This document shows, in pieces, positions 1 through 64,000 of a stretch of 64,000 nucleotides of DNA. The position numbers and the translations under genes were made by a program. The stretch comes from Chloroflexus aurantiacus J-10-fl. Its GTDB lineage: Bacteria; Chloroflexota; Chloroflexia; Chloroflexales; Chloroflexaceae. The notes beneath the pieces are model-generated. The model was not told the origin of the DNA. It did no database searches and worked only from the letters and a program-made list of their open reading frames with translations. The DNA lies in the NCBI RefSeq assembly GCF_000018865.1, contig NC_010175.1:434001-498000 (forward strand). The letters are read 5' to 3'. Position 1 is the stretch's first letter. Every line of letters begins with the position of its first letter.

Positions 1-1972
1 TGACCAGATCAGGCAGTGCATCGATATAGGTGCTCTTGAGCTTCGTCAATTGACGGTAGGTCAGAATATCGGCAGCAATCGGATAGAGCTGGCTCAGCTC
101 TTCCAGAACCTCCGCCGTAATCGAGTAGCCACCACTCTTGAGCTTGCTCAGACCGTGTGCACGGGGATCAATTCCCAATCGTCCAAACAGCACATCATTC
201 AACTGTTGGCCGGAATTGATATTGAACGGGCCACCGGCCTGTTGATAAATCCGCTCGACCAGATCGGCAATCCGTTGCGCAAAATGCCTGCCCAACTCGC
301 GCAAATACTCCTGATCGAGACGGATGCCAGTTAGTTCCATGTCGGTCAACACCTCGATCAGCGGTAATTCAACCCGGTAATACAGATCGTGCAGCGCAGG
401 TTCAGCCTCTAACTGACGCTGCAAGCGCTCGGTGAGCCGCAACGTGTAGAGGGCATCGGCCGCCGCATACGGAGCCGCCTGCTCAACCGGCACCTCAGCA
501 AAGCTAATCTGCTTATTGCCCCGCCCGATCAGGTCTTCAATCGTAGTAGGCGGCTCTGGGAGTTTCAACTCGTAGAATGCCAGGTCTTTCAAACCCTGCC
601 GCTTGCCCAGCATGGCCGCTGCAATCATCGTATCGAATGCCAGTCCGGACACCTTGATCCCGGCCCCGGCCAGAACCTCCATATCAAACTTGGCATTATG
701 GGCAAACTTTGGCTGCTGAGGATTGGCAAAAAACGGGGCCAGCGCAGTGACAACCTCTCCACATGGCACCTGCGTCTCGGATTGATGGCCGACCGGAATG
801 TAGCAGACGGTATCGGGCGCGATAGCAATTGAAATCCCAACCAGATCGCTGGCAACCGGTTGCAGACTGGTACATTCGGTGTCGAACGCAAAAGCCGGCG
901 CATTGCGGAGACGCGATACCAGATCGGCCAGCGCCGTAGCATCTCGCACAATTGTAACCGGTGGCGGTTCGGCTGTCGGCTGAGCGGGTTCCGACTCGCC
1001 GGCAAAGAGCGAAAGCTGCGTTGGTGCAGTCGTGAGTGGTGCAGCGGGCAGATCGGCAGGCAGTTCGGCCAGTGTCGGTGCCTGAACGACCGAAGGTAGC
1101 TTCTTGATCAGGTTTGAGCTAACGCCAAACTCCAACTCTTGAAAGAGGGCCATCACTGCCGAACGGTCGTAGACGCCGATGCGGGCAGCTTCCAGATCGA
1201 GCTGTACCGGCACATCGGTGACAATCGTCGCCAATTGGCGCGAGAACCGCGCTGCCTCGGCCTGCTCGCGGAGTAATGTCTGGTAACGCTTCGGCGCAGC
1301 ATCAATCTGCTCAAGCAATGCGTCGAGTGAACGAAACTGCTTGAGTAAGGCAATCGCCCCCTTCTCGCCAATCCCGCGCACACCGGGGATATTATCTGAG
1401 GTGTCGCCCTTCAGACCGCGCAGATCGGCCAGTTGATCTGGCTCAAGGCCATCGTACCGCTTACGCACCTGCTCCAGATCGTAGAGCGTGACACTTGTCT
1501 TGCCGCCGTAGGGATTGGCTAATGCCACCCGCACGTGATCATTCACCAGTTGCAACACATCAGAATCGCCGGTGAGAATGATGGTATCAACACCGCGCTC
1601 CGTCGCCTGACGGGCCAGCGTCCCAATCACATCATCGGCCTCGTACCCTTCGGCGGTGTAGATTGGGATATTGAGCGCCTGTACCAGTTGCTTAATCCGT
1701 TCAAATTGGGGATAAAACTCTTCTGGTGTCTCGGCACGCCCGGCTTTGTATTCGGCGTAGAGATCGTCACGAAAGGTACGCCCAACATCGAAAGCAACGG
1801 CGGCGTAATCGGGACGATACTCGGCCAGTGCAGTCAGTAGAATTTGCGCAAAACCAAAGACGGCATACGTCGGCTCACCACGGGACGAACGTAACCCACT
1901 CTCGCGCAACGCAAAAAACGCCCGATACGCCAAAGCGTGACCATCAACTAACACCAATAGCGGATACGCCAT
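1..1972 (-). CDS. polA: DNA polymerase I, 5' part (gene runs off the left edge)
   Basis: Replication and repair polymerase. The visible 657 residues start MAYPLLVLVDGHALAYRAFF, the classical start of the 5'-3' flap-exonuclease domain, which fills about the first 290 residues (conserved stretches GDTSDNIPGV and GIGEKGA). A 3'-5' exonuclease domain follows with all three Exo motifs intact: FDTEC, HNAKFD and YAAADAL. Proofreading is therefore probably active, unlike in Taq polymerase. The window ends just after LTKLKSTYIDALP, at the beginning of the polymerase domain, so the palm and fingers lie outside. The start ATG at 1972 sits 35 nt downstream of an extended -10 box. Its 5' end faces the divergent deacetylase gene across about 145 bp. 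The identification is firm; only the 3' end is missing. Confidence 0.96.
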   Translation of the reverse strand, partial: MAYPLLVLVDGHALAYRAFFALRESGLRSSRGEPTYAVFGFAQILLTALAEYRPDYAAVAFDVGRTFRDDLYAEYKAGRAETPEEFYPQFERIKQLVQALNIPIYTAEGYEADDVIGTLARQATERGVDTIILTGDSDVLQLVNDHVRVALANPYGGKTSVTLYDLEQVRKRYDGLEPDQLADLRGLKGDTSDNIPGVRGIGEKGAIALLKQFRSLDALLEQIDAAPKRYQTLLREQAEAARFSRQLATIVTDVPVQLDLEAARIGVYDRSAVMALFQELEFGVSSNLIKKLPSVVQAPTLAELPADLPAAPLTTAPTQLSLFAGESEPAQPTAEPPPVTIVRDATALADLVSRLRNAPAFAFDTECTSLQPVASDLVGISIAIAPDTVCYIPVGHQSETQVPCGEVVTALAPFFANPQQPKFAHNAKFDMEVLAGAGIKVSGLAFDTMIAAAMLGKRQGLKDLAFYELKLPEPPTTIEDLIGRGNKQISFAEVPVEQAAPYAAADALYTLRLTERLQRQLEAEPALHDLYYRVELPLIEVLTDMELTGIRLDQEYLRELGRHFAQRIADLVERIYQQAGGPFNINSGQQLNDVLFGRLGIDPRAHGLSKLKSGGYSITAEVLEELSQLYPIAADILTYRQLTKLKSTYIDALPDLV

Positions 1973-2006
1973 AGACTGTCTCCAATCCGCACAGATTTGC
2001 TAGTGA

Positions 2007-2015
2007 ATTATACCA
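2007..2015 (-). promoter_or_regulatory. Extended -10 promoter element of polA
   Basis: On the minus strand the sequence reads TGGTATAAT, a perfect -10 hexamer with a TGn extension, 35 nt before the polA start. No good -35 hexamer is visible, which is usual for extended -10 promoters. Confidence 0.55.
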
Positions 2016-2050
2016 CGGCGACACACGCTTCCCGCCATCCGCCGGCCTCG

Positions 2051-2059
2051 TGGTACAAT
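2051..2059 (+). promoter_or_regulatory. Extended -10 element of the deacetylase-hisH-hisA operon
   Basis: TGGTACAAT lies 60 nt before the ATG at 2119, divergent from the polA element. The same TGGTAYAAT form recurs before other genes of this window. No convincing -35 box is present. Confidence 0.45.
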
Positions 2060-2118
2060 GAATGCAATTGTCGTAGCGAGAGTATCCGGCTGCGCTCCAG
2101 GGCGGTACAGGCACAGAT

Positions 2119-3177
2119 ATGACCACTGCAATTGTGACCGATCAGCGGTTTGATCTTCACACATGGCACGGGCACGTTGAGCAGGCCGAGCGGTTGCACG
2201 CCATCCGACGGGCAATTGAGGTCGATGGGTTGTGGCCGCGTTTGCTTCAGTTACCCATTCGTCCGGCCACTGAAGCTGAATTGCTTGCTGTCCATAGCTC
2301 CAGCATGCTTCATCGCGTGCGTCAGTTAGCCAGTTATGGCGGTGGACAGATCGATAGCGACACCTACGTCACTGCCGAGTCGTGGGATGTTGCGCTGCTG
2401 GCAGCAGGCGCAACGATTTGTATGGCTGAAGCCCTGGTAAGCGGACGCTGCCACAATGCGTTTGCGCTGGTGCGGCCACCGGGCCACCATGCGACCGATA
2501 TACGCTCGATGGGTTTCTGCCTCTTCAATAATATTGCAGTCGCTGCACGAGTGTTGCTGGATCGCCACCATCTCCGGCGCATCGCGATTGTGGATTTCGA
2601 TGTTCATCACGGTAATGGCACTCAGGACATCTTCTACCGTGATGGGCGAGTTCTCTTTTGCTCGATCCATGCCGCGCCGCTCTACCCAGGCACCGGCAGT
2701 CTTCACGAAATGGGTGATCCGCGCACAGCCGGCGGCACCACCCTCAACGTACCGTTGCCCTATGGAACCGGCGATCACGGCTACGAACAGGTATTTCAGC
2801 GCGTCATCGGGCCAGTGCTCCGCCGTTTTCAACCGGAGATCATTCTGGTGTCAGCCGGCTTTGATGCCCACTGGAGTGATCCGATTGGGCCGATGGCGCT
2901 CTCGATCCAGGGCTTTGCCCGCATCGTGCAGCACCTGTGCGATTGGGCTGACGAGTTGTGTGACGGTCGGATCGGCTTCGTACTGGAAGGCGGGTATAGC
3001 CTGCCGGCGCTGGCGGCGGGTGTAGTGACGACGCTCCGCCTGCTGTTGGGGATGCCGGCCGGTTCTGACCCCATGGGCAAGATGAATGCACCCGAACCGG
3101 CCATCGAACACATCATCACCAGTCTCTACACCTACCATCCTCTGCTGATGCAGACAACATATCAGGGAGAAGCATGA
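2119..3177 (+). CDS. Histone deacetylase / acetoin utilization family deacetylase
   Basis: 352 residues of the arginase-deacetylase fold that includes bacterial AcuC-like proteins, acetylpolyamine amidohydrolases and class II HDACs. Visible signatures are RPPGHHA (about 119-125), the zinc-binding stretch [10 protein letters not shown] (about 159-168), SAGFDAH with the second zinc aspartate, and LEGGY near the C-terminus. All catalytic and metal residues expected for an active zinc hydrolase seem to be present. The substrate cannot be read from sequence: acetyl-lysine of proteins, acetylpolyamines or another N-acyl compound are possible. The stop codon overlaps the hisH start (ATGA), so the two are translationally coupled although no histidine-pathway step needs a deacetylase. 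Confidence 0.9.
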
Positions 3178-3812
3178 TAGCAGTGATTAACTACGGTGCC
3201 GGCAACCTGCCCAATGTGGTACGGGCACTACAACGGGTCGGCGCTACACTCACCGTAACCGATAACCCAGAGGTGATCCGTTCTGCGCAAGCGGTCGTTC
3301 TGCCCGGTGTTGGCGCGACCGCTGATACCATGGCCAGTCTGCGCCACCTGGGGATTGCAGAGGTCTTACCGGCAGTTATCGCTGCCAGTACACCGTTTCT
3401 GGGTATTTGCGTCGGGATGCAGGTCTTGCTGAGTGAAAGTGAAGAGTTTGGTCTCCACTCGTGTCTCGACATCATCCCCGGCACAGTACGCCGTCTTCCC
3501 GAACACGCCGGCAAGATACCGCAGATCGGCTGGAATCAGCTTCAGATCAGCCCGACATTCCGCAACCATCCACTCTTTGCCGATATTCCTGATGGAGCCG
3601 ATGTCTATTTCGTGCATTCGTATTACTGTGCGGTAGCTGATGAGGCGATCATCGCGGCCCGCACCGACTACGGCATCCCCTTTCCGAGCGTCATTATTCG
3701 CGACCACTTGGCGGCAGTACAGTTCCATCCCGAAAAGAGTGGCGACTATGGCTTGCGCCTGCTGGCCAATTTCGTGCGCTGGAGCGAGGCCGTCCAGCCA
3801 AAAGGAGTGTGA
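3174..3812 (+). CDS. hisH: Imidazole glycerol phosphate synthase, glutaminase subunit HisH
   Basis: 212 residues, the usual length. This class I glutamine amidotransferase supplies ammonia to HisF in the fifth histidine-pathway step, giving IGP and AICAR from PRFAR. The nucleophile is Cys79 in LGICVGMQ, and the His-Glu pair lies in VQFHPEKSG near the C-terminus. The N-terminus [15 protein letters not shown] is typical. The start overlaps the deacetylase stop by 4 nt and hisA begins 2 nt after its own stop, so this is the middle of a tight operon. The synthase subunit hisF is not in this window. Confidence 0.96.
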
Positions 3813-3814
3813 CA

Positions 3815-4540
3815 ATGGAGATTATTCCGGCAATTGATATAAAAGATGGTCGCTGCGTCCGCTTGTATCAAGGCGATTTTGCCCAAATGACGGTCTACGC
3901 CGACGATCCGGTTGCGGTGGCCCGAAGCTGGGAAGCGCAAGGCGCCACCAGACTGCACCTGGTCGATCTCGACGGTGCCCGTGCCGGACACCCGCAGAAT
4001 GTCGACGCCATTCTTGCTATCACACAGGCGGTGCAGATTCCAGTGCAGTTAGGCGGTGGTTTGCGCCGAGAGCAGGATGTTGAGTCGGCATTAGCCCTCG
4101 GCGTCGAGCGCGTTATCATCGGTACGGCGGCTATTGCCGAAACAGACCTGGTTGCCCGCCTACTCGACCGCTTCGGCGAGCAGATCGTGATCGGGATCGA
4201 TGCCCGCAACGGCCTGGTAGCTACCGATGGCTGGACAGTAACCTCTTCGGTCAAAGCAACCGTGCTGGCTGAACAGATGGCAAACCTCGGTGCCCGACGC
4301 ATCATCTACACCGACATCAGTCGTGATGGCGCACTCAGTGGGCCGAACTTTGCAGCCTTAAGCGAATTGATCACACCGCACGGCCCGGCGATCATCGCCA
4401 GCGGCGGGATTGCCAGTATCGACCACGTGCGCCAGCTTGCCCAGCTCGGCGTTGAAGGAGCGATTATCGGCAAGGCATTGTACGTTGGTGCAGTAAAACT
4501 GGCTGAAGCGATGGCCGTTGCCCACATGACTAATGTATAG
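3815..4540 (+). CDS. hisA: Phosphoribosylformimino-5-aminoimidazole carboxamide ribotide isomerase HisA
   Basis: 241 residues, a (beta/alpha)8 barrel performing the Amadori rearrangement of ProFAR to PRFAR, the substrate of HisH/HisF. The start ATG at 3815 was chosen because AAAGGAG ends 7 nt upstream and gives the canonical [17 protein letters not shown]; an upstream in-frame GTG at 3809 has no properly spaced ribosome site. The two catalytic aspartates are visible as Asp8 (AIDIKDG) and about Asp129 (GIDARNG). Phosphate-binding glycine motifs GGGLRR and SGGIAS are intact. The gene lies directly behind hisH. Confidence 0.96.
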
Positions 4541-4608
4541 CTACCGGGTGGGCATGCCAGAGCGATGGCAAGCTGTTTACCTGCAATACCACACAACCAG
4601 GAGTTGTT

Positions 4609-5706
4609 ATGTCAAATTCAGACCTGACGGCGCGCTATGAAGAAGAGCGTCTGCGAGCGCAAGAACAATCGCAACTCGTTTACCTGCAAGGCCAGATTGA
4701 CGAATTACGGCGCTTGCTGAAGGATCAGACCAACAAGTATCAGTGGGCGATGGAACAAATACGTAAAAATGAGGGCACCATCGCCCAGATTCAGAGTCTC
4801 TTCGACCGCCACACCGGTGAGGTTGCCCAGGCCAATGAAATTGTGCGCCGTGATGTTGTCGCCCTGCGCCGCGAAGTGGCAACCGCGCTGGTCAAGATTG
4901 AAGATGGCCTGCGGCCCATTCGCGATATGCAAGCGCAAATTCAACAGGTTGCCGAAGCACGCAAACAGGACCGCGACTTTCTGGCCGGCTGGTTGAGCCG
5001 GATTGAACAGGTTGAGCGCCAGATTGCCACCCTCTCTTCACAGGTCAAAGAGCTTGACGAGCGTCAGCGGCAATTGACGTTACAACTCGAACGTTTACGC
5101 GAAGCCGATGCTGCCGTGATGCAGGAAGTTCGCCGCTTCGGTGATGATTTGCAAGTCGAGAAGCAATCCATGCGCCGTATGGCCGTTGAGGCACAACAGT
5201 TTGTTGCCGACCTGCAGCCGGTTGTGGAAGAACAACGATCACGCATTGACCGCCTGGAAGAGATTCGCCAACACATCGATCTCTTCACCGAGATGCTGCC
5301 GGCCCAAATCAAAGAGCTTTCAGCAAAAATACCTGATTTGATGGCCGAGATGAAACGGATCGAACGAATTTCGACAGAACGCTTCCTGATGAACCAGGAG
5401 CGCCTGGAAGAGCTGCGGCAGATGGCCGATGAGCGGATGAGTACTCTGCAGGAGACCGACGAACAATACCTGCGACAAATGACCGCCTGGCTTGAGCGCA
5501 TCGATAGCTGGCTGCGTGAGCTTGAACAACGACTATCACGCACAACCGACCGGCTTGAGCTGGAACAGAAAGCGCATCTCTTGCGCATCATGGAACTTGA
5601 ACGACGCGAAGCCGATACCCTTAACGCACAACTGAACCTTCTCCGCCAACGCCTGGAACTGGTGCGTGCAGCACAGATTGAGTCTGGTGGGGGGAACGCA
5701 GGGTAG
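4609..5706 (+). CDS. Long coiled-coil protein of unknown function
   Basis: 365 residues, almost entirely charged alpha-helix with heptad-like spacing of Leu, Ile, Met and Ala and frequent Gln, Glu and Arg. There is no signal peptide, membrane segment, cysteine cluster or enzymatic motif. It begins MSNSDLTARYEEERLRAQEQ and ends in a short glycine-rich tail (GGGNAG). The gene starts 68 nt after hisA with GGAG just upstream and could be the last cistron of that operon or independently expressed. A cytoplasmic structural, scaffolding or chromosome-associated role is conceivable from the coiled coil alone, but nothing shows it. No family name can be given. Confidence 0.75.
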   Translation: MSNSDLTARYEEERLRAQEQSQLVYLQGQIDELRRLLKDQTNKYQWAMEQIRKNEGTIAQIQSLFDRHTGEVAQANEIVRRDVVALRREVATALVKIEDGLRPIRDMQAQIQQVAEARKQDRDFLAGWLSRIEQVERQIATLSSQVKELDERQRQLTLQLERLREADAAVMQEVRRFGDDLQVEKQSMRRMAVEAQQFVADLQPVVEEQRSRIDRLEEIRQHIDLFTEMLPAQIKELSAKIPDLMAEMKRIERISTERFLMNQERLEELRQMADERMSTLQETDEQYLRQMTAWLERIDSWLRELEQRLSRTTDRLELEQKAHLLRIMELERREADTLNAQLNLLRQRLELVRAAQIESGGGNAG

Positions 5707-5933
5707 TGCACTGAGTGGCGATATGCATCCGCCAACCAGCGGACATCCATCGTTGACGTGCTCGCGGTGTACTATAGCATTATGAAGGGATAAAAGCCCA
5801 GCTTTCGACCTTAGCAGAGCATACTGATTGATTTAGTGCATTCACACTCAGGTACAGCGTCAGAGTGATCCATGGCGAGGGTGTTGTGCGTGCGCTGCTT
5901 CCAGCGGTGATCTGCGACACTCCCCCACCCCAA

Positions 5934-5954
5934 CCCGCCCCCACTGGGGGCGGG
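5934..5954 (+). terminator. GC-rich hairpin, possible terminator
   Basis: A perfect 9-bp stem (CCCGCCCCC / GGGGGCGGG) with a 3-nt loop, followed by AGAATGTTTTAC. It lies 228 nt after the coiled-coil gene. The U-tract is weak, so a termination role is only possible. Confidence 0.4.
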
Positions 5955-6039
5955 AGAATGTTTTACAGTAGCCCAATTTGCTGAAAGCGAGTTAAACTGT
6001 TCAGGGCGGGTCAGCAGCGCGTGCTGGGCCGGGTAGTAA

Positions 6040-6127
6040 GTGCGCCGAAGGCGCGCACTCCCAGCTCCCCTTGTGTGCGCCGGAGGTGTGCACTCCCAGT
6101 GAGTGCGCTGGAAGCGCGAGTTTCCAG
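6040..6127. repeat. Three imperfect copies of a 25-nt dyad repeat
   Basis: Copies at 6040-6064, 6075-6099 and 6103-6127 share the pattern GTGCGCCGRAGG(C/T)G(C/T)GCACTCCCAG with mutations in the third copy. Each carries an internal dyad (GTGCGC...GCGCAC). They look like a small intergenic repeat family. Confidence 0.6.
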
Positions 6128-6234
6128 CGCTCCCAGAGGAATAGCGTTCGCGTACAGGGGTGGAGCGCTTACAACCACGGTGTCAGGGTGACAGTAGATA
6201 GCAGGTCATAACAACTATTAAACCAGATTCGATA

Positions 6235-7263
6235 TTACCCGGTACGCCGTAACACGAAGATGCGCGGGTAAAGCCCACCCAAATCGACGCGCAGTTGTTG
6301 ATCAACACGCCACTGCGGGAGCGTAGCCAGCGAACGTTCCATCAACCGCACTTCGTGGCTGATCAGCACGGCTCTTCCGCCCGGACGAGTCACCCGCGCC
6401 GCTTCGGCCAGCAGTGCCGGGTAGAGGGTGAGATTGGTGGTGTGCGAGCCAACCAGATGACCAAACGGCAGATCGGCGAGCACTACGTCAATACTCGCCG
6501 AAGGAAGCGGCAACTGACAGGCATCCCAATCGTACAGTTCTACCCGCTTACTCAAACCCGCAGCCCCTAGATTACGCCAGGCGCAGGCCAGTGCCGTAGG
6601 ATCGGTGTCACAGCCAATTGCCTGTGCTGCCGTTGTGATGAGTAAGCGCTCGATCAGTAGCGTCCCCGAACCGCATCCGACATTCAGCACTCGATCTCCG
6701 GCATGTGGCTTACTCAGCACTGCCATTGCGTGTGCAACCGGCCCATTCAGCGCCCCTTCGCGATTACACACCCGCCACGAGCGCGTCGCTAAAGGGCGTG
6801 GCGTGAGACGGACCAGCACATCCCAACCACTCCGATCCCGGCTCGGCCGTAATCGGATCAGCATGTCGCCGTCTTCCGTGCCAATCGCCAGACCAAGCCG
6901 TTCGCCGATCATCTGCTTAAATCGTTGCAGAACACTGCTATCGGCGCCAGCCGCGCTGAGAAAGAGGGTCTGAAATGTCCCTGCCGGATGCAGGCGACGC
7001 ACCATCTCAAGCATCGCGACCACCGCCCGAAAATGCTCATCACCGAGTAGTGCCCGCGGACGGGGTATTGCAAACCGACGAACAACGAAGACTGATATGA
7101 CAGATCGCAGATCGAACAGTGCCTGCAACGAACCATGCATCGTCGCTCTAATGACACCACGTTCGGTCAGCGGTTCAAGACGTAAGCCGGTTATGCGCAG
7201 TGCTTCCGCACGCGCCAGTTCTTCCAGCCCGGCCGGTACGACGATTTCAATCTGGTGCGACAT
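6235..7263 (-). CDS. THUMP-like class I RNA methyltransferase
   Basis: 342 residues. The C-terminal half is a Rossmann SAM-dependent methyltransferase: motif I at about 192-202 (VLNVGCGSGTL), an acidic ribose-binding turn near CDTDPTALA, and the catalytic-loop variant DLPFG at 264-268, corresponding to D/N-P-P-Y/F-G of guanine-N2 methylases of the Trm14/RlmL/Trm11 group. The N-terminal 170 residues resemble the ferredoxin-like plus THUMP RNA-binding region of those enzymes, but no diagnostic motif is clear. It most likely makes m2G in tRNA or rRNA; the target nucleotide is unknown. It is monocistronic, with the downstream flank occupied by the repeats around 6.1 kb. Confidence 0.8.
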   Translation of the reverse strand: MSHQIEIVVPAGLEELARAEALRITGLRLEPLTERGVIRATMHGSLQALFDLRSVISVFVVRRFAIPRPRALLGDEHFRAVVAMLEMVRRLHPAGTFQTLFLSAAGADSSVLQRFKQMIGERLGLAIGTEDGDMLIRLRPSRDRSGWDVLVRLTPRPLATRSWRVCNREGALNGPVAHAMAVLSKPHAGDRVLNVGCGSGTLLIERLLITTAAQAIGCDTDPTALACAWRNLGAAGLSKRVELYDWDACQLPLPSASIDVVLADLPFGHLVGSHTTNLTLYPALLAEAARVTRPGGRAVLISHEVRLMERSLATLPQWRVDQQLRVDLGGLYPRIFVLRRTG

Positions 7264-7387
7264 TGTTATACTATATACTCATCCGTACCTGCCCTTACCA
7301 GATGGGCAGGGTAGACAATGCGCATCATCATAGCAGATAATCCTGTTACACGTGACAATTATGGCCTGTATGATGGAAGTATCGTGA

Positions 7388-8665
7388 ATGCCTATGGACA
7401 TCGGAATAACGATTTGGCCACCTATGCCGGCTCAACCACAGGCACTGCCTGCGAGCTGGTCAAGCTACGATCATGGCGCATTGCGTGAATTCTTACAGCG
7501 TGCGCACGACGTTGGGTTACGGCAGGTTCGCTTCGACTTGCGCTGGGCCGAGGTACAGCCAGGAACGCAGCGCATCTCGGTTGCAGCCCTCAATGGCTTC
7601 CAACGCGGGCTTGATCTGGCACAGGCGAATCATATACAGGTTGTCGTCTCACTCATGAGCGCCACTCTGGGGCCGACCCTGCATTTACCCGATTGGGCAT
7701 TGGGGATACCGACACAGGCCCTCTCAACGCAGGCGGTAAGTGCTTTGTTGAGCGCTCCCACCCTCACGATCCTTGATAATTCCTTTTACCGTCAGGAACC
7801 GGTGCGCGATCTCTACACCGATCCAGACATGCGGGCTGCCCAGCGCTACTTGTTGCGCGAGGTGATCGGCAATTTTGCCGACCATCCGGCGATCAGTGGT
7901 TGGCTGCTGGCTGCCGGTTTCGAGCGTGTACGTCCACCGACCGACCATCGCGATATGGCGGCGTGGTGGGCCGATCTGGCCGAACAGGCCCGCTCTTACG
8001 GCGCTGAGCGGTTATTTGGGCATATCGATGCCACAGCCCTCAGTAGCAGGGTGAGCCTGCGGCCTTACGATATTGCGATGGCCGGTGGTGCGGTTGTGGT
8101 CAGTGTCGGGCCGTGGCCACCTCTTGGCGACGGGCCGCCGGCTCGCGGCGAAGCTGCCTGCTTCCTGCACGCTATTGTCGCTGGTCTCCTCGCCGAGGAA
8201 GTGAACGATACGGCGGCTGCGCAGGTCGTAGTTGCCGATCTGGGCTGGCCGACGGCACCGCGCGCGAACCTGTCTGGCTGGCAGGCCGATCAGGTGTTTG
8301 CTCAACCGGCCCACACGTTCCTTGCTGACGAAGAGGCTGCGGCAAGTGCGTTGCAAGAATCTCTCACAACCCTGGCGCGCGCTGGGGCAGCCGCGGTCTG
8401 GCTGGCCGGGATGGTTGATCCACCTGAGTCACAGTGGAACATCCCCCCATTCGACCGTAGTTGGATAGCACGCACCTGGGGACTGTGGACGGCAGACGGT
8501 CGGGAAAAGGCAGGATGGGAAGCACTCCGCGAGGCGATTCGCCAGCTGCCCGCAACGGCGAGATTGCCAGGATTCCCGATTGATCCGGAGCGCTTCTGGC
8601 GTGATCCGGCCAATGAATTACGACGCCTCTGGCGCGAATACCGCACCGAAACGCTGCCATCGTGA
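7388..8665 (+). CDS. Predicted TIM-barrel glycoside-hydrolase-like protein
   Basis: 425 residues, no signal peptide. The N-terminus MDIGITIWPP, followed by LQRAHDVGLRQVRFDLRWAEVQPG and later FADHPAISGWLLAAG, reads like a clan-A (beta/alpha)8 glycosidase, in which successive strands begin with short hydrophobic runs and carry W-E or N-E pairs. The usual NEP acid/base motif is not visible, so activity cannot be asserted. The C-terminal region contains WLAGMVDPPESQWNIPPFD and WGLWTADGREKAGWEALRE, typical of the last barrel helices. ATG at 7388 has GGAAG 8 nt upstream; a second in-frame ATG lies at 7394. It could be a cytoplasmic hydrolase or a non-catalytic relative. Confidence 0.6.
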   Translation: MPMDIGITIWPPMPAQPQALPASWSSYDHGALREFLQRAHDVGLRQVRFDLRWAEVQPGTQRISVAALNGFQRGLDLAQANHIQVVVSLMSATLGPTLHLPDWALGIPTQALSTQAVSALLSAPTLTILDNSFYRQEPVRDLYTDPDMRAAQRYLLREVIGNFADHPAISGWLLAAGFERVRPPTDHRDMAAWWADLAEQARSYGAERLFGHIDATALSSRVSLRPYDIAMAGGAVVVSVGPWPPLGDGPPARGEAACFLHAIVAGLLAEEVNDTAAAQVVVADLGWPTAPRANLSGWQADQVFAQPAHTFLADEEAAASALQESLTTLARAGAAAVWLAGMVDPPESQWNIPPFDRSWIARTWGLWTADGREKAGWEALREAIRQLPATARLPGFPIDPERFWRDPANELRRLWREYRTETLPS

Positions 8666-8731
8666 TCTACAGAGAGGGTCGGTAATCGGCATAAGCGAGA
8701 CTATACAACGGCAATTTACCGGGCAAACAGA

Positions 8732-8756
8732 AAGGGCAGGCGTTCGGCCTGCCCTT
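8732..8756. terminator. Bidirectional hairpin terminator between convergent genes
   Basis: A perfect 10-bp stem AAGGGCAGGC / GCCTGCCCTT with a 5-nt loop, between the TIM-barrel gene and the convergent trmD. A near copy of the GGGCAGG hairpin occurs at 29914-29934, also at a gene end. Confidence 0.75.
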
Positions 8757-8829
8757 CCCTATGCACTGAACCCTGTTGCGGAGAAGCAACATACCCGACA
8801 TCGTGCAGACGGTCGTGGCACGTCCGGGG

Positions 8830-9591
8830 CTACGCGCCGTTGGAGGTTTCAGGACGCCAGCCCAACTCGGCCAGCAGTGCCAGATCGGCTTTGGTCAGCA
8901 CACCGGCAGCCGCCGCCCGCGCCAGCAGATCCGGACGACGGACCAGCGTGCGCCGTAACCGTTCGGCCCGTCGCCAGCGGGCAATTTCACCGTGGTGACC
9001 AGACAGAAGCACGGGTGGCACTGCCCGTCCCTCCCACACTGCCGGGCGCGTATAGTGCGGATATTCGAGCAAAAAATCGCTGTGACTCTCCTCGACAATC
9101 GACTCGCTATCGATCACACCGGGCACCAGCCGGGCCACAGCATCAACCACCACCATTGCCGCCAGCTCACCACCGGTAAGCACATAATCACCAATACTCA
9201 GCTCGCGGTCAATCAGCGTCTCGCGTACTCGTTCATCGATCCCTTCATAGTGTCCACACACCAGGAGCAACCGCGGCAAGGTAGCCAGTTCGCGCACAAT
9301 CTGTTGCGTTAGCAGTTCACCGTCAGGGGTTAGCAAAATGGTCACCCCAGGTCGCTCATCAGCAGCCCGCACTGCCCGAATCGCCGCCGCCAGCGGCTCC
9401 GCCTTCATTACCATGCCGGCGCCGCCACCGTATGGCGTATCGTCAGCCGTCCGATGACGATCCGTCGTCCATTGTCGAATATCGTGCAAGTGAATCTCAA
9501 TTCGCCCGGCCTGTTGGGCACGCTTGAGAATACTCTCTGTCAACGGCCCCTGAAACATGGCCGGAAAGAGGGTCAAAATATCAAACCGCAT
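8830..9591 (-). CDS. trmD: tRNA (guanine-N1-)-methyltransferase
   Basis: 253 residues. TrmD methylates G37 at N1 next to the anticodon of several tRNAs and prevents +1 frameshifting. It is a SPOUT trefoil-knot enzyme. The start [17 protein letters not shown], the [10 protein letters not shown] loop, [15 protein letters not shown] and the knot segment [15 protein letters not shown] are hallmark sequences, and [11 protein letters not shown] is the inter-domain region. Length is normal. The neighbouring alpha/beta hydrolase on the same strand ends 5 nt upstream, so the two may be co-transcribed. Downstream is the shared hairpin at 8732-8756. Confidence 0.96.
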
Positions 9592-9596
9592 GGGAA

Positions 9597-10508
9597 CTAC
9601 GCCTCAACACTGCGCAGATACTGGTCGAAGAACTCAACCACGCGCCGACAATAGCCAACCCGATCAACAAAATAACCGCCACAGTGTTCAGCTCCGGGTA
9701 TTTCCCACACCAACCGCGGTTCACGAGCTGCTGCATACAACTGACGAACATGGCAGACGGGGACAAGTGAATCATCAACACCGTGGATCAGGAAGACAGG
9801 ACGAGGGGCGATCTGACCAATCGCGTCAATTGGGCGGGCCTGACTGAAACGATAGCCATGGCGCCAGGCAACAATGATGTCGGCCAGATGTACCAGCGGG
9901 CGGAGCGGAACGCGCAGCACCTTTTCGACCGCATCGGCAACCACCTCATCACCGGTAGTAAACGAACTGTCGGCAACCAGCGCTCTCACCGATTGATCGC
10001 GTGCTGTCGCCAGAATCCCGACAGCAGCGCCCATGGAATAGCCGATAACGCCAATTGCTGCTTCTGGCATTCGCTGCCGCACATACTGTAGCGCGGCCAG
10101 CAGATCATCAACTTCACGACTAACGAGCGTTTGCGGCCAGGGATCAGACTCACCGCGCCCTCGATAGTCGAACAGTAAGACATTATAACCGGCCCGCCAG
10201 CAATAGCTACCAATACCGAGTAACTCATCTTTGCGTCCAGCATGGCCATGACTACCGACAATCACGGCGTTTGTCTCTGGACGCGGCAACCACCAGCCAA
10301 CCAGACGCAAGCCATCACTACTGCGAAATTCAACGGTTTCGTAAGGAACCTCAAGCTCCCACGGGGTAAAGGTATAGCTATCAAGGTAGGTTCGACGCGG
10401 CGACGGACTGACGCGAAGGCTAACGTAGTAAGCCGTGATACCTCCCAACAAACTGAAAGCGCCAGCCAGCGCCATCGGTAATAGACTCCAGCCAGGTTTG
10501 ACAGCCAT
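9597..10508 (-). CDS. Alpha/beta hydrolase with N-terminal membrane anchor
   Basis: 303 residues. A hydrophobic segment at about 9-30 ([22 protein letters not shown]) likely anchors the enzyme in the membrane with the catalytic domain behind it. The catalytic triad can be read as Ser158 in GYSMG, Asp245 or Asp246 in [10 protein letters not shown] and His275 in [14 protein letters not shown] near residue 87 forms the oxyanion region. This domain plan matches bacterial BEM46-like or YqiK/FrsA-type serine hydrolases of unknown substrate. The ribosome site GGGGAG precedes the ATG. The gene lies between the acetyltransferase gene (9 nt upstream) and trmD (5 nt downstream), forming a probable three-gene transcript. 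Confidence 0.85.
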
Positions 10509-10517
10509 AGCACTCCC

Positions 10518-11105
10518 CTATTCATTCCTGACAAACTCAAACTTTGTGGTACTTTGCGGCTCTAGCAGCACATGGATTTCGTACAAACCATCAGCATGCC
10601 GACCCTGAAAGGGCAAACCTAATCCCATCGCCAACCGGATCATAGGGGTATTATCGGCATGGGTTAAAAAGATCAGGCGTTCAAGCCCGGCGGCCCGTGC
10701 TTCGGCCAAAAGTAATGCTAACAGCTTACGCCCAACCCCTGTTCCCTGATAATCGTCACGCACCAGAATGGATGCTTCTGCAACCTTCGGGTTGTGCGGT
10801 AGACGGGCAAAACGGGCCACGGCAATTGCCTCTTCTGACCCTTGCTCATCAGCAAGCGCAACCAGTGCTGCTTCGCGGCGCGGATTGATCGCTGCCAGCC
10901 GCTTTGCTGATTTGTGCACCAGTTCTGGAGAAGCATGCTCGGCGGCAATGAAGAAGCGGCGGTAGATCGTCTCAGGGGAGAGGCGATAAAACATACGCTC
11001 GAGGAGCACTGCATCGCTGGCAGCAAGGCTTCGCACTCGCAATGTGCGCCCATCACGGGTAGTAATGGTTGTCGGGATGTCCTGACATACCGGTTGATCG
11101 TTCAT
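10518..11105 (-). CDS. GNAT-family N-acetyltransferase
   Basis: 195 residues. The beginning TRDGRTLRVRSLAASDA followed by MFYRLSPETIYRRFF is the pattern of the acetyltransferase domain found in protein lysine acetyltransferases of the Pat type and in many stand-alone proteins. The acetyl-CoA pyrophosphate loop is visible as DDYQGTGVGRKLL. The acceptor is unknown: proteins, small amines or antibiotics are possible. The start at 11105 is preferred because AGAGGA lies 4 nt upstream; an in-frame ATG at 11120 has no properly spaced site. It is the first gene of the acetyltransferase-hydrolase-trmD group. Confidence 0.85.
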   Translation of the reverse strand: MNDQPVCQDIPTTITTRDGRTLRVRSLAASDAVLLERMFYRLSPETIYRRFFIAAEHASPELVHKSAKRLAAINPRREAALVALADEQGSEEAIAVARFARLPHNPKVAEASILVRDDYQGTGVGRKLLALLLAEARAAGLERLIFLTHADNTPMIRLAMGLGLPFQGRHADGLYEIHVLLEPQSTTKFEFVRNE

Positions 11106-11266
11106 TATGTCCTCTAACATCTCTCTTTAATAGCGGATGTTCGACAGAGCATGGCAGGCGAAATATTCCAAAAAACCCGGCACCAGCAAGTGCGTTCCAT
11201 TGCAATCACACCGATACGGTGCTACACAGGTATTGTAGCATGAGAATGAAACGGACGTGAACATAA

Positions 11267-11283
11267 ATAACGCAGTGCGTTAT
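11267..11283. promoter_or_regulatory. 17-bp palindrome upstream of miaA, possible operator
   Basis: ATAACGCA and TGCGTTAT are perfect arms around one central G. The palindrome is 59 nt before the miaA start and just upstream of a TATGAT box at 11289-11294. No cognate regulator is identifiable. Confidence 0.35.
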
Positions 11284-11342
11284 ACCTGTATGATATGATG
11301 GTGAGGTGAAATACACATTATTACGTCAGATGAGGAACACGC

Positions 11343-12233
11343 TTGGAAGAGCTTATTGCCATTGTCGGACCGACCGCTGTCGGTAAGACAGAGCTGGCTG
11401 TCGCCTGGGCCAGACGTATCAACGGCGAGATTGTGTCTGCCGACTCACGGCAAATCTATCGCTGGATGGACATCGGTACTGCCAAGCCATCGCCTGAAGA
11501 GCAGGCCCAGGCGCCGCACCACCTGATCGACATTCGTGATCCCGATCAACCGTTTTCACTGGCCGAGTTTTGCGATCTGGCCACGGCAGCAATCGCCGAC
11601 ATTCGTGGCCGGGGGCGCATCCCACTTCTGGTTGGCGGTACCGGTCAATACCTGGCAGCCTTCCTGGAAGGCTGGCAGGTACCACGTGTGGCGCCACAAC
11701 CTGACCTGCGTGCCGAACTTGAACTCATTGCCGCTCGTGAAGGTCCGGCAGTGCTCCACGCACGTCTGGCCGCCGTCGATCCGGTGGCAGCATCACGCAT
11801 TCCCCCTACGAATGTTCGGCGTGTGGTACGAGCGCTGGAAGTGTACCTTGTCAGCGGTGAACCGATTTCGCGTCTGCAAGAGCGAAAAGAGCCTCCTTTT
11901 CGCCCACGCACCATCTGGCTCCATCGGCCACGCGCCGAATTGTATGCCCGTGCCGATGCGCGGATTGAACGTATGATCGCTGCCGGTCTGGTCGAGGAAG
12001 TTGCCGGTCTGCTGGCCCGTGGCTACGACTGGTCGCTTCCGGCAATGTCGAGTCTCGGTTATATTCAGTTTCGACCATATTTTACCGGTGAAGCCGATCT
12101 ACCGACCTGTATCGAGCGGCTACGCTTCGACACCCATGCCTTCATCCGCCGCCAGGAGATGTGGTTTCGGCGTCTGCCCAATCTTGAAATCTGGACTCCT
12201 GATCATCCGTCCTGGCGTGAGATCACGGCTTGA
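11343..12233 (+). CDS. miaA: tRNA dimethylallyltransferase
   Basis: 296 residues. MiaA prenylates N6 of A37 in tRNAs reading codons that start with U, using dimethylallyl diphosphate. The P-loop-like GPTAVGKT (9-16) binds the diphosphate. VSADSRQIYRWMDIGTAKPS, HHLIDIRDPDQPFS and GGTGQYLAAFLEGW are diagnostic MiaA blocks, and the C-terminus contains SLGYIQF and RRQEMWFRR. The start is a TTG with GAGGA 6 nt upstream; no in-frame ATG fits the conserved N-terminus. The last 31 nt overlap the 3' end of the convergent RDD gene. Confidence 0.95.
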   Translation: MEELIAIVGPTAVGKTELAVAWARRINGEIVSADSRQIYRWMDIGTAKPSPEEQAQAPHHLIDIRDPDQPFSLAEFCDLATAAIADIRGRGRIPLLVGGTGQYLAAFLEGWQVPRVAPQPDLRAELELIAAREGPAVLHARLAAVDPVAASRIPPTNVRRVVRALEVYLVSGEPISRLQERKEPPFRPRTIWLHRPRAELYARADARIERMIAAGLVEEVAGLLARGYDWSLPAMSSLGYIQFRPYFTGEADLPTCIERLRFDTHAFIRRQEMWFRRLPNLEIWTPDHPSWREITA

Positions 12234-13006
12234 GCGACGTGGTACTCGCGCAGCACATGTTCAATAAAACGTTCTGGATCGCCAGAACCCGATGGCAAAG
12301 CCAGCCGCTGCCGGAGAACAGCCGCCAGATGAGCAGCCAGATCGCTTCGCGCCTCGGTCTGTAACTCATCGCGCCGTTGTAAAAATTCAAGCAACAGCGC
12401 CAGGTCGGCAGCAGTCAGTCGTTCAACATTCGGGACAAGTGGGGTAGGTGGGGCATCGGGCGCTCGCGGTGGCAATTGGACAACAACCGGCTGCATCACC
12501 CGCTCAAGCGTCAATGGCATCGCTTCGTGAACAACGACCGTGCCGGCGGTTAGATCACCTAACCGCCGATGGTAGCGATCAACAAACATCGTTACCAGAC
12601 CAATCCCATAGAGCAGAGGCAGAAAATCAATTGCCCGCATCAAATTCCGCACTACGATGGCACCAATATCAACCGGACGCCCACCCTCACGCAAGACGCG
12701 CAGCCGTAGTAACCGCTTCCCCGGTGTCTGACCATTCCAGATCCATTCAAAGAAGACAAAGTATCCCCAATTCACAACAAACGCCAGAATCGCCAGCAGG
12801 GCCAGGATCACATCCTGGTTAGCGCTACTCGTACCCTCATTTGCAGCAATCATAACCAGACTGGTCGCCAGCAACGTTATGATGATGACATAATCCACAA
12901 CCGCTGCCAGACTACGGCTGGCCAATCCGGCAGCCGTGTAGACGACCTGCACACCTTCTGGTGTCACCACCAGATACGGCTCACGCCATGAGGGTGTCGC
13001 GTTCAT
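12203..13006 (-). CDS. RDD-family membrane protein
   Basis: 267 residues. RDD domains are small multi-helix membrane modules; some act as ion or amino-acid exchangers, most are uncharacterised. Three hydrophobic segments are visible at roughly 33-55, 67-87 and 119-140. The characteristic arginine and the Asp pair lie in SRSLAAVVDY and LGDLTAGTVVV, and GKRLLRLRVLREGG is the typical connector. After the membrane part comes a soluble Ala/Leu-rich tail of about 90 residues. The start overlaps the stop of the phosphatase gene by 4 nt (ATGA), so the two form an operon. The 3' end overlaps miaA convergently by 31 bp. Confidence 0.88.
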   Translation of the reverse strand: MNATPSWREPYLVVTPEGVQVVYTAAGLASRSLAAVVDYVIIITLLATSLVMIAANEGTSSANQDVILALLAILAFVVNWGYFVFFEWIWNGQTPGKRLLRLRVLREGGRPVDIGAIVVRNLMRAIDFLPLLYGIGLVTMFVDRYHRRLGDLTAGTVVVHEAMPLTLERVMQPVVVQLPPRAPDAPPTPLVPNVERLTAADLALLLEFLQRRDELQTEARSDLAAHLAAVLRQRLALPSGSGDPERFIEHVLREYHVAQAVISRQDG

Positions 13007-13680
13007 TGCGCTGTATCGGGTAACTCAGCATCGTCGGGTGGTGCCGAAACCAGTTCAGTCTTGTGTTCTGCCTCTAAATGGCGCATATCATTAACCGTCT
13101 TCACCCGCCAGTGCTTATAGCCGATTTCCAGGATGGTGATGGAAGTATTGCCAATATGATCGTAGTGACCAAAGCCGACACCATCAAAATTTTCGGCATG
13201 GGCAAGCAAGACCCGAATACAACCCCCGTGCGTCACAAATGCCAGTGTCTGCCCACGATGCTGCGCCACCATTGCCTCAACGGCTGTAACGACCCGCTGC
13301 CGGACGGCGGCCACCGTTTCTCCACCACCGCGTGGGATGTCGTGGCCCCGGATCATCTGCTCCCAATCATCAGCAAAGCGGGCACGCACCTCTGCCGTCG
13401 TTAACCCGCTCCAGGCCCCAACATCAATTTCGCGCAATGCCGGCAAGAGCTGCACCGGTACGCGCAAGGCTGCGCCTATCTCCCACGCCGTCTGATACGC
13501 TCTGGCGAGATCACTGCTGTAAATAGCGCTAAACGTCACACCTTCATTGGCCAGCCGCCGCGCCAGCAAGCGTGCCTGCTGATAACCAATCTCATTGAGC
13601 GGAACATCAGCGTGTCCCTGCCAGCGTCCCTGCATATTCCAATCGGTTTCACCGTGACGGATCAGGTAAACAATTGTCAT
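13003..13680 (-). CDS. Histidine phosphatase (phosphoglycerate-mutase-like)
   Basis: 225 residues. The catalytic RHGE motif is at residues 8-11 (YLIRHGETDWN), and the second histidine lies in FVTHGGCIRVLL. IYSSDLARAYQTAWEI is a conserved block of the cofactor-dependent phosphoglycerate mutase / CobC branch. Phosphatases of this type act on alpha-ribazole phosphate, glucosyl-3-phosphoglycerate and other small molecules, so the substrate is open. The start ATG at 13680 is preceded by GAGGA with 5-nt spacing; a 9-residue longer reading exists but has no ribosome site. It is the first gene of a two-gene operon with the RDD protein. Confidence 0.9.
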   Translation of the reverse strand: MTIVYLIRHGETDWNMQGRWQGHADVPLNEIGYQQARLLARRLANEGVTFSAIYSSDLARAYQTAWEIGAALRVPVQLLPALREIDVGAWSGLTTAEVRARFADDWEQMIRGHDIPRGGGETVAAVRQRVVTAVEAMVAQHRGQTLAFVTHGGCIRVLLAHAENFDGVGFGHYDHIGNTSITILEIGYKHWRVKTVNDMRHLEAEHKTELVSAPPDDAELPDTAQ

Positions 13681-13707
13681 GCTCTTCCTCGTGAACAATC
13701 TCCACAC

Positions 13708-14019
13708 CTGTTACTATGGTAACACATACCAATAACCAGGATTATGAACAGTTTCCCCTACCTGTAGCAGTTGCAACCATGCCCGGCAGCGACTGCTATA
13801 ACAGTTGCAGCATGAACGCCATCTGCGCCTATCTGCCATTGGTAAGAGTAGGTGCAGTCAATGCCGCCACCTGATCTGCTCCCTGCGGAAATGCCCTGAG
13901 GTCAACAGCCTCTGGTGAAAATGGTACAATGCCGGCGTTGACCTTCGTTCAATGTTGTATGACCGGCAAGTAATCACCGGCATAACGATATAGACACGCC
14001 GCGTGTCAGAGGAAAACGC
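13708..14019. other. Intergenic region before the ThyX-like gene
   Basis: 312 bp between divergent genes. Apart from the extended -10 element at 13922-13930 nothing distinctive was found. Confidence 0.5.
13922..13930 (+). promoter_or_regulatory. Extended -10 element of the ThyX-like gene
   Basis: TGGTACAAT, the same sequence as before the deacetylase operon, 90 nt before the start codon at 14020. No clear -35 hexamer. Confidence 0.4.
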
Positions 14020-15645
14020 ATGGAGACCCAACAGCCCGAAACGTTTACAGAGCAGGAAATCGAGCTGCTTCAGCCATTTGTAACCAATGTAGATCGCCCC
14101 ATCTTCTGTCTGCGCAACCTACCGGAAGTAGTGAAAGGTGCCCTCTTTGCCCGCTACAGTCGCAGTAGCAAAAGTCTGCGGCGGCTCTTGCTCGACGAGT
14201 TTATCAACGAACCAGAGTCTGGCTTTTCCGCCATGGTATCAGCCCAGGATCACAATCCAGCAGCACAACTGATCGCTACCCGTCAGGCAGAGGCGTTCTA
14301 CGACCGGGTGCTCATCGGGTACGGTGACGACTCGGTGGCTGAACTTGGCGGGGCACATCTGGCGTGTGAGGGGGTGAGCAACATTGCCGCCAAACTGCTC
14401 GAAGATAGCCGGCTCGGTATCTCACCGCTTGAGAAATCAACCCGCTACGTTCGCTTTGATCGCAAAGGACCGGACGGTTATCCCTACCTGCGCGAACCGG
14501 CCATCATGGCATCGCCATTGGCCGACCGCTATGTCGCGGTGATGGATCATCTCTTCACGACCTACAGTGAATTGCTGGAACCTGTTCAGGCGTGGCTCCA
14601 ACAACAGTACCCGCGTGACGAGGCAACAACCCCGCGTGCGTATCGCAATACTATTCAGGCCAAAGCGCTTGATCTGTTGCGCGGACTCTTGCCGATGGCA
14701 ACCCAAACCAATGTCGGCTTATTCGGCAATGGCCGGGCTTTTGAGTATCTGATCATCAAGCTGGCTGCCTCACCATTTGCCGAAGCGCAGGCGCTGAGCA
14801 AGATGATTCAGGCCGAACTGGATCAGGTCATTCCATCGTTTGTCAAGCGTGCCCGCTCTGACCGTGGGCAGGCGTATGCCGACTATCTTGCGACGACGCG
14901 GGAGCAGGTGGCAGCGCTGGCCCATCAGATACCGGTCGAAGCCGATTCCACCACGCCGGTGACCGTCACGCTGGTTGATTACGATCCGCGTGCCGAATGG
15001 AAACTCGCCGCAGCCATCCTCTATCCCCACCTCGATCTGCCATTGCCTGCTATCGAAGAGCTGGTCGCAGCTATGCCGGAAGCAGAACGCCATGCCCTGA
15101 TCAACGCCGCTGTCGGTGATCGGGCCAACCGCTTCCATCGTCCCGGTCGGGCATTCGAGGAGCCGTACTACACCTTCGACATCCTGGCCGACATCGGGGC
15201 GTATCGCGATCTGCAACGGCACCGCGTCCTCACCCAGGAACGCCAGCGCTTCACCGTGCGTCATGGCTACGTCACGCCACCAGAACTGGAGGAGATCGGG
15301 GTTGCCGACCGGTACCGAACGGCGCTCGAACAGGCTGCCGACCTGGTCACGGCGCTTGAGGCCACGCTCCCCAACGAAGCGCAGTATGCAGTACCGCTTG
15401 CCTTTCGGGTGCGCTGGCGGATCAAACTCAACCTGCGTGAAGCCTACCACCTGATTGAACTCCGCAGCGCCCGGCAAGGCCACCCCAGCTACCGCCAGAT
15501 CGCACAGCTCATGTTTCGCGAGATCAGCGCCGTCCATCCCTTCCTGGCGGCTGGAATGCGCTTTGTTGATCACAATGAATACGACCTGGAACGTCTCGCC
15601 GCCGAACAACGGATTGATCAAAAGCGGCAGCAGGTGGGGAGGTGA
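14020..15645 (+). CDS. Tandem (double-domain) ThyX-like protein
   Basis: 541 residues, about twice the length of flavin-dependent thymidylate synthase. Both halves look like ThyX. In the N-half, residues 101-143 (ending LEDSRLGISPLEKSTRYV) align by eye with the ThyX block that normally ends RHRxxSxxxxSxRY, but RHR is replaced by DSR (129-131). Later, LPMATQTNVGLFGNGRAFEY resembles the ThyX dUMP-binding region. In the C-half, RHR is kept at 400-402 within RHRVLTQERQRF, with Thr for the usual Ser, and LNLREAYHLIELRSARQ matches the second ThyX block. It may be an active pseudo-dimeric thymidylate synthase or a repurposed flavoprotein. Monocistronic, ended by a strong hairpin at 15679-15709. Confidence 0.8.
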   Translation: METQQPETFTEQEIELLQPFVTNVDRPIFCLRNLPEVVKGALFARYSRSSKSLRRLLLDEFINEPESGFSAMVSAQDHNPAAQLIATRQAEAFYDRVLIGYGDDSVAELGGAHLACEGVSNIAAKLLEDSRLGISPLEKSTRYVRFDRKGPDGYPYLREPAIMASPLADRYVAVMDHLFTTYSELLEPVQAWLQQQYPRDEATTPRAYRNTIQAKALDLLRGLLPMATQTNVGLFGNGRAFEYLIIKLAASPFAEAQALSKMIQAELDQVIPSFVKRARSDRGQAYADYLATTREQVAALAHQIPVEADSTTPVTVTLVDYDPRAEWKLAAAILYPHLDLPLPAIEELVAAMPEAERHALINAAVGDRANRFHRPGRAFEEPYYTFDILADIGAYRDLQRHRVLTQERQRFTVRHGYVTPPELEEIGVADRYRTALEQAADLVTALEATLPNEAQYAVPLAFRVRWRIKLNLREAYHLIELRSARQGHPSYRQIAQLMFREISAVHPFLAAGMRFVDHNEYDLERLAAEQRIDQKRQQVGR

Positions 15646-15678
15646 GGCCGGCGCATCGCTAACCTTGCAATCAACACA

Positions 15679-15709
15679 AAAGCCTGATGTCGTGACGACA
15701 TCAGGCTTT
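15679..15709. terminator. Strong hairpin terminator
   Basis: A perfect 14-bp stem (arms 15679-15692 and 15696-15709, core GCCTGATGTCG) with a 3-nt loop and A- and T-rich ends. It lies between the ThyX-like gene and the convergent tRNA-Lys and could end transcripts from both sides. Confidence 0.8.
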
Positions 15710-15711
15710 AC

Positions 15712-15786
15712 TGGTGAGCCGGGTGGGGATCGAACCCACGACCCTCTGATTAAAAGTCAGGTGCTCTACCTCTGAGCTACCGGCCC
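15712..15786 (-). tRNA. tRNA-Lys (anticodon UUU)
   Basis: 75 nt on the minus strand, folding into a full cloverleaf. The acceptor stem GGGCCGG/CCGGCTC has one G-U pair, the D arm is GCTC/GAGC, and the anticodon loop CTTTTAA gives UUU. The T arm is GTGGG/CCCAC with TTCGATC in the loop. The 3' CCA is encoded. The outermost anticodon-stem pair is a C-A mismatch, otherwise pairing is regular. It reads lysine codons AAA and AAG. Confidence 0.96.
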
Positions 15787-15834
15787 GCCAGAAGTAGTAT
15801 AGCCGAGTCTGGCGTTAGCGTCAAATGCATGCGC

Positions 15835-16569
15835 TTAATTCTCGACTCGATGAAACGCTTCGGCCAGTGGGAGACCAAACTCTTGTCCCCGCTCGGCAGC
15901 CCACTGCCGTACCCGCCCGGCCAGTTCGGTCTGATCGGTGCCCAACTGCGAGACATGGCAGCGCAACGCAGCCAGTTTCTGCTCGATGGTAGCGCTGATG
16001 TCTACCGCAAAGTTTAACACCGGTGCGCCGGTAATATAGACTTCACGCACCTTGCTCGGTGGATAGCCTTCGGCCAGTAATTCGGGAAAATCCCAGCCGT
16101 TCTGCGCTGCTGGATAGACCGCCGCCAGAGTCGCGTTAGCGGCTGCCAGATGATCGGGATGAAAGCGCGGAATTGAATATTGTGGTGTCCACACCCGGTC
16201 TGGCGACTGACAGACGACGCGCTGCGCCCGGATACGCCTGATCTGACGCACAATATCACGCCGCAACTCAAGCGTCGGTTGCAGCATACCGTCGGGGTAA
16301 TCGAGAAAGATCACCTCTTTCAGGCCGAGAATCTTCGCCGCCGCCTGCTGCTCAGCCTTGCGTATCTCGCTGATCCGTCGTCGGGCCGCCGGACCAACAT
16401 CGGTGGCATCATCGGGGCCACCACCACTGCCATCGGTACAAACCACCAGGGTAATTTCCCAGCCCTCCGCCGCCCACGCTGCCAGCGTGCCACCACAACC
16501 AAATTCGGCGTCGTCAGGATGGGCAACAACGACTAATGCTGTTTTTGGTTCGCTCTGTGTTTGCTGCAT
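15835..16569 (-). CDS. PIG-L family zinc deacetylase
   Basis: 244 residues of the LmbE/PIG-L/BshB group, which removes N-acetyl from GlcNAc-type sugars linked to inositol, malate, teicoplanin and similar. The metal motif is at the N-terminus, AHPDDAEFGCGG (His17, Asp20), and the third ligand is probably His in RFHPDHLAAAN. CTDGSGGGPDD follows the metal site. A role in bacillithiol-like thiol synthesis, cell-wall sugar processing or natural-product metabolism cannot be separated from sequence. AAGGAG precedes the ATG by 5 nt. It runs toward the tRNA-Lys gene on the same strand, 48 nt away. Confidence 0.9.
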   Translation of the reverse strand: MQQTQSEPKTALVVVAHPDDAEFGCGGTLAAWAAEGWEITLVVCTDGSGGGPDDATDVGPAARRRISEIRKAEQQAAAKILGLKEVIFLDYPDGMLQPTLELRRDIVRQIRRIRAQRVVCQSPDRVWTPQYSIPRFHPDHLAAANATLAAVYPAAQNGWDFPELLAEGYPPSKVREVYITGAPVLNFAVDISATIEQKLAALRCHVSQLGTDQTELAGRVRQWAAERGQEFGLPLAEAFHRVEN

Positions 16570-16698
16570 GGTAACTCCTTATCAGGTTGTTGTGCTGATA
16601 AGTAGCATACCATGACTCTTGCTACATCACGATAACCGATGTCAGTAGCCAACAACGTGGGTGGCACTGTTAACTTGCAACAACGCCACCCAGATCAA

Positions 16699-17310
16699 TT
16701 ATTCACTCGCCCGCCGTACCTCAGCAGCGGCTGCCCGCACCCGTGCCAGCGGGTCACTCGGCGGGGCTGGTGCCGGCGAATTGAGGGTCTGCTCTACGAC
16801 TTTCCCAATATCGGTCAACCACTGACTGAAACGCTCCATCGATTGCCAGGGATTAATGATCCGTCCCAATCCAATTGTCGCAATCGCGTTCAACATATTC
16901 CACGGGTAGCCGACCAGTTGATCGATACTCTGCTGCGTCAGATTGGTGATCAGCGAACTGACATTCGTTGCCACGCTGGAGCCGGCAGGTGGGTTGATAG
17001 CAGCAAACGCCTGGAGCCGCAATTCCTCGGCGTTGGTAATCACCGCAATCGGCCCTTTGCCGCGTACTGACGCCTGGCAACCGAGACGCCATCCTTCCTG
17101 GAGACGTGCATCTGGCAGCCAGTTCTTCTCCCGATCATTCGGTGGGCTGAGAAACTCAGCCCCTGCCAGCACCCGCACCTTGCAGGTCTGACAAAAACCG
17201 GTGCCATCACAGACGAACCCGATGTGCGCACTGTTGCGACGTGCAATGTCGAGAATGCGTTCACCGGGACGGGCCGTCATTTCGACATCGTTCACGATGA
17301 CTGTCGCCAT
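16699..17310 (-). CDS. Adrenodoxin-type [2Fe-2S] protein, candidate chlorosome envelope protein (CsmY-like)
   Basis: 203 residues. The first about 95 residues form a ferredoxin domain with Cys34, Cys40, Cys43 and Cys78, i.e. C-x5-C-x2-C...C, the adrenodoxin spacing rather than the plant-ferredoxin spacing. The second half is not a known redox domain: it is amphipathic, with GYPWNMLNAIATIGLGRIINPWQSM and RFSQWLTDIGKVVEQTL, and ends in a Pro/Ala/Arg tail. This two-part plan is the one described for chlorosome proteins CsmI/CsmJ/CsmX of green sulfur bacteria and for CsmY in Chloroflexus. The match is from memory and plan only, so it could also be an ordinary soluble ferredoxin with an added tail. 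AAGGAG precedes the ATG. It is single, divergent from the acyltransferase gene. Confidence 0.7.
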   Translation of the reverse strand: MATVIVNDVEMTARPGERILDIARRNSAHIGFVCDGTGFCQTCKVRVLAGAEFLSPPNDREKNWLPDARLQEGWRLGCQASVRGKGPIAVITNAEELRLQAFAAINPPAGSSVATNVSSLITNLTQQSIDQLVGYPWNMLNAIATIGLGRIINPWQSMERFSQWLTDIGKVVEQTLNSPAPAPPSDPLARVRAAAAEVRRASE

Positions 17311-17372
17311 ACCTGTTCTCCTTTAGCAAAAAGTGTGTATATTCATTGTAACGCGATTTTGGCTTAATATAG

Positions 17373-17381
17373 TGGTATGAT
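17373..17381 (+). promoter_or_regulatory. Extended -10 element of the acyltransferase-MFS operon
   Basis: TGGTATGAT, an extended -10 box about 30 to 100 nt before the two possible start codons of the next gene. Confidence 0.4.
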
Positions 17382-17414
17382 ACCTATACGAGTGGAAATA
17401 CTATACGGTGCCGT

Positions 17415-18401
17415 GTGGCATTGTTGCCTGATGACCGGTGCGCTACAACCGACCATCTGATAGGATCATCTTTGCTCAATATGGTGTCATCGACAACTCA
17501 GCGGACAGATGTTGTCCGTGTTGAACAATACACTGCCTCTGGCGAGTCTTTATCGTCTGCGCTGGCCGACCTGACCTGGCTCAACACTGCCGACATGTTG
17601 CGTGGTTTTGGTATCAGCAAACCACCGTGGTTGTATGGGCTGTCTACCGTGCTGGCCCGCCCACCGGCCCTACGCTTTGCTCGCCAGTTACTGACATTCG
17701 ATGCACTGGTTGGGCAGGCTGGATTACCGGCTGGTTGCGCCTGGATCTGCTCACTTTTTGCACCTGGCCTGGACATCGTAGGCCCACAACCACCCGCCCA
17801 GGGGCCATTACTCATCGTTGCCAACCATCCTGGCCTCCTCGACGCTGCGGCACTCATCACTGCGCTCAACCGGAATGATCTCAAAATCATCGCCATCGCC
17901 CGCCCGCTGTTGCGTACACTTCCCAATACCGCAGCAGCAATCATCCCCATCGGTACTACCCCTCAACACCGGATGAATGCCCTGCGAACTGCTTTACGTC
18001 ATTTGCAGCAGGGTGGTGCTGTTTTGACGTTTCCTGCCGGACGGATTGAACCCGATCCGGCTCACGATGACACTGCCAGTGCCAGCCTGGAAGACTGGTC
18101 GTCCAGTCTTGATCTCTTTGGCCGGATCGCCGGTGGCGTACCGGTCGTGACTGCAATTGTCAGTAATGTTCTTGCCGAGGCAGCTCTGCATCACCCGCTG
18201 ACCTTGCTGCATCGTAATCCAGAAGACCGGCGCTGGCTGGCAGCCATTCTTCAGGTGTTATGGCCCCATCTGGCGACCACACCGGTGCGCATTCAATTCA
18301 GCGCTCCCTGCAGGGCCGACCATCAGATGCGTGCAACCGTCCTTCACACTGCCCGGCAATCTATCTACCAGGCTCGCGCCGCGCAAAGGAGAACACCGTG
18401 A
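17415..18401 (+). CDS. PlsC-like lysophospholipid acyltransferase
   Basis: 328 residues if the GTG at 17415 is used; an ATG at 17481 gives 306 and is equally possible, as neither has a strong ribosome site. The acyltransferase signature is NHPGLLDA (H-x4-D) with VANHPG before it. The second block FPAGRIE is a variant of FPEGxR, with Ala for Glu. The protein probably moves an acyl chain from acyl-CoA or acyl-ACP to a glycerol-phosphate lipid or a related acceptor at the membrane. The last codons overlap the GTG start of the MFS gene (GTGA), so the pair is translationally coupled. Confidence 0.8.
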   Translation: MALLPDDRCATTDHLIGSSLLNMVSSTTQRTDVVRVEQYTASGESLSSALADLTWLNTADMLRGFGISKPPWLYGLSTVLARPPALRFARQLLTFDALVGQAGLPAGCAWICSLFAPGLDIVGPQPPAQGPLLIVANHPGLLDAAALITALNRNDLKIIAIARPLLRTLPNTAAAIIPIGTTPQHRMNALRTALRHLQQGGAVLTFPAGRIEPDPAHDDTASASLEDWSSSLDLFGRIAGGVPVVTAIVSNVLAEAALHHPLTLLHRNPEDRRWLAAILQVLWPHLATTPVRIQFSAPCRADHQMRATVLHTARQSIYQARAAQRRTP

Positions 18402-19608
18402 GTCGGCACCATGTCATCGTCGCCGGTTCTGTGCTGGTCGATATGCTAGGGTACGGCCTGATCATGCCGTTGTTGCCTTTTATCGTCAAAACCTGGGTGA
18501 GCGACGCCACAGTGATCGGTTTGCTTGGCTCGTTGTATGCAGCGATGCAATTACTGGCAGCACCACTCCTGGGCACCCTCTCTGACCGCATCGGACGCCG
18601 ATCTGTCTTACTGATCTGCCTGTTTGGTTCAGCGGTAGCCTACCTCGGTCTGGCGCTGGCCGGCTCACTGCCGCTGGTCATCCTGGCTATCGCGCTGGGT
18701 GGCGCAGCCGGATCGAGCATGCCGGTAGCGCAGGCCTATATCGCCGATACCACCACCGCAGAGCGACGCGCACAAGGATTTGGGTTGCTGGGGGCAGCCT
18801 TCGGCCTGGGACTAATCGGCGGTTCGGCCATCGCGGGTTGCTGAGTCAGTATGGATTAGCGCTACCACCTGCGGTAGCGGCGACGATTGCCTTCCTTAAT
18901 GCACTCTGGGCAACCATCGCCCTGCCCGAAACCCTGCCACCCAATCGGCGACGCATCCAACCGGTGCGGCTGACAAACCCCTTTGCAGCAGCCGTGACCG
19001 TTCTGACCCTGCCGCAGATACGTCCGCTCCTTGGCGCAGTTGTCATCCTCAACATCGCCTTCGCCGGGTTACAGAACAACGTTGCCTACTTCACCATGAC
19101 CCGCTTTGGCTGGGGACCGGAACAAAATGCCGTCCTCTTCGTATTCGTTGGTCTGTGCGCCGTGGTTACCCAGGGCGTCCTGCTCAGGATACTGCAACCG
19201 TTGCTCGGTGAGAGGCACCTTGCCGGTGGCGGACTGGGCTTGATGGCTCTCGGCTTTGCCCTCGTGGGGCTGGTGCACAATGAAAGCTGGCGACTCTTTC
19301 CCATTGCTGCCATGTTTGCAACCGGCATGGGATTAGCAGTTCCCGCCCTGACGAGCCTGATCTCGCTCCGGGCCGGTGATCGTCGCCAGGGAGCCATTCT
19401 CGGCGGTATGCAGACCCTGATCAGCATCGCACTGGTGATCGGCCCATTGAGCTTCGGTTTCATCTTCGACCAGATCGGCCCCGATGCTCCCTATCTGATT
19501 GGGAGCTTGATGCTGCTCGGTGCATGGCTGATAACGGTACTAACCTTCGTGCAACCAACGCCGGTTACCACCGGTTCATTGCATCCAGTTGAAGACTCAG
19601 AGGCTTAG
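18398..19608 (+). pseudogene. MFS transporter interrupted by a frameshift
   Basis: The sequence encodes a 12-helix-type major facilitator in two frames. The first frame begins at the GTG 18398 (AAGGAG 6 nt upstream) with MSRHHVIVAGSVLVDMLGYG and carries LGTLSDRIGRRSVLL, the typical loop 2-3 motif, then stops at 18842-18844 after GGSAIAGC. The other frame resumes LLSQYGLALPPAVAA and ends at 19608. One extra G in the run at 18835-18837 would restore a continuous protein of 403 residues, a normal family size. The family resembles drug or tetracycline efflux transporters; the substrate is unknown. Whether this is a real mutation or a read error cannot be decided here. Confidence 0.8.
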
Positions 19609-19610
19609 AT

Positions 19611-20219
19611 ATGACAACGTTCTTTCCCATCACCCGTGCTGCTATGGCTGACTTACCAACCCGCTTCGGTCACTTTCAGATTGTGGTCTATCTCGACGCA
19701 GAGCAGAAAGAACAGATAGCGTTGACCTGCGGCCAGCTACACACACCGGAACCGGTTCTGACTCGTCTCCATTCCGAATGTTTGACCGGCGACATTTTCG
19801 GTTCACACCGTTGCGATTGTGGTGAACAACTGGCAGCGGCGCTCACGGCTATTCAACAGGCGGGACGCGGCGTGCTCCTGTACTTACGCCAAGAGGGGCG
19901 GGGAATCGGATTGGTAAACAAAATTCGCGCTTATGCCCTCCAGCAACAAGGACTGGATACCGTTGACGCCAATCGCGCCCTCGGTCTCCCCGACGACATG
20001 CGCGATTACCGCGTGGCCGCTGCCATCCTGACCGATCTTGGGATCAAAAGCGTGCGCCTGCTAACGAACAACCCTGCCAAAATCACCGGCATTGAACAGC
20101 ACGGCATTGCTGTAACCGAGCGCGTACCGCTCCAAATGCCGGCGAACAACTACAGTGCTGCCTACCTGCTGGCAAAGCAGGTACGGATGGGGCATTTACT
20201 CGATAGCCGGTTGTTGTAG
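19611..20219 (+). CDS. ribA: GTP cyclohydrolase II
   Basis: 202 residues, a stand-alone RibA. It opens the imidazole ring of GTP to give the first riboflavin-pathway intermediate, formate and pyrophosphate. The zinc and active-site region RLHSECLTGDIFGSHRCDCG (about 52-71) contains all three cysteines, and LRQEGRGIGLVNKIRAYALQ is the arginine-glycine nucleotide-binding block. NNPAKITGIE near residue 150 is also standard. Usually RibA is fused to DHBP synthase RibB; here the fusion partner is absent. The gene starts 2 nt after the broken MFS gene stop, so all three genes may share one transcript. Confidence 0.93.
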   Translation: MTTFFPITRAAMADLPTRFGHFQIVVYLDAEQKEQIALTCGQLHTPEPVLTRLHSECLTGDIFGSHRCDCGEQLAAALTAIQQAGRGVLLYLRQEGRGIGLVNKIRAYALQQQGLDTVDANRALGLPDDMRDYRVAAAILTDLGIKSVRLLTNNPAKITGIEQHGIAVTERVPLQMPANNYSAAYLLAKQVRMGHLLDSRLL

Positions 20220-20250
20220 GATAAAATTGTAGCAGTCATTATAGGTTAGA

Positions 20251-21486
20251 TCAATCAAAAACACAGTAATTGAAACGTGCTACATTACCAAGCCAATATG
20301 CACTTGGTTTTGGGGTACGAGCTTGTGTCGTTCGATCTACAGCGATGATCCCAAGTTTAGGTTTATAACCACTAATCCATTCAAAATTATCCAATGCTGA
20401 CCAGGCAAAATAACCTCGTACATCAATACCGTCGATCAAGCATTCAGCAACACTGCGCAAGGCTCGTCGAAAATACTCAACTCTCCGAGTATCGTCCGTA
20501 GTTGCGAGACCATTTTCGGTAACAACAACAGGAATACCGGCGACTGCTGCCGCATGACGAATCGTACCACCAATTGCTTCAGGGTAGTACTCCTCACCCG
20601 TTTGCGTTTTTTCCACATCATCACCAGGCGGAATAATCCCTGCAGGGCCCACAACAAGCCGTGAATAGGTTTGCACACCTACAAAATCATCCTCGCGTAA
20701 TTGCTCCAGGTATACCTCTGCAAGCTCACGACGGAACTCTGCTGCCATACGCTCACCATCAGGTCCGGCATGGATATCAACCAATGCCAGTGTCATACCA
20801 ACTGGAAAACTTCCCGGTCCGTCATGAAGAACTTCAAACGCACGACGGTGGGCAGCGAAGATAATCTCTCGCATACGCGGCTGACTTACAAACTGGAATA
20901 TCCCTAAACGATCCGGTGTAACTGCAAACTCTGCAGCCGCAGCACGCCAGAAAGGACTTGCTAAAGGCGAAGCCGGCATTATTTTGCTCAACAAGACTGG
21001 CAAGTTAGGTTCATTGAATGTACAGGCACCAGCAATCAAATCACCGAGATAATGCACAACGCGCTCACAATAGCGAACAAAACGATCAGGGGTTTTTGGA
21101 TCTAACCACCCACCAGCACGGATCAGCCAGCGCGGTGACGTAAAATGATGCAAGGTGACAACCGGTTTCAAGCCATGCTCATGGCAAGTTGCCAGCATAC
21201 GACGATAATGTTCAAGAGAAGCGAAAGAAAATTCACCCTCTTCCGGCTCTATGCGTGCCCATTCGATAGAAAAACGATACGCATTAAAACCCAACTGAGC
21301 CAATAGTGCAATATCTTCTGGATAACGATGATAATAATCACATGCATCACCCGACGGTTCAGCATATATAGTATCAGGCAAATGTTCTAACACCCAACTA
21401 TCACTATTGATATTGTTACCCTCTACTTGATGGGCAGAAGTGGCCGCTCCCCACAAAAAACCCGTTGGGAATGCGAATTGCTGCAC
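20251..21486 (-). CDS. GH1 beta-glucosidase / beta-glycosidase
   Basis: 411 residues, slightly shorter than the typical 440-480. A (beta/alpha)8 retaining glycosidase of family 1. The N-terminal signature FLWGAATSAHQVEG is present. The acid/base is Glu159 in CTFNEP and the nucleophile Glu324 in VVTENG, both intact. RFSIEWARIEPEEGEF is the conserved strand-3 region. No signal peptide, so it acts on imported sugars. GTG start with AAAGGGGTG just upstream. It is the last gene of the lacI-ABC-rhamnosidase cluster and could release glucose from rhamnoglucosides after the rhamnosidase has acted. It converges with ribA, with only 31 bp between. Confidence 0.93.
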   Translation of the reverse strand: MQQFAFPTGFLWGAATSAHQVEGNNINSDSWVLEHLPDTIYAEPSGDACDYYHRYPEDIALLAQLGFNAYRFSIEWARIEPEEGEFSFASLEHYRRMLATCHEHGLKPVVTLHHFTSPRWLIRAGGWLDPKTPDRFVRYCERVVHYLGDLIAGACTFNEPNLPVLLSKIMPASPLASPFWRAAAAEFAVTPDRLGIFQFVSQPRMREIIFAAHRRAFEVLHDGPGSFPVGMTLALVDIHAGPDGERMAAEFRRELAEVYLEQLREDDFVGVQTYSRLVVGPAGIIPPGDDVEKTQTGEEYYPEAIGGTIRHAAAVAGIPVVVTENGLATTDDTRRVEYFRRALRSVAECLIDGIDVRGYFAWSALDNFEWISGYKPKLGIIAVDRTTQARTPKPSAYWLGNVARFNYCVFD

Positions 21487-21633
21487 GGTTCACCCCTTTC
21501 AGGTTAGTAAAAGAATTAACAAAATCCAAATCGACACATAGCAGGATCTAGAATCAACCTCACCCTATACTAAAGATTGATTACCAGCATAGCTTCGACA
21601 ACAAGACTCCAACATAACGGCCCTCTTCCGACC

Positions 21634-24492
21634 TTATATGCCATCCTTTTTAGGAATACGGGTCAGAAGTGCATTCAACCGCTCAATGACTATCTCGCTA
21701 TTTGGAAGTGCCTGTATAGCTTCCCGCAATGACGCGCTACGCTCATTGAGCAGTAAATTACCAAAAAGACGCCAGGCATCTACTTGAGACAAAACCTGAT
21801 TGACAGCTTCACGAGCTACCTCATCGTCTATAATCTCGTCGACCAAGTCATCCACTGTGTACGAACCACGAGTCGCTGTATCCTGACAAGGAATCGACCA
21901 TTGCCAGATACCAGAACCCACATCAAGAGGTTGATCATCACGTCCAGGAAGGAAAACCTGTGCAGTTGTATTCGGTGGCACTACCACGCGCAGGTAAAAC
22001 ACACCCTCTTCAATACGCCAGAAACACTCAGCCAATCCATAGGGTGTGCGATGCGACACCCGTGCATACACAATTTCGCCACCAGGTTGAGGGCGAAATT
22101 CAATACGGCGATAGCCAGGTTCGACGGGGATCAATCCTCCAATGGTACGATGCATCCAATCGGCTACCGCTCCTAGTGCATAATGATTGAATGATGTCAT
22201 CTCACCTGGATTAATCGAACCATCAGGTAACATTGAGTCCCATCGTTCCCAAATGGTTGTTGCCCCCATCGTTACCGGATAAAGCCATGAAGGACATTCA
22301 CGTTGCATTAATAGCCGATAGGCGACTCGACAGTGCCCTACACTGCACAACGCATCGCAGATTAAAGGGGTACCCACAAAGCCGGTACGGATATGATAGC
22401 CGCTATCACGCACCAATGCTGCCAATCGCTCACCTGCATAACGACGTTGTGTATCCGTTGGGAAGAGATCGAAAACCAGTGCCAGTGCATACGCAGTTTC
22501 TGTATCACACATAAGACGACCGGCCGGGGTAATATACTCTTTAGCAAATGCAAAGCGTGCTTTATGCGCAAGATCTGCGTAAAAATCAGCATCAGCATCA
22601 TAACCCAGCACGTGTGCGGCTTTGGCAACTAATGTCGCCGAAAAAATGAAATAGGCACTCGCAACTATCGCTTTATCAGTACGTGCTTGCCCTGGTTTAT
22701 CTGGTGGTGCAGTTGGGTCCAGCCAGTCGCCAAACTGAAAGCCACGATCCCACAAATATGTATGGCCAGCTTTGGTAGCAATGTAATCAACCCATGATCG
22801 CATGCTCTTATACTGAGTTTCCAAGACCCTTTTGTCCCCGTAGCGTTGAAACAGCACCCATGGCACTACTGTAGCTGCATCTCCCCAGGCCGCAGCACCG
22901 GCAGCAGAGGGGCCTAACACATTTGGCACGACATGCGGCACTGCCCCCCCCAATTTTTCCTGCTCAATAGCCAGATCAATCAACCACGATTGCAACAATC
23001 CTGCAACATCATAAAGAAATACGGCTGTAGGGGCAAAAACCTGAATATCACCCGTCCATCCCAGGCGTTCATCACGTTGAGGGCAATCGGTTGGTACATC
23101 AAGAAAATTTCCGCGCATGCTCCAGACGACGTTCTCATGAAACCGATTGAGCAGTTGATCAGAGCATGTAAACCAGCCGATTCGCTCCATATCGGAATGG
23201 ATTACAACCGCAACAATATCTGTTGTACGTAGTTCACCGGGCCAACCATCAATTTCAGCATAACGAAATCCATGAAACGTAAAGCGTGGTTCCCAAACCT
23301 CGGTACCATCTCCACGCAAAATATACCGATCAGTGGCAGCAGCAAAGCGGAGAGGGCGCGTGCTTAATTCACCACCTTCCAACACTTCAGCATGACGCAC
23401 GGTAATCATTTGTCCAGGCGGACCGCTTACAGTAAGACGAACTCGCCCAACCAGATTTTGACCAAAATCAACAATGGTACGTCCAGAGGGAGAAGAAAAG
23501 ATGGCAACTGGTAGTACCATTTCAATCCTGCGTATTGGTGGACTGATAGGAGCTACCAGCGTACTAAAATCCCACTCAAGAAGACGCACGCCTGACCATT
23601 GATGATCTGCAAAACCAGGTTTTGACCAATTGGGCAATTCAAGACGTGCATCGTATATTTCGCCATCATAAATATCGCTCGCCAGAATCGGCCCAGTTGT
23701 AGATCGCCAGGTTTGATCGGTGCAAACCTGTTGAGTTGATCCATCACGATACGTGATCTCAAGCTGAGCCAGCACTGCAAGTCGATTACCGTAGATATTA
23801 CGTCTTCCCCCGCCAAACCCAAGCCGCCCACGAAACCACCCATCACCTAAAATCACGCCAATCGCATTGATTCCTTCGCGCAAGTGCATCGTGACATCAA
23901 ATGTCTGATAGCGTAATCGTCGATCATAGACTGTCCAACCAGGAGCTAAAACCTGATCACCTACAACAACACCATTGATTTGAGCTTCATATACCCCTAA
24001 CGATGTAATATACAGGCGTGCCTGAATTACATCGTTATCAACACGAAATTCATGCCGTAGCATTGGACAAGGCTGGGGTTTTAAGATATCGTCATCCCAA
24101 TCAGGTGTAATAAATCGTGCACTCCAATCACCCACTTTCAGTAAACCAGCTTCTATCGGCAGCATCTCGCTCCAGGGTGAAATGTCGCCTTTGTTGTCGC
24201 GCACACGAACCCGTACTAATACCTGCTCACGCGAAGTAAGCGGTTCAAACGGCCAGGGTACCAGAACGGATTCCGGGGAGTGTATCCAGCCGGTTCGACC
24301 TCTGACCCGGCCGTCTTTGGTGTAGCATTCAATCTCATACGCAGTCTGGAGCCAGTTTGTAGCATTTGTTTCAATGATCCAGGACAGGCGAGGACAAGGA
24401 TTGCCAATACCAAGTGTGGACTGATAGTGTTCAACACGCACAATGAGTCTGCTAACTTGAGACTGAGAAGTAGACAACTGTTCATATGACAT
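21634..24492 (-). CDS. GH78 alpha-L-rhamnosidase
   Basis: 952 residues from the ATG at 24492 (GGAG 8 nt upstream). Domain plan of bacterial rhamnosidase B: N-terminal fibronectin-like and beta-sandwich domains, then an (alpha/alpha)6 barrel. The family signature DVPTDCPQRDERLGWTGD with the catalytic Asp and Glu is clear, as is IRTGFVGTPLICDAL in the barrel and MTSFNHYALGAVADWMHR with the C-terminal acid region. No signal peptide. After the barrel and C-terminal sandwich comes an additional helical tail of about 75 residues (from roughly TRGSYTVDDL) rich in Asp, Leu and Glu. Inverting hydrolase releasing terminal L-rhamnose from plant glycosides or polysaccharides. It is followed by the GH1 gene and preceded by the ABC permeases. 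Confidence 0.93.
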   Translation of the reverse strand: MSYEQLSTSQSQVSRLIVRVEHYQSTLGIGNPCPRLSWIIETNATNWLQTAYEIECYTKDGRVRGRTGWIHSPESVLVPWPFEPLTSREQVLVRVRVRDNKGDISPWSEMLPIEAGLLKVGDWSARFITPDWDDDILKPQPCPMLRHEFRVDNDVIQARLYITSLGVYEAQINGVVVGDQVLAPGWTVYDRRLRYQTFDVTMHLREGINAIGVILGDGWFRGRLGFGGGRRNIYGNRLAVLAQLEITYRDGSTQQVCTDQTWRSTTGPILASDIYDGEIYDARLELPNWSKPGFADHQWSGVRLLEWDFSTLVAPISPPIRRIEMVLPVAIFSSPSGRTIVDFGQNLVGRVRLTVSGPPGQMITVRHAEVLEGGELSTRPLRFAAATDRYILRGDGTEVWEPRFTFHGFRYAEIDGWPGELRTTDIVAVVIHSDMERIGWFTCSDQLLNRFHENVVWSMRGNFLDVPTDCPQRDERLGWTGDIQVFAPTAVFLYDVAGLLQSWLIDLAIEQEKLGGAVPHVVPNVLGPSAAGAAAWGDAATVVPWVLFQRYGDKRVLETQYKSMRSWVDYIATKAGHTYLWDRGFQFGDWLDPTAPPDKPGQARTDKAIVASAYFIFSATLVAKAAHVLGYDADADFYADLAHKARFAFAKEYITPAGRLMCDTETAYALALVFDLFPTDTQRRYAGERLAALVRDSGYHIRTGFVGTPLICDALCSVGHCRVAYRLLMQRECPSWLYPVTMGATTIWERWDSMLPDGSINPGEMTSFNHYALGAVADWMHRTIGGLIPVEPGYRRIEFRPQPGGEIVYARVSHRTPYGLAECFWRIEEGVFYLRVVVPPNTTAQVFLPGRDDQPLDVGSGIWQWSIPCQDTATRGSYTVDDLVDEIIDDEVAREAVNQVLSQVDAWRLFGNLLLNERSASLREAIQALPNSEIVIERLNALLTRIPKKDGI

Positions 24493-24520
24493 GGTTATAG
24501 CTCCATTCAAGCAAAACAAT

Positions 24521-25387
24521 CTAACCCTTAACTGCTCCAGAAGTAAGTCCCTTCATAATCGCATTATTCAAAATTAGATACAAGAAGAGTATAGGAATAA
24601 CACTTGTTGTAATAGATGCAAATGTTGGTCCCCATTCACGTTGGCCAAAACGGCCAACAAAGCTTAACAGTCCGGTTTGAACTGTTCTCAATTCACTATC
24701 GCTAATAAAAGTTAGTGAAATCAATAAATCATTCCAGATAAAGAAGAATTGCACTAATCCTACAGTTATAATCGCATTGGCCATCATTGGTAGGGCAATG
24801 TAGAGAAATATTTGATAGATATTAGCACCATCGATCAAAGCAGCTTCCAGAACCTCATGCGGTAGTGACTTCGCAAAACTAACGAGCAAAAAAATCGTTA
24901 AGGGAAGGCCAAAGGCGGTGTAGACAAGTATCAAGCCAGTAAAGGTATTCAGTAACTGAAGTTGATTATATATGGCGAACAGCGGCAATAAGATCATCTG
25001 AACCGGAATCATTATCCCGAGTAGAAAGATTACTAATACTACATTGTTAAATCTCCATTTTAAAATTTCTATTCCAAATGCCGCCATAGAACCCAGACAA
25101 AGTATTAAAAATAGTGATGGTATTGTAACCATTAGGCTATTTCGAAAATAGACACCCATGCGACCTTCCGTCCAGGCCCTAATATAGTTCTGCCAATAAA
25201 ACCCTTCTGGTAAAGCATAGATTGGGTTTAAACTAAACTCGGCAGGAGCCTTGAACGATGAAAGCAAGAGCCAGGTTAATGGATAAAGCTCGATCAGGAC
25301 TAATATAACAACTAAAGTCCAAATAAGCAGTTTCCAAACAGATTGCTTCCGTAAAGTCAACATCGTTGAGGTCATTAGCATGCGCAT
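24521..25387 (-). CDS. ABC sugar permease, MalG/UgpE type
   Basis: 288 residues, six predicted membrane helices, CUT1-type inner-membrane permease. The EAA loop that contacts the ATPase is at LPHEVLEAALIDGANIYQIF followed by LPMM. The N-terminus is MRMLMTSTMLTLRKQSVWK, with a ribosome site GAGGA 4 nt upstream. It pairs with the MalF-type permease 11 nt upstream and with the lipoprotein at 26430. Base composition is clearly AT-richer than in the flanking housekeeping genes. The cluster lacks an ATPase, so it probably uses a shared MsmX-type ATPase located elsewhere. Confidence 0.93.
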   Translation of the reverse strand: MRMLMTSTMLTLRKQSVWKLLIWTLVVILVLIELYPLTWLLLSSFKAPAEFSLNPIYALPEGFYWQNYIRAWTEGRMGVYFRNSLMVTIPSLFLILCLGSMAAFGIEILKWRFNNVVLVIFLLGIMIPVQMILLPLFAIYNQLQLLNTFTGLILVYTAFGLPLTIFLLVSFAKSLPHEVLEAALIDGANIYQIFLYIALPMMANAIITVGLVQFFFIWNDLLISLTFISDSELRTVQTGLLSFVGRFGQREWGPTFASITTSVIPILFLYLILNNAIMKGLTSGAVKG

Positions 25388-25398
25388 AAAATCCTCTT

Positions 25399-26283
25399 CT
25401 ATGATACATCTCTACGAGCAAAACGAAAGGCAAGTAGCGATACGATTAAACATTCAATCATCAAAATTATTGCGATTGTACTCCCGTATCCATAATCATT
25501 GTAATTAAAGGCCACTCGATACATGTAAAGAGTAAGAGGTGTTGTTGTCTTCCCGGGACCACCGTTAGTTAATGCCAACAGTTGATCAAATACTTTTAGT
25601 GTTCCATTAAGACTAAAAATTATCGATGTGACCAGAACAGGGGTCAGTAAGGGTTGAATAACGAAAACAACAAGATTAAACCCATTAGCCCCATCAAGTC
25701 GAGCCGACTCGATAATTTCATTTGGAATATCAAGTAAGCCAGCATATAAAATTACAGCATAGAAACCCATCGCCGTCCAGATATTCATAAGCGCTGCCAC
25801 CCAAAAAGCACTATCTGAGCGCCCTAGCCAGGGTTGTACCCAGGACTCCTGACCAATCGCAGCAAATATGGCATTAACCAGACCATACTGTGGAGTAATC
25901 TCGAATAGCTTGACAAAGATTTGAGCAACAGCAACCGTTGGCAAGACGACCGGAAAAAATACCAGTGTTCGAATAAAAGCGGAGGATCTTTTTAAGAAAA
26001 ATAGATATAAGAGCGCTAACAGCAACCCAAAACCAACCTGGCCAGCAGTTACAACTAATGCATATCTGGCACTAAACAAAAATGCATTGATAAAATCCTG
26101 ATCTTGCCATAATTTTCCATAATTACCCAAGCCAACAAATTGAAAACCGGTAATAGGAGAGCCTTCAAACAAGGAATATCCTACCGTCCAAATAATCGGA
26201 ACAATAACAATCATTACGTAGAGTGTCAAGGCAGGGCCGACAAAAACTAAAAGTGCTTTTCGATCACGTAATGTCTGATTCAC
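25399..26283 (-). CDS. ABC sugar permease, MalF/UgpA type
   Basis: 294 residues, six membrane helices. The EAA motif is IPNEIIESARLDGANGFNL followed by QPLLTPV, and PTVAVAQIFVKLFE precedes the fourth helix. Start is a GTG at 26283 with AAGGAG well spaced upstream. Together with the next gene it forms the heterodimeric pore of a CUT1 importer for an oligosaccharide, probably a rhamnose-containing one given the GH78 gene. AT-rich codons (TTA, ATA, AAA) are frequent. Confidence 0.93.
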   Translation of the reverse strand: MNQTLRDRKALLVFVGPALTLYVMIVIVPIIWTVGYSLFEGSPITGFQFVGLGNYGKLWQDQDFINAFLFSARYALVVTAGQVGFGLLLALLYLFFLKRSSAFIRTLVFFPVVLPTVAVAQIFVKLFEITPQYGLVNAIFAAIGQESWVQPWLGRSDSAFWVAALMNIWTAMGFYAVILYAGLLDIPNEIIESARLDGANGFNLVVFVIQPLLTPVLVTSIIFSLNGTLKVFDQLLALTNGGPGKTTTPLTLYMYRVAFNYNDYGYGSTIAIILMIECLIVSLLAFRFARRDVS

Positions 26284-26429
26284 ACCCTTGCTCCTTCACT
26301 TTTTGAGTTGTCTTGGAATTGGGATGGTGCAGGCAGTATCATGGTTGACTACCAGAAACCTACACCATCGCCAACAACCTTTAACCAATCCCTGGCTATT
26401 CCAAGTGGTACACCTGGCTGCTCTAGGGT

Positions 26430-27776
26430 TTATGGCAATTGTTCATCAATAGCTTTCTGTAGCTCAGCCATATATTCTTCTGGGCTCATATCACCTGTAA
26501 CGAGTAATTGCACATTATCAGTAGCTACCGCTTGGGTACGGGCATTGAAATATGCTTCAAACCATGGTGCACCGTTCTTTACATTATCAATTTCTGCTAC
26601 GGTTAACCTGGTTAATGGCGAAACATTATCTGGAATCTGGCTGACAGTAAAGCCTGTGATCATACCAAGTTCGCTCATTGCCCGATCTCCGTAGGCACTG
26701 AAAACGGCCTTCATCCATTCACCATACCCTTGCGGATTACGGCTAAACTCTTTCTGAGAGAAAGAAGTTGTTAAACCTGCATTGATCGAATAATCGTTGA
26801 GAGTGCCTACTCCGCCTTCGACGAGCGGAATATTGAAAAAACCGATATTGTCGATACCGATTTTATTCAACTCTGGATTATTGAAATCGCGTAGTGCCCA
26901 GCTTCCCATATAATACATAGCAGCCCGGCCTTGCAGAAATAGATCTTGCGCCGGAGCATAATCCAGTGTGTTGACACCTTGACCAAAATAGCCCTTCATG
27001 GCCATATCCTGCACAATCTGGGCAGCAGCAATAAAGCCAGCATCCGTTACCTTTAACTCACCATTGACTACACGACTCATAACATCGTAACCGTATACGC
27101 GCATCACGTAGCCATTAATGAGACGGGTAAGGGGCCATTTCTGTAAACCAGACACAGCAAATGGCTGGATACCAGCTTGATGGAGTTTGTCAGCAACTGC
27201 CAGTAGTTCGTCCCACGTTGTTGGAACCGCAAGATTGTGCTCCGCAAAAATTTGCTTGTTGTACCAGAAGCCCTCGATATTCAACTCCAGAGGCAAGGCG
27301 TAGAGGCCACTACCACCAACAAGGTTCTTTAACAGGCTTACTGCACCAGGATTCAGCCGGTCGTAGATACCAAGCTCCTTAAATGTTTGCTCGAGTTCAA
27401 GCACTTTACCACTTGCTGCCAGATCACGAAGTGGCGCACCGGATTCGTAATTAAACATGAAAGGAAGGCTATCACTACCCGCTAAAAGCTGGATACGCTG
27501 AACCAGGTCAGTCTGCGGATAGTTTTCATATTTCCATTCAACATTAGGATGGTTGGCCTGATACTCTCGGGTTAGGGTACCAATAATAAGTGGCCAACCT
27601 TCCGTCTCTTGTTGCACGGTAAGATAGTGAATGACTACCGGAAGCTGACTTTCAGTGGTAGTTGATTGTGCTGGCGTAACAACGGGTTGAGGCTGCGCGG
27701 CAGGCGCACTGCAGGAGATAATAACGCAACAGATCAAGACTAACAGTGACGGAACAACTAATTTCCCGGGCATCAT
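26430..27776 (-). CDS. ABC sugar-binding lipoprotein
   Basis: 448 residues. The N-terminus has a hydrophobic signal segment (LVVPSLLVLICCVIIS) followed by a lipobox-like cysteine (ISCSAP), so the mature protein should be lipid-anchored outside. The body resembles family 1 solute-binding proteins, with FMFNYESGAPLRDLAASGKV, EGFWYNKQIFAEHNL and GRAAMYYMGSWALRDF typical of sugar binding. ATG 27776 has AAGGAG at 7 nt. First structural gene of the operon lipoprotein-permease-permease-GH78-GH1, with a 146-bp gap before the first permease. Leader of about 230 nt discussed separately. Confidence 0.93.
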   Translation of the reverse strand: MMPGKLVVPSLLVLICCVIISCSAPAAQPQPVVTPAQSTTTESQLPVVIHYLTVQQETEGWPLIIGTLTREYQANHPNVEWKYENYPQTDLVQRIQLLAGSDSLPFMFNYESGAPLRDLAASGKVLELEQTFKELGIYDRLNPGAVSLLKNLVGGSGLYALPLELNIEGFWYNKQIFAEHNLAVPTTWDELLAVADKLHQAGIQPFAVSGLQKWPLTRLINGYVMRVYGYDVMSRVVNGELKVTDAGFIAAAQIVQDMAMKGYFGQGVNTLDYAPAQDLFLQGRAAMYYMGSWALRDFNNPELNKIGIDNIGFFNIPLVEGGVGTLNDYSINAGLTTSFSQKEFSRNPQGYGEWMKAVFSAYGDRAMSELGMITGFTVSQIPDNVSPLTRLTVAEIDNVKNGAPWFEAYFNARTQAVATDNVQLLVTGDMSPEEYMAELQKAIDEQLP

Positions 27777-27885
27777 ATAGTGTCTCCTTCACGTACATCG
27801 GTTACAGGTAACAACTGTCAGCAGCCACTACGATTTGTGATAGTTTTCCTCTTTTCACTCACCTCCTACCAAGCTTGCTAAATGT

Positions 27886-27940
27886 GCCCGGGCCGGGTAA
27901 GATAAAAAAGGACTACATGATCGTAATACCCGACCTGGGC
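27886..27940 (-). promoter_or_regulatory. Imperfect GC-rich hairpin in the sugar-operon leader
   Basis: Arms 27886-27899 and 27927-27940 pair over 14 positions with two non-Watson-Crick pairs, around a 27-nt A-rich loop. It is about 110 nt before the lipoprotein start. A role as attenuator or mRNA stabiliser is possible but unproven. Confidence 0.35.
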
Positions 27941-27963
27941 ATCGATCGGTATGTCCGACTGTA

Positions 27964-28000
27964 GGAGATGCCGCCATCCGCCAAGATCATCGGCATCTCC
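27964..28000 (-). promoter_or_regulatory. Hairpin between lacI and the sugar operon
   Basis: Perfect 10-bp arms GGAGATGCCG / CGGCATCTCC with a 17-nt loop, 31 nt after the lacI stop. There is no T-run, so it may be a weak terminator of lacI or a 5'-leader structure of the operon. Confidence 0.4.
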
Positions 28001-28007
28001 TAACACC

Positions 28008-28034
28008 TGTATACACTCTTTACACGTGTATCAA
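28008..28034 (-). promoter_or_regulatory. Putative promoter and LacI operator of the rhamnoside operon
   Basis: On the minus strand TTGATA (28034-28029) and TATACA (28013-28008) can serve as -35 and -10 with a 15-nt spacer. The palindrome ACACGTGT (28022-28029) overlaps the -35 box and the lacI stop codon. Similar ACACGTGT sites lie upstream of lacI, supporting repressor binding. The short spacer lowers confidence. Confidence 0.5.
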
Positions 28035-29071
28035 CACGATGGTGGTGCGGTCGACTCACGCAAAATAAGTCGAGCTGGCACCTCGATAACTTGTCTTGGT
28101 CGTTTTGGATCACGCAACCTTGCCAAAGCCAATTTCACCGCTTCACGACCGAGTTGCACTGCATCTTTTGCCGCAGTTGTCAGGCGAGGAATGAGATAAT
28201 TAGCAATTGCAATATCATCGAAACCTATCAACGATACATCAGCAGGAACTCGTAGCCCCATATCACCAGCCGCACGCAAAACTGCTATGGCCAATAAATC
28301 GTTTATTGCTACAATCGCTGTTGGCCGATTCGGTTTCTGTAAAAGGTGAATGGCTGCCCGATATCCTTCCTCAATAGTTGGACCACAATGTACGATAAGC
28401 TGCTCATCAATTGGTATCCCAACAGCCTGAAGACTTTTCTTGTAGGGTATCAGACGATCTTCTGCTAAGCTCGAATTAGCTACACCGTAGATAAGACCTA
28501 TTCGTCGGTGTCCTAGCATTATGAGATGTTGCATCGCTGCTGCTGCTACTGCACGATAATCAGACAATACACAATCTGCCAGGTAATCTTTGGTAACTCT
28601 ATCACTTATTTCCACAATGGGTAAACCTCGCTCTAAGCTACGGATTAATGTATTCCTGGCTTCTTCTGACTCGTAAACAAATGAACCCATTAAGATCAAT
28701 GCATCAATTCGCCGGCCAACTAAATCCTTGAATGCATCTTCACCATATTGAATGTTTAGGTTCATACTGCAAAGAAGCAACCGATATCCATTTGCACGTG
28801 CTTCCTGCTCTACACCTTCAGCATTTTCCCAAAAATGAGGATTATACAAATCTGGCATAATTAGTCCGATGGTCCTTGACTTACCCAATCGTAACGCTCT
28901 GGCTCCGGCATCAGGTTCATATCCTAATTCTTTAATTGCTTGCCAGACACGTTCCCGAGTCTCTGGAGAAATAGGAACCCGTCCCCCAGACAGACCATTG
29001 ATTACGTGAGAAACTGTTGCTCGCGAGACCCCTGCGCGCCTGGCAACATCCATTTGCGTGGGACGTTTCAT
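28031..29071 (-). CDS. LacI-family transcriptional repressor of the rhamnoside operon
   Basis: 346 residues. N-terminal helix-turn-helix (TQMDVARRAGVSRATVSHVINGL) with the hinge helix near ALRLGKSRTIGLI; the remainder is a periplasmic-binding-like sensor ending FDDIAIANYLIPRLTTAA. The recognition helix starts SRATVSHVI. It is upstream of and co-directional with the ABC and glycosidase genes, the usual arrangement for a local repressor released by an imported sugar or its product. ACACGTGT palindromes before it and at its own stop codon are the likely operators. Base composition is similar to the operon it presumably controls. Confidence 0.93.
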   Translation of the reverse strand: MKRPTQMDVARRAGVSRATVSHVINGLSGGRVPISPETRERVWQAIKELGYEPDAGARALRLGKSRTIGLIMPDLYNPHFWENAEGVEQEARANGYRLLLCSMNLNIQYGEDAFKDLVGRRIDALILMGSFVYESEEARNTLIRSLERGLPIVEISDRVTKDYLADCVLSDYRAVAAAAMQHLIMLGHRRIGLIYGVANSSLAEDRLIPYKKSLQAVGIPIDEQLIVHCGPTIEEGYRAAIHLLQKPNRPTAIVAINDLLAIAVLRAAGDMGLRVPADVSLIGFDDIAIANYLIPRLTTAAKDAVQLGREAVKLALARLRDPKRPRQVIEVPARLILRESTAPPSC

Positions 29072-29121
29072 ACATACGCCTCCTAACTATTAAGGCTGGA
29101 AGGGAGGCAGATTCATTATTT

Positions 29122-29146
29122 ACACGAGTTAACTTACACGTGTCAA
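29122..29146 (-). promoter_or_regulatory. lacI promoter with two operator half-palindromes
   Basis: Minus strand reads TTGACA (29146-29141), a perfect -35 box, overlapped by the palindrome ACACGTGT (29136-29143). A second, imperfect copy ACACGAGT (29122-29129) lies 14 bp further downstream, near a possible -10 TAAATA. This layout suggests autoregulation. Confidence 0.55.
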
Positions 29147-29455
29147 TTTAATAACTACACAATATCATGAATCATAACTGTTGTCAATAGGTGTCGTCAG
29201 CGATGCTCCAGAACTCCTCTTTGAGCTTATCAAACAGTATGTGATAATGGAAAGCTCTGTAATGTAGCAGAACAGGTCTTGAACCCATCCTATCTGCAAT
29301 CTTCTACGAAGCTCGAATTTATTCCATAAAAGCTGTACTGTCGTAATACCCGGCCATTGCACAGGTCATCAACGCTTGCTAATCACCAACAACAGTATAT
29401 CCTGCTTCCAGTCTGCCGGTATAAAAGCGGAGAGGGCTGACAACCATCGCCAACA

Positions 29456-29605
29456 CCATCACTCGTTGGATTGGATGCCTTATCTGCGTGTTATGCGCGT
29501 GGCGCAGCGTGTGGAGTGCGGCAGCGTGGCTGCCGCGCCAGCCGTGCTCACGATCCAGCGCGTGGTATTCCGTTGACCCGGCTGGTCACGGGGATGCCGG
29601 GTGTG
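29456..29605. repeat. 150-bp direct repeat, copy 1
   Basis: This copy is nearly identical (4 differences in 150) to copy 2, which starts 155 bp further on. Contains a perfect hairpin GCGGCAGC-GTG-GCTGCCGC at 29518-29536. No terminal inverted repeats or transposase. Confidence 0.85.
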
Positions 29606-29610
29606 GAGTG

Positions 29611-29760
29611 CCATCACTTGTTGGATTGGGTACCTTATCTGCGTGTTATGCGCGTGGCGCAGCGTGTGGAGTGCGGCAGCGTGGCTGCCGCGCCAGCCGT
29701 GCTCACGATCCAGCACGTGGTATTCCGTTGACCCGGCTGGTCACGGGGATGCCGGGTGTG
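29611..29760. repeat. 150-bp direct repeat, copy 2
   Basis: Second copy, separated from the first by 5 bp. The hairpin is conserved at 29673-29691. It is followed directly by a T-run (29762-29770). Confidence 0.85.
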
Positions 29761-29913
29761 ATGTTTTTTTGAAACAGGTTCTACTCCGCAAAGCAACCTG
29801 GCTGAGTCATTGCAGACACCGTAACCATTGCCAACCGCCGGCGCAGCGTTCACACACGCCACCGGGAGAGAGTCAGGACCGTTCCACGCAAAAACACATC
29901 ACTGAACAAGAAA

Positions 29914-29934
29914 GGGCAGGCGTGAGACCTGCCC
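29914..29934 (-). terminator. Intrinsic terminator of the NYN-domain gene
   Basis: A 7-bp stem GGGCAGG / CCTGCCC with a 7-nt loop; on the minus strand it is followed by TTTCTTG. Sequence is related to the terminator at 8732-8756. Confidence 0.7.
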
Positions 29935-29962
29935 CCTGGTTCGTGCGTGACTCGCGTGACCA

Positions 29963-30589
29963 TCAATTCCTGGCGACCACCCCCTGTGGCTGCCGAAATA
30001 GCCCTTTGAAGATGGCAGCAGCCTGGGGCGTATGTTCGAGCTGGTTCACATTCAGTGCATAGTTACAGGCGTCTAGCAATCGCCTGTTCACATGGCTGGT
30101 GCGCTGCGAAGATTCATACTCAAAGTACAGAAGACCCACCCGCACCCCATGTTTCATCAGTGCCCGAACCAGCGGCGTCAAATCACCATCACCGGTAACC
30201 AAAACAGCAACATCAATCTTGCCTTCCATGGCCCGTTCCATGGCATCAATCGCGAGCGATACATCTACCCCTTTCTCTTGACCATTCGGGGGCATTGGCA
30301 CATATTTCGGCTCAATGCCGGCATGTACCAAATCAATGTGCCGATTACGCTCAATCTGAAACTGTTTTTCACTGGTTTGCGCTGAATGGAACAGACCCTG
30401 GTGCCAGCTTGCGTAGACAACCCGGTGGGCGGCGTAGCGCTGCTCTTTGCTACTGACAAATTGTTCGATTAGACGATGAAAGGGAACAAATGACAACCAG
30501 CCAACTTTTTTCTCGCTGTAAAAATAGAATTGCGCATACGTAAAGTATGAACCATCGTAAAAGACACCGATGCGGCAGACGTTGTTCAT
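29963..30589 (-). CDS. NYN-domain (LabA-like PIN-fold) putative ribonuclease
   Basis: 208 residues. NYN domains are PIN-like metal-dependent RNases, found in LabA and many bacterial DUF88 proteins. Acidic residues expected at the metal site are visible: Asp12 in VFYDGSYF, Asp109 and Asp115 in KGVDVSLAIDAM, and Asp134/Asp136 in VTGDGDLTPL. No additional domain such as OST-HTH or zinc finger is attached, so target recognition is unclear. It is monocistronic, with its own terminator downstream. No toxin-antitoxin partner is encoded next to it. Confidence 0.88.
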   Translation of the reverse strand: MNNVCRIGVFYDGSYFTYAQFYFYSEKKVGWLSFVPFHRLIEQFVSSKEQRYAAHRVVYASWHQGLFHSAQTSEKQFQIERNRHIDLVHAGIEPKYVPMPPNGQEKGVDVSLAIDAMERAMEGKIDVAVLVTGDGDLTPLVRALMKHGVRVGLLYFEYESSQRTSHVNRRLLDACNYALNVNQLEHTPQAAAIFKGLFRQPQGVVARN

Positions 30590-30692
30590 GAAGCCTCCAG
30601 AAAGTGATTACGATGCAGTGTCGGAACGTTGGCTAGCTTTATTATAGCATTCTGAGTGAACCACAGTAGTGACAATATGTCACCCTTCACGC

Positions 30693-31463
30693 TCACTGAC
30701 TCATCATCCGCACCACCCGCAGACTGGCCGCCGCATCGATTCGCGGGGTATATTCAAGACCGACATAGCCACTATACCCATGTTCACGCAAAACGCCAAA
30801 GATGTGCTCGTAATTGATTTCACCGGTGCCCGGCTCATGGCGACCGGGGACGTCGGCGACGTGGATGTGGCCGATAAGATCGAGATTGGCCAGGATGCGA
30901 CGGGTCAGGTTTCCTTCGCTGATCTGTTGATGGTAACAATCAAACAACAGTTTGACGTGCGGTTGACCAAGCTCGCGCACGATGGCAAAGCCTTCGTCAG
31001 ATGACCAGAGAAAACTACCCGGATGATCGACCGGGTTGCGCGGTTCGAGGAGTAGATTAAGACCGGCATCAGCCGCAGTCTCGGCAGCCTCATGCAGCGC
31101 ATCAACCAGATGGGCGCGTTGCGTGGCATAATCGAGGTCTGTCCGGGTAATCCCACCGTGAACGATGAGGTTATCACAGGCCAGATCAACTGCCAGCGCG
31201 GCACTGCGCGTCACTTCATCACGAAAGCGTGCTCGCTGATCGGGATCATTGGGGGCTGCTTCGCTGCCGAAAATAGCCACACAATGCAGGCGTAAGGCGG
31301 TTTGCAGAGCAATGGTGATGTTCATGTCCTTGCCCTTCCGCGTCCAGAATTCATAGGCGCGGAAGCCGAGATCGGCAATGTGTTCGAGTCGCTGCTCAAA
31401 CGGGCGATCGGTGAAGATCATATCGAGACAGACTGAGAAGCGGAGGGGTGCGAGGGCCGACAT
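30693..31463 (-). CDS. Hydroxypyruvate isomerase-like sugar isomerase (AP endonuclease 2 fold)
   Basis: 256 residues from ATG 31463 with GAGG 7 nt upstream; an 8-residue longer reading has no ribosome site. TIM-barrel xylose-isomerase-like superfamily. The block GHIHVADVPGRHEPGTGEINY is characteristic of hydroxypyruvate isomerase (Hyi), and LLLEPRNPVDHPGSFL provides the metal-ligand glutamate. Substrate is probably hydroxypyruvate/tartronate semialdehyde or a small aldose; Hyi relatives also act on other ketoses. No glyoxylate carboligase or reductase is encoded nearby, so the pathway is not shown by context. Confidence 0.85.
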   Translation of the reverse strand: MSALAPLRFSVCLDMIFTDRPFEQRLEHIADLGFRAYEFWTRKGKDMNITIALQTALRLHCVAIFGSEAAPNDPDQRARFRDEVTRSAALAVDLACDNLIVHGGITRTDLDYATQRAHLVDALHEAAETAADAGLNLLLEPRNPVDHPGSFLWSSDEGFAIVRELGQPHVKLLFDCYHQQISEGNLTRRILANLDLIGHIHVADVPGRHEPGTGEINYEHIFGVLREHGYSGYVGLEYTPRIDAAASLRVVRMMSQ

Positions 31464-31893
31464 CTTCAACCTCACTTTTCTGCACAAGAGCTCCTATGGC
31501 GCAACCGACCCGTTGCAGCGCTGGCGATCATGATGCATCTGACTGGCTGGTCGGTCAAATCGTTCCACATTGCCTGCTCCTATTATACTGTTGTTGGCGC
31601 CTGATAGTGTATGCTTTGCCGACGAAATTGCCGGGAAGCGCTTGCGAAATTATTTCCACGCTTAGATGCATGTACTACGTTGTTTAGATTGCGGAAGTTC
31701 GGCTTTAGTATCTCTGCGTTCTATGCCGGACGCTTATGACATACACCAATCTCTGCCTCCCGCTTATGCGTGGCCTGTATGTGGTTTCCACCAGAACCAG
31801 GCTAAATGAACTCCATCAATCCGGTCGGGTTATCCGTTGAGCACAACGCTCAATCACCTCGCCGTCGCACGACTTTGCAACCTGAGACAGCTT
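31464..31893. other. Intergenic region between the isomerase and tricorn genes
   Basis: About 430 bp, with both neighbours on the minus strand. A TATAAT box on the minus strand at 31587-31582 could belong to the isomerase promoter, 119 nt from its start. No coding region, repeat or hairpin is convincing. Confidence 0.5.
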
Positions 31894-34800
31894 CTACTCG
31901 TATGTTGTATCTGGGCTTGCCACCGGGTTCGGCACATCATTCTTTCGCCGCCGACGAACGGTTTTGAGGAGGGTGGCAATTGCGGCATCCAATTGACTGT
32001 CCCGCCCATACGCCCACTCTCCCAACGGACGCACCGCCTCTACATCAACCGGCCTGCCTCGTCCCTCCAAATCTTCGCCCTCTGGCGTCACTACATACAA
32101 CCGCGGTAACCGCAACCATGAACCATCGAGCAATGGTATCTGGTATGTCCATATCACTGCTCCAGCAGTTGGTCGCCCGACGACCTTCCCCAGCCGCAAT
32201 CGCCGGTAGCTTTCACTCAACATCTCGGTATTGCTTGCCGAGCGTTCATTCGTTACCAACACTGTAGGCCGGTCGAGCACGCGATTACCCGCCAGATGAC
32301 TGGCATCAGTCGTGCCAAGATCACGAAACCCACTGCGCAGCGCCGAACGCCGCATCAGGACATCGAGAATAAATGTCGCTGTATGGCCGCCGCGATTGTA
32401 GCGTACATCAATAATGACACCGGCTTTGCTGTGGGTTTCCGCATCGAGATCAACCAGAAATTGTTGATAGGCAGCATAGCTCATCTCGGCAATGTGCACA
32501 TACCCAAGCCTGCCTTGACTGTGGGTGTGAACATATTGTTCATTGTTGAACACCCAATCACGGTAACGCAACTGTTCATACGCACTGGCATTGATGGGCC
32601 GAACGACAATTTCGCGTTCGGTACCATCATTCGCCCGCAATACCAGCCGCACCCGCCGGCCAACACTGCGCAAGAGCAGCTTATGCAGTGAGAGCGTTCC
32701 GTTGAGCCGCGTTCCATCAATTGCGACCAGCTCTTCGCCGGGACGCGGTGGATCGGCAGTCAGCGCCGCCGGGCCATCAGGCAGGTTACGTTCGACGATC
32801 AGCCGACCTTCGCGGAGCAGTGGTTCGGCGGCAAAGATAATGCCGATGAAGCCATCCTCGCTCTCACTGTTGTAAAAGGAACTGCCCAGATGCGAAGCCC
32901 GCAGTTCACCAACCATCAAATTGATCAGCGTATGTAGCTCACCGGTAGTTTGGACTGCGCCTACCAGTGATGCGTAGCGATCACGCACGGCCTGCCAGTC
33001 CTGCCCACGAAAGGTCGGATCGTAGAAGCTATCACGTAGCTCACGCCAGGCTTCGATGAAGATTTGCTCCTTTTCACGATGAAAATCTACTTCAACCTCA
33101 GCCCGCAGTGAGAGCCGGTTCGGCTCGTTCCCACCGGGAAAGCGGCGTACCACAACCTGCCCATCTTCAAGGTAGTAGAAGCTACGTCCGTCCGGAGCAA
33201 ATTGCAGAAATCCTTTGCGCGTGTCGCTGGCGGTCAATTGCCGTGGTGGTTGATTCGCCCGCGGCTCATCGAGCGGCATTGTCCAGACATCAACCTTACC
33301 GGCTACCGAAGCCAGAAAGAGCAGGTCTTTGCCATCAGGGCTGATTGGACCGGCCATCGCGTTCATCTGCGGCGGCGTCAGCAATCGTAAGCGCCGTTCA
33401 ATGCCCTCGTAGATAATCGGCTCGGTCAGCGGTTGAGACACTCTTGGTTCTTTGGCGGATTGATCGCCGGGTTCGGTTGGTTTTTCCTCCTTTTTTTCAA
33501 ATAATCGTTCAAACGCTGTTTCGCGAAACACTGGCTGCGACGGACGCAAATCGACACGCGCAATCTGCGCTTCTAACCGGTACTGTTCGGTAGTGAAGAT
33601 GATAAAGCTCCCATCCGGTGACCAGCACAAATTGCCGCCATCGAGGTTGCTGAGAAAGGTAATCTGGCGCGGCTCACCACCGGCTGCCGGCACGATGTAG
33701 ACGTTGCTGAAGAGACGATCATCCTGGGCGATGAACGCCAGATAGCGCGAGTCGGGCGACCAGCAAAGATCGGCGGCAACTGCAAACCGGGCCTGGCACA
33801 CTTCACGTGGTGACGGATCTGTCACCTCGATCACCTCGATGATCCGCTGGTCGCGGATGTAGGCGATTGATTTCCCATCAGGTGCAATCCGCGGTAACAT
33901 CTTGGGCCGACCATCACGGGTAAGTTGTTGCTCCTGTCCGCTGCTGAAATCGTATGCAAATAGTTCAACTTCTCCGTAGCGGTCGGAGAGATAGATTAAA
34001 CGCTGCGAGTCAGGTGCCCACGCGATACTCCACTCGCGGGCCGGCGTATTGGTAACCCGAAACGCCGGCCCCTGGCGCAGATCACGGTCAGTCTCTTTGT
34101 CGGCAAAATCGGCAAAGACATCACCACGGGCCACAATCGCCAGTTTCTTTCCATCAGGACTGAGGCGAACTTCGCTAAACCCACTCGTCCAGCGTTCAAC
34201 CCGTACCGGTGTGCGTTTGCTATCTATCCGCACCCGGATCGGAACAGGCACACTCTCGCCACTGATCGGATCGATCCGCCACAACTGGCCATCACCACGT
34301 TCGCAGACAATCACGTTGTTACGCCGGGCAATCGCCGGGAAGAGCAAGCGTCCATCACGAAAATGGGTTATTTGCCGCGCTTCACCCTCACCAAGTGGCA
34401 GGTACCACAGGTTCTCGTTGCCATCGCTATCGCAAACGATATACAGACCCTGACCATCCGGTGCCCACAACGGCCAACCCAGTTTGCCTGCGTACACGAG
34501 ACGTTGCCCGAAAGGGCCGGCAATCTGGCACAATGCCCGGTAGTCGGGATCGGTTGGTCCTAACCATATCTCATTCGAGGAGAAGGGATGGGGTCCACGT
34601 CGCCACCAACGCTCGCGTATGTTGACAAAGGCCAGCCTTGTGCCGTCGGGCGACACTGCCACCTGACCAAGCTGTTCATACGGTTCAAGATAGATCGGCG
34701 CCGGCGTACCACCACTCGTCTTCACCCGATAGATTGCCGAACCCATCTGTTCAATAGCAGTGGTGAAGAAGACAGCATCCCCATCGTTTGCCCAGTCTTC

Positions 34801-35082
34801 TGGGGTGCATTGTTCGTCTTGAAACGTGATCTGGCGCGGTGGGCCGCCCGCCAGGTCGAGAACATACAAATCACCAGACCCATCACGACCGGCGCTGAAG
34901 AGGATACGCTGTCCATCCGGGCTAAACCGCGGTCCGTAATGACTGGCTGGATGGGCTGTAAGGCGTTCAGCAACCCCGCCTTCAATCGAGACAAGCCAGA
35001 CATCACCGGCGGCGATAAATGCCAGCAGCCGCCCATCGGGATCAAGAGCTGGTTGACGCAAAAGGGCCTGAGATTTGGACAA
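31894..35082 (-). CDS. Tricorn protease homologue
   Basis: 1062 residues. Order of domains: a first beta-propeller of TolB/WD40-like repeats (SPDGQRILFSAG, APDGQGLYIVCD), a second propeller (about 290-640, with WSPDSRYLAFIAQ), then a C1 helical domain, a PDZ domain (GLVERNLPDGPAAL, PGEELVAIDGT region) and a C-terminal S41 peptidase. The likely nucleophile is Ser950 in NERSASNTEM. No signal peptide, so cytosolic, where tricorn trims peptides released by proteasome-like machines. TTG start with GGAGG 7 nt upstream. Single gene; the isomerase upstream on the map is separated by about 430 bp. Confidence 0.92.
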   Translation of the reverse strand: MSKSQALLRQPALDPDGRLLAFIAAGDVWLVSIEGGVAERLTAHPASHYGPRFSPDGQRILFSAGRDGSGDLYVLDLAGGPPRQITFQDEQCTPEDWANDGDAVFFTTAIEQMGSAIYRVKTSGGTPAPIYLEPYEQLGQVAVSPDGTRLAFVNIRERWWRRGPHPFSSNEIWLGPTDPDYRALCQIAGPFGQRLVYAGKLGWPLWAPDGQGLYIVCDSDGNENLWYLPLGEGEARQITHFRDGRLLFPAIARRNNVIVCERGDGQLWRIDPISGESVPVPIRVRIDSKRTPVRVERWTSGFSEVRLSPDGKKLAIVARGDVFADFADKETDRDLRQGPAFRVTNTPAREWSIAWAPDSQRLIYLSDRYGEVELFAYDFSSGQEQQLTRDGRPKMLPRIAPDGKSIAYIRDQRIIEVIEVTDPSPREVCQARFAVAADLCWSPDSRYLAFIAQDDRLFSNVYIVPAAGGEPRQITFLSNLDGGNLCWSPDGSFIIFTTEQYRLEAQIARVDLRPSQPVFRETAFERLFEKKEEKPTEPGDQSAKEPRVSQPLTEPIIYEGIERRLRLLTPPQMNAMAGPISPDGKDLLFLASVAGKVDVWTMPLDEPRANQPPRQLTASDTRKGFLQFAPDGRSFYYLEDGQVVVRRFPGGNEPNRLSLRAEVEVDFHREKEQIFIEAWRELRDSFYDPTFRGQDWQAVRDRYASLVGAVQTTGELHTLINLMVGELRASHLGSSFYNSESEDGFIGIIFAAEPLLREGRLIVERNLPDGPAALTADPPRPGEELVAIDGTRLNGTLSLHKLLLRSVGRRVRLVLRANDGTEREIVVRPINASAYEQLRYRDWVFNNEQYVHTHSQGRLGYVHIAEMSYAAYQQFLVDLDAETHSKAGVIIDVRYNRGGHTATFILDVLMRRSALRSGFRDLGTTDASHLAGNRVLDRPTVLVTNERSASNTEMLSESYRRLRLGKVVGRPTAGAVIWTYQIPLLDGSWLRLPRLYVVTPEGEDLEGRGRPVDVEAVRPLGEWAYGRDSQLDAAIATLLKTVRRRRKNDVPNPVASPDTTYE

Positions 35083-35241
35083 GGTGGTTCCTCCCTATTC
35101 CAATATATGCTGTGCTTGTTATTTACAGGTATGTGTGATGACTTATTTTACAGCGTGTTGATCCAAACATCCAGAGATACACGTCTAACGACGAATGATA
35201 GCGCTACCATCCTCACTTGCCCCTCTTCAAACCGTTCCCAC

Positions 35242-36030
35242 CTAGTGGTAAGCCTGCTCTTCCCAGACAAACGCGCGCGCCAGGATAGCATCAATCAAAC
35301 CGGGAAACAGTCGTCCGATCCAGAGGGCCAACCGATCACTCCAGCTCACATAGGCCAGGCGCGGCTCGGTGCGCGCTGCCCGCAAGATAGTGCGGGCCAC
35401 AACCTCTGGTGGCACACCCGGCGGTGCAATTCGTCGGCGCTCGCGTCCACGCCCCAGCCGTCGCTGATTGAAATCTGTGCGCGTCGTACCCGGACGCACG
35501 ACGGTAACGGCAATCCCACTCCCGTGCAACTCAATCCGCAAGGCATTGCTGATCTGTTCGAGCGCAGCCTTTGCCGCCGCATACCCACCTAAAAAGGGTA
35601 GGGGCTGAACTGCCAAAACCGACGAGACGTTAATGATCTGACCACGACCGCCAGCCCGCATGATCGGTACGACTGCCTGAGTCAACCAGATTGGGCCAAG
35701 CAGATCGACGGCTAACACCCGCTCCAGATCGGCACGTGCCAGCCTGGTTACCGGACCGGTCAGACCGATCCCGGCGTTATTAATCAAGATGTCAACCTGC
35801 CCGTAAGTGGCTACTGCCCGCTCCACCAGCCGCATACACGCCTCTGGATCGGACACATCGGTTGGTACTGCCAACGCCTGCGGCAAATCGGCTGCCACCT
35901 GCGTTAAAGCTTCCTGCGAACGGGCAGCCAGCACCAGGCGCGCACCGGCAGCCGCAAAACAACGAGCCGTCGCCGCCCCAATCCCACTTGAGGCACCGGT
36001 AATAATCACCACCCGATCACGCGGATCCAT
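35242..36030 (-). CDS. Short-chain dehydrogenase/reductase
   Basis: 262 residues, classical SDR. Cofactor motif GASSGIG at about 11-17, NNAG near 88, catalytic Ser in NVSSV and YxxxK in YAAAK. VRPGTTRTDF marks the post-active-site loop. Alternative oxidation or reduction of an alcohol, acyl or sugar substrate; the specificity is not readable. It lies 18 nt downstream of the HMG-CoA-lyase gene, so a two-gene operon is likely, perhaps in branched-chain or isoprenoid acid degradation. Confidence 0.9.
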   Translation of the reverse strand: MDPRDRVVIITGASSGIGAATARCFAAAGARLVLAARSQEALTQVAADLPQALAVPTDVSDPEACMRLVERAVATYGQVDILINNAGIGLTGPVTRLARADLERVLAVDLLGPIWLTQAVVPIMRAGGRGQIINVSSVLAVQPLPFLGGYAAAKAALEQISNALRIELHGSGIAVTVVRPGTTRTDFNQRRLGRGRERRRIAPPGVPPEVVARTILRAARTEPRLAYVSWSDRLALWIGRLFPGLIDAILARAFVWEEQAYH

Positions 36031-36048
36031 AATGTGTACCTGCCATAT

Positions 36049-36993
36049 TCAACCCTCGCCGCGGTCCCGCAGATGCTTACAAATACCGGCTTTAATCGTC
36101 TGTCCCGGCACTTCGTGCCCTAACATGCGTTCAAGTTCACGCGCCGTCGCCATGAGTGCCGGCAGATTCAACCCGGTCGCAATCCCCATCTCGTGCAGCA
36201 AATGCGTGACATCTTCGGTGCAGAGATTTCCAGGAGCGCCGGGCGCAAACGGACAACCACCAATACCACCAATGCTAGAGTCAAACAGATCGACACCCAA
36301 TTGCAACGCTGCCAGCAGGTTTGCCAGACCCGCCCCCCGCGCACTGTGCAAATGCAAACGCAAGGGCTGGCGCGGAAAACGTGCGCGAAACGCCCTGACA
36401 ACCTCTTGCACCAACAGCGGGTGAGCCATGCCGGTGGTATCACCCAGCGTCAACTGCTCGGCACCCAAATCGAGCAAGCGCTGACACAGATCCAACACCC
36501 GCTCAATCGGCACATCCCCTTCAAACGGGCAGCCGAAGGCCACCGACAGCACCGCATCAAATGGCTTCCCGGCTGCATGCACCAGCGTCGCCATCTCGGC
36601 CACCTGCACCAGTGATTGCTCGATACTCATATTCACATTACTGCGATTATGGCTCTCGCTGGCGCTGAGAAACACCTGCACAACATCTGCACCGGCGGCA
36701 ATTGCCCGCCGCGCTCCGATAACATTCGGCGCAATTGCACTGTACACTACCCCAGGCTGGCGCTTGATACCGGCAAAGACAGCTTCCGTATCGGCCATCT
36801 GCGGCACTTGTTGCGGACGCACAAATGCCCCTACTTCAATCGCACGCAACCCGGTCGCTGCCAACAACTCAATCAACGTTATCTTCTGCGCCGTCGTCAG
36901 AATCGTTGGCTCATTCTGCAAACCATCACGCGGCCCTACTTCACGAATATGCACAAACGTCGGTAGCGTGCCAATTGTCATTGTGGTCATCAT
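36049..36993 (-). CDS. HMG-CoA lyase family enzyme
   Basis: 314 residues, DRE-TIM barrel. The active-site loop VGPRDGLQNEPT (Arg22, Asp23) is intact, metal ligands His214 and His216 occur as HLH, and IGGIGGCPFAPGAPGN contains the catalytic Cys247 and Asn256. The residue after the HxH motif is Ser (HLHSARG), where the animal enzyme has Asp. The reaction is a retro-aldol cleavage of a 3-hydroxyacyl-CoA, classically HMG-CoA to acetyl-CoA and acetoacetate. In Chloroflexus an enzyme of this family is known to act as (S)-citramalyl-CoA lyase in the 3-hydroxypropionate bicycle, but here no CoA-transferase partner is adjacent, so ordinary HMG-CoA lyase is the simpler reading. Confidence 0.88.
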   Translation of the reverse strand: MMTTMTIGTLPTFVHIREVGPRDGLQNEPTILTTAQKITLIELLAATGLRAIEVGAFVRPQQVPQMADTEAVFAGIKRQPGVVYSAIAPNVIGARRAIAAGADVVQVFLSASESHNRSNVNMSIEQSLVQVAEMATLVHAAGKPFDAVLSVAFGCPFEGDVPIERVLDLCQRLLDLGAEQLTLGDTTGMAHPLLVQEVVRAFRARFPRQPLRLHLHSARGAGLANLLAALQLGVDLFDSSIGGIGGCPFAPGAPGNLCTEDVTHLLHEMGIATGLNLPALMATARELERMLGHEVPGQTIKAGICKHLRDRGEG

Positions 36994-37260
36994 CGACCTC
37001 CCTGGTTGCTGGTTTTGAACGGTTCATGTTGCCGGCAATCACTGTTGGCAGCCTGCAATCGTCATGATCGGCACTATGTATGACTCAGCAGTGATTGATC
37101 TTTTCAGTATGGTAGAGATTCACACTCCGTCTGTCAAATGGTTGCAATGAAACAGATTAGTAACTCCACTGTAACCTGTTCTTCTACCCTGACAACAGAA
37201 CCACACAACGTGGGGCATCAAAAACGGATAGACAGCGCATAGCGCTGAATGGAGGAACCA

Positions 37261-37809
37261 ATGGATTGGTCGAAGCAGGCGAATGACATGATCAAGATGT
37301 GGACCGGCACGCAACAGAAGGTCTGGGATAGCTGGATGGCATCAATGCAATACATGGCAGCCCCGCAGAATCCAGAAGCATGGCAGAAGACGGTCGATAG
37401 CTGGCGGGGGACAGTCAAGCAAACGCTGGAAGCACAGGTCGAGCTGACCCGCATGTGGGCAGAGGCCGTCGCCGCGAACAGCGTTAACATGCCGAATCTG
37501 CCTCCTATCCCTGGTGTCCCCACAATCCCCGGTCTCAATCCAGCATCGCCGACCTCGGTTGTGGAATGGAGCCGGCAGGTTCTGGAGTTGACCCGCAATT
37601 TCACCGAAAGCCAGACCCGCTTCATTGAGGGCTGGTTCGAGATGCTCAAGAAGTCGGATCCGACCACGATTGCCCGTGGTTGGGATACGACGCAAATGCA
37701 GAAGGTGATGCAGAGCTGGCAAGAGGCGATGCAGCGGGTGATTGAGGCTCAGGCCGAACTGGGTAAAGTGTTGATGGGAGTTGTCAACAACACTGTCGAG
37801 AAGAAGTAA
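37261..37809 (+). CDS. Phasin-like Trp-rich helical protein (PhaP/PhaE type, tentative)
   Basis: 182 residues from ATG 37261, with GGAGGA immediately upstream; an upstream ATG at 37249 has no ribosome site. Predicted all-helical with many Trp, Met and Gln residues, e.g. MDWSKQANDMIKMWTGTQQK and WQEAMQRVIEAQAELGK, plus a proline-rich linker PNLPPIPGVPTIPGLNP in the middle. This plan resembles phasins and the PhaE subunit of PHA synthase, i.e. a granule-surface protein. No polyhydroxyalkanoate gene is adjacent, so the assignment is tentative. It ends with a clear terminator at 37839-37882. Confidence 0.55.
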   Translation: MDWSKQANDMIKMWTGTQQKVWDSWMASMQYMAAPQNPEAWQKTVDSWRGTVKQTLEAQVELTRMWAEAVAANSVNMPNLPPIPGVPTIPGLNPASPTSVVEWSRQVLELTRNFTESQTRFIEGWFEMLKKSDPTTIARGWDTTQMQKVMQSWQEAMQRVIEAQAELGKVLMGVVNNTVEKK

Positions 37810-37838
37810 CGTTGTTTTCTCTGCGTGAATTGACGCTC

Positions 37839-37882
37839 ATTGAGGGAAGTGATGCTCTCTGGTTGCATACACTTCCCTCAAT
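37839..37882 (+). terminator. Intrinsic terminator of the phasin-like gene
   Basis: 13-bp perfect stem (ATTGAGGGAAGTG / CACTTCCCTCAAT) with an 18-nt loop followed by TTCTTTTGCTTT, 30 nt after the stop. Confidence 0.75.
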
Positions 37883-37907
37883 TTCTTTTGCTTTCGGTAT
37901 CAGTTTG

Positions 37908-38708
37908 CTATTCAGCAACCCCATACCACGCGGCAAAATGGTGTACCGGGCCATGCCCTTGACCTAAACCTGGTGCATGACGGAGAGCGGTGGTAATGTA
38001 TTCTTTCGCCTGTGCAACTGCATCAGGTACCGACAGACCCTTTGCTAAACCGGCAGCAATCGCCGAGGCGAAAGTACAACCGGTTCCGTGAGTGTGTCGT
38101 GTCTCTATCCGTGGCGCCGTAAAGTACTGATACTGCGCCCCGTCGAAGAGCACATCAACACTATCACCTTCGAGATGTCCACCTTTCACCAGTACCCAGC
38201 GCGGCCCCATGGCATGGATCATCTGTGCCGCCTGTTCCATCTCAGCAATAGTTGTAATGTTAAGCCCGGTTAGTGCCCGTGCTTCCGGGAGATTCGGGGT
38301 CACGATGGTAGCCAGTGGCAACAACAGCGTGATCAAAGCCTGCTGCGCCTCAGGGTGCAACAATGGATGTCCACTCTTGGCTACCATCACCGGATCAACC
38401 ACCAGGTAAGGCCACTGATAGGCTCGTGCCTTCTCAGCAACCACCGCAATAATGTCGGCATTTGCCAGCATCCCGGTCTTCACCGCATCGACGCCGATGT
38501 CGGTAACGACCGAGTCGATCTGTTGACCGACAAACGCTGCCGGCAATTCCACCACCCCTTGCACCCCCACCGTATTCTGAGCCGTCACGGCGGTCAGTAC
38601 GCTCATACCATACGCACCCAGGGCCGCAAATGCTTTTAAATCGGCCTGAATACCGGCCCCACCACCAGAATCAGAACCGGCAATCGTCAGACAACGCGGT
38701 AACGTCAT
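37908..38708 (-). CDS. thiD: Hydroxymethylpyrimidine/phosphomethylpyrimidine kinase
   Basis: 266 residues. ThiD phosphorylates HMP to HMP-P and then to HMP-PP for thiamine assembly. Ribokinase fold: N-terminal AGSDSGGGAGIQADLKAFAALG with the substrate loop, GTGCTFASAIAAGLAKG with the catalytic aspartate region changed to GTGCTF as in ThiD. VDPVMVAKSGHPLL is diagnostic. The start overlaps the thiE stop by 4 nt; last gene of the TPP-riboswitch operon thiM-thiE-thiD. Confidence 0.96.
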   Translation of the reverse strand: MTLPRCLTIAGSDSGGGAGIQADLKAFAALGAYGMSVLTAVTAQNTVGVQGVVELPAAFVGQQIDSVVTDIGVDAVKTGMLANADIIAVVAEKARAYQWPYLVVDPVMVAKSGHPLLHPEAQQALITLLLPLATIVTPNLPEARALTGLNITTIAEMEQAAQMIHAMGPRWVLVKGGHLEGDSVDVLFDGAQYQYFTAPRIETRHTHGTGCTFASAIAAGLAKGLSVPDAVAQAKEYITTALRHAPGLGQGHGPVHHFAAWYGVAE

Positions 38709-39355
38709 AGCGCCTTCTCCTGAGTAACTGACACCAGCGCACGCAATTGACGAGCAGCGGCAGTGACATCATCTGCTGCGACTACTGCTGACACAACAGC
38801 AATTCCATCAGCACCTGCCCGCATCACATCAGCAGCATTTGCCTGATTAATACCGCCAATTGCCACAATTGGGATCGATACGTGTTGCCGGATGGCGCGT
38901 AAACCATCCAGGCCTATCGGCGCTGCGGCATCTGGTTTGGTTGTTGTGGCGAAGATCGGCCCAACGCCGAGATAATCTGCCCCATCACGCACCGCCTGAA
39001 GTGCTTCACTGAGATTGTGGGCCGACACTCCCAACAGTTTGTTGCCGATCAATCGTCGCGCCAGTGCCACCGGCATATCATCCTGACCGACGTGAACACC
39101 ATCAGCATCTACCGCCAGTGCCACATCTACCCGATCATTGACGATCAGTGGCACCCCAGCCCGTCGGGTCAGATCACGCAATTCCAGCGCTTCTTCAATC
39201 ATCTGCCGGGTTGAGGCATGCTTCTCCCGATACTGCACAACTGTGGCGCCACCAACTATCGCCGCTTCAATCACTGCGCGATGTGAACGGCCTCGCGACA
39301 GCCCGGCATCAGTGACGACATACAGCCGCCAGTCAACAATATGGGCGATACTCAC
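38705..39355 (-). CDS. thiE: Thiamine phosphate synthase
   Basis: 216 residues. Couples HMP-PP with hydroxyethylthiazole phosphate to thiamine phosphate. TIM barrel: RLYVVTDAG at the start, VQYREKHASTRQMIEEA with pyrophosphate-binding Arg/Lys, VNDRVDVALAVDADGVHVGQ and VGPIFATTTKPDA. All match the family. It lies 27 nt after thiM and overlaps thiD by 4 nt (ATGA). Confidence 0.96.
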   Translation of the reverse strand: MSIAHIVDWRLYVVTDAGLSRGRSHRAVIEAAIVGGATVVQYREKHASTRQMIEEALELRDLTRRAGVPLIVNDRVDVALAVDADGVHVGQDDMPVALARRLIGNKLLGVSAHNLSEALQAVRDGADYLGVGPIFATTTKPDAAAPIGLDGLRAIRQHVSIPIVAIGGINQANAADVMRAGADGIAVVSAVVAADDVTAAARQLRALVSVTQEKAL

Positions 39356-39382
39356 AGGCAGATCCTTTCCTTATCAGGGAAA

Positions 39383-40192
39383 CTACCCTGCAACAGCAGT
39401 TACCCGTGCCCCGGCACGAATCTGATCAGCCGAAAGATGGTAGATAGCATCGTAAAAGGCCACCTTAAAGCTTGCCGGCCCACGTGCTGCCGGCGCGGCC
39501 AGTTCGGCGGCCAGACCAAAACAGGCCAGCGCAGCCGCTGCGGCAAAGGGATACTCGCGCTCAACTGCAGCAAATGCAGCGATAACCGTGGTTGCCGAAC
39601 AGCCAGTGCCGGTGAGCGTCTTCAGCCATTCATGACCATTATCGACCAGAAACACCCGCTTCCCATCGGTCACGACATCTTGCCGACCGGTAACAGCAAC
39701 CACAGTACGGTACTGTTGGGCCAGCGCCTTCGCGGCTGCGGTCGGATCATCGACCTCAACCACCGTCTCGACCCCTTTGACCACGCCACCCATCCCGGCC
39801 AGCGCACCGATCTCGCCGGAATTACCCCGCACCACCGCAATCTGAAGCTCTTCAAGCAACCGCCGATTACTCGCCGTGCGCAGGCTTGTCGCACCAGCAC
39901 CCACCGGATCGAGCACGATAGGAATCCCCAGCTCGTTTGCCCGCCGACCGGCAATCAACATCGCTTCAATCCAATCAGGCGACAACGTGCCCACATTCAA
40001 CACCAGCGCACCTGCAGCGGTCACCATCTCGGCCACCTCGGCTCGATCATGCGCCATAACCGGCAACCCACCGATGTGCAGCGTTACATTGGCCGTATCA
40101 TTCATCACCACAAAATTGGTAATGTGGTGAATGAGGGGGCGCTGCTGGCGCACCCGTTCGCGCAACTCCGCGATCCGCTCGTTCAGAGTCAT
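39383..40192 (-). CDS. thiM: Hydroxyethylthiazole kinase
   Basis: 269 residues, starting at ATG 40192 with GGAGG 5 nt upstream (a preceding ATG at 40195 is nearly equal). Phosphorylates salvaged thiazole alcohol. Diagnostic: PLIHHITNFVVMNDTANV, LVLNVGTL, DPVGAGAT and TLTGTGCSATTVIAAFAAVE. No de novo genes thiC or thiG follow, so this operon is a salvage module. First gene behind the TPP riboswitch and terminator. Confidence 0.95.
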   Translation of the reverse strand: MTLNERIAELRERVRQQRPLIHHITNFVVMNDTANVTLHIGGLPVMAHDRAEVAEMVTAAGALVLNVGTLSPDWIEAMLIAGRRANELGIPIVLDPVGAGATSLRTASNRRLLEELQIAVVRGNSGEIGALAGMGGVVKGVETVVEVDDPTAAAKALAQQYRTVVAVTGRQDVVTDGKRVFLVDNGHEWLKTLTGTGCSATTVIAAFAAVEREYPFAAAAALACFGLAAELAAPAARGPASFKVAFYDAIYHLSADQIRAGARVTAVAG

Positions 40193-40241
40193 CATGGCCT
40201 CCTTGCGCCAGCAGACGGCGGAACATCATTGGGCAGGTAGC

Positions 40242-40271
40242 AAAAAACCGCCCTGCCGCGGCAGGACGGTT
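40242..40271 (-). terminator. Regulatory terminator of the TPP riboswitch
   Basis: On the minus strand an 11-bp stem (one G-U) around a CGCG loop is followed by six T residues. It lies between the riboswitch and thiM, so it is positioned to stop transcription when TPP is bound. Confidence 0.85.
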
Positions 40272-40310
40272 ATTCCGCAATGCAGACGGTGCAATACACC
40301 TGCACCCTGC

Positions 40311-40410
40311 TCCTCCCTCCGCTGGCATAACCCAGATCAGGTTCAAAGGGTCGGTGTCGGTGGCGATACGCCTAGACACCCTCTCAGCCCGGTTCTCCCA
40401 GGCTCCCCTG
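40311..40410 (-). ncRNA. TPP riboswitch (THI element)
   Basis: On the minus strand the conserved boxes GGCTGAGA and, further 3', GAACCTGATCTGGGTTATG followed by CCAGCGGAGGGA are present in the right order; these are the pyrimidine-sensing and pyrophosphate-sensing parts of the thiamine pyrophosphate aptamer. It precedes thiM-thiE-thiD and the terminator at 40242-40271, so control is by transcription attenuation. Boundaries are approximate. Confidence 0.93.
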
Positions 40411-41046
40411 GCTTATTAGTTACGAAGTATCATATCATGGAAGGATGGCTTGTGCAAGGCTTGTTATCACTCTTGAGTCTCTCAAAATAGACACCGTGTA
40501 AGATCTACACCAATCAACGTGACAGGCAACCCTGCACCTACACCATGGAATATTCTTGCAGAAGTCTCCTTACAGATACCGTTTGCAACACGCAATCCTG
40601 TGTTGTCACAGCGATTATCGCTGATAAGCCTGCTATGACCAACACCCGGCGGTGGCGTAACCGGCAGGGACGCACGGTCTACCGCCCTTCCTCACCTGCG
40701 ACGACGGCGAGTATTGCCCCCTCAAGTATTCCGTACCTCAGCAGGGCGGATGCAGCCCATCGGCAGCGGGCACTTTACGGCACAAACGTTTGTCCCCTGC
40801 TCCACGTGAAGTTATCTCAAAAAAATACAATACATGGCGTGTGACTCAAGACATACTCCCTCGCCGCCCCCTCGTATAGCAATGTGAACAGGTACACGCA
40901 CCACCCGTAGGGGCGGGTTCAGAACCCGCCCCTACGGAACCCACCTACCCTATCATGCAGGTGATCCCTACGGATCATTGCGGATGAGATGGATAGTCAC
41001 GGTTCACCGCATATCCGGTGATAGGTAATGATGCGCCAATGTGATA
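40411..41046. other. Gene-free region with a long perfect palindrome
   Basis: About 640 bp between the riboswitch and the flavin dehydrogenase gene. The promoter of the thi operon should lie near its left end. It holds the palindrome at 40905-40937. A 99-codon open frame at 40545-40844 resembles no family and is not called. Confidence 0.55.
40905..40937. repeat. 33-bp perfect palindrome, REP-like
   Basis: Two perfect 16-bp arms (CCGTAGGGGCGGGTTC and its complement) around one A. Such GTAGGGGCGGGTT palindromes are common dispersed intergenic elements in bacteria. It also lies 110 bp after the flavin dehydrogenase gene end and could terminate it. Confidence 0.75.
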
Positions 41047-42720
41047 TTACACCCGCTCGACAAGTTGCATATTTTGCACGATATGCTGCATGGCTATGTA
41101 GGCAAAGGTACACGCCGGGCCTAACGTGGAACCGGGGCCTGGATAAGTGCCTCCGAACACTGAGGCCGAGGTGTTGCCTGTGGCGTACAGACCGGGAATA
41201 GGCTCGCCATTTTCGTGCAGCACCTGTCCCCACTCATCTGTCAACAGACCACCCAGTGTCCCCAGTTCGCCGGGATAGATAGCCGTCGCATAGAAAGGTG
41301 GACGTTCTAGCGGGCCGAGATTGGGGTTGGGCTTTACGCGCGGATCGCTGTAGAAACGGTCGTAAGCACTCTCACCACGGTGGAAATCTTCATCCTTACC
41401 CTGCTGTGCCATTCGATTAAACCGCACTACTGTGCGTTCTAACCCATCGGGATCGATACCAATACGCATCGCCAGCTCTCGCAATGTTTGCGCGCGCACC
41501 AGGAATTGGGAGCTGGTGGCCGATTGCGGCGTAATGCCCGGCGGCAATAACCCAAACGGATAGTAGCGGCGATGACGGCTTTCCATGATCAGCCAGGCCG
41601 GAATGGCCGGCGTCTGCCTGTGCCGCTCATATTGCCAACGCCAGCAATCGACATATGAAGCCGACTCGTTCATGAAACGCTCGCCCTTGCTATCAACAAT
41701 GATGGAGAACGGCAACGAGCGCTCGCCGACCAGAAACGACACCTGACCTTGCGGGAGTATCACCACAGGCCCACCCCAGGCCTTATCCATTAAGGCTACC
41801 GCCGCACCGAGAGCCTGGGCGGCACGAATGGCATCGCCTGTATTGCCCGATGCACCTACAGCCCAGTCGGTACTCGTGGGCTTGGGAAGATAGCGTTCAC
41901 GCATCTCGCCGTGATGCTCAAAACCACCCGCTGCCAGCAACACCCCTCTACGAGCTGCCACACGCAGAGTGCGCCCTTCACGGCGCACAACAGCGCCGGC
42001 AACCCGTCCATGATCAACGACCAATTCTTCGAGAGAGCTTTCGAGCCAGATCGGGATATTCCGTTGCAGACATAACCAGAGCAGTTGGCCTACGAGCGAC
42101 GCCCCCAGACCCATCGGCACCTTACCCAGCGCTCGTTGAAAGAACCGCCCAAAGACACGCATGGCCATGAGGAATCCGCGCACTGTACGCAACGAAACCA
42201 AAAAAGAAGCAACCTCATTTGTATGTATCGGTATTGGTGGCGCACCCGGGAAAGGACGGAGCCGTTTCAGCCATGGCCCTAATTGACGGCCGTCGAAGAT
42301 GCTTCCCTCGATGGCGCGCCCGCGTTTCGAGCCACCAGGACGTTCAGGGTAGTAATCTGGATACCCGATGGCGGCATGCCACCGAAAGCCAAGGCGACGC
42401 AGAAACTCAACCATCTGTGGCCCGTACTCTAAAAAAGCTCGCCGCCGATCGGGTGAGGCAGCGGGACCGGCAGCCGGTACCACCTCTTCTAAATAACGCC
42501 ACGCCATCTCAAACGAATCTTCTACCCCGGCCTCGCGCGACACCGGATTGTTGGGAATCCACAATCCGCCACCCGACATAGCGCTTGAACCACCTACCAG
42601 ATCAGTTTTTTCGATCACCAGTGTCTCGAGTCCGGCCTCCTTCGCCACCAGTGCTGCCACCAGCGCACCGGCTCCGCTCCCGACAATGAGAACGTCCGTC
42701 TGGTAATCAGATCGATCCAT
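41047..42720 (-). CDS. FAD-dependent dehydrogenase, 3-ketosteroid-dehydrogenase-like
   Basis: 557 residues, flavoprotein of the fumarate-reductase/KstD group. Rossmann FAD motif VGSGAGALVAALVAKEAG at about 12-29, SSAMSGGGLWIPNN after it, second FAD region AAGGFEHHGEM, and the C-terminal signature GLYATGNTSASVFGGTYPGPG. Close to ketosteroid delta-1-dehydrogenases, but dehydrogenation of other cyclic ketones or carboxylic acids is possible. No signal peptide. Downstream is the palindrome at 40905-40937; an SDR gene lies 22 nt upstream on the same strand. Confidence 0.85.
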   Translation of the reverse strand: MDRSDYQTDVLIVGSGAGALVAALVAKEAGLETLVIEKTDLVGGSSAMSGGGLWIPNNPVSREAGVEDSFEMAWRYLEEVVPAAGPAASPDRRRAFLEYGPQMVEFLRRLGFRWHAAIGYPDYYPERPGGSKRGRAIEGSIFDGRQLGPWLKRLRPFPGAPPIPIHTNEVASFLVSLRTVRGFLMAMRVFGRFFQRALGKVPMGLGASLVGQLLWLCLQRNIPIWLESSLEELVVDHGRVAGAVVRREGRTLRVAARRGVLLAAGGFEHHGEMRERYLPKPTSTDWAVGASGNTGDAIRAAQALGAAVALMDKAWGGPVVILPQGQVSFLVGERSLPFSIIVDSKGERFMNESASYVDCWRWQYERHRQTPAIPAWLIMESRHRRYYPFGLLPPGITPQSATSSQFLVRAQTLRELAMRIGIDPDGLERTVVRFNRMAQQGKDEDFHRGESAYDRFYSDPRVKPNPNLGPLERPPFYATAIYPGELGTLGGLLTDEWGQVLHENGEPIPGLYATGNTSASVFGGTYPGPGSTLGPACTFAYIAMQHIVQNMQLVERV

Positions 42721-42742
42721 ATGCGTTCTCCTGTATTGAACA

Positions 42743-43564
42743 TTACCGAGACAACAGATGTTGCATCTGCCTGTAGATCAATTCGGCTGCCCAGCGGGGA
42801 TTCAGTCGGCTGAGCCAGTCCATCATTCGCGCATCTGAACCGACAAGAATGCGATAGCGATCCCCTTCAATACCGTCTATGATGATGCGTGCAGCTTCCT
42901 TTGGCGAAAGTGCCTTCATGCGACTCGAACGTTGTGCCTGCGCTGCCTGCATAGGCAGTGAAGACTGAGCCACGTTAGAATTTTTGACAATATCGGTAGC
43001 CATCGCACCCGGAAATACAATCGTCACCCGAACATTGGTGTTAAGCAGCTCACTCCTCAAACCTTCGGTGAAGAGCTTAACGGCAGCTTTTGAGGCACCG
43101 TACATTGTTTGTCCAGGCACCGGCACCAGCGCCCCCATACTGGAAATATTGACAATGTGCGCTACTGGTCGTTTGATCAGGTACGGCAAGAACGATTTTG
43201 TCATGTAAAGTGTGCCATAGAAGTTAACCTTCAATACCCGATCAATTGCCGCATCCTCCAGGTCGTTTACTTTGACAAAAGGCTGAATGATGCCCGCATT
43301 GTTGATCAGACCATCAACTGCTCCATGGACAGACAGAACTTTTTCGGGAAGCGCCTGAACAGCCGCCAGATCAGCAATATTCACCACATGGGTAGAAAGT
43401 TTGCTCCTGGCCTGACCTGCCTGCCCGACCAGTTCGTCAAGCGCCGCACCATTGATATCCACGGCAGCAACATTCGCCCCCATATCGAGCAGCCGTAAAA
43501 CCAGCTCGCGACCTAAACCGCTCGCCCCTCCTGTGACGACGAAGACTTTGTTTTTTACTTTCAT
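42743..43564 (-). CDS. Short-chain dehydrogenase/reductase
   Basis: 273 residues. Cofactor motif GGASGLG, NNAG at about 91, Ser in NISSMG, and YGASK catalytic pair. Related to SDRs next to ketosteroid or cyclic-alcohol dehydrogenases. AAGGAG lies 10 nt before the ATG. Likely co-transcribed with the flavin dehydrogenase gene (22 nt gap). The two could oxidise one ring-type substrate in two steps. Confidence 0.9.
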   Translation of the reverse strand: MKVKNKVFVVTGGASGLGRELVLRLLDMGANVAAVDINGAALDELVGQAGQARSKLSTHVVNIADLAAVQALPEKVLSVHGAVDGLINNAGIIQPFVKVNDLEDAAIDRVLKVNFYGTLYMTKSFLPYLIKRPVAHIVNISSMGALVPVPGQTMYGASKAAVKLFTEGLRSELLNTNVRVTIVFPGAMATDIVKNSNVAQSSLPMQAAQAQRSSRMKALSPKEAARIIIDGIEGDRYRILVGSDARMMDWLSRLNPRWAAELIYRQMQHLLSR

Positions 43565-43869
43565 AAGCTGTTTACTCCTTCGCTTTGATCTACTTTTGCG
43601 GATCGAACAAACATTACCTTGGGGATAATTCGCACCAACCAGGGGGTATCAGATGTTGTTCCATTGTGACCTTAGTATGACACAGGTCGTGGATATATAT
43701 CAAGAACGTGGCAAGAATGATGAACAAAGCCTGAGTAGAGATCTCTCTACGGTCACAGAGATAGGGTTCAGAAGTTACTTTGATATATGCGTGAACCGTG
43801 TATAAAGAATGACCGAACCCTGCATGTAACGTACAGAAAAGTCACCTGCCTTGACTCGGACATGTCGGT
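43565..43869. other. Intergenic region before the SDR gene
   Basis: 305 bp, moderately AT-rich; probably holds the promoter of the SDR-flavin dehydrogenase pair. No hairpin or coding region stood out. Confidence 0.45.
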
Positions 43870-44859
43870 TCATCCATACACGTAGTTAGCCCGCAACCAC
43901 GCCATACTTCTCGCAATAAAACCTTTGGAGAAATTGAAGATTTCATCAGTATCGTAATTGCGGTAATAACACTCGGTATGCATCACTAAAGCAAGATGCA
44001 ATGAGTACAGGTAACAGCGTTGTTTTTCGGCAAAGGTGAATGATGTCTTGCCGTAGCCGCGCATGCTGTTAGTAATTCCATCACCAAAAAATGGCCGAAA
44101 TTGAGCTTCCATTAGTGGATCGGCCCATAATACCCGTTCAAAGTCAATGATTCCGACAATTCGACCTTGCTGAACAAAGAAATTGGCATCCCAGGCATCC
44201 CAGTGCACCAGGCACGGTATAGTAACCTCCTCTAGCGCAGCAGCGTGTTTCCAAACCACGTCGCGGATTTCATCGTAGCTGTAGTCAAACGTTACCCGTT
44301 TGCGAGCGGCGTCTTCCAGCACCGCATCCATAATCCTGATGAATGCCTCTTTCCAGGTACTGGCGCGCAGATCGGGATTCCCTTCATACCCAAAATAGGT
44401 ACCGCGAAAACTGTTGATCTCGCGGATAATGGTACCAATCTGGTATTCGAGCGTTGCCAGGGTCGCGGCAGGCAAGCGCGCTCGCATATGCGCAAGCGTA
44501 TCCCCGGCAAGTTTCTCCATAAAGAAGTAGTCCGCATCACACACCTCATGCGTATCATCGCAGAAGTAAATGTTGGGCACGGGAATAGCCGGGTTTTGTC
44601 GAACCAGACGCATGGTGGCAACCTCGGTTGCCATGATGTTCTTCTCATACGACATCACTTCTGCATCAGGTGGTGGGGCGATCTTGAGGATAACTTCCTG
44701 CCCATTGGCGAGCCGGATGCTGTACACCGCATTGAACCAGCCATCCTTCAGCTCATAAACTGCACCTTCGTCATCGGCCAGCGCCATCCCACCAAATGCC
44801 CTGGCAACCATGGCTTCAATCTGCGCGCGGGTTTTAGTGTTCTTGGTCTTGCTCTTCAT
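43870..44859 (-). CDS. Phosphotransferase of the APH / choline-kinase-like fold
   Basis: 329 residues. Kinase-like fold of the aminoglycoside phosphotransferase family. The ATP-lysine is likely in EVILKIAPP. The catalytic loop is LVHWDAWDANFF, a variant of HGDxxxxN with W for G, and the metal motif IIDFE follows after the beta-turn. Substrate unknown: members phosphorylate aminoglycosides, choline, homoserine, or acyl-CoA-linked alcohols (CoA-dehydrogenase-associated kinases). The gene follows a hairpin at 44878-44911, and its neighbour GH3 gene ends just upstream on the same strand. Confidence 0.85.
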   Translation of the reverse strand: MKSKTKNTKTRAQIEAMVARAFGGMALADDEGAVYELKDGWFNAVYSIRLANGQEVILKIAPPPDAEVMSYEKNIMATEVATMRLVRQNPAIPVPNIYFCDDTHEVCDADYFFMEKLAGDTLAHMRARLPAATLATLEYQIGTIIREINSFRGTYFGYEGNPDLRASTWKEAFIRIMDAVLEDAARKRVTFDYSYDEIRDVVWKHAAALEEVTIPCLVHWDAWDANFFVQQGRIVGIIDFERVLWADPLMEAQFRPFFGDGITNSMRGYGKTSFTFAEKQRCYLYSLHLALVMHTECYYRNYDTDEIFNFSKGFIARSMAWLRANYVYG

Positions 44860-44877
44860 CGTTACTGGTTCTTTAAT

Positions 44878-44911
44878 TTACCGGCAGCCTGGTTGAATCG
44901 GCTGCCGGTAA
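44878..44911 (-). terminator. Hairpin between the GH3 and phosphotransferase genes
   Basis: Perfect 12-bp stem TTACCGGCAGCC / GGCTGCCGGTAA with a 10-nt loop, 56 nt after the GH3 stop and 19 nt before the APH start. The following tract is AATTAAAG, so termination may be partial. Confidence 0.55.
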
Positions 44912-44966
44912 GACGTTCACTACGGAACGGGTGCAGCGTCGCCTTTTCGCATGTACTCGAAAACAT

Positions 44967-47228
44967 TTAGACAGTGCTGCTCCGCACCGAGAATTCGGCG
45001 TGTAGCGCTGCTGTCGAATCACCGCCTACCCAAACGTCAAAATCCGACTCGTCAAGCACGTAGGCACTGTCGGCCTTGCTCCAGTAGCGGCGTGCCGAAG
45101 GGGGTATCGCAAAGCGCAACGTTCGCCGCTCTCCCGGCTTGAGCGTTACCCGCTCAAATCCCTTCAGCTCGCGCACCGGACGGGCAGCACGCCCGTAGCG
45201 CTGGTGCAGGTAGAGCTGGGCGACCTCCTCGACTTCCCTCGCCGATGTATTGTGAACCTCGACAGTGGCCTCAATCGTGTCCTCCAGGCCGATCTGCGTT
45301 GCACTCAACGTCAAATTGCGATACTCGACCTGACCGTAGGTCAGACCGAAGCCAAAGGGATAGAGCGGAGTGCTCTCTTCTTCCCAGTAGCGCTGGTGGC
45401 TGGTAGCAGGCTGGTGCGAGTTCAGTCGTGAGTAGATGATGGGTACCTGTCCAACACTGCGCGGCCAGCTAAATGGCAGCTTGCCGCCGGGTGTGGCATC
45501 ACCCCACAACAATCGGGCCACTGCATTCCCACCTTCGCTACCGGGGTGCCACGCGACCAGGATGGCCGCCGAGCATGGCAACACGCGACGCAGATCGAGC
45601 GGTCGCCCACTCAACAATACAACGACGACCGGCGTACCCGTTGCGGCAACCGCCTCTAACAATTCAAGCTGACGACCCGGCAGATCAAGGGTCGAACGTG
45701 AGGCAGCCTCACCATTCATATCGGCTGCCTCACCAAGCACCAGTACCGCTACATCCGATGCGCGGGCCAGTGCAACTGCACGGGCAAACTCCGCCTCCTC
45801 GTCAAAAGATGTCTCAGACGACGCCGGCATACCGAGTGCCTGCGACAGTGACGCGAACGGCGAGGGGATCGCACGTGTCGGCATGGGCACTCCAGGCGCG
45901 TACTCGACCCGCACACCTTCGCCGGCAGTGCGCCGTAGTCCTTCCAGAACGGTGACCGTGGCATTGAGATCGGGTGCAAAGACCCACGGCCCCAGCGTGG
46001 CCGCCCGGTCGTCTGCCAGCGGGCCGATCACTGCCACCTGGCGCACAGCAGAGCGATCAAGCGGTAGAATGTTACCCTCGTTTCGCAACAATACCGCCGC
46101 CCGTTCCGCTGCAATCCGTGCCATCTCGCGGTGTGCAGGATCGTTCAGGATAGCGCCCGCTGCACCCTCATTCACATACGGCTGCTCGAACAGACCCAGA
46201 CGCAACTTCACGAGCAGTACCCGGCGAACTGCTTCATCGAGCAGACTCTCCTCAATCACTCCGCTGCGCACAGCCTCGGCAAGCGTGCTGAAGGCTCCCA
46301 CCGTCGGAATCGGATTGGTGCCCGGCACAAAGCGCATACCGAGCCACATCTCCATATCGAGACCGGCCCGCAGGGCGCGTACCGCAGCATCCTGCGCATC
46401 ACGGGCAAAGCCATGGGTAACCAGGTCCATCACCGCTGCTGCATCACTTACCACAAAGCCCTTAAAACCAAGTTCGCCACGCAGTACATCGGTAAGCAGG
46501 TAGCGGTCGGCAGCACCGGGCACTCCGTCGATGCCAACATAGGAAGTCATGACATTGCCTGCTCCTGCGGCCACTGCCGCGGCAAATGGCGGCAGGTACA
46601 CATTGCGCAACTCGCTCTCCGAGATGTTCACCTCGTCATAATCACGACCACCAAGCGCTGCGCCGTAACCGACGTAGTGCTTCGGGCCGGCGACAACGTG
46701 CTCAGGCGCGCCGATTGCCTCACCCTGAAAACCACGCACCTGCGCCGCGGCCATCTGCGCACCAAGGTATGGGTCTTCGCCGGCACCCTCAACAATCCGC
46801 CCCCAACGGGGATCACGGGCAATATCCACCATCGGAGCAAACGTCCAGTGGATACCCACCGCTCGCGCTTCACGCGCCGCTATCGCCTGGACACGCTCAT
46901 AAAGCTGCGGGTCCCAGGATGCAGCCATGCCCAGCGGAACGGGAAAGATCGTCCGCAGGCCATGAATCACATCGAAGCCAAACAACAGCGGAATACCAAG
47001 GCGACTTTCCTCAACGGCGATGCGTTGCAACCGATTCGTCTCGCGTGGATCAGCGACAAACAAGAGACTACCGACCTGCCCGGCGCGCACCTGAGCTTCG
47101 ACCAGTTCGTTTTGCGCCGTCAATCCTCTAAAGTAAAAGTACTGACTGATCTGCCCGGCCTTCTCTTCCAGGGTCATCGCTGCAAGGAGATCATTGGCAC
47201 GTTGGACGAGAGCGTCATTGGTGGTCAT
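44967..47228 (-). CDS. GH3 beta-glucosidase
   Basis: 753 residues, no signal peptide. Family 3 plan: an N-terminal barrel with the nucleophile aspartate in GFVVSDAAAVMDL, a (alpha/beta)6 sandwich domain, and a C-terminal fibronectin-like domain with a FGFGLTYGQVEYRNL start and PVRELKGFERVTL. KHYVGYGAALGGRDYDEVNI is the substrate loop typical of beta-glucosidase/xylosidase. Cytoplasmic location fits with uptake of disaccharides by the adjacent MFS gene, 102 bp upstream. Control by the LacI repressor encoded further upstream is inferred. Confidence 0.93.
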   Translation of the reverse strand: MTTNDALVQRANDLLAAMTLEEKAGQISQYFYFRGLTAQNELVEAQVRAGQVGSLLFVADPRETNRLQRIAVEESRLGIPLLFGFDVIHGLRTIFPVPLGMAASWDPQLYERVQAIAAREARAVGIHWTFAPMVDIARDPRWGRIVEGAGEDPYLGAQMAAAQVRGFQGEAIGAPEHVVAGPKHYVGYGAALGGRDYDEVNISESELRNVYLPPFAAAVAAGAGNVMTSYVGIDGVPGAADRYLLTDVLRGELGFKGFVVSDAAAVMDLVTHGFARDAQDAAVRALRAGLDMEMWLGMRFVPGTNPIPTVGAFSTLAEAVRSGVIEESLLDEAVRRVLLVKLRLGLFEQPYVNEGAAGAILNDPAHREMARIAAERAAVLLRNEGNILPLDRSAVRQVAVIGPLADDRAATLGPWVFAPDLNATVTVLEGLRRTAGEGVRVEYAPGVPMPTRAIPSPFASLSQALGMPASSETSFDEEAEFARAVALARASDVAVLVLGEAADMNGEAASRSTLDLPGRQLELLEAVAATGTPVVVVLLSGRPLDLRRVLPCSAAILVAWHPGSEGGNAVARLLWGDATPGGKLPFSWPRSVGQVPIIYSRLNSHQPATSHQRYWEEESTPLYPFGFGLTYGQVEYRNLTLSATQIGLEDTIEATVEVHNTSAREVEEVAQLYLHQRYGRAARPVRELKGFERVTLKPGERRTLRFAIPPSARRYWSKADSAYVLDESDFDVWVGGDSTAALHAEFSVRSSTV

Positions 47229-47330
47229 ACTTTCATTTCCTTTCTGCTATAAACGGCACGTGCATACCACACGGTCGTCCAATCTGGAGAGCTTTAAACA
47301 GTGATCAGGCATGCTTCAGCGTAAACAGCC

Positions 47331-48578
47331 TTATTTGATAGCCTGGGTTGGCCCGGTCTTCGCTGCCACAACCGTAACCGACACCCTTCGTAGCCGCACG
47401 ACAAGAAGATACAATCCGAATAGGCTGGCATATACCACCAGCAGACAGAGCGGAATTATCTCCAGCGAGACGCGCTGCGCCAGTACACCCATCAGGCCGG
47501 GGATCACTGCGGTACCAAATCCTGTTGCAGTCATCTGCATCCCTATCGTATTGGCGGCATGGTGATCGCCCACGCGCATGCTGGTGTCAGACATCAGTGC
47601 CGGGAAGATCGGGGCAATCGCCAGGCCAATTAAAGCCACCGCTACCACATTCATCAATTGCGAGGGATTCCAGATCAGCAAAACTGCACCTAGCAGCGCG
47701 CCTGACAGCCCCGTGAACACCAGTCTGGTAGCTCCTGTTCGGATCGTAATCATCCCCGCCGCGATCCGCCCGATAGTGAAGGTAAACCAGTAGCTACCTG
47801 CAAAAAAGCCTGCCAATGCCTGATCCACACCCCGCGACTCGGTCAACAGCGTATAAGTCCAGATTCCCAGAGAGGACTCTGCGCCCACATACAGAAAAAA
47901 CAGCATGACACTCAGCCATACCTGCGGCTGGCGTAGCGTTTCGATCATCGGTGTCTGGTAATCGGTCAGTCGTTTGGCAGGCTCGTCACCTGATGGCACA
48001 TTGCGCGCATGGCTGGCCCACATCGCTAACGTGAGGACAAAACAGATCGCCAGCGCGATCTGAAAAATACCGACAATCTGGTAACCAAAGTGCCACGTGT
48101 TCAGCGTCGTCAGCCCAAGCGTCATCAGGATGGGACCAATCGTAACCCCGACACCCCAACTGGCATGGAGCCACTGCATCAGCGTTTCACCAAAATGCGC
48201 TGCCACATACGTGTTCAAACCGGCGTCAATCGCCCCCGCACCCAACCCGGCAAAAACCCCCAGCGCTACCATCATCCACCAGTGGGGAACGACGGTATAA
48301 CCGATCAGCGCCATCCCGGTCAGCAAACAACTTGCCGCCAACATCCGACCTACCCCCAACCGCGAGAGGAGGAACCCACTGAAGAAACTCGAAATCATAT
48401 AGCCGGCAATGACCGTCGTCAGCAGCATCCCAATTGCATCAAGTGGAACGGCAAAACTGTCGCGAATCGATGGCCAGCCAACACCGAGCAGGCCATCGGG
48501 CAGACCGAGGGCAATGAAGGCAACAAATGCCAGCACAATGAGGCCTATGCCTGAGACTCGTGTCTTGTTCGTCGGCAT
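47331..48578 (-). CDS. MFS transporter, probable sugar or glycoside permease
   Basis: 415 residues, 12 predicted membrane helices. Starts MPTNKTRVSGIGLIVLAFVAF and includes SSFFSGFLLSRLGVGRMLAA, the loop 2-3 motif variant. Resembles the FHS-type or ProP-like sugar permease family, but the substrate is not determinable by eye. Its ATG is 58 nt downstream of a perfect TGCAATCGATTGCA palindrome, the presumed LacI operator. It is followed by the GH3 gene, so uptake plus hydrolysis of beta-glucosides is the simplest model. Confidence 0.88.
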   Translation of the reverse strand: MPTNKTRVSGIGLIVLAFVAFIALGLPDGLLGVGWPSIRDSFAVPLDAIGMLLTTVIAGYMISSFFSGFLLSRLGVGRMLAASCLLTGMALIGYTVVPHWWMMVALGVFAGLGAGAIDAGLNTYVAAHFGETLMQWLHASWGVGVTIGPILMTLGLTTLNTWHFGYQIVGIFQIALAICFVLTLAMWASHARNVPSGDEPAKRLTDYQTPMIETLRQPQVWLSVMLFFLYVGAESSLGIWTYTLLTESRGVDQALAGFFAGSYWFTFTIGRIAAGMITIRTGATRLVFTGLSGALLGAVLLIWNPSQLMNVVAVALIGLAIAPIFPALMSDTSMRVGDHHAANTIGMQMTATGFGTAVIPGLMGVLAQRVSLEIIPLCLLVVYASLFGLYLLVVRLRRVSVTVVAAKTGPTQAIK

Positions 48579-48635
48579 AAATCGTGAACAACCTTTCTGT
48601 CGAACGCAAGGGAGGGTCGCGCCATACGAATGTTA

Positions 48636-48649
48636 TGCAATCGATTGCA
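48636..48649. promoter_or_regulatory. LacI-type operator before the MFS-GH3 operon
   Basis: TGCAATCGATTGCA, a perfect 14-bp palindrome with the central CG expected for LacI-family sites, 58 nt before the MFS start. An identical core occurs upstream of the regulator gene. Confidence 0.8.
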
Positions 48650-48667
48650 CAACGGACAAAAATAATC

Positions 48668-49681
48668 TTACGCTGACTTCCGAATCACTAGCTCTACCGG
48701 AACCGTCACATTCGTAACCAGCCCCGTTTCGATATGCTGAATCAAGTTCTGAGCGAGAAGTTTGCCAGCCAGAGGAATATTCTGCCGTATTGTGGTCAAC
48801 GGGAGAGTCGCATAACCGGCAATCGACAGATCATCGTATCCGACAACGGCAATATCCGCTGGAACACTTCTCCCGCTCTCCTGAATCACATTGATGGCTG
48901 CAATCGCCATCAGGTCGCTATTGACAAAGACCGCATCCAGATCAGGAGCGCGTTCAAGGAGACGTTGCATGCCAGCAGCTCCCGATGCATACGTGTAATC
49001 ACCGTATACGATCAACGCGGGGTCTAATGCTCGTCCGGCGAGCTGCAATGCCTGCTCGTAGCCTTTGAAACGGTTCTCAACCGTTAAAGTACCTTTCAAC
49101 CCACCAAGGAAGGCGATCCGTTGCCGACCGGTACGAATCAGGTATTCGGTTGCCAGTCGCCCTCCCGCAACATTATCACCCGTCACCGAGCAGTAGTTAA
49201 AGGGTGACACCGGCATACCCCAAACAATGAATGGCACCTTCATCTGCACCAGCGCCTCAATTTGGGTTTGCTTGAAACTTGATTCCATGAGAATGAAACC
49301 ATCAACACGACCGCTATGCAGATAACGATGCACCCAATCAGTATCTTGTGAGGCACTGTGTACAATCAGACAATCATAATTTAGCTCGTGGAGACCGCTC
49401 CAGATAGCACCCAGCATCTCCAGCCCAAATAGATGTTCGGCTGAAGCTACGGGTGGGAAACACATTGGAGCAACAAAGGCAATGGTACGGCTACTACGTA
49501 ATCTGAGATTGCGCCCTGAGACATTAAGACAGAAATTATGCTCACGAGCAATAGCCTGAATCCGCTCTCTGGTCTGCTTGCTAATTAGAGGGCTATTGTT
49601 CAAAGCCCGTGAAACGGTCGAACGCGAGACGTTGGCCAGCCGTGCAATATCTTCAAGTGTTTGAACAGATTTTTTGCTCAT
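48668..49681 (-). CDS. LacI-family repressor of the MFS-GH3 operon
   Basis: 337 residues. Helix-turn-helix QTLEDIARLANVSRSTVSRALNN at the N-terminus, hinge helix near NLRLRSSRTIAFV, then the sensor domain ending in DDLSIAGYATLPLTTIRQ. Upstream lies a 16-bp palindrome TTGCAATCGATTGCAA, and another copy of the core precedes the MFS gene, so it likely represses itself and the operon in the absence of the inducer. Effector presumably a disaccharide or glucoside. Confidence 0.93.
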   Translation of the reverse strand: MSKKSVQTLEDIARLANVSRSTVSRALNNSPLISKQTRERIQAIAREHNFCLNVSGRNLRLRSSRTIAFVAPMCFPPVASAEHLFGLEMLGAIWSGLHELNYDCLIVHSASQDTDWVHRYLHSGRVDGFILMESSFKQTQIEALVQMKVPFIVWGMPVSPFNYCSVTGDNVAGGRLATEYLIRTGRQRIAFLGGLKGTLTVENRFKGYEQALQLAGRALDPALIVYGDYTYASGAAGMQRLLERAPDLDAVFVNSDLMAIAAINVIQESGRSVPADIAVVGYDDLSIAGYATLPLTTIRQNIPLAGKLLAQNLIQHIETGLVTNVTVPVELVIRKSA

Positions 49682-49694
49682 GCGTAATCAGATT

Positions 49695-49710
49695 TTGCAA
49701 TCGATTGCAA
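49695..49710. promoter_or_regulatory. LacI autoregulatory operator
   Basis: TTGCAATCGATTGCAA, a perfect 16-bp palindrome 14 nt before the lacI start. It contains the same 14-bp core as at 48636-48649. Confidence 0.8.
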
Positions 49711-49920
49711 TCTGCTATTACAATAGTATGCAGAAGAGATTTTGTCAAGCGAGTTGTGAATAATTCGCCAGGGTTTTCCAATCGCACCCCGCTCAACGAA
49801 TGACCGTCAGACATAACCACCATGCACGCAGCCCGGAACCTGCACGTGCACTGGCACGATTGCACACCTGCGTTTGATGATTGGTCGTGGAACATCCACC
49901 GTGAGCAGGCTGCTCCATGT

Positions 49921-49949
49921 TTGACGATCATTCCACTGACTGGTATAAT
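49921..49949 (+). promoter_or_regulatory. infC promoter
   Basis: TTGACG (49921-49926) and TATAAT (49944-49949) with a 17-nt spacer, with a TGG extension before the -10. One of the best promoters in the window. Transcription should start near 49956 and give a leader of about 120 nt before the infC start. Confidence 0.75.
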
Positions 49950-49962
49950 GCCCAATTGACCA

Positions 49963-50069
49963 GACATCGCTGTAGAGCGGTGTCATCTTATTGTTGCAGT
50001 TAGCCGTAAGGGTGACAACAGGTCGTCTTCATCTTTGCCACGACTGTCACCTGTTGCAAGACGAAGGAG
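49963..50069 (+). promoter_or_regulatory. infC leader, candidate ribosomal-protein autoregulatory structure
   Basis: A 9-bp hairpin at 49963-49984 opens the leader. Farther on, arms 50011-50017/50045-50051 (GGTGACA/TGTCACC) and 50023-50029/50058-50064 (TCGTCTT/AAGACGA) interleave and can form an H-type pseudoknot whose last strand abuts the Shine-Dalgarno sequence AAGGAG (50064-50069). A competing stem CAACAGGT/ACCTGTTG (50016-50023/50049-50056) overlaps the first. Regulation by L20 or IF-3 itself is conceivable, as in other infC-rpmI-rplT operons, but not shown. Confidence 0.4.
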
Positions 50070-50076
50070 TCGTGCC

Positions 50077-50862
50077 ATTAGAGACCGGTTTCGCATCAAC
50101 AATCGCATTCGCGCCCGTGAAGTGCGTCTCATCGACGAGAACGGCACCCAGGTTGGCATTGTTCCCCTGCGTGAGGCGCTGGCAATGGCTGAAGAACGAG
50201 GGTTTGATCTCGTCGAAGTTGCGCCTAATGCGGTTCCACCGGTATGCCGTCTGCTCGATTATGGCAAATTCCGCTACGAGCAGAGCAAAAAAGAGCGTGA
50301 AGCACGCCGTAATCAGAAACAGTCGGAACTGAAGCAGATTCGACTGATGCCGAAAACTGATGACCACGACGTCGCAGTGAAGGCAAATCAAGCACGACGT
50401 TTCTTACTGGCGGGCGATAAGGTTAAGTTTAATCTGCGCTTCCGTGGTCGCGAAATGGCTCATCCCGAAATCGGGCGTCAAATGCTCGATCAAATCGCCG
50501 AGCAATTGAGCGATATTGCTGTCATCGAGCAGAAACCGCTCATGGAAGGACGGGTTTTGTCAATGCTGCTTGCCCCAACCGCCAAGGTGTTGAAGGCAGC
50601 ACAACAGGCCCAAAAGGCAGCAGCTCAGCGCACAACAACCGCCGAGTCAGCAAAGCCAGCGACAAGTGCGGCATCTACTCCTGCTACGGCAGAACCGGCA
50701 GATGAAGAAGAGGAAGAGCTGATTGATGATGGCGATGTCGTCGAAGAAGATGAGGACGACGACGACACCTTCGTTGCAGATTACGACGACGAAGACGACG
50801 ATTTTGAAGATGACGATGATGATGACGAGGACGACGAGCGAAATCGCCGGAGACGACGCTAA
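50077..50862 (+). CDS. infC: Translation initiation factor IF-3 with acidic C-terminal extension
   Basis: 261 residues when started at ATT 50077 (GGAG at 50066-50069, 7-nt spacing), the rare start codon also used by E. coli infC. A TTG at 50035 gives a longer form without a ribosome site. IF-3 keeps the 30S subunit apart from 50S and checks the start codon. The N-domain INNRIRAREVRLIDENGTQ and DYGKFRYEQSKKE linker, and C-domain VKFNLRFRGREMAHP are typical. About 80 residues follow the normal end (about 180): an Ala/Thr-rich linker and then an Asp/Glu-rich tract from about 208 to 255, ending in five Arg. First gene of infC-rpmI-rplT. Confidence 0.93.
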   Translation: MRDRFRINNRIRAREVRLIDENGTQVGIVPLREALAMAEERGFDLVEVAPNAVPPVCRLLDYGKFRYEQSKKEREARRNQKQSELKQIRLMPKTDDHDVAVKANQARRFLLAGDKVKFNLRFRGREMAHPEIGRQMLDQIAEQLSDIAVIEQKPLMEGRVLSMLLAPTAKVLKAAQQAQKAAAQRTTTAESAKPATSAASTPATAEPADEEEEELIDDGDVVEEDEDDDDTFVADYDDEDDDFEDDDDDDEDDERNRRRRR

Positions 50863-50917
50863 GTGATACGATGCCGGACGGCTAGCCGCTGTTCAGTGGC
50901 ACTAGAGGAGATTGTCG

Positions 50918-51124
50918 ATGCCTAAGATGAAAATGAAGACGCACAAGGGCGCGAAAAAGCGCTTCAAAGTTACTGCGTCAGGTAAGTTTCTGCAACAGCG
51001 TGGTGTCCGTGGGAATAAGCGCAACCGCCCTAGCCGCTCGCAGCGAGCCTGGGGTAAAGATCAGCCGATTTCTCCCACCAACCGCCGTATGCTGCAAACC
51101 GCTCTGCCCTACGGCCTGGAGTAG
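50918..51124 (+). CDS. rpmI: 50S ribosomal protein L35
   Basis: 68 residues. MPKMKMKTHKGAKKRFKVT is the textbook start; KNRPSRSQRAWGK-like basic stretches follow. Start ATG 50918 has GAGGAG 7 nt upstream. It sits between infC and rplT as in most bacteria. Confidence 0.96.
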   Translation: MPKMKMKTHKGAKKRFKVTASGKFLQQRGVRGNKRNRPSRSQRAWGKDQPISPTNRRMLQTALPYGLE

Positions 51125-51272
51125 GGTTGATCAGTCCGTTCGATGTGAAGTTGATGTCATATAACTGGTGCACTGTATGGCACCGGGTATTTAAAGGTGA
51201 ACATGTGTAGTGCGGATGAAGTTCAGGGTTCGGTACGCCACCTCCTGACCGATCCGCGAGAGGAGAATGATC

Positions 51273-51632
51273 ATGGCTCGTGTAAAGCGTGGCATTATGG
51301 TGCGCAAGCGCCACAAGAAGTTGTTAGAGCAGGCAAAAGGGTACCGCGGCGCTCGTAGCCGTCACTATAAGGTTGCCCATGAGGCGGTGATGCACGCACT
51401 CGCCGATGCGTATCGCGACCGCCGCCGCCGCAAGCGCGATTTTCGCCGGCTGTGGATTATGCGCATCAACGCGGCTGCCCGACTGCACGGTACGACCTAT
51501 AGCCGCCTGATCAATAGCTTGAAGCAGGCAAATATTGAGATCGACCGCAAGATGCTCGCCGATCTGGCAGTTCGCGATCCGCAGGCGTTTGCCCGCATTG
51601 TCGAGCAGGCACAGGCTGCGGTTACTGCATAA
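51273..51632 (+). CDS. rplT: 50S ribosomal protein L20
   Basis: 119 residues. [20 protein letters not shown] and [20 protein letters not shown] are the family signature, then [20 protein letters not shown]. It binds 23S rRNA early in assembly and in other bacteria represses its own operon. ATG 51273 has AGGAG at 8 nt; an upstream ATG at 51267 is too close. The 148-bp gap from rpmI contains no evident hairpin. Confidence 0.96.
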
Positions 51633-51649
51633 CGATCCCCTGATCTGCT

Positions 51650-52432
51650 GTGGCGTTGATTTCCAGCCCTGCAAATCACCACGTTAAATGGCTGCGCTCG
51701 CTCGCCGAATCGGCCCGCCACCGGCGACGCGAGCGTAGCTTCGTTATTGAAGGTGTGCGCCTCGTTACCGATGCCCTTACTGCCGGTGCTGAGGTGCGCC
51801 TTGTGCTCTACGCTCCCGACCAACTGGCAACGACGACCGCCGGCACTGCACTGCTCAATCGCCTCCGTCACCTGCCTCATTGCTTTCCGGCCACTCCCGC
51901 TGTTATTGTCGCCGCCGCCGATACTGAACAACCACAAGGCGTTGTTGCCGCAGTGACCTGGCCAGAATTACCGCCCCGCCCTGGTCTTCGGCTGGTCCTG
52001 GATGCCATTCAAGACCCTGGCAATGTTGGGACGCTGCTCCGTTCCGCAGCCGCGGCTGGAGTCGGGCTTGTGATGTGTGCCCCCGGTACCGTCGATCCCT
52101 TCAATCCCAAGGTGGCCCGCGCCGCAATGGGAGCCCATTTTTTAGTACCATTGCGGGTCTCGCCCTGGGAGACGATACGTGCTGAGTTGCAGTCATACAC
52201 TGTGTATGCTGCCGACAGCGCCGGTCAACAGCCCTACTATGCCGTCGATTGGCGTCAACCGGCGGCGCTCATTGTTGGCAACGAAGCCCATGGCTTGAGC
52301 GAACCTGCACGTGCGCTGGCGCATCAGACGATTACCATCCCGATGAGCGGTTCTATCGAGTCGCTCAACGCAGGGGTGGCCGGCAGCATCATCCTGTTTG
52401 AAGCGCTCCGGCAACAGACGGTTGCTCATTAG
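51650..52432 (+). CDS. TrmH/SpoU-family RNA 2'-O-methyltransferase
   Basis: 260 residues. N-terminal substrate-binding domain with SFVIEGVRLVTDAL, then the SPOUT knot: DPGNVGTLLRSAAAAG, ALIVGNEAHGLS and IPMSGSIESLNAGVAGSI. It methylates the ribose of a nucleotide in rRNA or tRNA, near RlmB or TrmH type targets. GTG start, 17 nt after rplT, so it probably belongs to the same transcript. Position before pheS with its own promoter suggests two units. Confidence 0.92.
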   Translation: MALISSPANHHVKWLRSLAESARHRRRERSFVIEGVRLVTDALTAGAEVRLVLYAPDQLATTTAGTALLNRLRHLPHCFPATPAVIVAAADTEQPQGVVAAVTWPELPPRPGLRLVLDAIQDPGNVGTLLRSAAAAGVGLVMCAPGTVDPFNPKVARAAMGAHFLVPLRVSPWETIRAELQSYTVYAADSAGQQPYYAVDWRQPAALIVGNEAHGLSEPARALAHQTITIPMSGSIESLNAGVAGSIILFEALRQQTVAH

Positions 52433-52486
52433 ACTCAGAATAAACGTGGTACCGGGACACCTGCTGGTGTAGCCCACCATTGTTTG

Positions 52487-52514
52487 TTACACTAACCCGA
52501 ACTCGGATTATAAT
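52487..52514 (+). promoter_or_regulatory. Putative pheS promoter
   Basis: TTACAC (52487-52492) and a perfect TATAAT (52509-52514) with 16-nt spacing, 43 nt before the pheS ATG. The -35 is weak. Confidence 0.5.
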
Positions 52515-52556
52515 AGCAGAGAGATACCACTTGCCGCTAATAATCTATGGTGTCAC

Positions 52557-53606
52557 ATGACCACACTGCTCGATGAATTGACAACTCTCGAACAAGAAGC
52601 CCTGACCGCGCTTGAGACTGTTGCCGACTTGTCTGCACTCACCGAATGGAAGAGCCGCTTTATCGGCAAACAGGGTCGTCTGTCGCGTCTCAGCCGGGGG
52701 CTTGGTGCATTGCCGGCCTCCGAACGCCCACTGGTCGGTCAGCGGGTCAATGCCTTGCGCGAGCAACTCGAAGCAGCGTTCAGCGCTGCGAAAGAGCGCC
52801 TGGAAGCACAGGCCGTTGCTGCTGAGCTGGCCGCCGAGCGCATCGACGTTACAATGCCCGGTCGTCGCCCTGCCGTCGGTTATGTCCATCTGACCAACCA
52901 GATTCTGCGCCAGGTTCAGCATATCTTTGCCGAGATGGGGTTTCAGGTTTGGGAAAGCCCTGAAGTTGAGTACGACGCATTCAATTTCAGTTTGCTAAAC
53001 TTCCCCGATGACCATCCGGCCCGCGATATGCAGGACACGTTTTATGTCGAGATGCCGGCTGGCGCACCTTCCGTACTCTTGCGCACCCACACCTCACCCG
53101 GTCAGATCCATGCTATGCGCCGCAATGCGCCCAATCCGCTGCGCGTACTCATCCCCGGCAAGGTCTACCGCAACGAACAGGTAACGGTACGCAGCGAGAT
53201 GATGTTCCACCAGTTCGAGTTTCTCGCGGTTGGGCGGAATGTCACGATGGCTGATTTGAAGGGCACGCTCAGCTTTTTCGCCGAACGCATGTTTGGTCCA
53301 GGCACCCGGGTTCGCCTGCGCCCCAGTTTCTTCCCCTTCACCGAACCCAGTGCCGAGATGGATGTGACCTGCTTCCTCTGCGGTGGGAAGGGCTGTCGGA
53401 TTTGCAAATATGCCGGCTGGCTCGAAATTGGCGGGTGCGGGATGGTACATCCAAACGTGCTGCGCAACGGCGGGTATGATCCGGCAGAGTTCAGTGGTTT
53501 CGCGGGTGGGTTTGGCCCCGAACGAGTAGCGATGCTCAAATACGGTATCGACGATATTCGCTGGTTCTATAGCGGCGACCAACGCTTTGTTGAACAGTTC
53601 GGATAA
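52557..53606 (+). CDS. pheS: Phenylalanyl-tRNA synthetase, alpha subunit
   Basis: 349 residues. Class II synthetase subunit that carries the active site and charges tRNA-Phe. N-terminal coiled coil (about 1-90), then DTFYVE and LLRTHTSPGQIHAM, motif 2 RNEQVTVRSEMMFHQFE and motif 3 GGFGPERVAMLKYGIDDIR. A cluster CFLCGGKGCRIC near residue 272 and a following Cys pair suggest a bound zinc, as in some PheS proteins. The beta-subunit gene pheT does not follow; it must be elsewhere. Confidence 0.96.
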   Translation: MTTLLDELTTLEQEALTALETVADLSALTEWKSRFIGKQGRLSRLSRGLGALPASERPLVGQRVNALREQLEAAFSAAKERLEAQAVAAELAAERIDVTMPGRRPAVGYVHLTNQILRQVQHIFAEMGFQVWESPEVEYDAFNFSLLNFPDDHPARDMQDTFYVEMPAGAPSVLLRTHTSPGQIHAMRRNAPNPLRVLIPGKVYRNEQVTVRSEMMFHQFEFLAVGRNVTMADLKGTLSFFAERMFGPGTRVRLRPSFFPFTEPSAEMDVTCFLCGGKGCRICKYAGWLEIGGCGMVHPNVLRNGGYDPAEFSGFAGGFGPERVAMLKYGIDDIRWFYSGDQRFVEQFG

Positions 53607-53609
53607 GGT

Positions 53610-54482
53610 ATGCGTAGAGATGAATTGAACCGGGCCATCCACGATCTCTACCGCGCTGAACACGAAGCCCTTGGCGAGCGCGGTGGCTACGAGTTGCTGG
53701 AACGCGCTCGCCAGTGGAATCTCGCCCCCACCCTGGCTGCCGGTGGCGTGATTGTCTTTCCCCATGCCGGGGTCGCCGATTGCGGTCACCAGATTGCTGC
53801 TGCCGTTCACGCCTGCCTCGATAGCGGCGCAGATCGAGTGCTGGTTATCAGCGTGCTGCACGCCTGGAATGACGAGATGGAGCAGGCTCGCCGGCGCGTG
53901 GCTGCCGGTGGCTCTCCTTCTGCCGAGCGTTATTGGGGTATCCAGGGGCCAGGGCTTCAACGCGGAAATGAATGGCAACTCGATCACGCGCTCTACAGCT
54001 TTCGTTTCTTCTGGGAACTGGAAACCCGTCGGCGCGGGATTCGTGGCCCGCAGGTGATCGAACGTTATCCCTACCTGGCCGGTGGGCATCCAGAATTACT
54101 GCCCGGCATTGAAGAGTTGATCGAACTGGCTCAGGATGCAGTGATTGTCTCTACCGCCGATCCATTCCACCACGGTATTGGCTACGGCGACCCACCTGAA
54201 CAGTCATTCGCTCCCGCCGAAGGTGGTCTGGAACTGGCACGCCAAACGATTGAAGAGGGCATGCAACTCCTGGCGAACGGCGATTATTGGGGGTACAATC
54301 AACACTGCGTGCGCGCCAAGAGTGATGCCCGCGATGCCGGTCAGGTCTTCCGCTTTTTACGCGGCCCTCTCCAGGGTGAGATTCTCGATCTGGTGGCCAG
54401 TGATGCCACCCAACTCTATCAATCGCCGCCACCTACGTGGGTAGCCGCTCCTCTGGTGCGCTGGACGAAAGTAACTGTATGA
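53610..54482 (+). CDS. Memo-like (class III extradiol dioxygenase fold) protein
   Basis: 290 residues. Histidines at the positions used by Memo and LigB-like enzymes are visible: His52 in VFPHAG, His84 in ISVLHAW and the pair His187/188 in DPFHHGIGYG. Overall similarity to the AmmeMemoRadiSam B family is suggestive but distant, so function is open. Start 3 nt after pheS stop; the next gene starts inside its stop codon (ATGA), so it is locked into a pheS-Memo-EamA operon. Iron or zinc binding is inferred only from the His pattern. Confidence 0.6.
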   Translation: MRRDELNRAIHDLYRAEHEALGERGGYELLERARQWNLAPTLAAGGVIVFPHAGVADCGHQIAAAVHACLDSGADRVLVISVLHAWNDEMEQARRRVAAGGSPSAERYWGIQGPGLQRGNEWQLDHALYSFRFFWELETRRRGIRGPQVIERYPYLAGGHPELLPGIEELIELAQDAVIVSTADPFHHGIGYGDPPEQSFAPAEGGLELARQTIEEGMQLLANGDYWGYNQHCVRAKSDARDAGQVFRFLRGPLQGEILDLVASDATQLYQSPPPTWVAAPLVRWTKVTV

Positions 54483-55411
54483 ATCGACACCGCTTGTGGC
54501 TGTACACCGTGCTCTTCGCCGGGGTTCTGATCGCGTCAACGGCATCAATCCTGATTCGTTACGCTCAGGGCACCGGCATGTCGTCGCTGAGCATCGCTGC
54601 CGGACGATTGGGATTGGCCGCCCTGATTCTGACGCCACTGGCGTTGCACCGTTCTAGTCAGGAAATTCGCCACCTATCGCGCCGCGATGTGATCTTTGGC
54701 GCAGCAGCAGGTGTCTTTCTGGCGATCCACTTCGCCAGTTGGATTAGCTCACTCGAATATACGTCGGTAGCAAGCAGTGCGGCACTCGTCTCAACCAATC
54801 CACTCTGGGTTGGGCTGGCCTCACTCTTTTTGTTTCGCGAACGGTTGCCCTGGACAATCCTGGTTGGGATTGCCCTCACCCTGATTGGCACCATTGTGAT
54901 CGGCATTAGCGATAGCAGCAGTTCGACGCAGAGCAATCCCTTGCTCGGCAATACACTCGCGTTGATCGGTGCGATGACGGCCAGCGGTTATCTGTTGATT
55001 GGGCGCGATCTCCGTCGCCGCCTTTCGACGATGGCCTACATCTGGCTGGTATACACCAGTGCTGCCGTCGTGTTGGTGATCTGGACATTGATCAGTGGAC
55101 AGCAGTTTCTCGGCTTTCCCCCGCAGGCATATCTCTTTGTACTCGGTCTGGCACTCGGCCCACAACTCCTTGGGCACACTGCTTTTAACTATGCGCTCAG
55201 CGGTTTATCGGCCACGTATGTCGCCGTCGCCATTCTCGGTGAGCCAATCGGATCGTCGCTACTCGCGTTTCTTCTCTTCGGTGAGACCGTTGCCTTCTTA
55301 CAGTTTGTCGGAATTGCCCTGTTGCTCGTCGGGATTGTGATCGCTTCTATCGCCGAACAGCAGGCTCCGGAAAGCACTGCCCGACAGACTGCCGAGAATC
55401 AGACTGCGTAA
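54479..55411 (+). CDS. EamA/DMT-family transporter
   Basis: 310 residues, ten predicted membrane helices in two EamA repeats. Starts MNRHRLWLYTVLFAGVLIAST; ASSAALVSTNPLWVGLASLFLFRERL is the typical end of the first EamA repeat, and GEPIGSSLLAFLLFGETVAFLQFVGI of the second. Exporter of a metabolite such as amino acids or other small molecules, substrate unknown. Start overlaps the Memo-like stop by 4 nt. Confidence 0.92.
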   Translation: MNRHRLWLYTVLFAGVLIASTASILIRYAQGTGMSSLSIAAGRLGLAALILTPLALHRSSQEIRHLSRRDVIFGAAAGVFLAIHFASWISSLEYTSVASSAALVSTNPLWVGLASLFLFRERLPWTILVGIALTLIGTIVIGISDSSSSTQSNPLLGNTLALIGAMTASGYLLIGRDLRRRLSTMAYIWLVYTSAAVVLVIWTLISGQQFLGFPPQAYLFVLGLALGPQLLGHTAFNYALSGLSATYVAVAILGEPIGSSLLAFLLFGETVAFLQFVGIALLLVGIVIASIAEQQAPESTARQTAENQTA

Positions 55412-55431
55412 CTCACGGTCAGCAACACATG

Positions 55432-55440
55432 TGGTATGAT
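55432..55440 (+). promoter_or_regulatory. Extended -10 of the isomerase-like gene
   Basis: TGGTATGAT, 32 nt before the GTG start at 55472. Confidence 0.4.
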
Positions 55441-55471
55441 AGAAGACCTTGAAGTGAGATGAGGTTTGGCC

Positions 55472-56467
55472 GTGTTGATCGGTCTTTCCGCTTTGAGTTT
55501 TAGCTATCGTTGTGGTTTGATCGGGCGCGGCACGCCCCGTGCGGTTAGCCATCCGCTCGATATTGAGGGTGTGATGGCCCTGGCCAGCCGTGCCGGTCTG
55601 CAGAGCGTTGAATTTCCTCTCAGTCTGCTTCCCGATCTGTCGCCAGGTCGACTCAGCGCTCTGCGCGAACGGCTCACGCTATGCGGTCTGACCCCGGTCG
55701 CCGATAGCGATATTGTTGATGTTGATACGCTGCGTGCCCATATTCCGGCGGCAGCCATGATCGGCGCTCACGTCTTGCGCGTGCTGATCAGCCCGGTGCT
55801 GGAAGGGTACCGACGACCCTTTACCACCGACTGGCCTGCCCATCTGGCCGATGTGACAGATCGGTTACGGGCAGTTATCGATCTGGCTGCCGAACACAAT
55901 ATTATATTGGCCGTTGAAAATCACCAGGACGCGACCAGCGCCGATCTGGCCGCTATATGCGCAGCGGTAGATAGCCCGCACATTGGGGTCTGCTTTGATG
56001 CTGTGAATTGTCTGGTAGTGGGTGAAACGCCGTATGCAGCCCTTGAACGCCTGGGACCGCTGATCCGCAATGTCCATCTCGCCGACTACGAGACCTACCC
56101 GACGACGCAGGGCTGGCGATTGGTACGCTGCGCACTGGGTGAAGGTGATCTCGATATTCGTCGTCTCTTTCATTTAATCGAGCACTATGCCCCTGATGTT
56201 GCCTGCCAGATCGAACTGGTCAGCCATAGCGCCCGTCATGTGCGCATTCTCGACGATGACTGGTGGCAGGGGTATCCACCGTGCGATGTGCGAGAAGTCT
56301 TGCCGGTGTTACGACTCTTCGCGCAGACAATGCGCCTGCGCGATGACGACTGGCGTACTCCGTGGGAGCGTGGTGCCGGTGAAGAGCAGATCAGTCTCTA
56401 CGAAGATCAGCAGTATGCCACCTCGATTGCGTATCTGCGTACAATAGGCATTCTTCCTCGCCTGTGA
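55472..56467 (+). CDS. Sugar phosphate isomerase/epimerase (AP endonuclease 2 fold)
   Basis: 331 residues, TIM barrel of the xylose-isomerase-like superfamily. Metal-site glutamate lies in ILAVENHQD, with VCFDAVN and RNVHLADYE following. GEGDLDIRRLFHLIE resembles the C-terminal strand of myo-inosose or other epimerases. GTG start chosen because GATGAGG ends 7 nt before it; an upstream TTG at 55466 is too near to the ribosome site. Substrate unknown. No sugar kinase or dehydrogenase is adjacent. Confidence 0.82.
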   Translation: MLIGLSALSFSYRCGLIGRGTPRAVSHPLDIEGVMALASRAGLQSVEFPLSLLPDLSPGRLSALRERLTLCGLTPVADSDIVDVDTLRAHIPAAAMIGAHVLRVLISPVLEGYRRPFTTDWPAHLADVTDRLRAVIDLAAEHNIILAVENHQDATSADLAAICAAVDSPHIGVCFDAVNCLVVGETPYAALERLGPLIRNVHLADYETYPTTQGWRLVRCALGEGDLDIRRLFHLIEHYAPDVACQIELVSHSARHVRILDDDWWQGYPPCDVREVLPVLRLFAQTMRLRDDDWRTPWERGAGEEQISLYEDQQYATSIAYLRTIGILPRL

Positions 56468-56503
56468 GAAAAACAGTACTAAATTCCTGTCTCACCCCCC
56501 ATT

Positions 56504-56530
56504 TTGACCGACATACAGGCATGCTACAAT
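56504..56530 (+). promoter_or_regulatory. Promoter of the first beta-helix gene
   Basis: TTGACC (56504-56509) and TACAAT with a TGC extension (56522-56530), spacer 15 nt. 85 nt before the gene start. Confidence 0.45.
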
Positions 56531-56614
56531 CAATGACAACTGGTTGAGAAGCTGTTCAAAGGGTGCTGCGGCACCTTCCTGCTGCGCGCCGTAACGTCGG
56601 CGCAAGGAGATCGC

Positions 56615-59600
56615 ATGTCTGCGCGCAGAATCTGGTGGTTCGTTGTTGGCCTGTTATTCGTTGCCGGCACGCTGATCTGGCCTCAGCGTAGTTTTAGTCA
56701 GGCAGGGATCGATCAGTTTTTCGTTGATACATTGGCTGATAATCCAGTAGCCGATCTCAACACGCACTGTACAGATGCACTGCCAAACGCAAATTGCAGC
56801 CTCCGCCAGGCTATCGCGAAAGCCAACGCCGTTGCCGGCAGCAATCGCATTACGATCAACTTTGATCTTGTTACGGAAGGTTCAGTCGCATCAGCGCCCT
56901 ACATTATCACAATCACAACCGGCCAGCGCTTACCACCAATCACCAGAGCGAATGTGACCATCAGTGCCGATCTTCTTAATGGCGCTCCACAGGTTGCCAT
57001 CAATGCAAACAATAATGATGCCGGCCTGGTACTCAGTGGTGGTGGTGCCATCATTGAGGGTCTGGTTATTTACGGGGCCAGTAACGATGCCGGCACGTAA
57101 CCGCGGCAGTGGTATCTACATCAGCAGTAGCGGCAATACGGTGCGTAATTGCAGCATCGGGTTAACACTCGACGGTTCTGTGCCACCAGACACCTTGCGT
57201 AACCGCAATGGGATTGTGATTAGCGGTAGTGCTGCCGGTAATAATCAGATCGGCGCGGCCAATCAACCAAACACGATTGCCGGTAATACGGTAAACGGGA
57301 TTGTCATTAGCAATGCCTCAGACAACCGTATCCAGGGTAACCGGATCGGTGTCCTCTTTACCACTGCCACTGTCGTTCGTCCAAACGGTGGCTTCGGTGT
57401 CCAGATTCTGAGCGATACAACGATTGACCCCAACGGACGCGCCGAACGCAATCTTATCGGTGGTACAGAGAACTCTGAACGTAATATTATCGGTGGTAAT
57501 GGCCTGAGTGGGGTGTTGATTAGCGGCTCCCGAACCCTGACGACAACCATTGCCAGTAATTTGATCGGGGTGAATCTGGAAGCCGAAACCGGTCTCGGCA
57601 ACAACGGCGACGGCGTGCGGATTGAAGATGGTGCTCAGGCCACCCGCATCGGTAGTACGAACCAGACCCAACCCCTGGTGATCGGTGGCAATAGCGGGGC
57701 CGGCATTAGAATCCACGCCAACGGTGGTGCGGCACCATCCAACACCACGATTGATGGCTACGTTGTTGTTGGCTTGAGTCGGAGCGGTATCAATGCTCGA
57801 CCAAACACACAGGGCGGCATCTATCTCACTGAGAGTGCCGGTACCACGACAATTGGTAGCAGTGCGACTACCCTGCGTATCGGCTGGAATGGTGGGCCGG
57901 GTATCTGGATAGGGCCGGGAATAAGTGACGTCACTATTACCAACGCCTTTGTCGGTGCGCTGCCCGGCGGTATTCTGGCTGCCAACAATGGCGGCGTGGC
58001 GATCAACGGTGCCACCAATGTCACGATGACCGCTTCTACCGTAGCCGCAAACACCGCTTACGATCTCCAGATCGCGAACGCCAGTAATGTCTCGCTCGAT
58101 GGCAATCTCATCGGTCTCCACGCCGACGGGCGGAGTGTTGCCGGGAGTGTCACCGCCGGTATTTCGGTGACGAATAGCACGAATGTGACCATCGGTAACA
58201 CCACCGGCAATGTCATTGCGGCAGCAAACGGCCCCGGCATCGACATCAGTGGTAGTAGCAGTGTGAGCATTACCGTGCGCGCCAACATTCTTGGTCTGCG
58301 CCGTGATACGACCGGTGACGCCTACAGCGTCGCTGCCGCCCATGCCGGCCCGGCCATCCGCATCACCGATGCTGCGCAGATCAGCGTTGCCGGCAATGTG
58401 ATCGGCGGCAATGGTAGCGCCGCCGGCATTGAGCTGACCAATGTCCAATCGGCGACGCTTACCCAAAACCAGATCGGCTGGATCAATGATCCGGGTGGCG
58501 GTACCACACCGCTTGCCCGCCCGGCAGGGGTTGGTATTGCCTTAACGAACGTAACAACTGCAACCCTCAGCGGCAATCTGCTGCGGCTGAATACGGACGA
58601 CGGTGTTCGCCTGACCGACTCAAGCGCCGTGATCATTGACAACGCGAACGCAATTGAAGAGAACGGTGGCGATGGGGTGCAGGTTGGTGGCAATAGTCGG
58701 AATGTGCGGATTACCGGCAACCGCATTCGCGCCAATACCGGCTATGCGGTGTTGGTGACCGATACCGCCCAACGAGTGGGTATCACCCAAAATCAGATGG
58801 CGGCCAACAGCGCAGGTGGCATCCATCTCGCCAATACAACCCTGTACAGTGGCACAGGCGCCGATCCAGACCAGAGTCTCAATCGGCCCAACCACAGCAT
58901 TGATCCACCTTTTGATATTCAAGTTTCCCAGGATGGCATCATCACCGGTCGTGTCTTCACCAGCACCGCCGAACGAGAAGAAGACCTTGTCCCTGTTTCG
59001 GCCTGCGCCGGCTGCACGATCCAGGTCTATAGCCCCAATCCCGACCTGCCCAGCGCCGACGGTCAGGGATGGCAACAGCTTCAGGTGGTGGTCAACGGCA
59101 ACACCCGCGCCGACATTAATCAGGTCAGCGCGAGTGGGGTCTTCAATGCCCAAATGCTTGACGCGCCGGCCACCTATCGTCAACTAATCTTTGCCGCAAC
59201 CGATCAGTTTGGCAATACCTCACCATTTCACATCTTTACACCAACGGTCGATTTACGCCTGATCCCGCTCGATCCGGTGCAGCAAAGCGCAGCACCCGGC
59301 AGCAGCATCAGTTATCGGCTGCAACTTGAGAATCACGGTACGCTTCAGATCAATCGCATTCGACTGAGTACCTCTGGCACCCTGAGCGGCTGGACTGTTG
59401 CTACCGACCCGGCTGAGCGCTTTTCATTACCACCCGGTGGCACTCGCCAGATCACTATAACCCTGACTCTGCCCACCGGTACCCATCCCTCGATCCAGGT
59501 ACCAATTACCGACACCACGACGCTCTCACTCACTGCACCGGCAATGAGCGCAATCACACAAACGCTCAGGACGGAAGTACAGGCATTACCGGTTTTGGCT

Positions 59601-60368
59601 GCCAGCCCACTTACCGGTGCTGCCACCGTTCTCCCTTCAGACTCCTACATCTATCGCCACCAAATCACCAATAACGGCAACGTCACCGTACCGATTGATA
59701 TTAGCGCGACGACTGCCGATCTGGTTGGTCTCGACACCTACAACACGACGGTACTCACCCCATCGGTCACCCTGGCACCGGGAGCCAGTACCGAGATTGC
59801 CGTGCGCATTACTGTGCCTACGGGTGCTCAGACGACAACCCCCAGCGGTAATCCGGTACGTGCGACAACCGTTATTACCGCCACGCCGCGCGGATTCGGC
59901 TCCCAGGCGATCACGATGACCGATACCACTACTGTTGGCTTACGCTATGCTGCTGAACTGCGCAGCAGCTACGAGCAAGATGTCCGTGCCGGGCGCGAGG
60001 TTGTCTTCCTGCACACCTTGCGCAATACAAGCAATGGCCGCGCCACCTTCCAGCTCAATTTTGCCGCCAGCCGTGGCAGTACCCTGATCGCGTTCGAGTC
60101 GGCAACCAGCGGTGTCACCATCAGCGGCAATCGGGTGACTCTCGATAACATCGCCGATAGCGGCAAGATCAATCAGATCGTGCTGCGGGTCAGAGTGCAG
60201 ATTAGCGAACTGATCTTGCCGGGCAGTCGTGAAACCCTGCGCATCTGGGTTTCGATTCCCGACACAACTGAGCCACTGAGTGGTGCAGAAGTGCAGGATG
60301 TTGCGGTCGTTCGCGATTCATCAGGTGTTCTGGTGCCGGCCATCTGGGTACCGCTGGTCATGAACTAG
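56615..60368 (+). pseudogene. Giant secreted CSLREA beta-helix protein, frameshifted near residue 161
   Basis: A signal peptide (RIWWFVVGLLFVAGTLIWP) starts the protein. A CSLREA domain follows with HCTDALPNANCSLRQAIAKANA, then the reading stops at 57098-57100 after SNDAGT. The continuation RNRGSGIYISSSGNTVRNCS is in another frame and runs to 60368. One extra base (or two missing) near 57090-57101 explains the break; the intact product would have about 1250 residues. The second part has many right-handed beta-helix turns (NxIGG, GNxI) followed by NEW3/DUF11-like beta-sandwich repeats and ends IWVPLVMN. It is an extracellular wall or surface protein of unknown ligand. Sequencing error or true inactivation cannot be told apart. 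Confidence 0.8.
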
Positions 60369-60378
60369 GAGTGGCGCT

Positions 60379-63300
60379 ATGCACCGCCGTTTTCGCCTTG
60401 CCTTGCTCTTTCTCATCCTGGTGAGCCTGTTGCCATTTGCGCAACCGGCCAGCGCAGCGTCACTGGTTGTCAATTCCCTTGCCGATACGAATGATGGCGC
60501 CTGCACAACTGCACCCGACGGCTGCACGCTACGTGAGGCAATTCTGACTGCGAACAGCAACGGTGTGCCTGACACAATCACCTTTAGTGTGAGCGGCACG
60601 ATTTATGTGCAGAATAGCGGCTTGCCTCCCCTCAGCGAAGGCGGTACCACGATTGATGCGGGTGATAACCATACGATCATCGTGAGCGGTGAGCAGTTGC
60701 GGGATGCAAGCAATAACGTTATTCCGGCCCACGGCATCGTTATTGCCTCGAACGATAATGTTATCCGTGGACTGGTCATCATCCGCTTTAGTCGAGGGAT
60801 TGGTTTTACCGGCGGTGGTTCCGGTATCTACCTGCGTAACAATGCGCAGAATAACCTGATTGTCAATACCTGGATTGGGCACCTGAACGGTTCGCCTGAA
60901 CCAAACACCGGGTATGGTATTTTGATTGATGGTGGTGCCAGTAATAACCGCATCGGCACCGGCAATCCGACCGACCGTAACGTAATCAGCGGGAACACTG
61001 TCGCCGATATTGGTGTGAGCAATAATCTCAACACAACCCCGCTTAACGGGAACCAGATCGTTGGCAACTATATCGGCACCACAGTCAGCGGCGATGCCGA
61101 TCAGGATACTACTTCCGATCCAGGAAATCTTGGTGGTATCTCGATTGAGAACTATGCCTACAACACGCTGATCAGTGGTAATCTGATCGGTGGCTATACC
61201 GGTGCAAATGCCGCCGGTATTGTTTTGTTCAGCGACTCTACTAGCAGCGGCTCGCCATCCATTCCACGCGGCACACGTATCACCGGCAACTGGATCGGTG
61301 TCAATCCCACCGGCACTGTAATCGCCAACCGCATCGGCATCCTGGTAAGTGGCGGTGGAACTTACGGCGCAATCAATACCGAGATTGGTGATCCACTCAA
61401 CCCCATTGCCGGACGCAACTATATCGGCGGTAACACGAATGGTGGGATCGTTATTGCTGACACGACATTCGCGAGCGGCCCCACGACTATCGCCGGCAAC
61501 TACATCGGCGTTGCCCTGAACGCTAGCGGCAACCCTTTTCCGGTTGGTAACGGTACGATCAACCAGACGAGTGGTGGTGAAGGTATCTTTGTCGGTCGCA
61601 ACGCCGTCTCAACAATCATTGGGCCGGGAAACGTGATTGCCGGCGCTCGCACCAATGGCATTCGGATTCGTTCTGGCAACACTGTCGTGCGTGGCAATTA
61701 TATCGGGGTTGACCCCACCGGTACACAAACCACAACCACTACAATCAACAGCCCTACCGTTGGCTACGGCACGGGAGATGCCGGCGTCTGGATCGAGAAC
61801 GGGAGTAGTTCAGTCATTGGTGGAGCGAACCTGTCTGACCGCAATGTCATTGCCGCCGGCAATTTTGCTGTCACCGGTTCAGGTGCTGCGGTGTTGATCG
61901 AGCCTTGTGCCAGTGGCTGTAGTGCAAATGGCAATACAGTACAGGGGAATTATCTTGGTGTACGGGCTGACGGTAATGGTATCCTGGTGGGAAGCACCAT
62001 TGTCGCCGATAGCGAAGGCTTGCGGATCACAAACGCCAACAACAACACCGTCCGCAATAATCTGATCGGCGGGGTGGATCGCGGTATCAATGTGCGCATG
62101 AATGCCAGCAATAATCTCATTAGCGGTAATCGGATTGGAGTACGCGCTTCAAGTAGCGATACTCCAGGTAGTGGTACGACAACCCGTCGGGACGGTATTC
62201 AACTCAATAGCGGAACAAACAACCGCATTGAGTTCAATCTGATCGCCTTTACCGGCCAGAATAACACCTCTGCATTCAACGCTGCCCACGGTATTGTGGT
62301 CAGGAGCAGTAATAATCAATTGTTCGGCAATCGGCTGGTGCGTAACGGTCGGCTTGGCTTCGGTCACGGTATCTTCGTCGCCGATAATGTAACCGGGGTT
62401 CTGATCTCGCAAAACACGACCCAGGATAATGCTCAGGATGGCATTGGGCTTGGTAGTGGTGCAAATGGTGATCTCGCCGCACCATCATTTAATGCGGTAA
62501 CCCCTGGCTCGCCTACTGTTACCGGTACGACCGGCTGCGGTGCCGGTTGTGTGGTCGAAATCTTCACCACCAGCGCCAGCGTCAGCGACCGCAACCGCGA
62601 GGGGCCAGTCTTTCTTACCAGCACAACGACCGGTGTTGGTGGTGCGTTCAGCGTCAATGTCACCGGCTGTCTCGGCTATATCACCGCTACCGTCCATAAT
62701 CCAACGACGGGCAACAGCTCACCCTTCTCAAATGCGCTTGATGTTAACGCAACCGATGCCTGTAGCACGCCAACGGCAACACTCACCGTTACCGGCGGGA
62801 GCAGTCGTGCGGTCAGTATTGGCAGTACCTCGACGTACACGCTGACGCTCAGCCATACCTCTTTCGTCACCCGCACCTACACACTGACACTCGATAGCAC
62901 CCGTGGCTGGACCAGTGGACCGACGCTGGTTGAACTGCCACCCAATGGCAACACGCAGCTCATCATCAGCGTGGCAGTCCCCTTTACCGCAACTGCCGGC
63001 GATACGGATACGACCACGGTTACGGCCCGCAGTGATCAAACTGTCTCGAACCCAATCACACTGACCACCACAGCGCAGGCGATCACAATCATTCCAGCCC
63101 GCCCCGAAGTCTCTCCCGGTCAGATCGTCGAACGAACGGGCAACACAGTCACCTTTGTCCATACCATCACCAATACCGGCCAGCTTGTCGGTACCTTCAG
63201 CGTCATTCGCCCCGATGGCAGCAGTGGCTTACCTGTCTTCAGCGGCACCCCACCAACCGGCTGGAATATCCAATCCGCCACCCTGTCCAGCTCAACGCTC

Positions 63301-64000
63301 AGCCCTGGAGCAACAGCCACCCTGACCATTGTCGCCAACACCCCGGCGAGCACAACACTACTCGCCGGCGACTATCCCTTCTCGTTCCGGGTACGGGCAA
63401 TCAGCCAGCAGGGAAGTCAAACCTTCACCGAACAGAGTGATCCGGCAACAACCGACACGGTACGAGTACCGGTTGCACGTAGCTTCAGCTTTACCGCACA
63501 GCCGCCTACCAGCCAACAGCTCACCCCGGCAGCAACGGTGAACTTTAGCTACATTTTGACCAATACCGGTAATATCACCGATACGTTCATCATCACACCC
63601 CCGACCGGCACAACACCTGCATCCAGCCTCTCGTTCAGTGCCACACCGGCAACGGCCTTTACGCTGGCTGCCGGTCAATCACGCCCGATCACAGTCACCG
63701 TAACTGCCAGCGCCAGCGAGCCGGTCGGAACGTACAATTTCACCGTCCAGGCCGGCGTCACCGGTGGCAGTAACCCACCTGCCAACCAAACCGCGAGTGG
63801 AACCGTTCAGGTCATCGGGGGTGGCACACCGGTCTTTGTCGGCACACCGCTGGTAACGCCCGATCCTGTCTTGCCCGGCGGCACAGCAACCATAACGGTT
63901 ACCGTGCGCAATGGTGGTAACGCCGCAGCACCGTTTGACTTTACGCAAACACTGCCATCTGGATGGAATCTGATCAGCAACAGCAGTACCTGCCCATCGC
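60379..64000 (+). CDS. Second giant secreted CSLREA beta-helix protein (3' end outside window)
   Basis: At least 1207 residues. Signal peptide at 1-28 (RRFRLALLFLILVSLLPFAQPASA) with the CSLREA domain right behind (SLADTNDGACTTAPDGCTLRE). A long region of beta-helix coils follows, to about residue 700, with GNYIGV and NxIxGN turns. Then come NEW3-like beta-sandwich repeats with TNTGQ, ITNTGN or VRNGGN motifs, each about 100 residues. ATG 60379 has AGGAG 7 nt upstream. Only 10 nt separate it from the first copy, so the two are paralogues in one operon. Presumably cell-surface or sheath material, perhaps in filament or mat adhesion. The gene has no stop inside the window. Confidence 0.85.
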   Translation, partial: MHRRFRLALLFLILVSLLPFAQPASAASLVVNSLADTNDGACTTAPDGCTLREAILTANSNGVPDTITFSVSGTIYVQNSGLPPLSEGGTTIDAGDNHTIIVSGEQLRDASNNVIPAHGIVIASNDNVIRGLVIIRFSRGIGFTGGGSGIYLRNNAQNNLIVNTWIGHLNGSPEPNTGYGILIDGGASNNRIGTGNPTDRNVISGNTVADIGVSNNLNTTPLNGNQIVGNYIGTTVSGDADQDTTSDPGNLGGISIENYAYNTLISGNLIGGYTGANAAGIVLFSDSTSSGSPSIPRGTRITGNWIGVNPTGTVIANRIGILVSGGGTYGAINTEIGDPLNPIAGRNYIGGNTNGGIVIADTTFASGPTTIAGNYIGVALNASGNPFPVGNGTINQTSGGEGIFVGRNAVSTIIGPGNVIAGARTNGIRIRSGNTVVRGNYIGVDPTGTQTTTTTINSPTVGYGTGDAGVWIENGSSSVIGGANLSDRNVIAAGNFAVTGSGAAVLIEPCASGCSANGNTVQGNYLGVRADGNGILVGSTIVADSEGLRITNANNNTVRNNLIGGVDRGINVRMNASNNLISGNRIGVRASSSDTPGSGTTTRRDGIQLNSGTNNRIEFNLIAFTGQNNTSAFNAAHGIVVRSSNNQLFGNRLVRNGRLGFGHGIFVADNVTGVLISQNTTQDNAQDGIGLGSGANGDLAAPSFNAVTPGSPTVTGTTGCGAGCVVEIFTTSASVSDRNREGPVFLTSTTTGVGGAFSVNVTGCLGYITATVHNPTTGNSSPFSNALDVNATDACSTPTATLTVTGGSSRAVSIGSTSTYTLTLSHTSFVTRTYTLTLDSTRGWTSGPTLVELPPNGNTQLIISVAVPFTATAGDTDTTTVTARSDQTVSNPITLTTTAQAITIIPARPEVSPGQIVERTGNTVTFVHTITNTGQLVGTFSVIRPDGSSGLPVFSGTPPTGWNIQSATLSSSTLSPGATATLTIVANTPASTTLLAGDYPFSFRVRAISQQGSQTFTEQSDPATTDTVRVPVARSFSFTAQPPTSQQLTPAATVNFSYILTNTGNITDTFIITPPTGTTPASSLSFSATPATAFTLAAGQSRPITVTVTASASEPVGTYNFTVQAGVTGGSNPPANQTASGTVQVIGGGTPVFVGTPLVTPDPVLPGGTATITVTVRNGGNAAAPFDFTQTLPSGWNLISNSSTCPS

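Follow-up and report, generated by a model that had tools for sequence, protein, structure and literature searches.

The leader of the infC-rpmI-rplT operon in Chloroflexus aurantiacus J-10-fl is tentatively read here as a stem-loop leader that combines a probable promoter-proximal attenuator with a start codon sensitive to initiation factor IF3. The RNA would fold into two ordinary hairpins: P1 lies beside the promoter, and helix A closes the other, longer one. Behind them would come a Shine-Dalgarno sequence that is largely exposed, and an AUU start codon. P1 and its T-rich tract would act as a weak terminator or pause site about 30–40 nt past the transcription start, as suggested by their anatomy and by the recurrence of such a hairpin in Chloroflexia, and therefore a variable share of the polymerases would reach infC. 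The effector shifting the balance at P1 would most likely be a product of the operon, with L20 the first candidate by analogy with Bacillus, and abundant IF3 would reject the AUU start, feeding infC translation back on its own product by a mechanism transferred from Escherichia coli. Helix A, a stem conserved 5′ of the ribosome site, may serve ribosome access or form a ligand platform.

Table 1. Features of the infC leader and of the genes behind it, numbered in the window (the whole 64,000-nt stretch of DNA that was analysed)
Feature	Position	Strand	Basis or remark
Sigma-70-type promoter TTGACG-N17-TATAAT, TG one base 5′ of the -10 (extended -10)	49921–49949	+	11/12 consensus positions
P1 hairpin GACATCGCT-GTAG-AGCGGTGTC, 9 pairs, candidate attenuator	49963–49984	+	terminator-like scan; pairing probability 0.997
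T-rich tract ATCTTATTGTTG, directly 3′ of P1	49985–49996	+	sequence
Helix A, 5′ arm GGTGACA (first arm of the original prediction)	50011–50017	+	paired in all 8 Chloroflexus species
Inner stem, 5′ arm GTCGT, taking 4 bases of the predicted arm B	50022–50026	+	nested-ensemble probability 0.90
Helix B, 5′ arm TCGTCTT, present yet unconserved	50023–50029	+	complement to AAGACGA in the helix A loop
Competing stem CACGACT (50039–50045) with AGTCGTG (50068–50074)	50039–50074	+	ensemble probability 0.08
Inner stem, 3′ arm ACGAC	50040–50044	+	nested ensemble
Helix A, 3′ arm TGTCACC	50045–50051	+	paired in all 8 Chloroflexus species
Helix B, 3′ arm AAGACGA	50058–50064	+	sequence kept beside the Shine-Dalgarno in 8/8 species, without conserved partner
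Shine-Dalgarno AAGGAG	50064–50069	+	predicted unpaired 0.92–0.97 for the first five bases, 0.01 for the last
infC (translation initiation factor IF-3), start ATT	50077–50862	+	NCBIfam TIGR00168, E 1.8e-68 over 50080–50859
rpmI (ribosomal protein L35)	50918–51124	+	NCBIfam TIGR00001, E 4.5e-10, 39.7 bits, under the 51.2-bit cut-off
rplT (ribosomal protein L20)	51273–51632	+	NCBIfam TIGR01032, E 8.3e-49

Operon, promoter, and the P1 hairpin

The three genes follow one another as infC-rpmI-rplT on the plus strand of a genome of 5,258,541 bases, and the claim of a structured leader preceding infC in this gene order was supported. From the spacing of the promoter, transcription is predicted to start at about 49956. 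The pattern TTGAC-N18-TATAAT was found 23 times in the 5.26-Mb genome, and the reversed pattern 0 times; furthermore, in 75 of the 81 Chloroflexia leader rows the best promoter before infC scored 10 or more (of 13), a count without a shuffled null. Because of this consensus promoter upstream, the genome-wide excess of its pattern, and its presence in 75/81 rows, the whole leader element is probably transcribed; the predicted promoter lies upstream of all of it, rather than giving a start downstream of 50020, which the original prediction had named as telling against it. The operon context belonging to the L20 leader family RF00558, a leader of infC-rpmI-rplT with a promoter before infC, was found here as gene order and predicted promoter. 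Elsewhere in the window, a TPP riboswitch aptamer was detected at 40297–40419 on the minus strand (65.1 bits).

P1 starts about 7 nt past the predicted transcription start. Lying within the coordinates of the original prediction and absent from its text, it is the part of the leader most worth testing. Together with its T-rich tract it is, by prediction, terminator-like in anatomy, a candidate counterpart of the rho-independent terminator of RF00558, and it showed the best terminator-like score among 23 promoters of the genome. Such a hairpin occurs at 4 of 22 other promoters in this genome and at 2 of 16 others in a Roseiflexaceae-like genome (G042), and is not a general feature of such promoters. 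It is also not unique to infC, since in G042 the rpsL leader scores level with infC (-11.1 and -11.0). In many relatives, TTATTGT, TTTGTTGT, or similar tracts lie 3′ of the hairpin; these T tracts are interrupted by G, which leaves them short of the strength of a textbook terminator. Inspection by eye found no antiterminator pairing of P1. A hairpin plus TTATTGT element shared with other promoters of the genus was considered and found no support: the pattern matches only infC in this genome, and of its 18 matches in eight genomes 5 are at infC, with the other 13 standing against 10 for a reversed control.

Compared with shuffles, whole leaders in Chloroflexus showed a weak gain in folding stability (median z -0.70). 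Over the first 50 nt, the median z of Chloroflexus was -1.71; two sets from the rest of its family (f1) gave -0.62 and -0.46, and the medians elsewhere were -1.30 in Roseiflexaceae (f4), -2.56 in Herpetosiphonaceae (f3), -1.68 in family f2, and -1.29 in Thermomicrobiales-like loci. Single-leader z-scores are modest, and one Chloroflexus leader (L008, z = +0.67) has no stability excess over its first 50 nt.

Recurrence of a promoter-proximal hairpin in Chloroflexia

Recurrence was scored by one rule, namely a hairpin of -6 kcal/mol or lower with a tail of 5 or more T in 8 nt, within the first 70 nt past the promoter, with the expectation taken from shuffles. Such a terminator-like hairpin was found in 32 of 61 Chloroflexia lineages versus 7.3 expected, a comparison whose calculated tail probabilities come out too small, since the lineages share ancestry and are not independent. 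The hairpin was present in both Chloroflexus lineages (0.25 expected), 9/10 Roseiflexaceae lineages (1.5 expected), 4/5 of Herpetosiphonaceae and family f2 together (1.0 expected), and 4/7 of the Thermomicrobiales and unplaced loci (1.1 expected; first representatives 4/6 versus 1.0). Outside Chloroflexus, the window's own family gave a count near chance, at 2/17 lineages versus 1.0 expected (first representatives 2/15 versus 0.95), and the hairpin has therefore probably been lost or replaced there. Scored by the same rule, a later set of loci belonging to the class but not to the order gave 11/20 versus 2.5 expected, or 12/22 versus 3.1 with two repeats kept. Between lineages the sequence of the hairpin turns over, with its place after the promoter kept.

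The first set consisted of 38 author-chosen representatives, in which Chloroflexus and genus g21 each appear twice. L117, L138, and L059, usable rows at first left out, were scored later by the same rule and had no hairpin, so that the total of 61 lineages comprises 32/58 (7.2 expected) plus these three. Left out were genus g22, where the gene is cut, genus g29, which gave no match, L056, whose flank is short, and L062 and L116 (promoter scores 8 and 7). Of the 27 loci in the later set, L260, L261, L262, and L267 lacked a promoter score of at least 9 and L282 was too short; of the 22 scored, L277 and L279 repeated earlier contigs and were removed.

P1 could instead be a 5′ hairpin stabilizing the mRNA against decay, or a pause site, rather than a terminator. 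Its great stability, its start so close to the predicted transcription start, and the interruption of the T tracts by G would all suit such a role. However, protection needs no T-rich tract directly 3′ of the hairpin, and the recurrence test required one; we consider this alternative unlikely.

Other leaders in the class also contain recurring elements. In the str operon rpsL leaders of Chloroflexales (L220–L249), a conserved and covarying hairpin, CTAAGGCG-[stem]-CGACCAG, was observed with stems such as CAGC/GCTG, CAAC/GTTG, TGAC/GTCA, and CGAC/GTCG. Of 30 distinct rows, 25 carry it, and in 24 rows it lies 50–63 nt past the -10 of a strong promoter. No Rfam family matched it in five loci (E up to 1); it may be an undescribed ribosomal leader. 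The rpsL leader of Roseiflexaceae-like genomes, as at locus L189 (genome G042), where the str operon genes rpsL, rpsG, and fusA were read, opens directly past its promoter with CTGTGCGGAAAACGCACAG and then GTATTTTATTGTC, with a layout and tail close to those of the Chloroflexus infC leader. The infC leaders of family f2 (L134–L137) carry a nearly invariant GTCCCCCTGCCATGTGGACTGGCTGGCGGGAT block past the promoter, and a small pseudoknot would be possible in them through the interleaving of GTCC/GGAC and CCTGCC/GGCGGG.

Start codon, helix A, and the interleaved arms

The ATT start codon of infC (50077–50079) is placed 7 nt past AAGGAG, with no in-frame ATG before the conserved N-terminus. Among 74 distinct leaders, 36 start with ATT, 21 with ATC, and 14 with ATA (71/74), with 3 left unassigned by the rule used, which found no ATG, GTG, or TTG start among the 74. 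In E. coli, infC starts with AUU, and discrimination by IF3 against AUU, AUC, and AUA codons is established. Because of these start codons and this discrimination, the data point to IF3 feedback as the best supported single mechanism for infC, by analogy with E. coli, although it is not new. An explanation in which the AUU start alone matters, through IF3 feedback, and the leader hairpins serve no specific regulator would account for the AUU, AUC, or AUA codons in 71 of the 74 leaders. It appears improbable, as the fixed-place hairpin far above expectation and the covariation of helix A suggest that the leader is under selection too.

The original prediction proposed an H-type pseudoknot formed by two interleaved 7-bp arm pairs, here helices A and B. 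All four arms lie where it placed them (Table 1), and loops of 5, 15, and 6 nt follow. In the seven core pairs of helix A, 49 of 49 cells are paired over seven distinct rows (eight species, L001–L008, two with identical arms), with two-sided changes at pairs 3, 7, and 8 (G-C to A-U, C-G to U-A, and G-C to A-U, respectively) and a G-U at pair 2. A 10-pair version, which extends the core by one outer pair, broken in part, and by two inner pairs that are mostly open, has 85.7% of its cells paired versus 21 to 66% in slid versions. For this version, the observed value was reached by 29/500 shuffles for two-sided pairs, 51/500 for percentage paired, 46/500 for covariation score, and 416/500 for further pair types; these statistics are fair, not strong, because the arms were anchored by the analyst. 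Judged from these sequences, helix A is a real helix, conserved in Chloroflexus. A nested fold of 54 nt comprising helix A and the inner stem has a predicted energy of -13.9 kcal/mol (helix A alone, -8.5), and the probability of helix A in the nested ensemble, a model that cannot contain pseudoknots, is 0.85.

Helix B did not share this conservation. It is complete only in this genome among eight Chloroflexus species: the pairing of the helix A loop with AAGACGA is worth -7.6 kcal/mol here, -6.9 in L006 (5 bp), and -1.2 to -3.6 in the six other species. As a bare duplex helix B gives -7.3 kcal/mol, and with helix A about -16 kcal/mol, both before any pseudoknot penalty, which is usually 7–10 kcal/mol. 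The pseudoknot is sterically feasible, as had been claimed, but the nested inner stem takes the 5′ arm of helix B with a probability of 0.90. The search for covariation in both stems found it in helix A and not in helix B, so that the pseudoknot fails as a conserved structure, with helix B complete in 1/8 species; as far as the comparison reaches, it is a feature of this one sequence.

If helices A and B formed an H-type pseudoknot that binds L20 beside the ribosome site, this would fit the gene order and the conservation of helix A, and both arm pairs are perfect here and rarer than chance. Among 2000 dinucleotide shuffles, 0.6% (107-nt span) to 0.8% (122-nt span) contained at least one interleaved perfect 7-bp pair, and counts as high as those observed, 2 (107 nt) and 5 (122 nt), arose in 0.15% and 0.05%; this rarity overstates the surprise because the site was picked for its arms, and part of the excess consists of alternative pairings of the same bases (CAACAGGT/ACCTGTTG and CACGACT/AGTCGTG). 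With helix B not conserved, its 5′ arm occupied by the inner stem, and no match to the L20 leader family at E up to 10, this structure is highly improbable as a regulator. A nested stem pairing TCGTCT upstream of helix A with AGACGA was also dropped. It occurs in six of eight species (6 Watson-Crick pairs in four, a G-U among the pairs in one, and 5 pairs in one), with a weaker 5-pair version in a seventh (L002); it is absent from this genome and shows no covariation, because AGACGA never varies.

The claim that the pseudoknot ends on the Shine-Dalgarno sequence held, with arm B overlapping the first base of AAGGAG (50064). The competing stem that had been said to share bases is also present; its 7 bp are perfect, and it and helix A exclude each other. 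If the CACGACT/AGTCGTG pairing covered the end of the Shine-Dalgarno sequence and the spacer, it could work as a translational switch. Such a switch would draw on this exclusivity and on shorter complements in the other seven species (about 4–6 pairs, -6.0 to -7.4 kcal/mol), which may be no more than chance, but CACGACT is in 0/7 of their leaders and the stem has an ensemble probability of only 0.08 here, making such a switch scarcely credible.

Two further patterns were seen near the ribosome site. At 50060–50071, GAC-GAAGGA-GTC surrounds the Shine-Dalgarno sequence and may be a small hairpin presenting the ribosome site; GAC[G/A]AAGGAGTC is found in 27 of 39 family f1 leaders, with almost no variation, and is missing from the deeper f1 genera. 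A stem class ending before the Shine-Dalgarno sequence in Chloroflexaceae, convincing by eye in clade folds, failed a matched-versus-mismatched test: family-wide, the mean was -18.8 kcal/mol for matched and -17.2 for mismatched pairs, a difference reached in 3255 of 20000 permutations and not significant.

L20 and comparison with known leaders

No match to the L20_leader covariance model (RF00558) was found in 49900–50130 at E up to 10, nor did the model match a further 25 Chloroflexia loci, of which 20 were searched at E up to 5 and 5 at E up to 1. With stricter filters, 0 of 151 Chloroflexota genomes exceeded the cut-off, and weak matches of 29–30 bits occurred in 4 of them, in loci without an infC match. 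As positive controls, 6/6 Firmicutes infC loci were detected (E up to 3.5e-6), with 3 exceeding the gathering score, and among 14 control genomes matches were obtained in Bacillus subtilis, Thermotoga maritima, and Lactococcus lactis. When the 23S H40/H41 region of this genome was compared with the leader by eye, unscored, no convincing mimic of the L20 site was seen. A literature search on Chloroflexi infC leaders, L20 leaders, and Chloroflexus transcript data returned no paper on a Chloroflexi infC leader, most subscription journals being outside its scope. The absence of the known L20 leader fits the original suggestion of an independent solution in Chloroflexi.

That suggestion had also invoked regulation of the homologous operon by L20 in both E. 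coli and Bacillus. For Bacillus infC this agrees with the sections of the sources bearing on it, where L20 promotes or stabilizes a terminator before infC in B. subtilis (PMC10931766, PMC6097659); for E. coli it applies to rpmI-rplT only, with infC itself answering to IF3 (PMC10931766, in its passage on this operon). Furthermore, a candidate L20 leader of another structure has been proposed for Deltaproteobacteria, as described in the relevant part of PMC7247131. Because of L20 control in Bacillus and E. coli and of this proposal, an L20 leader in Chloroflexia, with L20 as effector, is plausible by analogy.

A wider proposal, which we hold to be doubtful, is that Chloroflexia independently evolved a promoter-proximal attenuator of infC-rpmI-rplT, made of a tiny hairpin and a T tract, fast-changing in sequence, and read by L20 or another operon product without a Bacillus-type binding domain. 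In Chloroflexus a second hairpin, also conserved, would have been added, while in much of its family a longer leader would have taken the place of the attenuator. Ribosomal protein operon leaders have evolved many times, with several distinct ones for L20. A small, fast-changing yet place-fixed hairpin is easily missed by family models. If the proposal is true, attenuation can persist while its RNA turns over.

Among known systems, the Firmicutes leader RF00558, as described in part for B. subtilis, has in common with the present leader the operon, a promoter upstream of infC, and a hairpin with T tract before infC. It differs in that the hairpin here comes directly past the promoter, not past an L20-binding domain, and in that the covariance model finds no match here. 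The L20 control of E. coli rpmI-rplT, through a long-range pseudoknot and an irregular hairpin, involves the same gene cluster and protein and likewise an RNA structure near the ribosome site, but acts there on rpmI-rplT and not on infC (PMC10931766, in the same passage), and a conserved pseudoknot is absent here. The Deltaproteobacteria candidate resembles the present case as a further proposed lineage-restricted L20 leader; in the portion of PMC7247131 that describes it, it has rRNA-like elements, with two G-C pairs and an AA dimer, by which it may differ from the leader here. The likeness to IF3 autoregulation of infC in E. coli lies in the AUU start past a good Shine-Dalgarno sequence here, and in the related codons across the class.
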